In this document: positions 1 through 43,303 of the stretch, in pieces | Position numbering within the stretch: the first letter of the stretch is position 1 | Layout of the letters: the number at the start of each line of letters is the position of its first letter | Assembly: GCA_947441075.1 (NCBI GenBank) | Contig: CANESK010000006.1 | Location: forward strand, 1-43,303 | Direction: 5' to 3' | DNA length: 43,303 bases | Source: Verrucomicrobia subdivision 6 bacterium | GTDB lineage: Bacteria > Verrucomicrobiota > Verrucomicrobiia > Methylacidiphilales > Verrucolacustridaceae | The notes under the pieces: generated by a model | Told to the model about the DNA's origin: nothing | Databases searched by the model: none | What the model saw: only the letters and a program-made list of their open reading frames with translations | Translations under genes and position numbers: made by a program

Positions 1-105
1 GCGTCCGCGACTATGGCCGGTGAAGGCTGTGGTAGCTGTGGAGACAGCGATAGTGGTGCAAAAAAGAAAAGCACCAACAACGTCACCCCCTCCGATAAGA
101 AGTAA
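1..105 (+). CDS. C-terminal end of an unidentified protein (5' truncated by window edge), tail ...GEGCGSCGDSDSGAKKKSTNNVTPSDKK
   Basis: Frame 1 open from base 1 to TAA at 103-105, directly before a strong terminator. Confidence 0.6.
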   Translation, partial: ASATMAGEGCGSCGDSDSGAKKKSTNNVTPSDKK

Positions 106-123
106 CTTTTCGAAAAATAAAAA

Positions 124-156
124 CCCAGCCTCGAAAAAATCGAGGCTGGGTTTTTT
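124..156. terminator. Rho-independent terminator between convergent genes
   Basis: CCCAGCCTCG-AAAAAAT-CGAGGCTGGG followed by TTTTTT; A-rich on the other side, so probably bidirectional. Confidence 0.9.
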
Positions 157-170
157 GTTGCCTAGAGAGA

Positions 171-809
171 TTAGTTTTTCGGGCGACCGAGTTTGGCTTG
201 CATAGTCACGGGAGTTTTGGGGTTGTCCCGGGGGTCCCGAGGTTTGGCGACGATCTTATCAGCCACGTCCATCCCTTCGATGACTTCGCCGAAGGCAGAG
301 TACTGACCGTCGAGGAAAGCGGTTTCGGTGACGCAGATAAAAAACTGACTGCCGCTGGAATCACGTTTGGGATTGCCTTCATCGCCGAGTCGGGCGGCAG
401 AGACGGTGCCCCGCTTGTGCTTATTGCCGATTTCCGCGGGGATGGTGTAACCAGGGCCGCCAGTGCCGTGGGAGCCACGATCGTCGGCGTTTTTACTTTT
501 GGGATCGCCACCTTGGATCATGAATCCTGGAATGACGCGGTGAAAGGTGGTGCCGTCGTAAAATCCTTCTTTGACGAGTTTTTTAAAGTTTTCGCTGTGT
601 TTGGGGCATTTGATGACATCGAGTTTGATCAGGATGATGCCATCGGGGGTGGTGATGGTGACGATATCTTCTTCAACGAGGGTGGGTTTCATGTCGGTGG
701 GTTCCTTTGGGGTGGGGGTGTTGGTTTCCGCCGCACACGCGGCAAAAGCGAAAAGAATGGCAATGGTGAATGGAGCGAGGATTTTTGTTGAGAGAGTAGA
801 TTTAAGCAT
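171..809 (-). CDS. Cyclophilin-type peptidyl-prolyl cis-trans isomerase, exported/lipoprotein-like N-terminus
   Basis: FHRVIPGFMIQGGDP, GSQFFI, FGEVIEGMDV cyclophilin motifs; hydrophobic N-terminus with Cys. Confidence 0.93.
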   Translation of the reverse strand: MLKSTLSTKILAPFTIAILFAFAACAAETNTPTPKEPTDMKPTLVEEDIVTITTPDGIILIKLDVIKCPKHSENFKKLVKEGFYDGTTFHRVIPGFMIQGGDPKSKNADDRGSHGTGGPGYTIPAEIGNKHKRGTVSAARLGDEGNPKRDSSGSQFFICVTETAFLDGQYSAFGEVIEGMDVADKIVAKPRDPRDNPKTPVTMQAKLGRPKN

Positions 810-1674
810 GTCGAAGAATGGTCCAAGTTGATGCGTTGGCCAATACTGAATTTCCTGCCTTAGCGTGATCTCGCTTGATCATGGAGAGGGATAGGATAAC
901 GGAGGAGTCCGGCAGAGAGGTTGCACTGGTCATTTTTCCAAGAGCGGTTCCGTCTGGGGTAGTGGACTCCATTGGCAGTGACGGGATGGAAGTGGAGGGG
1001 GAAGCGAGAACACAGAGGTGGCGGTTGACGTGGCCGACGCTTCGGAGGCGGGAGATGACTTCTTGGCCGATGTAGCAGCCTTTGGTGGAGCTGATGGCGT
1101 CGGACTCGAAGCCAGCTTCGGGAGGGAGAGTGTCGGGTCCGACGTCGGTGCCCCAAAGGGGAAGTCCGCGGGCGATGCGGAGAGGTTCCCAATCGGGTAG
1201 GGCAGAGGAGGCGGGTTGGTAAGGGGAGGTAGAGGGAATCCACAGGTCGAGGCCGGGTTCACGAAAGCGGGGGCAGAGGAAATGAAGGGAATCTTTTGGC
1301 GCATCGGTGGGTGGAGAGGAGAGGGATAGAAAATGAGCCAAGTTGTAGGATAGGGAGATGTCCTCGATGGTGACGTCGTCGGCGACGATAAACTTTTCAA
1401 GTCGGGTGTGAAGGGATTTGCGGAGAATGAAATCGGTTTCGATGAGGAGGGAGTCGGATGTGGCGGCGATGTGGAGATCGGCTTCAAGTCGCCCTTTGGA
1501 GGTAATGATGGCGGAGCGGACCGCATGGCCTGGGAGAAGTTTCTTTACGTCTTGGGTGACTTGGCCGTTGAGGAAGCGGAGGCGATCGGGGCCGATGAGG
1601 CGCAGAAGGGTACGGGGGCCAGGGAGCCAGGCGTGGGTGGGTGATTTGATCTTTTGCAGGAGGTCGGGATTCAT
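802..1674 (-). CDS. ygfZ: Folate-binding YgfZ/GcvT-like protein
   Basis: KGCYIGQEVISRL signature of the YgfZ family; start placed at MNPDLLQK (ORF can extend to 1701). Confidence 0.85.
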   Translation of the reverse strand: MNPDLLQKIKSPTHAWLPGPRTLLRLIGPDRLRFLNGQVTQDVKKLLPGHAVRSAIITSKGRLEADLHIAATSDSLLIETDFILRKSLHTRLEKFIVADDVTIEDISLSYNLAHFLSLSSPPTDAPKDSLHFLCPRFREPGLDLWIPSTSPYQPASSALPDWEPLRIARGLPLWGTDVGPDTLPPEAGFESDAISSTKGCYIGQEVISRLRSVGHVNRHLCVLASPSTSIPSLPMESTTPDGTALGKMTSATSLPDSSVILSLSMIKRDHAKAGNSVLANASTWTILRHA

Positions 1675-1686
1675 CAGAGTGGTGGG

Positions 1687-2157
1687 GTGAGTGATGAACA
1701 TTTCATGGAAGAGGCCTTACGCCAAGCTCGTAAGGCGGTGGCCAAAGGGGAGGTGCCGGTGGGGGCGGTGCTGGTGGTGGAGGGAAAGATTGTCACGAGG
1801 GCCCATAATCAGGTGGAGGAGTTGAAGGATGCGACGGCTCATGCGGAGATGTTGGCGGTGACGGCGGCGGCAGGCGAGTTGGACGGTTGGCGATTAACGG
1901 AGGCAACGGTTTATGTGACAAAGGAGCCGTGTCCGATGTGTGCGGGGGCACTGGTATTGTCGAGGGTAAAGCGGGTGGTTTATGGGGCGGCGGATCCGCG
2001 GATGGGTGCGGCAGGTGGGGCGATGAACTTATTGCAGTTTGCGGGGATGAATCATCAGTGCGAAGTGACGGGCGGGGTCAGGGCGGAGGAGTGTCGGGAT
2101 TTGCTAAAAGAATTTTTTCAGGCCAAAAGATTGGAGAATGGAACGCGTGGCGATTGA
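1687..2157 (+). CDS. tadA: tRNA-specific adenosine deaminase / CMP-dCMP deaminase family
   Basis: HAE...PCPMCAGAL zinc deaminase motif; GTG start proposed at 1687 (MSDEHFMEEALRQA). Confidence 0.9.
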   Translation: MSDEHFMEEALRQARKAVAKGEVPVGAVLVVEGKIVTRAHNQVEELKDATAHAEMLAVTAAAGELDGWRLTEATVYVTKEPCPMCAGALVLSRVKRVVYGAADPRMGAAGGAMNLLQFAGMNHQCEVTGGVRAEECRDLLKEFFQAKRLENGTRGD

Positions 2158-2884
2158 TTTTAAAAAGGATTGGCCGTTAGGGTCTGGGGTGACGGTGGTG
2201 GGGGTGGGGCCGGCGGGGCTTTATGCCTTGGCTAAGCCGGAGGGGGTGCGTTCGCAACCGAAAGAGGGGAGTCGGGATGCGAAGGCTTTATTAACCTGCA
2301 GTTATTCTTTAAAGGACGAGGCGTATCATTTGCCGCCGGACAAGGGTGGGGGGAAGGTGTGGTTGTTGCATCGGTTGGATGCGGGGACGTCGGGGGTGAT
2401 TTTGGTGGCGGATGAGGAGCAGACGGCGGCGGAGGTGCAGTACTCTTTTGCTCAGCACCAAATTAAGAAACGGTATGTTGCCTTGGTTTTTGGCTGGGCG
2501 CTTCGGGCGAGTGAGGTGTGGAAGGATCGAATGGAGGTGATGAAGGATCGGGGGCGGGCGCGGGCGAGGATGGGTCAGGGGGTTTTGGCGGAAGCGGTGA
2601 TGAAAGAAAGGGCGCGGGGGAAGGGGCCTTGTGGCCCGATGAGTTTGTTGGAGTTGGAGCCAAAGACTGGGCGGACGCATCAACTACGGATTCAGTGTTC
2701 GCAGAGGAATCTACCGATTGTGGGGGATCGGACGTATGGAGATTTTGAAAAGAACAGGATCTTTACGAAAAGTACGGGGCAACAAGGCATGTTTCTTCAT
2801 GCAGAGCGTGTGAAGGTGCCCTTTCGTGGGAATGATTGGGAGGCGAGTGTGCCTGTTCCGGCTCATTTTTCGGTTGGGGCCTAG
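2138..2884 (+). CDS. RluA-family RNA pseudouridine synthase
   Basis: HRLDAGTSGVILVA catalytic motif, KKRYVALVFG, GRTHQLRIQ, GDRTYGD. Confidence 0.92.
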   Translation: MERVAIDFKKDWPLGSGVTVVGVGPAGLYALAKPEGVRSQPKEGSRDAKALLTCSYSLKDEAYHLPPDKGGGKVWLLHRLDAGTSGVILVADEEQTAAEVQYSFAQHQIKKRYVALVFGWALRASEVWKDRMEVMKDRGRARARMGQGVLAEAVMKERARGKGPCGPMSLLELEPKTGRTHQLRIQCSQRNLPIVGDRTYGDFEKNRIFTKSTGQQGMFLHAERVKVPFRGNDWEASVPVPAHFSVGA

Positions 2885-2932
2885 CTTTGGCTAGGCTTGC
2901 CATGGGTTGGATGGAAGAGTGATAATTTGTCG

Positions 2933-3073
2933 ATGAAGCTTCTCTTCGCGTTTGTACTTATGTGGGTCTGGACGGTGCCGATGGGTTCGAATCTCTTCGC
3001 TCACACCGAGAAATTGATGATGGGTCATTCCATGTCGCTGAAAGAATCGCAAATTCAAGAACTGTTGAACTAA
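2933..3073 (+). CDS. Small 46-aa ORF with signal-peptide-like N-terminus: MKLLFAFVLMWVWTVPMGSNLFAHTEKLMMGHSMSLKESQIQELLN
   Basis: ATG 2933 to TAA 3071-3073, hydrophobic start; stops 2 nt before the likely GTG start of the next gene; below the 60-aa track cutoff. Confidence 0.4.
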   Translation: MKLLFAFVLMWVWTVPMGSNLFAHTEKLMMGHSMSLKESQIQELLN

Positions 3074-3075
3074 GT

Positions 3076-3909
3076 GTGTTCCCTTCCTCCTTCTTCCCTT
3101 TGATTTTTGCGACCATCCTTTCCCTCGCCGTTTTGGTATTAGCGGGCGTCTTGGGTGGAAGGGGTGCGATCTCTACCCAGGGGGTGGTGGGGTTATCTGC
3201 CCTGGGCATCGGGGGTTTTCTGCTCTTTGTTTTGCGGAACAGAATCAGACGACTGCGAGTAGGCAAAGTGGTGGTAGAGCTTAAAGGGCAGAAGAGCCCG
3301 CTGGAAAATCCTCAAGGCCACACTAATCCCATCCGCAGAATGTACGCTTGGACGTTGCACTGGGCAGCGACTCCTTATGCGCTTCCCGCTCTTGTGGTTA
3401 TTTCTTTTTTGGAATCTTCGATTTTTCCTATTCCGCCTGATGTTTTACTGATTCCGATGGTGCTAGCCAATCCATCGAGGGCGTGGACTTACGCACTGGC
3501 TTGTACGGGGGCCTCGGTGGTTGGGGGTTGGGCAGGATATGGCATTGGACATTTTCTCTACGATTCGGTGGGAGCACCGATTATCGCCTTCTACCATCTA
3601 CAAACCCAGTTTGAGGCTTTCCGGAATATCTTTAATACTTACGGAGGGTGGATTGTCTTGATTAAGGGAATGACGCCGGTCCCTTACAAGCTGATCACGA
3701 TCACCGCTGGAGCAACTGGGATGAATTTGGTGACCTTTTCGATCGCCTCAATTATTTCCCGAGCGATGAGATTTTTCCTGGAGGCCGAGCTTTTGCGCCG
3801 GTATGGACCTGCCATTCGTCCTAAAATCGACCGTTATCTCGAAGTCATCTTAGGCATCCTTTTGCTGCTCCTTATCGGGGGTTTTCTTCTGCTCAAATTC
3901 CTTCGGTAG
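3076..3909 (+). CDS. VTT-domain (DedA/YqaA-type) membrane protein with extra N-terminal TM segments
   Basis: FLESSIFPIPPDVLLIP, GYGIGHFLYD, KGMTPVPYKLITITAG motifs; hydrophobic from GTG 3076 onward, upstream part of ORF hydrophilic and out of character. Confidence 0.8.
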   Translation: MFPSSFFPLIFATILSLAVLVLAGVLGGRGAISTQGVVGLSALGIGGFLLFVLRNRIRRLRVGKVVVELKGQKSPLENPQGHTNPIRRMYAWTLHWAATPYALPALVVISFLESSIFPIPPDVLLIPMVLANPSRAWTYALACTGASVVGGWAGYGIGHFLYDSVGAPIIAFYHLQTQFEAFRNIFNTYGGWIVLIKGMTPVPYKLITITAGATGMNLVTFSIASIISRAMRFFLEAELLRRYGPAIRPKIDRYLEVILGILLLLLIGGFLLLKFLR

Positions 3910-4019
3910 ATTAGGCGCCGGACCTAGGGCCTGGAGATTGCTGAAAATAGTTTGAACGTTTTGCCCCTTTGCCTGTCTATTTTATCAGATTCGTTTACAT
4001 CTCCTAGTGTTTGGCAAGA

Positions 4020-4048
4020 AGCGTGGGTTTGATCACCCACGCTTTTTG
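4020..4048 (+). terminator. Rho-independent terminator
   Basis: AGCGTGGGT-TTGATC-ACCCACGCT followed by TTTT. Confidence 0.8.
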
Positions 4049-4141
4049 TTTGTACTTGAAAGCTCTAAAAACCAGCTACTTGCAAGGAGCTCGCCATCTT
4101 TGATGGCGCAATACTAATTATTGACTTTACCGTAAGAACGG

Positions 4142-4528
4142 ATGATTGTTTCACTCCTGTTCATGATTTCGCGTTTCCATCATCATCCACTTGGCGTCCA
4201 TGCCACTCGCCTTGCTGAGGATCTACAGCGTGAGATATGGGGTTTTGCCCAAGCGGTCATCGATGAGGAACATCAGGTGTGTGCGGATAACCGGATGAAC
4301 TACTGGAAAAGCCGATTGCTTCTATCGGTTGAGCACGCGAAGTCTAAGGGGATGGATGCGGGAGAAATCGCTCATCAGTGTGAGCTCTCCCTTTGTACCT
4401 CTCGAACTTCCAAGCCTCTGCCCAATCGTTCTCTAACCCAAATTGAAGGTTATCTTCAACAACAAGGGGTCCCGGTCCGCCTGCAGGCCCCTGTCGGAAA
4501 TGGGGCGCCCTACTCGCGGGCGTCCTAA
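4142..4528 (+). CDS. Hypothetical protein, no family recognised
   Basis: 128-aa ORF in otherwise empty interval between a terminator and the ABC gene; no clear RBS. Confidence 0.35.
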   Translation: MIVSLLFMISRFHHHPLGVHATRLAEDLQREIWGFAQAVIDEEHQVCADNRMNYWKSRLLLSVEHAKSKGMDAGEIAHQCELSLCTSRTSKPLPNRSLTQIEGYLQQQGVPVRLQAPVGNGAPYSRAS

Positions 4529-4604
4529 GTTACTTCCACTTTTCTTGGTCATGCCATGGGAGACGGCTTGACCCAATAGAATTTTCTCCCCAATTTCTAA
4601 GTTC

Positions 4605-5558
4605 ATGGCTGGCTCATCTTTATGTGCGGTTCAGGCGGACGGTGTGGGGTACTCCTATGGGCGCAAGCGCGTTTTAGAAAATATCGATCTTCGTTTGGAA
4701 GAGGGGGGGATGTTCTGCGTTCTCGGGCCTAATGGCAGCGGCAAGACGACTCTTTTTAAACTCATTTCAACCATCTTTGCTCTGCAGGACGGGGAAATCT
4801 CTGTCGCGGGTCGTAGCCTGCGCCAATTTCCCACTCCCGTGCGGCGCAAGATCGGGGTTCTTTTTCAAAATCCAGCGGTGGACATGAAATTGACCGTTCG
4901 CGAAAATCTTCGTTACCACGGTAACCTCTATGGTCTCGAGACCTACGATTTGGAAAAGCGGATCAACAAGAATCTGGAAGCGCTTGGCGTTGAAAATCGG
5001 GGAGGGGAGATGGTGGAAAGTCTTTCGGGCGGGCTTCGTCGGCGGGTGGAGATTGCCAAAGTACTCCTGACCCGCCCGAGCATTCTCCTGATGGATGAGC
5101 CGACCACAGGATTGGATCCCGCAATTCGCTCAGAACTTTGGAGCATTATTTCGGGTATCCGTAACTCTCGGAAATTGAGCGTACTTTTCACCACCCATCT
5201 TTTGGAAGAAGCGGAGCCGGCCGATGAAATTATGCTTTTGGATCAAGGTCACTCCGTGGCTTCGGGGAAGGTTTCCGAACTACGCTCCTCCCTAGGCAAG
5301 GAGTATGTTCGTATCGGTACCTACCAGCCTAAAAAACTGGCCGCCCGCATTCGTAAGGAAGGGGAGATTGAAGTCACGGTAGAACCCGCCGCGGTGAAGG
5401 TGGTTCCTCTTCGTGGGCTGGCCGCTCCCTTAGCGATCCGACTTTGGCGGGAGTACAGCAAGGAAGCCACTTCGGTGACTCTTTGTCGGCCCACCCTTGA
5501 GGATCTATTCCTACAAAAAACGGGGCGACTCTGGTCGTCCACCCCAGGGGAAATTTAA
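4605..5558 (+). CDS. ABC-2 type transporter ATP-binding protein
   Basis: LGPNGSGKTT Walker A, LSGGLRRRVEIA signature, LLMDEPTTGLDP Walker B. Confidence 0.95.
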   Translation: MAGSSLCAVQADGVGYSYGRKRVLENIDLRLEEGGMFCVLGPNGSGKTTLFKLISTIFALQDGEISVAGRSLRQFPTPVRRKIGVLFQNPAVDMKLTVRENLRYHGNLYGLETYDLEKRINKNLEALGVENRGGEMVESLSGGLRRRVEIAKVLLTRPSILLMDEPTTGLDPAIRSELWSIISGIRNSRKLSVLFTTHLLEEAEPADEIMLLDQGHSVASGKVSELRSSLGKEYVRIGTYQPKKLAARIRKEGEIEVTVEPAAVKVVPLRGLAAPLAIRLWREYSKEATSVTLCRPTLEDLFLQKTGRLWSSTPGEI

Positions 5559-5561
5559 CCT

Positions 5562-6329
5562 ATGATTATGCAAGCCTCCTTCAGCCTCGCTGTACGCGAG
5601 ATCGTGCGGTTTCTGCGTCAAAAAAACCGAGTCATCGGAGCTTTGGCGACCCCAGTCATCTTCTGGTTTCTTCTGGGTTCTGGGGTCGGTCGGTCGTTGG
5701 CCTCATCGGGGATTCGGGAACGAGCGGACTATCTGACCTATTTTTTCCCAGGCATTGTTTTGCTGATCATTCTTTTTACGGCGATTTTTTCAACGGTCTC
5801 CGTAATTGAGGATCGGCGCGAAGGATTTTTGCAGGGGGTACTAGTGGCGCCCGACGGGCGGTCCGCGATTCTTTTTGGGAAATTGATAGGGGGAACTCTT
5901 TTGGCTGTTTTCCAGGCCCTGATCGTCGTCTTAATTGCGCCCTATACTGATTACCATCCCGACGCGCGGGTTCTGATGTACCTGGTGGCGATGATTGCCC
6001 TGCTTGCGGTCGGCCTGACTGCGCTGGGATTTCTCTTCGCATGGCCGATGGACTCCACCCAAGGCTTTCACGCTTTGATTAATTTATTCTTTGTTCCTCT
6101 CTGGTTCCTCAGCGGGGCGCTTTTCCCTGCCAGTGGTGCGGCCGAGTGGATTCGGACGTTGATGCGGTTTAATCCTCTCAGCTACGGGCATGATGCCTTG
6201 GCAGGTCTTCTGGCTACTCGGCCAGGGATGCCTTTGCCTCTGGATCTATCTCACGATTTTTCAATCGTGATTGCGTCGACCCTTCTGCTGGTTATGGCCT
6301 GTGCCCTGCAGGTCAGTCGGCGTTCGTGA
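5562..6329 (+). CDS. ABC-2 type transporter permease
   Basis: Multi-TM protein with EDRREGFLQGVLVAPDGRSAILFGKLIGG typical of ABC-2 permeases; 3 bp after the ATPase stop. Confidence 0.92.
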   Translation: MIMQASFSLAVREIVRFLRQKNRVIGALATPVIFWFLLGSGVGRSLASSGIRERADYLTYFFPGIVLLIILFTAIFSTVSVIEDRREGFLQGVLVAPDGRSAILFGKLIGGTLLAVFQALIVVLIAPYTDYHPDARVLMYLVAMIALLAVGLTALGFLFAWPMDSTQGFHALINLFFVPLWFLSGALFPASGAAEWIRTLMRFNPLSYGHDALAGLLATRPGMPLPLDLSHDFSIVIASTLLLVMACALQVSRRS

Positions 6330-7015
6330 CCTTGCCGGTGCCGGCGTCGCCGGGACCTCAGCCTGCCAATCGACAACTTACAGCGTTTGTCTGGGCTCTT
6401 CTGGTGGTTGGGCTGATAGCGGTGATCGCCGCTGGGGTAAGGGAAATCTGGATCTCCTCCGAACGGCAGGAAGTGCGGTCTTTGCCCATCTACGGGCAGA
6501 TTCCTGATTTTCGATTGATCGAACGAGATGGCCAACCGCGCACCTTAGCCGATTGCCAAGGCGAGATCTGGTTTGCTGCTTTCTTTTTCTCCTCTTGTCC
6601 CGGACCGTGCCCTGTCTTGAGTAGTCGGTTGGCAGAGCTGGCTCAAGCCGTAGGCCGAACCAAAGGAAAAGTCCGAGTGGTTTCGATTACGGTGGATCCT
6701 GCGGTTGATACCCCAGAACGCTTACGGGCCTACGCCCAGAAGTATGGGGCAGGAAAAAACTGGTGGTTTCTTACGGGGCCTTTGCCGGAGATTTATCGAA
6801 TCGCCCGTGAGGGATTTAAATTGGCGGTGGAAGAAAACCCACCTGAGACTGTTGCGCAAAATGGGAAAATGCTTCACAGCACGAAGATCGCCATGGTGGA
6901 TGGCCAAGGTCGAGTTCGCGGGTACTACAACGGAACCGATGCGGATCTTTTAGCGCGGGTACTGCCCGATCTCGGGGACCTGATGCGGGAGAGCCGAGAG
7001 GTGCCCTCCAAATGA
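6326..7015 (+). CDS. SCO1/SenC-family copper chaperone-like protein
   Basis: SSCPGPCPVLSSRL CxxxCP motif, SITVDPAVDTPERLRAYAQKYG, HSTKIAMVD; start overlaps permease stop. Confidence 0.9.
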   Translation: MTLPVPASPGPQPANRQLTAFVWALLVVGLIAVIAAGVREIWISSERQEVRSLPIYGQIPDFRLIERDGQPRTLADCQGEIWFAAFFFSSCPGPCPVLSSRLAELAQAVGRTKGKVRVVSITVDPAVDTPERLRAYAQKYGAGKNWWFLTGPLPEIYRIAREGFKLAVEENPPETVAQNGKMLHSTKIAMVDGQGRVRGYYNGTDADLLARVLPDLGDLMRESREVPSK

Positions 7016-7431
7016 CTTTGCATGACCTGCCCTTGCTTAATGCGGTCCTCAATTCGTTGACGGCGATGCTTCTGCTGGCGGGTTGGATCCAGATCAAACG
7101 GGGAAATAAGGAGGCCCATAAGAAAATCATGGTGACTGCCTTTTGCGTCTCTACGGTTTTCTTGGCCTCTTATCTTTTGCACAAATTCACGGTAGGGCCG
7201 AAGTTGTTTCCGATGCAGGGATGGGTGAGGGTGCTCTACTTCTTTATCCTCATCCCCCACACCATTTTGGCGGTGGTTAATTTGCCGTTTATTTTGGCGG
7301 TAGTTTGGTTTGCGGCCACGGGTCAGTTTGAGAAGCACAAGAAGTTGACCCCTTGGGTCTGGCCCGTCTGGATGTATGTGTCGGTCACAGGGGTGCTGGT
7401 TTACCTGATGCTTTATCGTTGGTGTGTCTGA
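7012..7431 (+). CDS. DUF420 (CtaM-like) membrane protein
   Basis: LNAVLNSLTAMLLLAGW...HKKIM...SYLLHKF...HTILAVVNLPF pattern; ATGA overlap with SCO gene. Confidence 0.85.
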   Translation: MTLHDLPLLNAVLNSLTAMLLLAGWIQIKRGNKEAHKKIMVTAFCVSTVFLASYLLHKFTVGPKLFPMQGWVRVLYFFILIPHTILAVVNLPFILAVVWFAATGQFEKHKKLTPWVWPVWMYVSVTGVLVYLMLYRWCV

Positions 7432-7759
7432 TCGCAAAGCGGATCAAGACTTTGTGCGTACTTGCAAGTCTGTCGCAACAAGGCAAAGTTTCTCTGTGGA
7501 AACGTCACAAAACCATCTGGGCGCGGCATCCCTAGATCTAACCCAAGTGAGCTCAGGGGACGAAGTTCGGGTGCGTCATCTCGCTTGTTCTCCAACCACT
7601 TGCCAGCGGTTGCGAGAGATGGGTTTTTGTGAAAATGCCTTGGTCACCAAAATTCGCGGCGGGGCTGATTTGGTTTGCTGGGTGTGTGGCACCCGAGTGG
7701 CCTTGAGTGCCCGCTTGGCCAAGCAGATCTTGGTCGAACACGTGGACGGAAAGTCCTGA
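7424..7759 (+). CDS. feoA: FeoA-domain protein, Cys-rich variant
   Basis: RLREMGFCENALVTKIRGGADLVCWVCGTRVALSARLAKQILVE; GTG start overlapping the DUF420 stop; directly upstream of feoB. Confidence 0.85.
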   Translation: MSDRKADQDFVRTCKSVATRQSFSVETSQNHLGAASLDLTQVSSGDEVRVRHLACSPTTCQRLREMGFCENALVTKIRGGADLVCWVCGTRVALSARLAKQILVEHVDGKS

Positions 7760-7796
7760 GCCACCCAATGCGCGGGGAAGTTTCCCCGTCTTTCCG

Positions 7797-9848
7797 ATGA
7801 GCCAAGATTCGCCGAAACGTTGGATCGCAGTTGTTGGAAATCCGAATGCGGGAAAAAGCACCCTCTTTAATGCTTTGACGGGGCTGCGTCAACGAGTGGG
7901 CAACTACCCAGGGGTCACGGTAGAAAAGCACACCGGCACTGCCTTTACCCTACATGGGGAGGCGGTCGAACTGATTGATCTTCCTGGAATGTATAGCATG
8001 GCGGCTCGTTCTCCTGACGAGGAGATCGCAGTGAAAGTTTTACGGGGGGAATCTGTTGGTCTGCCGAAACCAGACGCGGTCCTTTGCGTGGTTGATGCCA
8101 GCAATCTCGAAAGAAATCTTTTTCTAGTAACGCAGGTGATGGAGCTGGGCTTACCTGTTTTAGTGGCACTGAACATGGTGGATGTGGCCGAGGCGCGGGG
8201 GATTCGCCTACATCCTGACCAGCTGAGTGAGAAGCTCGGGGTTGCCTTCATTCCGACCCAAGCTCATCGGGGCAAAGGGCTGGTGGAACTCCGGGCCGCG
8301 CTTGGCCAAGGGCTTCTCAAGCCTGGCCCGCGACAGTGGACGATGCCTCCACCGTTAGCGGTGGCGGTAGGGCAGATTGCCTCGGCTTGGCGTCAAAGTG
8401 AACCGAGCGAACTGCGAGCGGAAGGGAAAGCGCTGGAACTTTTAGCTGGGTCAGACGTAGGCCCCGATGGGGCGAGAAAGTTGGCGACGGCCTGGCGCGA
8501 AAGATTTCGTAAGGAGGCATACGACTGGTCGGCTTCGGTGGTGCATGCGCGCTATGAGTATGTGCGAAAAATGCTCGGGGAGGCGGGGGTCGGAAGTGGA
8601 AAATTAGGTGGGACTTGGACCGATTGGATTGATGCAGTGGTCTTGCATCCAGTAGCGGGTTGGGCCGTCTTAGTCGGAATGATGCTGACTTTATTTGTCT
8701 CTATTTTTTCTATTGCGGCTTATCCGATGGGTTGGATTGACGGCGCCTTCACTTGGCTTGGAGGAGCGATCCAGAACGCACTTCCCGCAGGGATGCTCCG
8801 CGACCTATTGATCGATGGAATTTTAGCTGGGGTGGGCGGAGTGGTTATTTTTCTTCCGCAGATTCTGATTCTTTTTTTCTTTCTTGGGCTGCTGGAGGAT
8901 TCGGGATATCTCGCACGGGCCGCCTTTCTTCTGGATCGGGTGATGCACCGGGTGGGGTTGAGCGGAAAATCGTTTATTCCTCTCTTGAGTTCATATGCGT
9001 GTGCCATTCCAGGAATCATGGCCACCCGCACGGTGGAAGATCCGAAAGACCGGCTGACCACGATTCTGGTGGCCCCCTTGATGAGCTGTTCGGCTCGCAT
9101 CCCTGTCTACACCACCCTGCTGGCGGCGGCGGTGCCGGTGGCCTTATTCCCTGTATGGGGAAAAGCGGCGGCGATGCTTGGTTTGTATGTCCTAGGGACA
9201 GGAACCGCTTTCGTTTTGGCATGGCTCTTTCGCAAAAAACTTCTCGGAGGTGGATCCCCTCCACTTATTTTAGAATTACCGCCGTACCGAATGCCCTCGT
9301 TCCAAACGGTCAGCCTACGGATGTGGGAACGGGCCATCATTTTCCTTCGTCGGGCGGGCACAGTAATTCTGGCTCTTTCGATTGTTCTCTGGTTTCTCTC
9401 AAGTTTTCCAAACACTTCCGACGATCCCACAGAAAAGTTGGCAGGAAGCTTCGCGGGGCAAATGGGGCATGGGCTTGAGCCGATCTTGCGTCCGCTGGGA
9501 TTTGATTGGCGGATTGGCATTGGGTTGGTGGCCTCATTAGCGGCGCGGGAGGTTTTTGTGAGTACGATGTCGATTGTTTATCATGTGGGGGGAGAGGAGG
9601 AAGGACTGGTCACGGCGATGCGCTCGGCGGCATGGCCTGATGGAGCGTTGATTTACACTCCATTGACCTGTCTGGCTCTTTTGGTTTTCTATGTCTACGC
9701 CCTGCAGTGTTTAAGCACAGTGGCTGTAGCTAAACGAGAGACGGGGGGATGGAAATGGCCCATCTTCATGCTACTTTACATGACAGGTTTGGCTTATCTG
9801 GCGGCATGGTTGGTGCAGGGAGTGGGAAGAGCGTTAGGATTTTCTTAG
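7797..9848 (+). CDS. feoB: Ferrous iron transport protein B
   Basis: GNPNAGKSTLFNALTG G1, NYPGVTVEK, DLPGMYS G3, LNMVD G4, gate motifs LLSSYACAIPGIMATR; start placed at MSQDSPKRW. Confidence 0.96.
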   Translation: MSQDSPKRWIAVVGNPNAGKSTLFNALTGLRQRVGNYPGVTVEKHTGTAFTLHGEAVELIDLPGMYSMAARSPDEEIAVKVLRGESVGLPKPDAVLCVVDASNLERNLFLVTQVMELGLPVLVALNMVDVAEARGIRLHPDQLSEKLGVAFIPTQAHRGKGLVELRAALGQGLLKPGPRQWTMPPPLAVAVGQIASAWRQSEPSELRAEGKALELLAGSDVGPDGARKLATAWRERFRKEAYDWSASVVHARYEYVRKMLGEAGVGSGKLGGTWTDWIDAVVLHPVAGWAVLVGMMLTLFVSIFSIAAYPMGWIDGAFTWLGGAIQNALPAGMLRDLLIDGILAGVGGVVIFLPQILILFFFLGLLEDSGYLARAAFLLDRVMHRVGLSGKSFIPLLSSYACAIPGIMATRTVEDPKDRLTTILVAPLMSCSARIPVYTTLLAAAVPVALFPVWGKAAAMLGLYVLGTGTAFVLAWLFRKKLLGGGSPPLILELPPYRMPSFQTVSLRMWERAIIFLRRAGTVILALSIVLWFLSSFPNTSDDPTEKLAGSFAGQMGHGLEPILRPLGFDWRIGIGLVASLAAREVFVSTMSIVYHVGGEEEGLVTAMRSAAWPDGALIYTPLTCLALLVFYVYALQCLSTVAVAKRETGGWKWPIFMLLYMTGLAYLAAWLVQGVGRALGFS

Positions 9849-9980
9849 ATGGGCGAGAAGGCACAGATCCTGGCAGTGGGATTGACCGTCCTAGGGGCGG
9901 TGATTTATTTGGTATGGAAATTTTTTGGTAAAGGAGGGGGAAAAGGTTCAGGGTGCGGAAAATGTTCATCAGGGGATTAG
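9849..9980 (+). CDS. FeoB-associated Cys-rich membrane peptide (43 aa): MGEKAQILAVGLTVLGAVIYLVWKFFGKGGGKGSGCGKCSSGD
   Basis: ATG abuts the feoB stop; one TM plus GCGKC tail, as in the FeoB_associated family; not in ORF track. Confidence 0.85.
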   Translation: MGEKAQILAVGLTVLGAVIYLVWKFFGKGGGKGSGCGKCSSGD

Positions 9981-10017
9981 GCTCCTGTTTTTCCAAGGGA
10001 AAGATTAAAGTCGAGAG

Positions 10018-11310
10018 ATGAACTCTGTCCCTCCAATTAGCGAGAGGACGCCATGGTACGGCATTCTCTATGTTCAAGTTCTACTGGCGATGGGGCTGGG
10101 TATTCTCGTTGGCTATTTTTTCCCGCAACTCGGCGTATCGCTGAAGCCGTTGGGGGATGGTTTCATCAAATTAGTGAAGATGATGATCGCCCCGATCATC
10201 TTCTGCACCGTAGTCCATGGGCTCGCTTCGATGGGAGATCTGAAGCGACTGGGACGAACGGGATGGAAAACACTCCTCTACTTCGAAGTGGTTTCTTCAC
10301 TGGCTCTGCTCATCGGGTTGGTCGTGGTCAATATACTGAAGCCAGGGGCAGGCTTTAACTTAGATGTCACAACCCTTGATCCGCAGGTGGCTCAGTCTTA
10401 TCTGAGCAAAGCACACGCCACTGGTCCTACGGATTTCGTGATGAACATTATTCCCGCAAGTTTTCTTGGTGCCTTTACTTCGGGTGATCTGCTGCAAGTT
10501 CTTTTCATCGCCATCCTTACCTCTTTTTCAATCACCTTGTTGCCTTGTAAGGGGCAAGCGGTGCTTCGTGTGGTGGAGGAGGCGTCTAAACTATTTTTTG
10601 GGGTGATGGGAGTTGTAATTAAATTCGCCCCGCTTGGTGCTTTTGGGGCGATGGGATATACCGTGGGCAATTACGGACTGGCCTCGCTGAATAAACTCTT
10701 CGCCTTGATGGCGGGATTTTATCTGACCGCTGGATTCTTTGTCGTGGTGGTGCTTGGGCTGATTTTGCGTTTTGCCGGGGTATCGATCTTTCGCTACCTC
10801 CGCTACATTCGAGAAGAGCTTCTCCTCGTGCTTGGGACGAGTTCTTCGGAGACTGCCTTACCTAGGATTATGAAGAAGATGGAGAAACTGGGTTGTGCTA
10901 AGTCCACCGTCGGTTTGGTCATACCCGCGGGCTATAGCTTCAATCTCGATGGGACAAACATTTACATGACGATGGCGGCGGTTTTTCTTGCGCAAGCCAC
11001 CAACACCCCCATGGATCTGAAGCAACAACTGGCTCTGCTGGCTGTGGCGATGATCACCTCCAAGGGAGCGAGTGGAGTTACGGGTGCAGGTTTTGTCACC
11101 TTGGCCGCAACTCTTGAGGCGGTGCCTGGAATTCCGCTGGCTTCCCTAGCGCTCTTGGTGGGAATTGATCGTTTTATGAGCGAGTGTCGTGCTTTGACTA
11201 ACTTTATTGGCAATGGAGTTGCCGCGATTGTGATTAGTCGGTGGGAGGGAGAGGTCAGTGCGGAGACTCTTCAGAAAAACCTATTGGAACCTGTGGGACC
11301 TATTTCCTAG
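10018..11310 (+). CDS. Dicarboxylate/amino acid:cation (Na+/H+) symporter family
   Basis: [50 protein letters not shown]. Confidence 0.93.
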
Positions 11311-11312
11311 CG

Positions 11313-12194
11313 ATGAAAAAACTAATCGTTTTCGGCCTGGCGGTTTTTCTAATCCTTCGACTGGAAGCTGGCACACCGATGGGCATACCCGAAGGCAAAG
11401 GGGAGCTGACGGTTGGGGCAGGGGAGCGGGCCATCCAGGTGTACACCTACAAACCGAAGGGCTTTTCCAACGGACCGATCTTTTTTGTTTTCCATGGCGC
11501 CAAACGTAATGCGGAGGATTATCGGAACTGGACTATTTCTTTGGCTGAAAAATACCACGCGGTTGTGGCGGCTCCCTTGTTTGATCAAGATCGGTTTTTG
11601 GCTCACCTCTATTCTTGGGGTGGAATCCTGAGCAAGGATGGAAAAGTGCGGGATTCGAGCAAATGGTCGTTCCCGTTGGCCACAGAGGTCATCCAATCGA
11701 TTCTCAAAGGCGAGGGGGATATAAAGCGGGATCATTATCTTCTAGGCCATTCTGGTGGCGGCCAATTCCTCACTCGTTATGTGGCGATGGAACCGGTCAC
11801 GGCCAAGCGGGTGGTTGCCGCGAATGCGGGAACATACCCATTTCCCCGACTAGACTGGGATTGGGGCTACGGATTCGGAAAGTTGCCCAAGGATCTTCAG
11901 AGGGATGATCGATTCAAACAAATGTTGGGCACTCCGATGACAATCTATTTGGGGTTGGCGGACACCAGCGATAGCACTGAATCAGGAAACTTCGATGCTT
12001 CTGATGACGCGAATCGGCAGGGAAAATTCCGATTGGAGAGGGGCAGGAACTTTTTTAAGTACGGTGGGAAGTTAGCCAAGGAGAAGGGTTGGAAATTTAA
12101 TTGGACCGAGGTGGAGGTGCCTGGCGTTGGCCATGATGCGAATCTGATGTTCAACGACTTGTGCTTCGAAAAAGCCATTGGGATTAAGCGATAG
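11313..12194 (+). CDS. Secreted alpha/beta hydrolase (depolymerase/esterase-like)
   Basis: Signal peptide MKKLIVFGLAVFLILRLEAG; FVFHGAKRNAEDY oxyanion region and LLGHSGGGQF nucleophile elbow. Confidence 0.78.
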   Translation: MKKLIVFGLAVFLILRLEAGTPMGIPEGKGELTVGAGERAIQVYTYKPKGFSNGPIFFVFHGAKRNAEDYRNWTISLAEKYHAVVAAPLFDQDRFLAHLYSWGGILSKDGKVRDSSKWSFPLATEVIQSILKGEGDIKRDHYLLGHSGGGQFLTRYVAMEPVTAKRVVAANAGTYPFPRLDWDWGYGFGKLPKDLQRDDRFKQMLGTPMTIYLGLADTSDSTESGNFDASDDANRQGKFRLERGRNFFKYGGKLAKEKGWKFNWTEVEVPGVGHDANLMFNDLCFEKAIGIKR

Positions 12195-12275
12195 TTTAAT
12201 TCATGTCCTAAGATAGTTTCTCTGATACCTGCTGGCCGTCGTTTGCTAAAATTGCGCTAGTGGAGAAGATTGGGC

Positions 12276-14069
12276 GTGTCGATTCTTCCTACCTCACCAA
12301 CCGATCGACTGGGTAAGGCACTGCCGACGAACGAATTTGCGGTTGCCTGGGTGAAGGAAACGGCAGCGCTGACCCAGCCAGATCACGTCTTTTGGTGCGA
12401 TGGTTCGGAAGCGGAAAAAAGCTATCTGACTGAGGAGGCGGTTAAGCAGGGGGTACTGATACCGCTCGATCAGAAAAAATGGCCTGGTTGTCACTATCAC
12501 CACTCCAATCCGAACGATGTGGCGAGAGTGGAGCAGTGCACCTACATCTGCACCCGAAGGCAGAAAGAGGCGGGGGCGACGAACAACTGGATGGAGCCGA
12601 AGGCAATGCGGCAGAAGATGCGTGGGTTGTTGGCAGGTGCGATGAAAGGCCGAACGATGTTTGTCATTCCTTACCTGATGGGACCTCCTGGTTCGCCTTT
12701 GTCCAAAGTAGGCATCGAGTTAACCGATTCGATCTATGTCGTCCTGAACATGCGGATCATGACGCGGATGGGCAAGGTGGCGTGGGATCATTTGGGGGCG
12801 GGGGAGGAGTTCAACCGTGGAACCCACTCGGTCCTCGATTGCAATCCAGAGCGGCGTTACATTTCCCACTTTCCGGAAGAGAACGAGATCATTTCTGTAG
12901 GGTCGGGCTACGGCGGCAATGCTTTGCTAGGGAAAAAGTGCCTGGCGTTGCGTATCGCCTCGTTCTTGGGTCGGGATGAGGGGTGGTTGGCGGAGCACAT
13001 GTTGATCCTTTCTGTGGAGGATCCGACGGGTCGTAAAACTTACGTGGCGGCCGCTTTTCCTTCGGCGTGCGGCAAAACGAACTTTGCCATGATGATTCCG
13101 CCTGCTTCGTACCAAGGGTGGAAATTAACCACGATTGGAGATGATATTGCTTGGATGAAACCCGCCCCCGATGGGCGTCTGCACGCGATCAATCCCGAGA
13201 ACGGATATTTTGGGGTGGTCCCTGGGACGAACGAGAAATCGAATCCTAATGCGATGAAAGCCATGGCCCGCGATACGATCTTTACCAACGTCGCCCGCAC
13301 AGCGGATGGGGATGTTTGGTGGGAAGGGAAAGATAATCCTCCCCCAGCGAACCTGATCGATTGGCAGGGAAACCCGTGGGATCCGAAAGGGGGGAAAGCG
13401 GCGGCTCATCCCAACAGTAGGTTCACTTCGCCCAGCTCGAATAATCCCGCCTTGGCCAAGGAGGTGAATGATCCCGCTGGGGTGCCGATCAGCGCGATTA
13501 TTTTTGGTGGGCGCCGTGCCACGACAATTCCTCTGGTTTTTCAAGCGTTCAGCTGGTTTCACGGGGTCTTTGTCGGAGCTTCGATGGGTTCGGAGATGAC
13601 GGCGGCGGCCGCGGGGGTGCTTGGGCAGGTTCGGGGGGACCCGATGGCCATGCTGCCGTTCTGCGGATACAATATGGGTGACTACTTTGATCACTGGATG
13701 GAGATGCGAAAACGAATTAAGATTCTTCCGCGTATTTTTCATGTGAACTGGTTCCGGAAAGATGCCCAAGGAAATTTCTACTGGCCTGGGTTTGGGGACA
13801 ACATGCGGGTGTTGGAGTGGATTATTGGTCGTTGTCACGGGCAAAGGGATGCGCGGGAGGCTTCGATTGGCTGGATTCCACGTTATGAGGATATTAACCT
13901 GCAGGGAATTGAGGGGATGACTCCCGAACGATTTGCCGAGATGATGGAGATTAATCCCGACGCTTGGCGCCGTGAACTTGTTTTCCAAAATGAGCTTTAC
14001 CTCAAAATATACCACGAACTGCCTAAGGAGATGATCTACCAAAGGGAACTGCTCATCGCCCGGCTCTAA
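12276..14069 (+). CDS. pckG: Phosphoenolpyruvate carboxykinase (GTP)
   Basis: [15 protein letters not shown]-loop, [26 protein letters not shown] start at 12276 preceded by GGAGA. Confidence 0.95.
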
Positions 14070-14092
14070 AAAACCCAGAAAGAAAAATAAAT

Positions 14093-14491
14093 ATGAAATC
14101 GATCCTCACCCTCATTCTCGCCGGACTTCTTGTGCTGACTTCGACCGCTTCTTCGCAAGAAGCCCCTGCGAAAAAGAAAAAGATGGCACCGATGAACGCC
14201 GCGTCCGATGTGGTTACGGGCAAGATTTACGTCGTCACTCCTGCCAAGAACCGATTCACGGTCCGACTGGATAGTCCGCTGGTGACCGCAACCGCGACGA
14301 ACAAAGTGGTGGCCTTTCTTTTGGCGGATGGGGCCAAGATCACTATTGCTGGAGCGGAGGGCAAACTAGATGGATTGCAAAAGGGGATGAAGGTGCGGGT
14401 CATGCCCAGCGCGGGCGATGTGAGTAAGGCCTCGGAAATTGAAGCGACCGCGGCAGATCCAGCGACCAAGCCTGAAGCGACGGAGGAGTAA
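14093..14491 (+). CDS. Small exported protein of unknown function
   Basis: Signal peptide MKSILTLILAGLLVLTSTASSQ; beta-rich VVTGKIYVVTPAKNRFTVRL; Ala/Glu tail. Confidence 0.7.
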   Translation: MKSILTLILAGLLVLTSTASSQEAPAKKKKMAPMNAASDVVTGKIYVVTPAKNRFTVRLDSPLVTATATNKVVAFLLADGAKITIAGAEGKLDGLQKGMKVRVMPSAGDVSKASEIEATAADPATKPEATEE

Positions 14492-14513
14492 GTAGATTTT
14501 TTGCTTGGGTCGG

Positions 14514-14531
14514 AATCCTCCCTCGAGGATT
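14514..14531. terminator. Possible terminator hairpin between convergent genes
   Basis: AATCCTC-CCTC-GAGGATT stem-loop, no strong T-run. Confidence 0.4.
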
Positions 14532-14569
14532 GCCTTGAGGTGAGGTGGCGGTGTTACTTGGGGAAAGGC

Positions 14570-15844
14570 TTAAGTGGATTTTGCGTCGGCTTGAGGAGGA
14601 TTGCTGGGAAACTCGCCCTCCCAGCGGGTCATGACCGCGGTTGCGAGACAGTTGCCCATGAGATTGACGGAGGTGCGGGCCATGTCCATCAAGGCGTCCA
14701 CGCCTAGAATGACCGCGACCGCTTGCAGGGGTAGGCCGAACATGGTGAGGGCTCCTGCGAGAATAACGAGGGAGGCGCGAGGCACGGCGGCCACTCCTTT
14801 GGAGGTCAGCATGAGGGTAAGCATCATGAGAATTTGTTGGCTGATGGGCATCTGAATCCCAGCCGCCTGTGCAGCGAAAACACTGGCTACGGCTAGATAA
14901 AGGGTGGATCCGTCCAAATTAAATGAGTATCCCGTGGGGAGAACGAAGGCGATGATCCGTTTGGGTAAGCCGAACTTTTCCAGCTGTTTCATGGCGAGGG
15001 GCAGGGCGGCTTCGCTCGAGGCGGTGGTAAAGGCGATGAGCCATGGCTCTTTGATGTAATTCCAGAAAAGGCGAACGGGGATTCGCGTCAGTAGAGCGAT
15101 AGGGATGAAAACCCCAACGATGAGAACGATTAACGATCCGTAGAGAGTGCCGACGAGAAGGAAGAGGCTTTTGAGCACGCCCAGTCCGCTGGTGCCCACG
15201 GTGGTGGCAATGGCCGCCCCGATTCCGAAGGGGGCGAACTTCATCACGATTCCGACAAACTTGAACATCACTTCAGAGAGGGATTCACAGAAATCGAGCA
15301 TCACCTGTTTGGGTTTGCCAGGGACCTGGGATAGGCCCAGAGCAAAGAGAATGGAGAAGAAAACGATCTGGAGAACTTCATTATGGGTGGCGGCTTCGAA
15401 GAAACTTTGGGGAACCATGTGTTCGATCACCCCAAGAAAAGTGATTTTGTTTTGGGCGTAGGTGGCACCCGCTTCGGCGGTGGCGGTGGATAAGTTCACG
15501 CCGACTCCAGGTTGGATCCAGTTGACGGCAACTAATCCGATAATAAGGGCGATGGTTGTGACTAGTTCGAAATAGATGAAAGAGCGGAGGGCGAGGCGAC
15601 CGACTTTTTTGATATCGTCACCGTGTCCTGCGATACCTACGACCAAGGTGCTGAAAAGCAGGGGAACGATGATCGACTTGATCATCCGTAAGAAGACTGA
15701 GGAAACGGCTTTTTCTGCAACGGCCAGATTTGGAAAGTCAGCGGAGGGCAGGAAGTGTCCGAGCGCAATTCCCACGACCATTGAAATAATGATCCAGTGG
15801 GTGGAACTGACTATAGATTTCTTAGCGGGGAAAGAGGAGGACAA
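14570..15844 (-). CDS. Dicarboxylate/amino acid:cation symporter family (second paralogue)
   Basis: [54 protein letters not shown]. Confidence 0.93.
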   Translation of the reverse strand: MSSSFPAKKSIVSSTHWIIISMVVGIALGHFLPSADFPNLAVAEKAVSSVFLRMIKSIIVPLLFSTLVVGIAGHGDDIKKVGRLALRSFIYFELVTTIALIIGLVAVNWIQPGVGVNLSTATAEAGATYAQNKITFLGVIEHMVPQSFFEAATHNEVLQIVFFSILFALGLSQVPGKPKQVMLDFCESLSEVMFKFVGIVMKFAPFGIGAAIATTVGTSGLGVLKSLFLLVGTLYGSLIVLIVGVFIPIALLTRIPVRLFWNYIKEPWLIAFTTASSEAALPLAMKQLEKFGLPKRIIAFVLPTGYSFNLDGSTLYLAVASVFAAQAAGIQMPISQQILMMLTLMLTSKGVAAVPRASLVILAGALTMFGLPLQAVAVILGVDALMDMARTSVNLMGNCLATAVMTRWEGEFPSNPPQADAKST

Positions 15845-15967
15845 CCCTTATGGTCTGCCAGAACCGAAGGGCAAGGTCACTATCGTAAAGCGACAGAAAA
15901 AACTCCCTAAAAACTAAAAATAGTAATGATAGCTATTAGGAGTTATGTAGGGTATAATTCAGGGAGT

Positions 15968-16186
15968 ATGTCGATTCTTCGCGCAATTTTCGGGAAGAAA
16001 GGGTGGGCGGGGCAAGGCGCGGGTATGGCGAGGATCGCCATTTTTGAGATTCGAATCCTTGTTTTCGGTTGTCTGGTGGTTGCTGTGGGACTTGGGGCGT
16101 GGTCTTGGATGCAGAAGATGGATCGGCAAGGTTATGTTTCGGTTCCTTCGAAAGTCAGTGAAGTTGAAGTTGGAAAGAGTAAGTAA
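15968..16186 (+). CDS. Small single-TM hypothetical protein
   Basis: ATG 15968 preceded by CAGGGAG; one TM FEIRILVFGCLVVAVGLGAWSW; TATAAT upstream. Confidence 0.5.
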   Translation: MSILRAIFGKKGWAGQGAGMARIAIFEIRILVFGCLVVAVGLGAWSWMQKMDRQGYVSVPSKVSEVEVGKSK

Positions 16187-16263
16187 AAGAGCGATTTGGT
16201 GGGTGCGGGGAGGAGACAGTTTTCCGTGGTACCGAAAGATTTCTCCATCCAAGAGGGTAAACT

Positions 16264-16461
16264 CTAGGATTTCTTGGGCATGATGATCCAGAGGATCAGG
16301 TAGAAAATGGCTCCGGAAAAGACAGTGAAGATGGTGAGCACGGTATAGAGGATGCGGACGAGGGTGGGGTCCCAGCCAAGCCACTCGGCCAACCCGCCGC
16401 AGACCCCCGCGATCATTCGGTTGTTGGAAAGAGTTAAAGCCATGAGATTTCGATAGGCCAA
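16264..16461 (-). CDS. PspC-domain membrane protein
   Basis: LTLSNNRMIAGVCGGLAEWLGWDPTLVRILY...FYLILWIIMP. Confidence 0.9.
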   Translation of the reverse strand: MAYRNLMALTLSNNRMIAGVCGGLAEWLGWDPTLVRILYTVLTIFTVFSGAIFYLILWIIMPKKS

Positions 16462-16540
16462 ATCACGGAGGTGTCGAGCCGAAGTCGTGACGGAATTCTT
16501 TATCCGTGAATTTCAGATAGGGGAAGGGCAGGATTGAGGA

Positions 16541-16711
16541 GTGGAAAGCGTGCCCATCGAAACAGTCCATCTTTCGGACAAGCAGGCACAGAGGTCGCAT
16601 TTTGAGCCCTCCCAGATGGTGGAAGGTGGGGAGTTGGTCAGGAGAAAGAGTGGAACCGGTCTTGGCTACGGGAGCTTTTTGCGGGAGATTAGAAGAAGGC
16701 ATGAATCGTAA
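16541..16711 (+). CDS. Possible 56-aa leader ORF overlapping the rfbA start
   Basis: GTG 16541 to TAA 16709-16711; VESVPIETVHLSDKQAQRSHFEPSQMVEGGELVRRKSGTGLGYGSFLREIRRRHES; overlaps rfbA ATG at 16701. Confidence 0.3.
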   Translation: MESVPIETVHLSDKQAQRSHFEPSQMVEGGELVRRKSGTGLGYGSFLREIRRRHES

Positions 16712-17582
16712 AGGCATACTTTTAGCGGGGGGAACGGGAACGCGGCTTTGGCCGTTGACGCGAGCTGTTTCGAAACAGCTTCTGCCTTTGTACGACAAGC
16801 CAATGGTTTACTATCCGCTTTCCGTTTTGATGCTGGCTGGGATGCGGGAAATTCTTCTGATTTCGACTCCACAGGATTTACCTCTTTTTAAACTTCTGTT
16901 GGGAGACGGGCAGAGTTTGGGGTTGAAGTTGAGTTATGCGGAGCAGGCCAAGCCCGAGGGATTGGCGCAGGCCTATCAGATCGGAGCGAAGTTCGTCGGG
17001 ACAGATCCGTCGTGTCTGATTTTGGGGGATAACTTCTTTTACGGGGCGGAGTTGGGAAAATTATTAGCATCGGCCCAAGCGAGAGAGAAGGGGGCGACGA
17101 TTTTTGCTTATCAGGTAGCGGATCCGTCGTCGTACGGAGTATTGACCTTCGATAAGAGAAATCGGATTACCTCGATTGAGGAAAAGCCGGCCAAGCCGAA
17201 ATCGCACTGGGCAAATTGCGGGCTTTATTTCTACGATGGGCGGGCGGTGGAGTTTGCGCGGGGGTTAAAGCCATCGGCCCGAGGGGAGTTGGAAATTACT
17301 GATCTGAGTCGCTGTTACATGAAAGATCAGAGCTTGCATGGGGAGAGGTTTGGGCGGGGATCGGCGTGGTTGGACACGGGGACGGCGGATGGGTTGTTGC
17401 AGGCGGCGCAGTTTGTCCAGACGGTGCAGACAAGGACGGGGATGCTTTTGGGTTCGCCTGAAGAGGTGGCGTTTCGGCAGGGGTGGATTGGGGCGAAAGA
17501 GTTGGGAGAATTGGCGGAAGCGATTGGGAAAAACGCCTATGCGGAGACGTTGCGACAGATGGCGGCGGAGGGGAAAAGGTAA
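16701..17582 (+). CDS. rfbA: Glucose-1-phosphate thymidylyltransferase
   Basis: GILLAGGTGTRLWPLTRAVSKQLLPLYDKPMVYYPLS, ILGDNFFYG, WLDTGT; start at MNRKG. Confidence 0.95.
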   Translation: MNRKGILLAGGTGTRLWPLTRAVSKQLLPLYDKPMVYYPLSVLMLAGMREILLISTPQDLPLFKLLLGDGQSLGLKLSYAEQAKPEGLAQAYQIGAKFVGTDPSCLILGDNFFYGAELGKLLASAQAREKGATIFAYQVADPSSYGVLTFDKRNRITSIEEKPAKPKSHWANCGLYFYDGRAVEFARGLKPSARGELEITDLSRCYMKDQSLHGERFGRGSAWLDTGTADGLLQAAQFVQTVQTRTGMLLGSPEEVAFRQGWIGAKELGELAEAIGKNAYAETLRQMAAEGKR

Positions 17583-17599
17583 AGGAGGGATTTAGGGGC

Positions 17600-18199
17600 A
17601 TGCCGATTTACGAATTTTATAGTCCGGATATTCATCGGATTTATAGTTTTTTTGCTCGGCGAATGTTGAAGGGGGGGGAAGTGCCGTCCTGTCCAGATGG
17701 GTCGGCGTATCGGATGGAGAAGTTGGTTTCGTCTTTTGTCTGCACGGGAAGGGCGAAAGAGGTGGTGATGAAAGAGGGGGAAAGTGAGGCGGGGATGGAT
17801 CCAAGGATGGAGCGGGAGATGATGAAGATGGCGGATGAGTTTTCCAAGATGGACGAAAAGAATCCTGATCCGCGAGTGATGGGGAAGATGATGAGGCGGA
17901 TGATGGAGGCGAGCGGACAAAAGTTGCCTGGGGAGATGGGGGAGATGTTGCAGCGGTTGGAAAAGGGGGAGAATCCAGACAAGTTGGAGGAGGAGTATGG
18001 GGATGTGATGGAGAAGATGGATGGGATGGAGGGGGCGGGCGATGGAAAGAAGGAGGATCTGAAAATGCGGTTGCGGAAACGATTGCCAGCGCGAAGAGAT
18101 CCGAAGTTGTACGAGTGGGAGGATTTTTGCTCGGGGAAAAGAAAGCCGAGTGGGGGGACGAAGAAAAAAGTTTCGGTCCGTGGTAGAGTTAGGGGATAA
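17600..18199 (+). CDS. FmdB-like protein with degenerate zinc ribbon
   Basis: MPIYEFYSPDIHRIYSFFARRM start typical of the FmdB/CxxC family, followed by a Met/Glu-rich helical domain; most zinc-ligand Cys absent. Confidence 0.7.
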   Translation: MPIYEFYSPDIHRIYSFFARRMLKGGEVPSCPDGSAYRMEKLVSSFVCTGRAKEVVMKEGESEAGMDPRMEREMMKMADEFSKMDEKNPDPRVMGKMMRRMMEASGQKLPGEMGEMLQRLEKGENPDKLEEEYGDVMEKMDGMEGAGDGKKEDLKMRLRKRLPARRDPKLYEWEDFCSGKRKPSGGTKKKVSVRGRVRG

Positions 18200-18200
18200 G

Positions 18201-18590
18201 ATGGCCAGCTTGAGCCAGAAAAAAGAGGCGAAAGGGTTGTGGGTGAGTGTGGATCGGGTGGAGTATGTCTTGGGGGCAGGCGGACCGCCGGATCGGCCGC
18301 ATCAGTTTGTTTATTATGTGACGATTCATAATGATAGCCCGCAGGCGGTGACGATTGTGGGGAGAAAGTGGGTGGTGACGAATGCCCAGGGGCATCGATT
18401 GATGATCGAGGGGGATGGGGTGGTGGGTCAGTTTCCACGACTGACTCCTGGGGATCAGTTTCACTATAATAGTTATCATTTGGTGGATTCGGATAGTGAG
18501 GCGACGGGAGCGTATTTGGCGAAAGATGAGGGGGGAAAGGATCTGATCGTGCGTATTCCTGCCTTTCGGTTAGACCTACCCATAGCATGA
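18201..18590 (+). CDS. apaG: ApaG-family protein
   Basis: FVYYVTIHNDSPQAVTIVGRKWVVTNAQGH...VVGQFPRLTPGDQFHYNSYHLV. Confidence 0.9.
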   Translation: MASLSQKKEAKGLWVSVDRVEYVLGAGGPPDRPHQFVYYVTIHNDSPQAVTIVGRKWVVTNAQGHRLMIEGDGVVGQFPRLTPGDQFHYNSYHLVDSDSEATGAYLAKDEGGKDLIVRIPAFRLDLPIA

Positions 18591-19384
18591 AACTGGCAAT
18601 GATCGGCGCGGGGCGGATGGGCGGGACGATTGTACGAATGTTGCAGAAGGAGGGATTGTGGAGTTTGGAGGTGTGCGAACCGAATTCGAAAGGGAGGGAG
18701 GCGTTGAGCAAAGAGATGGGGGCGGGGGTAAAGTTTGTCGAGAAGGTGGAGGAGGTGAGAGAGGCGGAGGTGATTTTGTTGGCAGTGAAGCCAGCGATGT
18801 TGAAAGAGGTTGCTGGATGGCTGCAGAGCAGAAAAGGTTCGTACCTTTTGATTTCGATTTTGGCTGGGGTGACAACGGAGAGGTTGGGCAAGGAGGTTGG
18901 GGAGAAGGCGCGGGTGGTCCGGGCGATGCCGAATCAGGCTTTGCGGGTGGGGGAGGGTGTGACCGCGCTGTGTGTGGGACCTGGGGCGAAGAAGGAGGAT
19001 ATGGAGATTGCGCGAAAAATTTTTGCGGCGGGTGGGTATGTGTTGGAGATTGAAGAGGAGCAGATGGATGTGGTGACGGCGTTGAGTGGGTCGGGCCCAG
19101 CGTTTATGGCGAAGTGGGTGGAGGAGTTGGCGGATGCGGCGGTGAGGGCGGGGTTGACGCCGAAGGCGGCGGTGGAGTTGGCAGCGAGAACGATGTTGGG
19201 GACGGGGGTTTTGCTGGTGCGGGAGGGGATTAAGCCTGGAGAGTTGTGTGCGGCGGTGGCGAGTCCTGGGGGAACGACCGAGGCGGGGTTGAAAGTTTTG
19301 CAAGCGGGTGGGTTGGGCGGGCTAGCGGAGCAGGCGATGGAGGCGGCGATCCGCAGGGCGAAGGAGTTGGCAAAAGGCGGATAG
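18587..19384 (+). CDS. proC: Pyrroline-5-carboxylate reductase
   Basis: GAGRMGGTIVRML, VRAMPNQAL, ALSGSGPAF, SPGGTTEAGL; ATGA overlap with apaG. Confidence 0.94.
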   Translation: MKLAMIGAGRMGGTIVRMLQKEGLWSLEVCEPNSKGREALSKEMGAGVKFVEKVEEVREAEVILLAVKPAMLKEVAGWLQSRKGSYLLISILAGVTTERLGKEVGEKARVVRAMPNQALRVGEGVTALCVGPGAKKEDMEIARKIFAAGGYVLEIEEEQMDVVTALSGSGPAFMAKWVEELADAAVRAGLTPKAAVELAARTMLGTGVLLVREGIKPGELCAAVASPGGTTEAGLKVLQAGGLGGLAEQAMEAAIRRAKELAKGG

Positions 19385-19509
19385 GAAGCATTCGTCACGC
19401 AAAGGACGCAAAGGTTGAAAAAAGGGGGAAGGTGAGAATGTAGTTTTGAAGTTCGAAGCTTTCTGGCAAGGGGAAATGCGGGTATGATTTTAACTCATTC
19501 GGGCCGTAG

Positions 19510-19528
19510 CCCCGACAGGAGTACGGGG
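19510..19528. repeat. Mini-palindrome 1 (CCCCGACAGGAGTACGGGG)
   Basis: CCCCG/CGGGG hairpin inserted in the tRNA-Pro half copy. Confidence 0.7.
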
Positions 19529-19537
19529 CAGGCACAG

Positions 19538-19555
19538 CCCCGATAAGAATCGGGG
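19538..19555. repeat. Mini-palindrome 2 (CCCCGATAAGAATCGGGG)
   Basis: CCCCGAT-AAGA-ATCGGGG hairpin closely similar to mini-palindrome 1. Confidence 0.7.
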
Positions 19556-19631
19556 TAGACTTAGTAGTGCGCTTGTTTCGGGCACAAGGGATTTTGAAGT
19601 GTTTAATCTTTCGGGAGGGTGGCGAAAGGGA

Positions 19632-19637
19632 TATAAT
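19632..19637 (+). promoter_or_regulatory. Candidate -10 box (TATAAT) of tRNA-Pro
   Basis: TATAAT 11 bp before the tRNA 5' end; no convincing -35. Confidence 0.45.
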
Positions 19638-19648
19638 ACTAATTCATT

Positions 19649-19722
19649 CGGGCCGTAGCACAGCTTGGTAGTGCGCTTGTTTCGGGTACAAGAGGTCGTG
19701 GGTTCAAATCCCACCGGCCCGA
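19649..19722 (+). tRNA. tRNA-Pro(CGG)
   Basis: Acceptor CGGGCCG/CGGCCCG, anticodon arm CTTGT-TTCGGGT-ACAAG, T-arm GTGGG-TTCAAAT-CCCAC; CCA not encoded. Confidence 0.95.
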
Positions 19723-19806
19723 TGATTTTCCGAAGGGAAAGCAAGGGCGGTCAATCTAATCTAGCCGGAGGCGAAAGAAGATTAGGTAGGGCCGATAGTC
19801 CCTTGG

Positions 19807-19816
19807 ACTTCGAAGT
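19807..19816. repeat. Perfect 10-bp palindrome ACTTCGAAGT in structured intergenic sequence
   Basis: Self-complementary, with a further CGAAGT about 20 bp downstream. Confidence 0.5.
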
Positions 19817-19893
19817 AACGAGTTTGCGGAACGAAGTAGGCCCCATTGGCCGATAAAGCGATTGATCCCGCGTCTATAGTTAGTGGGCTAGGT

Positions 19894-21105
19894 TTAGAAA
19901 AGCTGCAGGCGACCAGCAGAAAAGTTTACCGGGATGGGAGTCATGTTGGCGTTGCACTTGGGATGAGACTGTAACTCCTCGGCTAAGTCCTGGCTGACGA
20001 AGATCTTTTCCACGTGAAGGGTATTGGGGATGAACATCCAGCGTTTATCTCCAAAGCGCTCACGGATCTTGACGACGATTTCCTCGTCGTCCTTAAGGGT
20101 GCAAGGAATGGCCATGCGCTGCATGTCCCCTGTGGTGAAAGCGTTGACGAAGGTCTTCTGTTCGTCGATCGAATCGCGGAGGCGGCGAGTGATAAAATCA
20201 GCCAGACCTACGCCGAGGGCGTTGCCTTGGGCCTGAGGAGAAAGACCGAGGGCGGCGATCGTCTTTATCGTAGGTTGAGTGAGATCCTCAAAGCCGTGGA
20301 CGCCACGCCGCCCGATGACATTGGTGTCCATCCCTGTGCCGCTGTAGGTTTTTCCGATTTCATCGACAATGAGGACGTTAAGGTTATCGCATGGGAGGGC
20401 AGGAAAGTAGTGTCGATGCCGTTTCAGGAGGGCGGGTTCGTCCTTTAATATCCTTTCGCCTGGGAGGGCGTGGATCTCGGCGGTGGCATCGAACCCGTCT
20501 TCGAGTAGGGCGAGGCCAGCGAAGATCTTCCCCGATTGGACAAGAAGGGAGCCCATCTCCTCGAGGATGCGGGGCATACGATCGGGTCGAGCGGAGTGAA
20601 AAGTCTCGGCAGAACGGATTTTGCCCATACCGACGACCATCATTTTTGTGAGGCCACTTTGGACGGGACCCGAGAAGCAGGTATGGAGTTTGATTCGGTT
20701 GAGGATGAGGACACCAGCTGAATCGAAGCAGTGGCGGTCCATCCAGACTTCGCCCGAATCGACCGAGCCGACTTTGACGCACTCCATGCTGGAGCGGATC
20801 TCAAGGCCCGTGGCGGCGAAAGTGAGGCCAAGAGATTCGACCATCTTTTGTTGGCCTGTGGCGGTGGCACCGTTGTGGGAGCCCATGGAGGGGACGAGGA
20901 AGGGTTTGGCTCCGTGCATACGAAGCCAATCGCCGACCGCTTTGGTGATGGGAACTAGATTGGAAATTCCGCGACTCCCGGCAGTAATGGCGACATCTCC
21001 TTGCGGCGGTTCTTTGCCCATTTGGTCGAGGGCGCGGTGGACTGCCTTGGGCACGTCTTGAATCGGGGCAGAGATTAACTTTTGATCGATCTGAAAAACG
21101 TTCAT
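19894..21105 (-). CDS. DUF2088 / LarA-like (nickel-dependent lactate racemase-related) protein
   Basis: [12 protein letters not shown]...[19 protein letters not shown] motif and overall length of this family. Confidence 0.75.
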
Positions 21106-21920
21106 GGGGTTGAGAGAAGTTCTTCCTCAAGTACAGGATTGGTAAGTGAGCCAATCTTTTCAATCTCTATGGTGACAATGTCTCCAGGTTTGAGCCAGCG
21201 TGGGGGTTGGGCGGCCATACCGACTCCGTGCGGGGTGCCAGTAAGAATAACCGTTCCTGGAAGTAGCGTGGTGCTGCCGCTAAGGAATTCGATGATTTGG
21301 GCAACAGAGAAGATCATGTCGTTGGTATTCCAATCTTGGACGGCGGTGCGGTTAAGGAGGGTGCGGAGTTTTAGGTTTTGTGGGTCGGGGATTTCGTCAG
21401 GAGTGACGAGGTAGGGACCGAGGGGGCAGAAGGTATCGAAGGTTTTGCCACGGCACCATTGGCCACCGCCTGCGTTTTTCTGCCAGTCGCGTGCGCTGAC
21501 ATCGTTGGCACAAGTATAGCCTAAGACAAAATCGAGGGCGCGTGAGGCTGGGACATTTTTGCAAGTCCGACCGATGACCACGGCGAGTTCGCACTCATAA
21601 TCGACGCGGTCGCTGCGGAGGTGACGTGGTAGAAAAATGGGATCTTCCGGATTCTGGAGCGAAGAGATGCTTTTGATGAAAAGAATTGGATATTCGGGAA
21701 ACTTTGAGCCCATTTCCGTGGCATGACGGCGGTAGTTGAGGCCGATGGCAAGAATCTGAATCGGAGACAAGGGAGCTAGAAGTTTTGCGACCTCGGCTTG
21801 TTTTTCAGTCGATTGAAAGCCTTCAAGCAGGTCGCCTTTTAATAGAAGGGCGGTGCCGTCCGCTTGCAGTTCAGAATGGGCGAGCCGGCCTTGGCGATCG
21901 AGATGGCGAATGATTTTCAC
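21102..21920 (-). CDS. Fumarylacetoacetate hydrolase family protein
   Basis: [51 protein letters not shown]; 4-bp coupling with the downstream DUF2088 gene. Confidence 0.92.
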
Positions 21921-21953
21921 AGTTCAGGAATCCGATGGGAGAGGTTAAAAGTG

Positions 21954-22025
21954 TGCACCGTAGAGGACTTGAACCTCTGACCTCCACCGTGTCAAGGTGG
22001 CGCTCTACCACTAAGCTAACGGTGC
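21954..22025 (-). tRNA. tRNA-Val(GAC)
   Basis: Reverse complement GCACCGTTAGCTTAGTGGTAGAGCGCCACCTTGACACGGTGGAGGTCAGAGGTTCAAGTCCTCTACGGTGCA; anticodon loop TTGACAC. Confidence 0.95.
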
Positions 22026-22081
22026 GGTAGTTAGGAAACCCTATCACGGGTTGGGGCATTGGGGGAGACAGAAAATCCGAC

Positions 22082-22459
22082 CTAGCGGCGACGGCTTTTT
22101 GATTTCGGACGAAGAAAACGGGCCTGAAAAGAGATGTGACGGGTTTCGGGTAGGATGAATTTCTTGAGTTCGAGATCGATCCATGGGATTGGAAAATGAG
22201 TGAAGGCGGATTGGGCGAGATCGTGAGCGAGAGTTTCAATGAGTTTACGCTCTTTGGCTTGGGCGGTTTTACGAAGGAGCTGGCTGAGGTCAAAATAGTT
22301 TACGGTATGTTCTAGATTGTCGGTCTGAGCCGCTTTTTTGAAATCGGGAACAGGAAAAATTGCGGTGCAGAGGAGTTTTTGCGGTTGGGCTCGTTCTGCT
22401 GGGGGAACGCCGAGATGGCAGGAGAGTTCGAGATCCACCAACGAGAGAACTGGGGTCAT
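22082..22459 (-). CDS. folB: Dihydroneopterin aldolase-like (FolB) protein
   Basis: LELSCHLGVPPAERAQPQKLLCTAIF...LEHTVNYFDLSQLL...KLIETLAHDLA. Confidence 0.82.
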   Translation of the reverse strand: MTPVLSLVDLELSCHLGVPPAERAQPQKLLCTAIFPVPDFKKAAQTDNLEHTVNYFDLSQLLRKTAQAKERKLIETLAHDLAQSAFTHFPIPWIDLELKKFILPETRHISFQARFLRPKSKSRRR

Positions 22460-24024
22460 ATTGACTTAGGTTGCCGGAAGATGGCGAAGGTGAGGATGGC
22501 GAGTTCGAGAAGGGCGAAGGCGCCGACGTAGAGTTGGCCACCGTCGCCGAAGCCGTAGCTGTGAAGTCCCTTGCCGAGGACGAAGTTCACTCCGTACCAG
22601 GCCATGAGGATGGTGAGGAAGGAGGCGATGGAGCCGACGGCGAGGCCGTATCCGCCCCACCAACCGCCGAGGCGGCCGTGGAGAAGAATGATATAGGCCA
22701 TGAGAGCGATGAGGGCCCATGTTTCCTTGGGATCCCAATCCCAGAAACGGCCCCAGGAGTAGTTGGCCCAGACGCCGCCGAGGATGACGCCAGCGGCTAA
22801 AAGAAAAACGCCGATTTGGAGGCAGCGATAGAGGTGGAGAACAGTGGGATCGCTGGCTGGCACTGCAGAACGATGGCGGAGTGATCGGAAAACAATGAAG
22901 TGAGCGAGGGCGGTGGCGAGGGCAAAGGCGCCGTAACTGAGGGTGATGGTGAGGACGTGGATGGTGAGCCAGAAGTTGCTTCGAAGAACGGGAACGAGCG
23001 GGTTGAGGGCGGGATCGAGGACGGCGGGTTGGAGGTCGGACGCGACGAGGGCGAGGATGACAACGGGAGAGGCGGCGAGGAGGTAGATGGTCGAGCGGTG
23101 GCGAGTGGCGAAGATAACGGCAAAGAGGCCAGCCCCGAAAGCGACCCAGAGAATACTTTCATACATATTGGTGACGGGCGGGCGACCTGCGATCCAGACG
23201 CGGGTGGCAAAGCCTGCGATGAGAAGGAGAAGACCGATCCAAGCGAAGAGGGAACCGATGGTGAGAAGGCGGGGATTCTTTTTTTGGCCTGCGGCAAGGA
23301 GGAGGAAGGCGGAGAGCAGCCAAGCGATCCAGGATAAGCGGAAGGGATGAAGTTTTAGGTAGGCGACTTCCAGCTGAATTTTGGTGCGGGAGAAGTTGGC
23401 ATTTTGCTGGAGAGCACGCAGGGGAGCGGGGTCGAGGGAGTGGGCAGATTTGGGGGCGATCCATGGGGATCCTGCGGGAGAGCCTGAAGGGGAAGGGATG
23501 AAGCGGAAGGCCTCGCCAGAAAAGAGAGCGGAAAAAATTTGTAAGCGGAGGGAGACGGTTTGGGCGGCGGCGGCGAGGGGGGGGACGTCGGTGTGTGGGC
23601 CTGCGGCACGGGCGATTTCGGCTTGGCGAGTGAGAGTGGTGAGTTTGGGGTTAGCGGCGAGGAGGCGGGGGGCAAAGAGGCGGGTGGTTGCGGGGAGGTT
23701 GAGCTCGCGGCGCAGGGCAGGGTCGTCGACAAGGAGGATGGGTTGATTTTCCCAGCCTGCGGGGTTGAGCCAGAGGGAAAGAATGAGTTGGCGAGAGCTG
23801 ATTTTTCCGAGAGCGGGAACGGTGACAGAGGTGCGACCGGTTAAGGAGGTGGTGATTTCTTGTGCGAAAGAGAGGAATGGTTTGAGGCGGCCGCGGTGTT
23901 GAATGACGAGTGTATCGAAAGTGGAATCGTTGCCGGCGAGGGTGGCGGTTTGATCTTGGGAGAAAGAGGGAGTCGCGAGGAAGCTGAGGCTGAGAATAAA
24001 AAGAAGAGAGAGAGGGCGGATCAT
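22456..24024 (-). CDS. ccsA: Cytochrome c biogenesis protein CcsA/ResC with long N-terminal extension
   Basis: WANYSWGRFWDWDPKETWALI WWD motif, PVTNMYESILW, multi-TM. Confidence 0.93.
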   Translation of the reverse strand: MIRPLSLLFILSLSFLATPSFSQDQTATLAGNDSTFDTLVIQHRGRLKPFLSFAQEITTSLTGRTSVTVPALGKISSRQLILSLWLNPAGWENQPILLVDDPALRRELNLPATTRLFAPRLLAANPKLTTLTRQAEIARAAGPHTDVPPLAAAAQTVSLRLQIFSALFSGEAFRFIPSPSGSPAGSPWIAPKSAHSLDPAPLRALQQNANFSRTKIQLEVAYLKLHPFRLSWIAWLLSAFLLLAAGQKKNPRLLTIGSLFAWIGLLLLIAGFATRVWIAGRPPVTNMYESILWVAFGAGLFAVIFATRHRSTIYLLAASPVVILALVASDLQPAVLDPALNPLVPVLRSNFWLTIHVLTITLSYGAFALATALAHFIVFRSLRHRSAVPASDPTVLHLYRCLQIGVFLLAAGVILGGVWANYSWGRFWDWDPKETWALIALMAYIILLHGRLGGWWGGYGLAVGSIASFLTILMAWYGVNFVLGKGLHSYGFGDGGQLYVGAFALLELAILTFAIFRQPKSI

Positions 24025-24027
24025 AAA

Positions 24028-25851
24028 TTAGGTTTGAGGTGTGGGTTCCCTACGAAGATAGAACATGGAAAAGATGCCTGCGACCATGAGTAAGGAGCCA
24101 CTCCACTTGAGGAGCCAACCCGGATCGTGGAGAACTTGCAGAGTGGTGCGGTCTAGGTTTTGCGGATCCCAGCCTGCTTGAGAAAACTTATAGGAAAGTC
24201 CTGTGATCTGGGGCAGGAGACCTGGTGGGTAGGTAGCGGGTTGATTCATTTCGAGTTGGGCGGGGACTTCGAGTTTCTTTTTCTCGTCGGCGAAGGTAAC
24301 GGAGGCGAGGAAGTTGGCGGGCTCATCCGTGCCTGGGTCGCGGGGAACATCGAAGGAGTCGAGACGGATGGAAAAGGGGAGGGATTGGAGTTCGAGGCCG
24401 AAGCCGATGCGGGAGGTGGTGTCGGCGGAGCTGAGGATGGCGGAGGTGCCTGATGCGATCCAGCGGGCGGGACCGGTGGTGCCGTCTGGGGCGCGGAGGT
24501 GGGCGTGGAGAGCGGGGCGGCTGGGGGTGGGGTCGGGTTTATCTGAGGGTACGGTAATGGTTTCGATGCGGGCATGGGGTTCGAGGGTGACGAGGCGAAC
24601 GGACCAACCTTTCCAGCCTGGGGAGAGAGTTTGGCCGAGGCGGATGGTCCCTGTGATGGGGGATTGGGAGGTGGATTCGCCGAGGAAGAGGAGGGAGGCG
24701 GGGGTAGGGCCTGGGGCGAGGGTGAGGCGGGAGGGGGATGGGGGGGTGGGGAGGGTGCCTTCGAGCATGACGAGAGCGGCGGGGTTGTTGGGTTGGTCGC
24801 CATCGGATGAGGGTTGGCCATCGCGCAGGACCATATTGGGCCAGTAGCGGGCGACGAGGATTTTGGCGCCAGAAAAGTCGTCGAGAGTCCGGTTAAGAAG
24901 GTCGGTGAGACGATAGATTTCACCTGAGCCGTCGGGACGAAGGATTTCGAGTTCGAGGGGATCTCCGGCCTTACGGGAGCCAAGGAAGAAGTGGAAGCCA
25001 GTGGGAGTGCCTGAGGTGTTGTGGAGGATGGGTTGAGTGGGGTCGCTGGCGAGAATGATTTGGGTTTCGCGGAAGGTGGGGGCGGGTGTGGGGGTGGTGG
25101 GGGCGGGGAGGGTGGGGAGGAAGGCGATGGTGGCTTGGGTGCCGAGATCGGTCCGGGAATTAGTGGGAGAGTTGAGGGCGAGGGCAACGAGGATGGGTTC
25201 GTTACCGAAGGGACCAGAGAAGGAAAGAGCGAGAGCAGGATTGGCTGAGGAGGGGTCGGCAACGAGTTCGGTTTTTTCGTTGGAGCGTGGGGAGTAGCCG
25301 TCGATGACTAGTTGGACATCGGAACCTGGGAGGGGAAGGAGGCGGGGGCGGTCGGGGCGAGGAGTGCGCACCTCAGGATCGAAGGGGGTGGAGAAGAGTT
25401 CTCCCGTGGCTGGGCTTTCTACGGTGAGGCGGGGGCGATCGAGAAGGACTTCTTGGGAGGGCGGTGCGCCGCGGGCGAGGTCGAGGGAGCCTTCGAATCC
25501 TCGGGCGCGACCGAGGAGGGCGCCGCCTAGAAGGATGATGATGCCTGCGTGGGTTATAATGAAACCTGTGTGGTGGCGTTCGAAGGGCCAACGGGTGGCG
25601 GCAGAGCAGATAAGATTGAGGCAGAGAAGAATGAGCCAAAGATTAAACCAGGGGGAACCGTAGACGTAAGCGCGGGCGATGCGGGCGCTGAAGCCTGATT
25701 CGAGGAAGGTGGCCACGGCGCAGACTCCGGTGAGCGTGATGAGGAGGAGCATGGCGAGGTCGAGGGAGCCGAGGGCGTGGACGGCGCGCCAAATGGGAGA
25801 GCGGGCGCAGCGGGCGGCGATCATCTGCTTACGGGTTTTGTCGAGAGGCAT
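24028..25851 (-). CDS. resB: ResB/CcsB-like cytochrome c biogenesis protein
   Basis: N-terminal TM pair, HTGFIITHAGIIILLGGALLG, C-terminal TM near GLSYKFSQAGWDPQ; immediately upstream of ccsA. Confidence 0.85.
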   Translation of the reverse strand: MPLDKTRKQMIAARCARSPIWRAVHALGSLDLAMLLLITLTGVCAVATFLESGFSARIARAYVYGSPWFNLWLILLCLNLICSAATRWPFERHHTGFIITHAGIIILLGGALLGRARGFEGSLDLARGAPPSQEVLLDRPRLTVESPATGELFSTPFDPEVRTPRPDRPRLLPLPGSDVQLVIDGYSPRSNEKTELVADPSSANPALALSFSGPFGNEPILVALALNSPTNSRTDLGTQATIAFLPTLPAPTTPTPAPTFRETQIILASDPTQPILHNTSGTPTGFHFFLGSRKAGDPLELEILRPDGSGEIYRLTDLLNRTLDDFSGAKILVARYWPNMVLRDGQPSSDGDQPNNPAALVMLEGTLPTPPSPSRLTLAPGPTPASLLFLGESTSQSPITGTIRLGQTLSPGWKGWSVRLVTLEPHARIETITVPSDKPDPTPSRPALHAHLRAPDGTTGPARWIASGTSAILSSADTTSRIGFGLELQSLPFSIRLDSFDVPRDPGTDEPANFLASVTFADEKKKLEVPAQLEMNQPATYPPGLLPQITGLSYKFSQAGWDPQNLDRTTLQVLHDPGWLLKWSGSLLMVAGIFSMFYLRREPTPQT

Positions 25852-25977
25852 AAAATGATAATAGAGGGAACTAGCGAGAGAACAAGGGGGGTAAGTGTCC
25901 CCAAGTTATGCCCGACCTATCCTTGGCGTGTGAGGGAAGGGGTGGTCGGGAGAAAGAGAGAGGTGGAGGATTCAGGG

Positions 25978-26706
25978 GTGAAAGGTTGTCTTTATTTTTT
26001 GATCTTGGTGGCCTCGGTAAGTTGGGCGGGGGAGAAGGAGAGTTCCGTTGTACGGTCTTTTCTGGAGGGGAAGGTTGGGGTGGGGCAGGAGTGGTCTTTA
26101 GTGGATGACCAGGGAAAGCAAATCAGTTCGGCGCGCTACGATTGGGTGGGGCCATTTTCTGAGGGGTTAGCTCCGGCAAAGGAGAGGAGGCAGTGGGGGT
26201 ATATCGATCCTCAGGGAAAATGGACGATTCAGCCGTATTTTTCCGATGCGCGACCTTTTCGAGGTGGATTGGCGGCGGTGCAAGTGGGGGGTGAGTTTGC
26301 CTTTACGGATAAAACGAACTATGGCGGAAAAGCAGAAGAAAAAGCGGGGGTAATTTATTTAGCGGATCGGAGTGTGGCGACTGCGGTGGGAGGAAAGTGG
26401 GGATTGATCGATGTGCGAGGTAATTACGTGGTGGAGCCTAAGTATGCGGAGATTCGGGAAGGCCGGGATGGGTTGATTCCAGTACGGGAGGGTGTTCGCT
26501 GGGGCTTTGTCGATTCTCAGGGGGAGATTAAAATCAAAATTGAGTATGGGGCGGTAGAGTTATTCTCGGGGGGATGGGCGAGGGTGACGGAGATTTCGGG
26601 GCGGGCAGGATTTGTGAATCGGGAAGGCCAATTTTCTAGAACGGGACCTCACGAGCAAAGAAGTTTGGAAGTGACTACAGCGGCGGGCGCTAGTGACTCC
26701 CCATAG
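25978..26706 (+). CDS. WG-repeat (KWG) exported protein
   Basis: Repeats WGYIDPQGKW, WGLIDVRGNYVVEPKY, WGFVDSQGEI; GTG start followed by signal-like KGCLYFLILVASVSWAG. Confidence 0.8.
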   Translation: MKGCLYFLILVASVSWAGEKESSVVRSFLEGKVGVGQEWSLVDDQGKQISSARYDWVGPFSEGLAPAKERRQWGYIDPQGKWTIQPYFSDARPFRGGLAAVQVGGEFAFTDKTNYGGKAEEKAGVIYLADRSVATAVGGKWGLIDVRGNYVVEPKYAEIREGRDGLIPVREGVRWGFVDSQGEIKIKIEYGAVELFSGGWARVTEISGRAGFVNREGQFSRTGPHEQRSLEVTTAAGASDSP

Positions 26707-26719
26707 TCGACTGGTCTTT

Positions 26720-27586
26720 TTACAGATCGAGGGTTTGGCCTTGGCGGGCGAAGGCGACTTGGACGGAAGTAGCTTGAGCGGACTTTTTAAAATCTTGCTC
26801 CATTTTGGTGAGGAAAGCATCGGAGTGGGTGGGATCAAAGTGGGTGACGAGAAGGCGATGGGCTTGGGCAGAGACGGCTTCGCGGAGGCAGAGTTGCGGG
26901 GTGCCGTGGCCCCAACCGCGGCGGTTGGGATATTCTTCTTCGGTGTACTGTCCGTCGCAGATAAGTAGATCGGTCTTTTGGGCGAGTTGGGCGAGGGGGC
27001 TTGATTTTTCGCCAGAGGGTTCGTTATCCGTAGCAAAAACAAAGGAGCGATTTTTACCATTGTTAGAGCCATCGATCCGATAGGCGAGGCAGCCTCCTGG
27101 GTGGGAGACGGCGGTGGCTTGGATGCGGAGAGAGTCGGTGCCGTCGTGGAGGATGAGTTCGTGATGGGGTTGGATTTCGTGAAAAACAATTTTGGCGCGG
27201 AGTTGAGGAAAGCCGGCGGGAAAGAAGGGTTCACTTTGTTGGGCGTGGAGTGATCGCTCGATGAGGTTGCCGGCGTGGGCGCTGGGCAAGCGGGGAGAGT
27301 AGATCTCGATGTGGACCCCTTCGTGGAAGGCGGGGGCAAAGAAGGGAAATCCTTGGAGGTGATCCCAGTGGGAGTGGGTGAAGAGAAAGGTGAATGATTT
27401 ACGGCCTGCTTTGGTCCAAGCGAGCCCAGCTTGGCGCAGACCTGAACCGGCATCGATGACGAGGAGACCCTGGGCACCCCAATCGAGGCTGAGGCAGGTG
27501 GTGTCGCCTCCGAACTCGTGGGTGGGGACATCTGCGGTGGAGGGAGAAGGGATGCTCCCGCGTGTGCCCCAGAAGTGGAGTTTCAT
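26720..27586 (-). CDS. MBL-fold metallo-hydrolase
   Basis: MKLHFWGTRGSIPSPS...GGDTTCL...LFTHSHWDHLQGFPFF. Confidence 0.92.
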   Translation of the reverse strand: MKLHFWGTRGSIPSPSTADVPTHEFGGDTTCLSLDWGAQGLLVIDAGSGLRQAGLAWTKAGRKSFTFLFTHSHWDHLQGFPFFAPAFHEGVHIEIYSPRLPSAHAGNLIERSLHAQQSEPFFPAGFPQLRAKIVFHEIQPHHELILHDGTDSLRIQATAVSHPGGCLAYRIDGSNNGKNRSFVFATDNEPSGEKSSPLAQLAQKTDLLICDGQYTEEEYPNRRGWGHGTPQLCLREAVSAQAHRLLVTHFDPTHSDAFLTKMEQDFKKSAQATSVQVAFARQGQTLDL

Positions 27587-28017
27587 ACCTCTCCTTTGTG
27601 GACGGGAAGGGGGCGGGCGAGAAGCAGGATATTTTTCCCGCCGAGGTGTTGGCGTTCGATCCGTGGGAAGGCGTGCTGCATAATCAAGGTGCCCCAACCG
27701 CCTTCGCCAATTTCCCCTGGTTTGCGGCCTGTTCCTTGGTTTGGGTCGAAAGGTTTGCCGTAATCGGTGAATTGAAAAATGAGTTCATGAGTAGTTTTTT
27801 CGATTTCCATGAGAACTTTGCCTTGGCGTCCTCCGTAGGAGTGTAGATGAATATTGACGAGGGCTTCGTCGACTGCGGCGAGAATCTGGCCAGCTTCGAG
27901 GACAGAAAAACCAGCGGAGAGAGCCCATTTATCGGCGAGAGCGCGGAGGCCTTCAAGGCGGGGTGGTAGGAGATCGATTTCGATCAAGGAAGCAAGAGGA
28001 GAAGAAACCTCGGGCAC
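27583..28017 (-). CDS. RsbW/SpoIIAB-like serine-kinase-type HATPase
   Basis: AVDEALVNIHLHSYGG N-box, FTDYGKPFDP G1-like, GEGGWGTLIMQ G2-like; overlaps MBL start by 4 bp. Confidence 0.87.
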   Translation of the reverse strand: MPEVSSPLASLIEIDLLPPRLEGLRALADKWALSAGFSVLEAGQILAAVDEALVNIHLHSYGGRQGKVLMEIEKTTHELIFQFTDYGKPFDPNQGTGRKPGEIGEGGWGTLIMQHAFPRIERQHLGGKNILLLARPLPVHKGEV

Positions 28018-28028
28018 AGGGACCTTGG

Positions 28029-28733
28029 TTAGTCGTTCGGAATGGGGCCGGGAATGGGTTTATCGCTTTCGAGGATCTGCTCTTCGGTGGGGAGTCGAGG
28101 GACAGGCCCACCCCAGACAAGGCGCCAAGGTTTCCGCGCGACGGTGCCGACAAAAGTTTTTCCGTAGGTGGCGATGACTTTCATATTTTCGAGCACGTTG
28201 CGGAGATCAAGAATGGCCTTATTGATGGCCGAATCATTTTTGGTAAGGAGGGTATTAACGCCGTCGAGCAGCTCTTTGCCAGAGGTCATGACTTGATCGA
28301 GGGAGGCCATCCGCTTGGCGTAAAGAATAGTGTCAGGAGGTAGGGTAGGATTATCGATGGGGCCGGGTTCGAGGTTGAGGTACTTTTCGGAAAGGATGGT
28401 GTCGGAGGTGATGGAGGCGGTGGAGCCGACACGAAGGGTGGGCAGTTCATGGCGCACCTCGACGAGGACACGAATGGCGCAGCCAGGGGATTCGTTGCGG
28501 CGCTGCTCATCGGTGAGCATTTGCACTTTACGGATTCTCCCCGCGATTGCGCCTGCGTAACGAAATTCGGCTTGGCGGTCGAGTCCCACGGCGGTGGGGA
28601 GATCGACGGTGAGGATGGCTTTGGGCTTATTGAAGTTGGCGCCTGAGATGGCAAAGGAGAGGGCGGTGAGCAGGACGAGACTGCAAACGATGACGGCAGC
28701 AGCGATGAGAAAGTCGGAGCGGAAAGGTTTCAT
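28029..28733 (-). CDS. mlaD: MlaD/MCE-domain protein
   Basis: N-terminal TM then AVGLDRQAEFRYAGAIAGRIRKVQ and SDTILSEKYLNLEPG MCE motifs. Confidence 0.85.
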   Translation of the reverse strand: MKPFRSDFLIAAAVIVCSLVLLTALSFAISGANFNKPKAILTVDLPTAVGLDRQAEFRYAGAIAGRIRKVQMLTDEQRRNESPGCAIRVLVEVRHELPTLRVGSTASITSDTILSEKYLNLEPGPIDNPTLPPDTILYAKRMASLDQVMTSGKELLDGVNTLLTKNDSAINKAILDLRNVLENMKVIATYGKTFVGTVARKPWRLVWGGPVPRLPTEEQILESDKPIPGPIPND

Positions 28734-28750
28734 GGTATGCGGAGATCTAT

Positions 28751-29596
28751 TCAGCCGTCTCCGAGGAGATGTTTCAAGTAATCATCTTGGGATAGGCGGA
28801 AGGGGATCGGGCCATCGGCTTCGCCGCGGATGAACTGTTGCAAAAAGGGGTCTGGGTTAGCCTTGATTTCTGCGGGGGTACCCTCGGCGACGATTTCACC
28901 TTGGCGGGATCCGCTCCCGAGCATGAGCATGCGTGTGGCGATGCGGAAGCAGCTGGTCATATCGTGACTGACGACAACGGCGGTGACGCCGATCTTGCGT
29001 GTGCTATCGAGGGTTAACTGGTCGACTACGGCGGTCATAACGGGGTCAAGGCCCGAGGTGGGCTCGTCGCTGAAAAGGAGTTCGGGATCGAGAGCGAGGG
29101 CGCGGGCGAGGCCGACTCGTTTGCGCATCCCTCCACTGATTTCGGAGGGTTTAAAATTTTCAAAGCCGGTGAGACCAACAAGTTCGAGCTTCATTTTAAC
29201 AACCATTTCGATGAGGGAGGGATCGACTTGGCTATGTTCTTGAAGGGGGAGGGCAATATTTTCACCGACGGTCATGGATTGGAAAAGGGCTCCGAACTGG
29301 AAGTTCATACCGAAGCGGAGGCGAATGCGATCGAGTTCTTGGGGAGAGGCGGTTGTAATATCTTCTCCAAAGATATGTACACTGCCAGAGGTGGGTCTTT
29401 GCGCGCCAATGAGAATGCGCAGAAGGGTAGTTTTCCCGCAACCGCTACCTCCCATGATGACAAAGGTTTCGCCTTTGCGGACTTGAAAGTTGATTCCATT
29501 GAGGACAGGGCGCTTGCCGTAGACTTGAACGAGATTCTTGACCTCGAGGATTATGTCGCTGGGTGGATTTTTACTGGTGCTGGTGGTGGATTTCAT
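28751..29596 (-). CDS. mlaF: MlaF-type ABC transporter ATPase
   Basis: MGGSGCGKTTLLR Walker A, ISGGMRKRVGLARAL, LLFSDEPTSGLDP. Confidence 0.94.
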   Translation of the reverse strand: MKSTTSTSKNPPSDIILEVKNLVQVYGKRPVLNGINFQVRKGETFVIMGGSGCGKTTLLRILIGAQRPTSGSVHIFGEDITTASPQELDRIRLRFGMNFQFGALFQSMTVGENIALPLQEHSQVDPSLIEMVVKMKLELVGLTGFENFKPSEISGGMRKRVGLARALALDPELLFSDEPTSGLDPVMTAVVDQLTLDSTRKIGVTAVVVSHDMTSCFRIATRMLMLGSGSRQGEIVAEGTPAEIKANPDPFLQQFIRGEADGPIPFRLSQDDYLKHLLGDG

Positions 29597-30369
29597 AGTA
29601 CGAAAAAGAAAAGGCCGGTGAGAAGGGCATCGGCGATAATGATCCAAAGAATAGCGTAGACGACGGCGTTAGTGGTGGCCCGACCGACCCCATCGGCGCC
29701 ACCTTCGACACTGAGGCCTTGGTAGCAGGCGGTGGTGATGAGGATGTGTGCAAAAACAACACTTTTAATTAAACCGGAGTAAAGGTCCCAGAGTTCAGGG
29801 CGGTGGACGGCGTGCTCGATGAAGAAGGAGGTAGTCATTCCTAGGGTGCTGGCGCAGACGGCCCATCCACCTGCAAGACCGACACAGTTTCCGAAAATGG
29901 TCAGGCAGGGGAGCATGATCATCAGGGCGATGTAACGCGGGATGACAAGGTAACGGACGGGGGGGATGGCCATGACGCGGAGGGCTTCGATCTCTTCATT
30001 GACTTTCATCGTCCCGATCTCGGCTGCGACAGCGGAGCCGCTGCGCCCGACGACGATGATGGCGATAAGGAGGGGACCGAGTTCGCGCATGAGGCTGAGG
30101 GAGACGAGATCGGGAATAAAGGAGTTTGCTCCCAGTTTCCCGAGTTCGGTGGAGCTCTGCATGGCAAGGATGAAGCCAACACTCAGGGCAACGAGGCTTG
30201 CCATGGGCAAGGCTTGCACGCCGATGCGGATCATTTGGCGAAGAATCTCAGAGGGGACAAGGACGTCGCGACGGGTTAGGCCGTAGAGGATCCAGCCAAA
30301 AATTCTGACGTTGAGAAGGCCGTATCCATTGCCCTCGACATTGAGGAGAGTCTGGAGAGAGAACTTCAA
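29593..30369 (-). CDS. mlaE: MlaE-type ABC transporter permease
   Basis: ELGPLLIAIIVVGRSGSAVAAEIGTMKVNEEIEALRVM. Confidence 0.95.
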   Translation of the reverse strand: MKFSLQTLLNVEGNGYGLLNVRIFGWILYGLTRRDVLVPSEILRQMIRIGVQALPMASLVALSVGFILAMQSSTELGKLGANSFIPDLVSLSLMRELGPLLIAIIVVGRSGSAVAAEIGTMKVNEEIEALRVMAIPPVRYLVIPRYIALMIMLPCLTIFGNCVGLAGGWAVCASTLGMTTSFFIEHAVHRPELWDLYSGLIKSVVFAHILITTACYQGLSVEGGADGVGRATTNAVVYAILWIIIADALLTGLFFFVL

Positions 30370-30713
30370 GGGGTGCCGCCGGTGAGAAACTTCTGAGCCG
30401 ATGCCTGATCGGCAAAGATGGAGAAGACTTCGCTCAAGCGCATAAGATCAAAGGAGCTTCGGACTCGGGAGGAGAGGGAACAGAGGGCAAACTTGCCGGA
30501 GTAGGAGCGGGCGCTCTGGTAGTACTCGATGAGAGTGGCAAGGCCTGAGGAGTCGATGTAGGCGACCGCGGTGAAATCGAGGAGGAGCTGTGGGGTTTTT
30601 GCTTTAGCCTTATCGCGTAAAATAGTGCGGAGGGCGGGCGAGTGATTTAAATCGATTTCGCCTGAGACGACTAGAATGAGGAGCGAACTCTCGGTTGTTT
30701 CTTTAATCTCCAT
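30366..30713 (-). CDS. STAS-domain anti-sigma factor antagonist-like / MlaB-like protein
   Basis: VSGEIDLNHSPALR, FTAVAYIDSSGLATLIE; overlaps mlaE start by 4 bp. Confidence 0.9.
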   Translation of the reverse strand: MEIKETTESSLLILVVSGEIDLNHSPALRTILRDKAKAKTPQLLLDFTAVAYIDSSGLATLIEYYQSARSYSGKFALCSLSSRVRSSFDLMRLSEVFSIFADQASAQKFLTGGTP

Positions 30714-30808
30714 GACGGTTTAACCATAACGGATAGGATCGTCCTGCCCAAGCGCAAAGGAGGACTATTTCACTGGTCGAAAGAGAGGTTTGGGGACAAT
30801 CTTTTTGA

Positions 30809-31300
30809 TTGATGAATCTTTTAAAAATATTTCAAACCCCACCAATGGACTCTCAACTACAAATTGTTTCGGGAGTTCCTGTATTTCGGGAGTGTACTCG
30901 GACCGAGTTAGAGGCCTTACGGTTGCATCTTCACGAACGGAAATTTCTTGCAGGGGAAATCGTTTTTGATGAAGGGGAACAAGGGGAAGGTATGTATGTG
31001 GTGATCAGCGGAAAGTTGCGCGCCACCCGCAAGGGCCTCTTAAAGAAAAAGACCTTGGGAAATATCGCCGTGGGAGAGTGTTTTGGCGAGATGGCGTTAT
31101 TGGAGGCTGGACCGAGAGTGGCCACGGTGGTTGCCGAGGAGGCGACTACTGTGCTGGCGATGTTTCGCCCTGAACTGGTTCAGCTAGCTGAATCACGTCC
31201 ACGTTTGGGGTACAAAATTGCTCGAGGGGTTGCCCTGGTGATGGAAGCCCGCTTGCGGCGAATTGCCGAGGGACAACCTGAGGAGGTTGCGGCTACGTGA
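30809..31300 (+). CDS. Cyclic nucleotide-binding-domain (Crp/Fnr-type cap) protein without DNA-binding domain
   Basis: GEIVFDEGEQGEGMYVVISGKL...GECFGEMALLEAGPRVATVVA. Confidence 0.87.
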   Translation: MMNLLKIFQTPPMDSQLQIVSGVPVFRECTRTELEALRLHLHERKFLAGEIVFDEGEQGEGMYVVISGKLRATRKGLLKKKTLGNIAVGECFGEMALLEAGPRVATVVAEEATTVLAMFRPELVQLAESRPRLGYKIARGVALVMEARLRRIAEGQPEEVAAT

Positions 31301-32451
31301 AGGATGAGTTTCCTACCGAGAGATCCCTCGAACACCCGATTATTTGGGTAGCGGTGATTGCGGGGGCCCTTGGTTCGATTATTTTACTAAACGCGGTGGC
31401 CTGGTTGGCCTTTCCTCTGGTTCTGGCCATCGTACTTTATTATTTGGTGCAGCCCCTTCTCCAGCGGTTGCAACTGTCGGGGGTCACGCCGAACCAAGCC
31501 CTAGGAATATTTTTAGGGGCTGCCACAATTTTGACTTTGATCGCGTCGGTCACCATTCTTCCGGCTCTCTTTAATTCTCTGGCCGATCTGCAGAATCAAC
31601 TTCCGGACTACTGGGTCCGCCTGCAGTCGGTTTTGCATAACAACCTGTTGGCGATTGAGGGGCGGTTTCACTTTGCGAAAAAGGCAGGTTTGGCGGATGG
31701 GTTGCAGGGGCAGATTGATCAATTTGTGGCGGGATCAGGGAAAGCCTATCTGGCCGACTCGATTCTTTTTCTGGTTCACTGGTTGCCGAGTCTTTTGCTG
31801 GTGCCGTTTTTGACTTTTTTCTTCCTGCGGGATGGAACCGCGTTTCATCGTTTAATTTTGCGGGCGGTGCCGAACGCTTTCTTTGAGAAAACTCTTCTCT
31901 TGTTTGATCGGATGGATGGGCAGATGCGCGCGTACTTTCGTGGTATGTTTGGACTGACGTTGTTGGACACAGTAAGTTTGGGGTTGGGCTTGTGGTTTCT
32001 TGGTCATGGGGCAGGGGTTTTTGGTTTTTGGGATGCGATGCTGTTGGGGTTAATTTGTGCAGTTTTCGCTTGGGTTCCGTACGTGGGATCGGCCCTCGGT
32101 GGGTTGGTGGCGGTGGCGACGTGTGCGGTCAAGGCGCCTAACGAAGGGGGGTTACTTTTCTCGGTTGTGCTTCTTTTTCTGGGAGTTCGGTTGTTGGATG
32201 AGTTTGTCTACACGCCGATGACGGTGGGGCGAGCTCTGCGAATGCATCCTTTGATTACGGTGATGATGATTTTTTCAGGGGGTATGTTGGGTGGGGTCTA
32301 TGGACTACTTTTAGCCATGCCCCTGATTGGGATTTTTATGGTGTTGGGGCAGATGTATGGAGAAATCTGGTTTGACCCACGACTTCGGGCGCGGCAACAG
32401 GCACGCAATCTCTTAGAAAAGAGATTGGCTTCCAAAGACTTGGAGCTTTGA
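31297..32451 (+). CDS. AI-2E/PerM family transporter
   Basis: Multi-TM, LLVPFLTFFFLRDG, VPYVGSALGG; GTGA overlap with previous gene. Confidence 0.9.
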   Translation: MKDEFPTERSLEHPIIWVAVIAGALGSIILLNAVAWLAFPLVLAIVLYYLVQPLLQRLQLSGVTPNQALGIFLGAATILTLIASVTILPALFNSLADLQNQLPDYWVRLQSVLHNNLLAIEGRFHFAKKAGLADGLQGQIDQFVAGSGKAYLADSILFLVHWLPSLLLVPFLTFFFLRDGTAFHRLILRAVPNAFFEKTLLLFDRMDGQMRAYFRGMFGLTLLDTVSLGLGLWFLGHGAGVFGFWDAMLLGLICAVFAWVPYVGSALGGLVAVATCAVKAPNEGGLLFSVVLLFLGVRLLDEFVYTPMTVGRALRMHPLITVMMIFSGGMLGGVYGLLLAMPLIGIFMVLGQMYGEIWFDPRLRARQQARNLLEKRLASKDLEL

Positions 32452-32513
32452 CCTAGGCTGATTGACTCGGCGGGAAACTTGCCCCCCGTGGATGGTCTAG
32501 GGCAGAATGCGGC

Positions 32514-32840
32514 ATGGCAAAATCCAAGACCAAAAAAGCGACCCGGAAGGGGACAGCATCCAAGGTAACCCACGACATTCGTGAGGTGATCTCTCATGCG
32601 GAGGAACTGCTGCAGGCCACGGCGGGCGACCTAGGAGAAAAGGCACGGGAGGTGCGCGCCCAGTTGACTCACAAACTGGAAGCGGCGCGGGAAAAATTTA
32701 AGAACATCGATGATGTGAAAGAGGCTGCAGAAGAGGGAATGAAGGAAGCGGATCGTGTGATTCGCAAGCATCCCTACGAGTCGGTCGGCGTTGCTTTGGT
32801 AGCGGGACTGGTTTTGGGGGCATTGTTGAGTCGTCGCTAA
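32514..32840 (+). CDS. DUF883/ElaB-YqjD-like membrane-anchored protein
   Basis: Helical middle, HPYESVGVALVAGLVLGALLSRR C-terminal motif. Confidence 0.88.
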   Translation: MAKSKTKKATRKGTASKVTHDIREVISHAEELLQATAGDLGEKAREVRAQLTHKLEAAREKFKNIDDVKEAAEEGMKEADRVIRKHPYESVGVALVAGLVLGALLSRR

Positions 32841-32855
32841 AGAGAATACTATTTT

Positions 32856-33221
32856 ATGATTTCTGCTCTTCGTGATTTAGCACTGACTTCGGTCAAAATG
32901 GTGGAAGAGAGGCTTCGTCTTCTTGGAGCGGAGCTTCAGGAGGAAAAGTGGCGGGCGGTGGAGGCGATTCTTTGGCTGGCGGTGGCGCTTGGTCTGGGAA
33001 CGTTGGCCTTGCTGGTAGCCTCCTTGGCGGTGGTGCTTTCGGTATGGCCTGATCCTCAGGCAAGAATTTTGGCGCTGGTTGGTTTGGCTTTGCTCTATGG
33101 GTTGGGCGCGCTGGCCGCTTATCTACGGATGCGAAAACGGATCCAAGGGGAGGGTCTACCTTTTTCCGATACGGTGGCAGAATTCCAGAGGGACCGGGAA
33201 TGGTTGAGCTCGCGGCGCTGA
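32856..33221 (+). CDS. Phage-holin-superfamily / YqjE-like membrane protein
   Basis: VEERLRLLGAELQEEKWR then two TM helices; directly after DUF883 gene. Confidence 0.8.
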   Translation: MISALRDLALTSVKMVEERLRLLGAELQEEKWRAVEAILWLAVALGLGTLALLVASLAVVLSVWPDPQARILALVGLALLYGLGALAAYLRMRKRIQGEGLPFSDTVAEFQRDREWLSSRR

Positions 33222-33508
33222 CTCAGGCTCGGGCGACTCGCCTGGCTTGTCAGGCCTCCTCTCGGAGAGCGGGCTGGGAGTTCCGTCGTGCCTGTGCGGG
33301 GGCGGCCTCGATCGGTGAATGGATCGACGGAGGCGAGAATGTTTTGCGCCTAGGGAGCCAGTGGGGTGGGCTGGGAATGGCGGCGGCTTCTCTTTTTTAT
33401 CCTGGGAAAAAAGTAGCGGGTCATGGAGTGGGCCTTGGCCGCAAGCTGTTGGCGGGCGTTCGGCTGTGCCAACAAATCTCGCAACTCTGGTCGCGCCGAC
33501 AGGGTTGA
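33200..33508 (+). CDS. Hypothetical protein, third gene of a yqjD-yqjE-like cassette
   Basis: ATG overlaps end of the YqjE-like gene, ends 20 bp before proB. Confidence 0.5.
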   Translation: MVELAALTQARATRLACQASSRRAGWEFRRACAGAASIGEWIDGGENVLRLGSQWGGLGMAAASLFYPGKKVAGHGVGLGRKLLAGVRLCQQISQLWSRRQG

Positions 33509-33527
33509 ATCGACCTCAGGGCATTTG

Positions 33528-34295
33528 ATGAGAGTCGTCATTAAAATTGGCAGTAGCCTCCTGGCGGCAGAAAAAGGGGGACTAGCGCATGGGCAGATGC
33601 GGCGTTGGGCGAAGCAGATTGCGGCTCTGCGTCGTGCCGGGCATGAGGTGATTTTGGTTAGTTCTGGGGCGATTCGCGCGGGTATGCAGGCTTTGGCCTT
33701 GCGCCAGCGTCCGACTTCACGCCCTGAGATGCAGGCCTGTGCCACAATCGGCCAACCCCTTTTAATGAAGGCGTATGGAGCGGCCTTAGCGCCTTATGGT
33801 TTTGTGGTAGCCCAGATTCTTCTAACGTCGTGGGATCTGGATAGTCGGCGGATCTATGCGAATACCCGAGCCACTTTGCATACTTTGCTCCAACTGAAGA
33901 AGTGCGTGCCTATTTTCAACGAGAACGATGCTCTCTCTTTTGAAGAGATTGCTTTGCTCAACGCCTTCGGGGATAACGACCGCCTCTCGGCGCATGTGGC
34001 GATCCTTGCTCGGGCCGATCGACTGGTGATTTTAACCGATGCGCCTGGCTTGATGAGTCAACCGGACGGGACTGGCCATTTGATTCGGCGGGTGAAGAAA
34101 ATCGACGCGGCAACTTTGGCCTGTGCGGGTGGGGCAGGGAGTGTCGGTTCTGTGGGTGGAATGCTCTCGAAGCTTGAGGCAGCAAGACTGGCGATGAGCC
34201 GAGGCATTCCGGTGGTGATTGCGGATGGGCGAGAGACCGATGTTATTCGGAAGAGTGTTCTACGGGTGCCTCCGGGAACTTGGGTCGCCAAATGA
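33528..34295 (+). CDS. proB: Glutamate 5-kinase without PUA domain
   Basis: MRVVIKIGSSLLA, VSSGAIRAGM, NENDALS, FGDNDRLSA, VGGMLSKLEAA. Confidence 0.94.
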   Translation: MRVVIKIGSSLLAAEKGGLAHGQMRRWAKQIAALRRAGHEVILVSSGAIRAGMQALALRQRPTSRPEMQACATIGQPLLMKAYGAALAPYGFVVAQILLTSWDLDSRRIYANTRATLHTLLQLKKCVPIFNENDALSFEEIALLNAFGDNDRLSAHVAILARADRLVILTDAPGLMSQPDGTGHLIRRVKKIDAATLACAGGAGSVGSVGGMLSKLEAARLAMSRGIPVVIADGRETDVIRKSVLRVPPGTWVAK

Positions 34296-35536
34296 GCACG
34301 GTGGCGGATCTGGCCGACCGCGCGAAAGTTGCTTCTCGTTCCTTGGCCCGTCTTTCTACGAAAAAAAAGAATGCTCTTTTGTTGGCGGTGGCAGAACAGT
34401 TGGAGGCACGAGAGAAAGAGATTCTCCAAGCCAATCGGGGAGATGTGCAGGCCGCGAAAGAGACGGGACTATCTGGGGCTTTACTGGATCGGCTGGAGTT
34501 GAATCCGAAACGATTTGCAGAGATGGTCGAAGGCGTAAGAAAGGTGGCGGCCTTGTCTGATCCGGTGGGGGAAGTGCTCCGAAAATGGAAGCAGCCGAAT
34601 GGATTGGAGATTTCTAAGATTCGAGTACCGCTAGGGCTGATTGGAATTATTTATGAGTCACGGCCGAATGTGACGGTGGACAGTGCGGTTCTCTGCCTGA
34701 AAACGGGCAACGCAACTTTGCTTCGCGGAGGAAGGGAAGCGAAGGCAAGCAACCGTGCTTTAGCTAGTGCCTTGAGTGAGGCGGCGCTGAAGCTGGGGCT
34801 ACCAGCAGAGATTGTGGCTTTGGTGGAAAACGAGGGGAGGGAGAGTATTCCTGAGATGTGTCGACTGGAGGGAGTGCTGGACCTGCTCATTCCGCGAGGA
34901 GGACCGGGATTGATCCAGACCGTGCTGGAACATGCCCGAGTTCCGGTGATTCAACATGCGGACGGGGTTTGTCATATTTTCGTCCACGCTGCAGCGGATC
35001 CTGCCATGGCGGAGGCGATTACGATCAACGCCAAGTGTCAGCGGCCGGCGACTTGCAATGCCGCAGAAACTCTTTTGGTCGATCGGCAGGGGGCAGAAAA
35101 AATTCTACCTCGATTAGTCAAGGCACTCCGAGGCCAAGGGGTGAAGCTTTTCGGAGATGAGGCGGCCTCGAAGGCGGCGGGAGAAAAGTTAGTCGTGCCT
35201 GAAAGCTGGAAGAGGGAGTATCTCGATTTGACCATGGCCATTCGGGTGGTGGATGGAGTGGAGGGAGCGCTAGAGCATTTAGAAAAATACGGGAGCCATC
35301 ATTCGGACGCGATCATCACGGAAGATCGGGAAGCAGCGGAGCAGTTTTTGCAGGGAGCGGATTCTGCGGCGGTTTATTGGAATGCCTCGACCCGCTTTAC
35401 GGATGGGGCGGAGTTTGGCTTTGGAGCGGAAATTGGCATCAGCACAGGTAAAATTCATGCCCGAGGGCCGATGGGGCTGGAGGAGTTAACTTCCTATAAA
35501 TACATGGTCACTGGACGAGGGCAGTTGCGGAAGTGA
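34292..35536 (+). CDS. proA: Gamma-glutamyl phosphate reductase
   Basis: IRVPLGLIGIIYESRPNVTVD, GNATLLRGGREA, GFGAEIGISTGKIHARGPMGLEELTSYKY; ATGA overlap with proB. Confidence 0.96.
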   Translation: MSTVADLADRAKVASRSLARLSTKKKNALLLAVAEQLEAREKEILQANRGDVQAAKETGLSGALLDRLELNPKRFAEMVEGVRKVAALSDPVGEVLRKWKQPNGLEISKIRVPLGLIGIIYESRPNVTVDSAVLCLKTGNATLLRGGREAKASNRALASALSEAALKLGLPAEIVALVENEGRESIPEMCRLEGVLDLLIPRGGPGLIQTVLEHARVPVIQHADGVCHIFVHAAADPAMAEAITINAKCQRPATCNAAETLLVDRQGAEKILPRLVKALRGQGVKLFGDEAASKAAGEKLVVPESWKREYLDLTMAIRVVDGVEGALEHLEKYGSHHSDAIITEDREAAEQFLQGADSAAVYWNASTRFTDGAEFGFGAEIGISTGKIHARGPMGLEELTSYKYMVTGRGQLRK

Positions 35537-38121
35537 GTTCGAATCCGGTGCCCCTTTTTCCGTCGTGGACGGCGAAACCCGAGGAGGAGATAAGAAGTAG
35601 GATCGTGGGGCTGAGTGGTCCGCGAGTTTGTGTGCGGGGAAAGTTTCTTTTTGCGGGGGAAAATAAGTTCTTCATTCAAGGGGTGACCTATGGTCCGTTT
35701 CGGGAAGGGGACGACCATCTGGGGACGCCTGAGAAAGTTTCGAGGGATTTTCGATTAGTGGCAGCGGCGGGCTTTAACACCCTGCGGGTGTATCACCCGC
35801 CACCGAAGTGGTTTTTGGATCTGGTCGCTGAGCACGGACTACGAGTTATGGTGACAGTGCCTTGGCAAAGGCGGGTGCTTTTCTTGGATGACGGGGCAGT
35901 GCGTAAAGAAATCCGTGCTTCGGTTCGGCGCGCGGCCAAAGGCGCTTCTGGGCATCCTGCGATTCTAGGGTACTACGTGGATAACGAGATCCCGCCTGAT
36001 CTTGTTCGTTGGTATGGGCCTCAGCGGGTGGAGGGTTTTTTGGATTCGCTGGCGCGGATTGTGAAAGATGAAGATTCGGAGGCGCTGGCGGCTTATGCCA
36101 ATTTTCCTCCGACCGAGTATCTTCTGCCCAAAGAAACCGATTTCCTTTCCTACAATGTGTATCTCCATCGTGGTTCGGATCTACGGGCCTATTTATCTCG
36201 ACTGCAAAACTTAGCGGAGGATAGGCCGCTGGTTTTGGGAGAGTTCGGCATGGATACGATTCGCCATAGTGAAGAGGAGCAGGCCACTCTTTTAGGGAAC
36301 CACTGGGACGAGGTATTTCGAGGTGGTTTGGCGGGCACGATCCTCTTTTCTTGGACGGACGAGTGGTTTACCGATGGGATTGATGTGGAAGATTGGGCCT
36401 TTGGCCTGGTCCGGCGGGATCGGCAACCGAAACTGGCCTATCGTGCTCTTTCGCCGCTGACGATGGGTTCGCAGGATCGGTTGGTAGAGAAATTTCCGCT
36501 TAGCCGTCTGCCTAAAGTTTCTGTGGTCGTCTGCAGTTATAATGGGGCGGCGACGCTCCGAGGTTGTCTGGAGTCATTAGAGAAACTGCACTATCCGGAC
36601 TATGAGGTCATCTTGGTGGATGATGGTTCTAAGGATTCTACACAATCGATTGTGGCGGACTTTCCTTTGGTTAAGAACATCGTTCAACCGAATCGGGGAT
36701 TGTCGGTGGCGAGGAATGTGGGTTGGCAGGCGGCCACCGGGGAGATTATCGCCTATACAGACTCAGACTGCATGGCGGATGTGGATTGGCTCTATTTTCT
36801 GGTCTCTAGTCTTTTAAAAGATTCTTATGCAGCGGTGGGCGGACCGAATCTTCATCCTCCTGCGAAAGGTCCAGTGGGTGCAGCGGTGGCGGCTTGTCCC
36901 GGAGCGCCGACCCACGTTTTGTTGAGCGATACGGAGGCAGAACATATTCCTGGTTGCAACATGGCGTACTGGCGAACGGTTTTGGCGGAGATTGGCGGAT
37001 TCGATGCGGAGTTCCGCACAGCGGGAGATGATGTGGATGTGTGCTGGCGCCTGATGCAGGCTGGGCATCGGATTGGTTTTAGTCCGAGTGCACTAGTTTG
37101 GCATCATCGACGTTTCACGATGCAGGCTTATTTTCGTCAGCAAAAAGGTTATGGAGAAGCGGAGGCGATGTTGCGTTTCAAACATATGCAGTATTTCGAT
37201 CCTCAGGGGTCGGCGCGGTGGAAGGGGGTGATCTATGGATTGCCGAGATTCGAGCGGATCTTTCATCGGCCAATTATTTATCACGGGGTTTTTGGGATGG
37301 GTTTCTTCCAGTGTCTTTATCCAAAACCTGCTTCTCCATGGGCGCAGCTGGTCAGTGGGCTGGAATGGAACGCGTTGACCTTGTTTATCTTTTTGGTTTC
37401 GATCCAGATTGAACCTTTGCGAATTCTGCCGCTGCTGATGCTGGCGGCTACGTTGCTCCCCGCGATCTCCTTCATGGTGGTAGCTCGGGTGGAGCCACGG
37501 CATGACACTATTCGGGCACGGCTGACAGTTTTCTACCTGGCCTTAATCCAGCCTTTGGTTCGAGATTGGGCCCGTTACTTTACTTGGCTGAAGGGCAAGC
37601 GGACACCGGACTCGGTCGTGCAGGCTCCAGAAAAGGGAGTGGGTCCGCGAATACCGCTTTGGCGTTCTCGTGAGTTGGCCTTTTGGAGTGACCAAGGCAA
37701 AGAGCGGATCACCTTACTGGAGGAGGTGGAGAAAATCCTGGAGGAGGAGGGTTGGCGTTATGCGCAGGACACAGGATGGAATCCCTGGGATATACAAATC
37801 TTTGCCAATCGGTGGTGGCATATTCGTTTACGAACTTTGACAGAGATTTACCCCCATGGTCGCCGTCTCACTCGGGTGCATCAGGGAATTGTGCCGAGTA
37901 CCTTTAGCGGACTTTTTGCCCTGACCGCGATTACGGCGGATGTCTTGGTCGGCCTTTCGTATCGGGCGGCCTTACCTGCTTTTCTGGGAATCTTGGCTTT
38001 GGCGGGAATGGGCTGGTTGTGGACGGGATGGCAGCTCCGTCGCAGGGTGGGTGATCTGGTGCGGGCAGCGGCAAGGCGGGCCCAGCTTTTGCCCCTGACA
38101 GAAAAAAATCCTACTGCATGA
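35533..38121 (+). CDS. Fusion protein: glycoside hydrolase (clan A-like TIM barrel) + family 2 glycosyltransferase + TM region
   Basis: N-terminal FFIQGVTYGPF, GYYVDNEIP, LGEFGMD; then VSVVVCSYNGA, VDDGSKDST, YTDSDCMAD GT2 motifs; C-terminal TM helices; GTGA overlap with proA. Confidence 0.88.
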   Translation: MSSNPVPLFPSWTAKPEEEIRSRIVGLSGPRVCVRGKFLFAGENKFFIQGVTYGPFREGDDHLGTPEKVSRDFRLVAAAGFNTLRVYHPPPKWFLDLVAEHGLRVMVTVPWQRRVLFLDDGAVRKEIRASVRRAAKGASGHPAILGYYVDNEIPPDLVRWYGPQRVEGFLDSLARIVKDEDSEALAAYANFPPTEYLLPKETDFLSYNVYLHRGSDLRAYLSRLQNLAEDRPLVLGEFGMDTIRHSEEEQATLLGNHWDEVFRGGLAGTILFSWTDEWFTDGIDVEDWAFGLVRRDRQPKLAYRALSPLTMGSQDRLVEKFPLSRLPKVSVVVCSYNGAATLRGCLESLEKLHYPDYEVILVDDGSKDSTQSIVADFPLVKNIVQPNRGLSVARNVGWQAATGEIIAYTDSDCMADVDWLYFLVSSLLKDSYAAVGGPNLHPPAKGPVGAAVAACPGAPTHVLLSDTEAEHIPGCNMAYWRTVLAEIGGFDAEFRTAGDDVDVCWRLMQAGHRIGFSPSALVWHHRRFTMQAYFRQQKGYGEAEAMLRFKHMQYFDPQGSARWKGVIYGLPRFERIFHRPIIYHGVFGMGFFQCLYPKPASPWAQLVSGLEWNALTLFIFLVSIQIEPLRILPLLMLAATLLPAISFMVVARVEPRHDTIRARLTVFYLALIQPLVRDWARYFTWLKGKRTPDSVVQAPEKGVGPRIPLWRSRELAFWSDQGKERITLLEEVEKILEEEGWRYAQDTGWNPWDIQIFANRWWHIRLRTLTEIYPHGRRLTRVHQGIVPSTFSGLFALTAITADVLVGLSYRAALPAFLGILALAGMGWLWTGWQLRRRVGDLVRAAARRAQLLPLTEKNPTA

Positions 38122-39881
38122 AAATGATGCGTCGCATCTTGAGTTATTATCAGCCGTTCTTGGGGCGTATTCTTGTCGCGTTAATACTGCTGGTAGCTGC
38201 AACTGGGCTCAATCTTCTCAAGCCGTGGCCACTAAAGTTTGTCGTAGATGAAGTGCTTCACGCGCCGGGGGGCGGAATCGCGGTGCCCTTTCTTTCGGGG
38301 GTTTGGTCTTTTTCTTCTTCCTTGGCCTTGGCTTGTGCTGCCTTGGTAGGAATTCACTTGCTGTGGGGCGCGGTGAACTTAGCTCAGACTTACGCCTTGA
38401 TTGGAGTGGGACTACAGGCATTGCTCCGAGTGAGGACGGAATTATATGCTTATCTGCAGTCGTTGCCTCTTCGTTTTCATGATTTGCGTCGCAGTTCTGA
38501 TTCCAGCTTCCGTGTGGCCTACGATGCTCAGGCGATTCAAACCTACTTCAATCGTGGCTTTGCGACGATTCTTGGGTCGGTTCTCACTTTGGTAGGAACA
38601 TTTGTGGTGATGCTGCAAATGAGTCCGCGGCTTGCTCTGCTTTCATTAGGGGTTGTGCCCTTTCTGTTGTTGGCGATCTCCCGCTATGCGGGGCGGATTC
38701 GGCGGGAAACAACCACCTTGCAGGCGCAGGAAAGTGATGTTCTAGCTCGGGCGAGTGAGGGGTTATCCAGCATTCGAGTGGTGCATGCGTTTGGTCGTGA
38801 GTCTTACGAGGTGGATCTTTTTCGGCGAGAGTGTCGGCAGTCTCTGGAGGCGAATCTACGACTTTCGATGACGAATGTGGCGAGCACTATGGTGGTGGGG
38901 ACTTTACTTGCCGTCGGCACGGCATTTCTGCTTTGGGCAGGGGCAGGGGAGGTGGCGGCAGGAAAGTTGACCTTAGGTGACCTCCTCGTCTTTTTGGCCT
39001 ATTTGGCGATGCTTTACTCTCCGTTGGAGCAGTTGAGTTACACTGCCTGGTCGATGGAGGGAGCGGCGGCGGCGGCCCAGCGGGTTTTTGAAGTCTTGGA
39101 TACGGCGGATGAGGTGCCAGACCCGGTGAAGCCGGCCCGTCTAACGATGGCTTCAGGGAATATCGAGTTCCGCAAAGTAGGATTCCGCTACCCTCGTGGA
39201 GATGAGGTCCTACACGATCTTAGCTTCACGATTCAACCAGGGGAGTCGGTGGCGGTGGTGGGAGGAACGGGAGCGGGCAAAACTACGCTGCTTTCTCTTT
39301 TACCCCGTTTTTATGACCCGACTGCTGGAACGATTCATTTTCATGGGATTGATTTGCGGACAGTAGCCAAGAAAGAGCTCCGGGCCCGTCAGGCGTTGGT
39401 GTTGCAAGAAACCGTTTTGCTGAACGGAACCGTACGTGAAAATATTGCTTATGGGCGCCCGACCGCTTCTTTTCGGGAGATAGAAAAAGCGGCAAAGGAG
39501 GCGCAAGCGGACGAATTTATTCGCGCGCTGCCTCAAGGGTACCAGACGCAGGTAGGGGAGCGGGGGGTGATGTTGAGTGGAGGTCAGAGGCAGAGAATTG
39601 GAATTGCTCGGGCGTTTTTGCGGGATGCGCCGATTCTTCTCCTCGATGAACCAACCAGTGCCTTAGATCCAACGACCGAAAAAGAGCTTTTGAATGTTCT
39701 GTCTCACCTGATGACTCGACCGACCACTTTACTTGTGACCCATCGTTTACATGCGGCGCATCGGGCGGATCGAATATTGGTCTTAGAAAAGGGGCGTTTG
39801 GTAGAAGAGGGTAAGGGTGAGGATTTGCTCAGCCGAAAAGGGGCTTACTGGAAGCTTTGGCAAGCGATGGGTTCTGTTTAA
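38118..39881 (+). CDS. ABC exporter (fused TMD-NBD)
   Basis: VVGGTGAGKTTLLSLLPRFYDP, LSGGQRQRIGIARAF, LLLDEPTSALDP; ATGA overlap with GH-GT2 gene. Confidence 0.95.
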   Translation: MKMMRRILSYYQPFLGRILVALILLVAATGLNLLKPWPLKFVVDEVLHAPGGGIAVPFLSGVWSFSSSLALACAALVGIHLLWGAVNLAQTYALIGVGLQALLRVRTELYAYLQSLPLRFHDLRRSSDSSFRVAYDAQAIQTYFNRGFATILGSVLTLVGTFVVMLQMSPRLALLSLGVVPFLLLAISRYAGRIRRETTTLQAQESDVLARASEGLSSIRVVHAFGRESYEVDLFRRECRQSLEANLRLSMTNVASTMVVGTLLAVGTAFLLWAGAGEVAAGKLTLGDLLVFLAYLAMLYSPLEQLSYTAWSMEGAAAAAQRVFEVLDTADEVPDPVKPARLTMASGNIEFRKVGFRYPRGDEVLHDLSFTIQPGESVAVVGGTGAGKTTLLSLLPRFYDPTAGTIHFHGIDLRTVAKKELRARQALVLQETVLLNGTVRENIAYGRPTASFREIEKAAKEAQADEFIRALPQGYQTQVGERGVMLSGGQRQRIGIARAFLRDAPILLLDEPTSALDPTTEKELLNVLSHLMTRPTTLLVTHRLHAAHRADRILVLEKGRLVEEGKGEDLLSRKGAYWKLWQAMGSV

Positions 39882-39893
39882 GAGCGTTTGGAG

Positions 39894-39907
39894 TCTGCCG
39901 CGGCAGA
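39894..39907. repeat. Perfect 14-bp palindrome TCTGCCGCGGCAGA in convergent intergenic gap
   Basis: Fully self-complementary, lies between the ABC exporter stop and the convergent exported-protein stop. Confidence 0.6.
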
Positions 39908-39909
39908 GG

Positions 39910-40497
39910 TTAGTGGGAGGGGGCAGGCTTGATGATTCGATTAAAGACCTCGGCGGCGTTGGTTTCGGAAAGGATGATCTCGGTGGTGCGACCGGGGAGG
40001 AGGTCGACCTCGAGCAACCAGTAGGCCACGGCGTAGCGGCTTTTGTACTGGCCGTAGAGGGTTTGTTTGCCTGGGGATGCATTAGAAAAAGTGAAGGTGC
40101 CGTTGGTTGTGGTACGGATTCTACTGGTGGCGACATTGGCGGCGGCTTGGCTCATGGATTTGAGGTCTAAATTCTTGTAGCCATCGGCAAAATCAATTCG
40201 AATTCCCACGGGCTGTTCCTCTCCTGATGGAGTTCGTTGAATGGCGAGACCCTCGGTGCGCCAGGTTTCCATGCGTAGGCGGCGCACTTCGGGGATGAGA
40301 GAAAGTGGGGCGAGCACCAGATCCATCCCGCTGAGATTTTGGGTGGTGGAGCTATTTTTGAGCTGAATGGTGGCTTTTCCGGTAAGGAGAGTGGGGGAGG
40401 GTTCTGCCCCAAGAGTTAAGAGGGGGAGGCAAAGTAGGGCGGTGGCTAGCTTGCCAAAACAGGCGGGTCGTTGAAACTTAGGCCTATGAGCGTTCAT
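39910..40497 (-). CDS. Exported hypothetical protein with carboxypeptidase-regulatory-like beta domain
   Basis: Signal-like CFGKLATALLCLPLLTLGAE; TTTNGTFTFSNASPGKQTLYGQY. Confidence 0.65.
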   Translation of the reverse strand: MNAHRPKFQRPACFGKLATALLCLPLLTLGAEPSPTLLTGKATIQLKNSSTTQNLSGMDLVLAPLSLIPEVRRLRMETWRTEGLAIQRTPSGEEQPVGIRIDFADGYKNLDLKSMSQAAANVATSRIRTTTNGTFTFSNASPGKQTLYGQYKSRYAVAYWLLEVDLLPGRTTEIILSETNAAEVFNRIIKPAPSH

Positions 40498-40541
40498 CGA
40501 CTTCTAAGGTACGCGGATGTCTTTGGTGGGGGAAGACTCCT

Positions 40542-41669
40542 ATGAAAGAGTCCCGCTATGCTCGGTTGGCGGATGTGCTCACGGGGTATTCCACCGCTCT
40601 ACGGAAAGGAGACCGAATCTGGATTGATGCGACGGAGATTCCTGATGAGTTTCTTCTATTACTGATTCGAGCGGTGCGGGCGAGGGGAGCGGAGCCTTTC
40701 CTTCATCTTCATCACGGAGCGATTTCTCGCGAGATGGCTCGCGGAGCAACGGAGGCGGGTCTGCAGTTTACCTGCAAGCATGATCTAGCGAAAATGAAGG
40801 GGATGCAGGCGTATATTGCTTTGCGAGGTGCGCAAAATAGTTTTGAAGGTAGCGATATTCCTGCGAAGAAACAGCAGCTGGCGGGGAAGATTTTACGCCC
40901 GATTTCGGATCGGCGAGTGAATCATACCCGATGGGTGGTACTACGCTGGCCAACCCCCGCGATGGCTCAAGGGGCAGGGATGAGTACAGAGGCGTTCACA
41001 GATCTTTTCTTTCGCGTTTGCAACTTGGACTATCGGAAGATGTCGCAAGCGGTGAAGCCGCTGGTGGCATTAATGAAGCGGACGGACAAGGTGCATATTA
41101 CTGGGCCGGGCACTGATTTACGTTTCTCCATCCGAGGGATCGGAGTCATTCCCTGTGTGGGGGAGAGAAACCTGCCCGATGGAGAAGTGTTTACAGCGCC
41201 GATCAAGGATAGTGTCGAGGGAGAAGTAACCTTTTCAGCTCCTGCGGTCTATCGGGGAATTCCATTTGAGAAGATAAGGCTGGAGTTTTCCCGCGGGCAG
41301 ATTGTCCGGGCCCGTGCGGGGGATAAAAGCCGGCAGCTGGAAGAAATCTTCTCCAGTGATCAGGGGGCTCGGTACATCGGGGAATTCTCCTTGGGGTTAA
41401 ATCCTTTTCTACGGAATCCCATTCGCGACATTCTTTTTGATGAGAAGATCGCGGGTTCGTTTCATTTTACGCCTGGGCAAGCCTATGAGGTGGCAGACAA
41501 CGGGAATCGGTCGCAAATTCATTGGGATTTAGTTAATTTGCAGGATCGGACGCATGGAGGCGGCCAGATTTATTTCGATGGAAAACTGATTCGTGATGAC
41601 GGACTTTTCGTGCGGAAAGATCTCTTGGGGTTGAATCCCGATCGACTCGGAAAGGTGCTGGCCTTGTGA
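40542..41669 (+). CDS. M29-family aminopeptidase
   Basis: TDLRFSI, ERNLPDGEVFTAP, YIGEFSLGLNP, GSFHFTPGQAY, QIHWDLV metal-site pattern. Confidence 0.9.
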   Translation: MKESRYARLADVLTGYSTALRKGDRIWIDATEIPDEFLLLLIRAVRARGAEPFLHLHHGAISREMARGATEAGLQFTCKHDLAKMKGMQAYIALRGAQNSFEGSDIPAKKQQLAGKILRPISDRRVNHTRWVVLRWPTPAMAQGAGMSTEAFTDLFFRVCNLDYRKMSQAVKPLVALMKRTDKVHITGPGTDLRFSIRGIGVIPCVGERNLPDGEVFTAPIKDSVEGEVTFSAPAVYRGIPFEKIRLEFSRGQIVRARAGDKSRQLEEIFSSDQGARYIGEFSLGLNPFLRNPIRDILFDEKIAGSFHFTPGQAYEVADNGNRSQIHWDLVNLQDRTHGGGQIYFDGKLIRDDGLFVRKDLLGLNPDRLGKVLAL

Positions 41670-43303
41670 GCTTAACTACCGCCTTACTGGATTTAGCTAA
41701 GCAAGCAGGGGCTAAGGATATGCCGACCTGTACGAAGGCCATGGCAGAGGCGGCGGTGGAACAGCGTTCGATGGTCAATGCGCTTTTGGAAACGGGTCAG
41801 GTGGACGAGAAAGTCTTTGCGCAGAAGTTGGGGGAGTCCCTTGGTCTTCCGGTCTGGCAGGGGGAAATTCCACCGATTCCTGCCCCCTTGCGGGATAAGT
41901 TTCCGGCGAAGATTGCGTTGCGGCATCGTTTACTCCCGGTTACTCCCGCGGAAGGGGATCCACTTCCCGTTCTCTGTTTTGATCCCTTCGACCATTTAGC
42001 ACGGCAGGCTTTGGCTGGGTTTTGGACGGGGGAGTGTAAATGGATGCTGGCGCCTCGACGGGCGGTTTTGGATGGATTGCGGGGAGGGTATGGAGTGGGT
42101 GCAGAGACCTTTGATGAGATTCTTGAAGGAGGTGGGGAGTTTGCCTCGGCCAATGATCTCGAGCAGGAAACGACTGTACTGGACGAGAATGATTCGGAGG
42201 CGTCGGTGATTAAATTCGTGAATCAAGTTATCCGTGAGGCTTTGCAGGAGCGGGCGACGGATATTCATATCGAGCCTTTGGAGGATGATTTGCAGATTCG
42301 CTACCGAATCGACGGGGTGCTGCGGAATATTCCGGTTCCGCCACGAATCAAGTTGTTTCAGGCTTCACTCATTTCCCGGATTAAGATCATGGCTCATCTG
42401 GATATTGCGGAGCGGCGGTTACCGCAAGACGGGCGAATCAATCTGGAGTTTGAGGGCCGACCGATCGATGTGCGTATCGCGACGATTCCCTCGGTGACGG
42501 GGGAGTCGATCAGCCTTCGTCTCTTGGGTCAGCAGAGATTTGATTTTGAGCAGATGGGGCTGGGGGCGGCTCACTCGGAGATGGTGCGGGGGCTGCTGGC
42601 TTTACCAAATGGAATTGTCCTGATTACCGGTCCCACGGGATCAGGGAAGTCGACAACCCTGTATACCTTTTTGGCATCGCTGAACACAAAGGATCGGCGG
42701 ATCGTGACGATTGAGGATCCTGTTGAAAATAAAATTCCTGGGGTGGTGCAGATCGCGGTGAAGCCAGAGATCAACCTTACTTTTGCGGCGGGCCTTCGCA
42801 GTATTTTGCGGGGAGATCCGAACGTGGTGATGGTGGGTGAGATGCGGGATGTCGAAACAACCGAGATCGCAATTCGAGCCGCTTTGACTGGGCATTTGGT
42901 TTTTTCGACTTTGCACACCAATGATGCGATCGGGGGAATCACTCGGTTGGTCGATATGGGGATTGAGCCGTTCTTGGTGGGGTCTTCGGTGCGGGCTTTC
43001 GTGGCGCAAAGATTGGTCCGAGTACTGTGTCCTTGGTGTTGTGAGCCGGGTCAGTATTCGGAAGCCTATTTGAGGGATATTAAGATTCCTTTGGAGAAAG
43101 CAGCGACGGCGTATCGGGCGGTGGGTTGCGACCGGTGTCGCCAGACAGGGTATCAAGGTCGGCGCGCGATCTTTGAAATCTGCTTAGTTACGCCTCAACT
43201 TCAAGAAATGATCACGGCGAAGGCGACAAATGCGGCGCTGAAGGAAATGGCGAAGTCGCAAGGAATGCGAAATTTGCGGGATGACGGTTGGGACAAGGTA
43301 GCA
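41666..43303 (+). CDS. GspE/PilB-type secretion or pilus assembly ATPase (3' truncated by window edge)
   Basis: GTG 41666 open to window end; ATDIHIEPLEDDLQIRYRIDGVL, TGPTGSGKSTTLY, VTIEDPVE, RSILRGDPNVVMVGEMRD, HTNDAIGGITRL, CPWC/CDRC; not in ORF track because no stop in window. Confidence 0.95.
   Translation, partial: MSLTTALLDLAKQAGAKDMPTCTKAMAEAAVEQRSMVNALLETGQVDEKVFAQKLGESLGLPVWQGEIPPIPAPLRDKFPAKIALRHRLLPVTPAEGDPLPVLCFDPFDHLARQALAGFWTGECKWMLAPRRAVLDGLRGGYGVGAETFDEILEGGGEFASANDLEQETTVLDENDSEASVIKFVNQVIREALQERATDIHIEPLEDDLQIRYRIDGVLRNIPVPPRIKLFQASLISRIKIMAHLDIAERRLPQDGRINLEFEGRPIDVRIATIPSVTGESISLRLLGQQRFDFEQMGLGAAHSEMVRGLLALPNGIVLITGPTGSGKSTTLYTFLASLNTKDRRIVTIEDPVENKIPGVVQIAVKPEINLTFAAGLRSILRGDPNVVMVGEMRDVETTEIAIRAALTGHLVFSTLHTNDAIGGITRLVDMGIEPFLVGSSVRAFVAQRLVRVLCPWCCEPGQYSEAYLRDIKIPLEKAATAYRAVGCDRCRQTGYQGRRAIFEICLVTPQLQEMITAKATNAALKEMAKSQGMRNLRDDGWDKVA

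Follow-up and report, generated by a model that had tools for sequence, protein, structure and literature searches.

Two members of a dispersed mini-palindrome family in a broken tRNA-Pro(CGG) half: a probable case of insertion into a decaying gene copy

Upstream of an intact tRNA-Pro(CGG) gene of a Verrucomicrobia subdivision 6 bacterium, we found a broken 5′ half of the same tRNA that is interrupted by two short hairpins of a genome-wide family. This feature is probably a partial tRNA-Pro(CGG) copy undergoing decay, without a function of its own, that was hit by a REP- or SDR-like mini-palindrome. The dispersal of the hairpin, its nesting, its purine-G neighbors, its residence in partial tRNA-Pro and tRNA-Lys copies and the decay of the half in one relative (G010) are direct observations. 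The stretch of DNA analyzed (the window; 43,303 nucleotides) is contig 6 of a MAG (1.73 Mb, 91% complete), labelled G000 in the following.

A broken tRNA-Pro(CGG) half precedes the intact gene

The features described here lie on the + strand downstream of proC (P5CR domains), whose product shows 93–96% identity to proteins of four MAGs, three from Verrucomicrobia subdivision 6 and one from an uncultured Verrucomicrobia. A promoter region (P1, 19438..19499) with a TATGAT box at 19483-19488 and 81% identity to its counterpart before the sole tRNA-Pro(CGG) gene of G012 precedes the broken half (19500..19588), which comprises the acceptor 5′ strand, the D-arm and the anticodon arm. Its 44 tRNA-derived nucleotides are interrupted twice: CGGGCCGTAG (19500-19509) is followed by insert 1, CCCCGACAGGAGTACGGGGCAGG (19510-19532), then by CACAG (19533-19537), insert 2, CCCCGATAAGAATCGGGGTAGA (19538-19559), and CTTAGTAGTGCGCTTGTTTCGGGCACAAG (19560-19588). 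Insert 1, the hairpin CCCCGACAGGAGTACGGGG with the tail CAGG, stands after T8-A9-G10 of the tRNA, and insert 2, CCCCGATAAGAATCGGGG with the tail TAGA, after A14-G15. The intact gene (19649..19722) lies 60 bp further on behind its own promoter region (P2, 19589..19648; TATAAT at 19632-19637) and provides a paralogous empty site for both hairpins.

The sequence is as described in the first-pass annotation, which had noted a 5′ half with two D-arm hairpins upstream of the intact gene. Both of its ~22-nt palindromes are present, but insert 1 is 23 nt long, its last G having been assigned to the tRNA. The reported lack of the T-arm and 3′ acceptor was confirmed: neither follows the half, and an Rfam search with permissive filters revealed no tRNA there. 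With a cloverleaf including both elements as the test, only 19649-19722 received a tRNA score at this locus. Half and intact gene are 93% identical over a 29-nt D/anticodon stretch and 71% over a 55-nt stretch comprising promoter and gene start. The broken half folds more stably than expected by chance (z = –3.8), and weak Rfam matches (mascRNA, plastid UTR) were far under the cut-off. A split tRNA was considered and appears unlikely, given the intact gene alongside. The 403-aa open frame adjoining the tRNA (19894-21105, – strand) matched nothing in Pfam at E ≤ 0.001.

The inserts belong to a dispersed hairpin family

The first-pass annotation had also regarded the two palindromes as related elements, and the genome search bears this out: a degenerate hairpin pattern matched 24 sites in the same genome, compared with three in a reversed control, and for hairpin 2 only 0.06 chance matches are expected in the window at ≤3 mismatches. 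The unit is an 18-nt stem-loop, CCCCGA-N6-TCGGGG, with a tail of about 4 nt (e.g. CAGG or TAGA), ∼22 nt in total. The pattern CCCCGAN4-8TCGGGG occurs 23–58 times per genome in G000, G001, G003, G010 and G012, that is, in five of 21 species of the genus, and 0–4 times in the 16 other congeners (control 0–2). The stem-based pattern used to collect copies presupposes a paired outer stem; the hairpin is exactly 18 nt long in 79 of the 91 copies read, and the seventh stem pair varies, being CG 56 times and TA 10 times. The main tails are TAGA, CGCA and CAGG. In the 64 copies that could be oriented by their tail, the left neighbor is AG in 37 and GG in 22, counts that are descriptive because the tail itself sets the orientation.

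Only 11 of 52 copies lie within stop-free frames of ≥200 codons, compared with 86% of random positions. The family is thus multi-copy, palindromic and mainly extragenic, as are REP-like elements in the broad sense. Hairpins also nest within hairpins, as in GCCGG[CCCCGACGCCGATCGGGGCAGG]TCGGGG and others. Matching of flank pairs revealed a site, GGTCTCTCCGAG[CCCCGATGGGAATCGGGGCGCAGACGCAG]AACGCC, that is filled in G000 and G012 and, with a variant, in G001, whereas G010 and G003 have it empty; its flanks are repetitive and its orthology is not proven. AG or GG stands on both sides of the hairpin at some sites only (GTAG..AG in G011 and the CCGAG..AG empty-site pair), inconsistently across sites, and no match indicative of a target-site duplication was enriched at the expected offset among the hairpin copies. 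A genome-wide indel comparison of G000 with chunks of G010 and G001 gave no clean 22-nt indel, with too little intergenic DNA aligned.

Small repeated motifs (CCCGCAACTGCGGG, CACGCGTCAGCGTG, TCACGCAAAGGACGCAAAGG and CGCAGACGCGGG) recur beside hairpins at L101, L102, L108, L141 and other loci, which suggests composite repeats. At the start of contig G002:C59, three CCCCGAC hairpins stand 110–130 bp apart (positions 161, 271 and 401), a spacing that resembles the 120-bp tRNA-Lys array of G003. Contigs G006:C46 and G016:C30 also contain hairpins. In G030, from another family of the order, a palindrome of 16 nt, CCCCGACAGGTCGGGG, is abundant over many contigs, often near their ends; matches of this genome to the hairpin pattern were rejected as the same family because they belong to this different, mostly 16-nt one.

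The locus in related species

Comparison of the locus in close relatives recovered this half, its two inserts placed identically, in G001 (L026) and G010 (L027), the contigs of which have the same sequence as CAMCDO010000050.1 and CANIEM010000041.1. Since the arrangement recurs in two further MAGs, an assembly error is unlikely. The insert sequences differ among the three genomes, the stems varying between species at one site, and in G010 insert 2 is unpaired and is ruined together with part of the D-arm. Pairwise differences amount to 1–3 of 60 positions in P2, 2–8 of 44 in the half and 2–7 of 22 in the inserts. By these counts the half and its hairpins drift faster than P2, which is what a promoter in use beside an idle half would lead one to expect.

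In the DNA examined from G003, G012, G006, G016, G020 and G008, the CGG gene has no upstream half, although these MAGs are fragmentary, so that a missing copy may reflect a gap, and G003 and G012 were covered only around matches. The decay in G010 and the absence from G003 and G012 weaken the earlier idea that the half acts as a decoy. Because a tRNA-Pro(CGG) half free of hairpins was not found in any relative examined, we infer insertion into the half from the paralogous intact gene. A second tRNA-Pro(CGG) of G000 (L103, G000:C96, 4339-4408), at the end of a 4.4-kb contig that also holds three of the hairpins, has a different T-stem (CCCGGG). Downstream of tRNA-Pro(CGG) in G003 (L029) and G010 (L027), the tRNA 3′ end and the region behind it are repeated in tandem slightly more than 100 bp on; therefore, 3′ pieces are duplicated at these genes besides 5′ halves.

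Two promoter families, recognized by sequence similarity between loci, precede the tRNA-Pro genes. Type alpha is found before the single CGG gene of G003, the GGG gene of G000, the halves of G001, G010 and G011 and a partial GGG copy in G006; type beta precedes intact genes that follow a half, including P2 (97–98% identical in G001 and G010), and the single genes of G012. In G001 and G010 the alpha promoter of the half is thus of the type found at the single gene of G003 and only 43–44% identical to the beta promoter of the intact gene. The half of G000 has a beta-like promoter, closer to the single-gene promoter of G012 than to its own P2 (63%). The earlier proposal of a tandem duplication of promoter plus half therefore holds insofar as P1 and P2 are related; the pattern across relatives indicates a recombination mosaic instead of a single such duplication. 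The shared TTTTGAAGT, taken as a mark of the duplicated unit, does not serve as one, the matching place in G012 reading TTTGGAAGT. P2 may derive from another tRNA-Pro locus.

Hairpins in other partial tRNA copies

The first-pass annotation missed that the same hairpin resides in other partial tRNA copies of the genus. Upstream of tRNA-Pro(GGG) in G010 (contig C65), a degraded copy contains a hairpin 2 identical to that of the window together with what is left of hairpin 1. In its anticodon region (L144, ~1110-1145) this copy holds another hairpin, GGACGGCTCGGAGAGTCGTCC, which is unrelated. The distant species G011 has only two pattern matches, one of which lies after GTAG within a lone tRNA-Pro half, at the tRNA site used by insert 1 in the window, G001 and G010. 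The partial Pro(GGG) copy of G006 has no hairpin.

In four species (G003, G013, G014 and G017), 3′ halves of tRNA-Lys carry a hairpin in place of the anticodon arm. G003 has two tandem partial tRNA-Lys(CTT) copies, in which GAGCAG and the hairpin are followed by variable loop, T-arm and acceptor 3′ strand; the other three have one copy each, ∼25 nt downstream of the intact tRNA-Lys, and in G017 its hairpin is the sole pattern match of the genome. These copies keep a 6–7-bp stem, with a hairpin loop that varies, and a G-C or G-U 27-43 pair. With one mismatch in G014, each agrees with the tRNA of its own species at the positions peculiar to that species, a pattern that suggests gene conversion or selection. 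The motif GACTCTT is common to the G014 copy and the anticodon arm of the tRNA. The Lys copy does not occur in most congeners, and in G010 no more than a remnant is left.

In a single scan of a larger genome set, a hairpin was present in every non-gene tRNA match between 25 and 60 nt; the partial Lys and Pro copies, 29–31 nt long, all carried one. The other non-gene matches were two of tRNA-Arg (62–65 nt), a tRNA-Pro match at the end of a contig and a Pro fragment of 24 nt with no adjoining hairpin. A rough chance estimate, not a formal test, based on ∼230 hairpins and on ∼2 kb of DNA in partial tRNAs as against ∼4 Mb between genes, predicts ∼0.1 residence in partial tRNAs, whereas three or more different positions in tRNAs are occupied. 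A full-text literature search for hairpins in bacterial tRNA copies found none.

Comparison with known repeats and a candidate mobilizer

Cyanobacterial small dispersed repeats (SDR) are dispersed, palindromic sequences of ∼21–27 nt with no coding capacity. They reportedly also insert into genes of structured RNAs, rnpB among them. PMC3733652 refers to Elhai et al. (2008) for these repeats. The hairpin of the window is likewise short, dispersed and palindromic; it comes from another phylum, and the likeness is one of description.

REP elements carry GTAG or CGTC tags and occur with RAYT transposases; the verrucomicrobium Opitutus terrae has them in abundance (PMC3733652). Like them, the window family consists of short palindromic intergenic repeats in a genome with a Y1_Tnp gene; unlike them, it has an 18-nt hairpin without a fixed GTAG or CGTC tag, nests in itself and is lodged in partial tRNAs. 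Left neighbors are AAAG, TAAG, GCGG, CCGG, CGAG and others, and GTAG precedes only four of the 64 oriented copies; three of these lie in tRNA-Pro pieces, and the last is most likely in the tRNA-Pro half of G010. The main tails do not contain CGTC as an unpaired end motif. Judged by its tags, the family thus falls outside both the GTAG and the CGTC class of REP.

A 201-aa Y1_Tnp ortholog (86–100% identity) is present in exactly the five hairpin-rich species. In the DNA examined around any detected Y1_Tnp gene, no flanking hairpin of the kind that marks a RAYT gene was found; GTGTCAGACACGTGTCTGACAC lies upstream of the genes of G000 and G010. Since the five species look like one clade, judged from the closest ProC identity, and flanking hairpins are absent, the co-occurrence is an association only and does not identify a RAYT as the mobilizer.

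Two organellar systems also resemble the family. Yeast mitochondrial GC clusters (GC42) are GC-rich, AG-flanked palindromes that merge, shuffle and vary in presence (PMC4478555); they are about twice as long and have short direct repeats on both sides, whereas AG is duplicated at some sites only of the window hairpin. Sponge mitochondria contain repetitive hairpin-forming elements in intergenic DNA and in the RNA genes rnl and rns (PMC2800124), likewise short inserted hairpins, again likened by description. By analogy, the hairpin family would work like REP, SDR or mitochondrial GC-cluster repeats.

Discussion

We propose that recombination among tRNA-Pro loci and their promoters would leave spare tRNA pieces beside an intact gene. 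An insertion would be tolerated in a spare piece and lost in a sole working gene; therefore, spare pieces would accumulate and preserve insertions. The element would insert just after a purine-G without a clear target-site duplication, probably by means of a trans-acting enzyme, for which a Y1/HUH transposase is a candidate. Against this explanation count the failure to find, in the relatives examined, a tRNA-Pro(CGG) half free of hairpins, the lack of hairpins beside the lineage-matched Y1 transposase gene and two features of the Lys copies: their paired stem and their match to their own tRNA across wide divergence exceed what plain decay predicts, and the anticodon arm is replaced rather than simply interrupted.

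In a bolder reading, partial tRNA copies would be the hairpin's home, tRNA-borne hairpins (after A9-G10, A14-G15 and A26-G27) being old in the genus, kept as tRNA-like RNAs and the source of the dispersed mobile repeat of 22 nt, whose expansion took place in one clade of five species. We consider this rather doubtful.

A functional structured RNA, such as a tRNA-like decoy, a leader or a processing signal transcribed with or ahead of the tRNA, in which the hairpin stands in for the D- or anticodon arm, would explain why the same arrangement is found at several Pro and Lys loci of distant congeners, why the Lys copies maintain the stem, despite a variable loop, and the 27-43 pair and why the only match of G017 is such a copy. 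However, neither hairpin 2 nor the D-arm has survived intact in G010, the half is absent from G003, G012 and others, the Lys copy is missing from most congeners and reduced to a remnant in G010, and concerted evolution with the adjacent tRNA accounts for the conserved T-arm with no need for selection. A scan of 19380-19900 for terminators and σ70 promoters detected no terminator, no strong σ70 match for P1 or P2 and no match supporting a role. Such a function is unlikely, but the recurrence of the Lys copies and their intact stem keep it in view.

It is quite improbable that the hairpins were born in place by fold-back or template-switch errors during replication of spare tRNA DNA, with no insertion. 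The Lys copies do exchange one hairpin for another, with GACTCTT in both the copy and the anticodon arm of G014, and stems vary between species at one site; however, the same sequence, e.g. CCCCGACAGGAGTACGGGG, is present at many unrelated loci of several species, and this recurrence together with the fixed 18-nt length identifies the hairpins as a dispersed family. Least of all do we expect the scar of a small integrated element, whose beta promoter and tRNA 5′ end would have entered and rebuilt the tRNA and pushed the former promoter and half upstream, for although the alpha and beta promoters of G001 and G010, a net insertion of ∼150 nt and the hairpin-free alpha-partial-beta-tRNA order at Pro(GGG) in G006 fit it, no integrase or element was seen, the hairpins are left unexplained and recombination among paralogous tRNA-Pro loci is simpler.

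Under the preferred reading, insertion into a decaying partial copy, spare tRNA pieces appear to be a record of the landing sites of a very small repeat element. That this element keeps turning up in partial tRNA copies may reflect a preference for tRNA-like DNA or a survivorship effect, and hairpin-bearing tRNA fragments are not necessarily functional RNAs. How dispersed repeats of ∼20 nt move is an unsettled question, for which the intact neighbor gene offers a built-in empty site; with filled and empty states supplied by close species, the insertion rules of a bacterial mini-palindrome may be tested by comparison.
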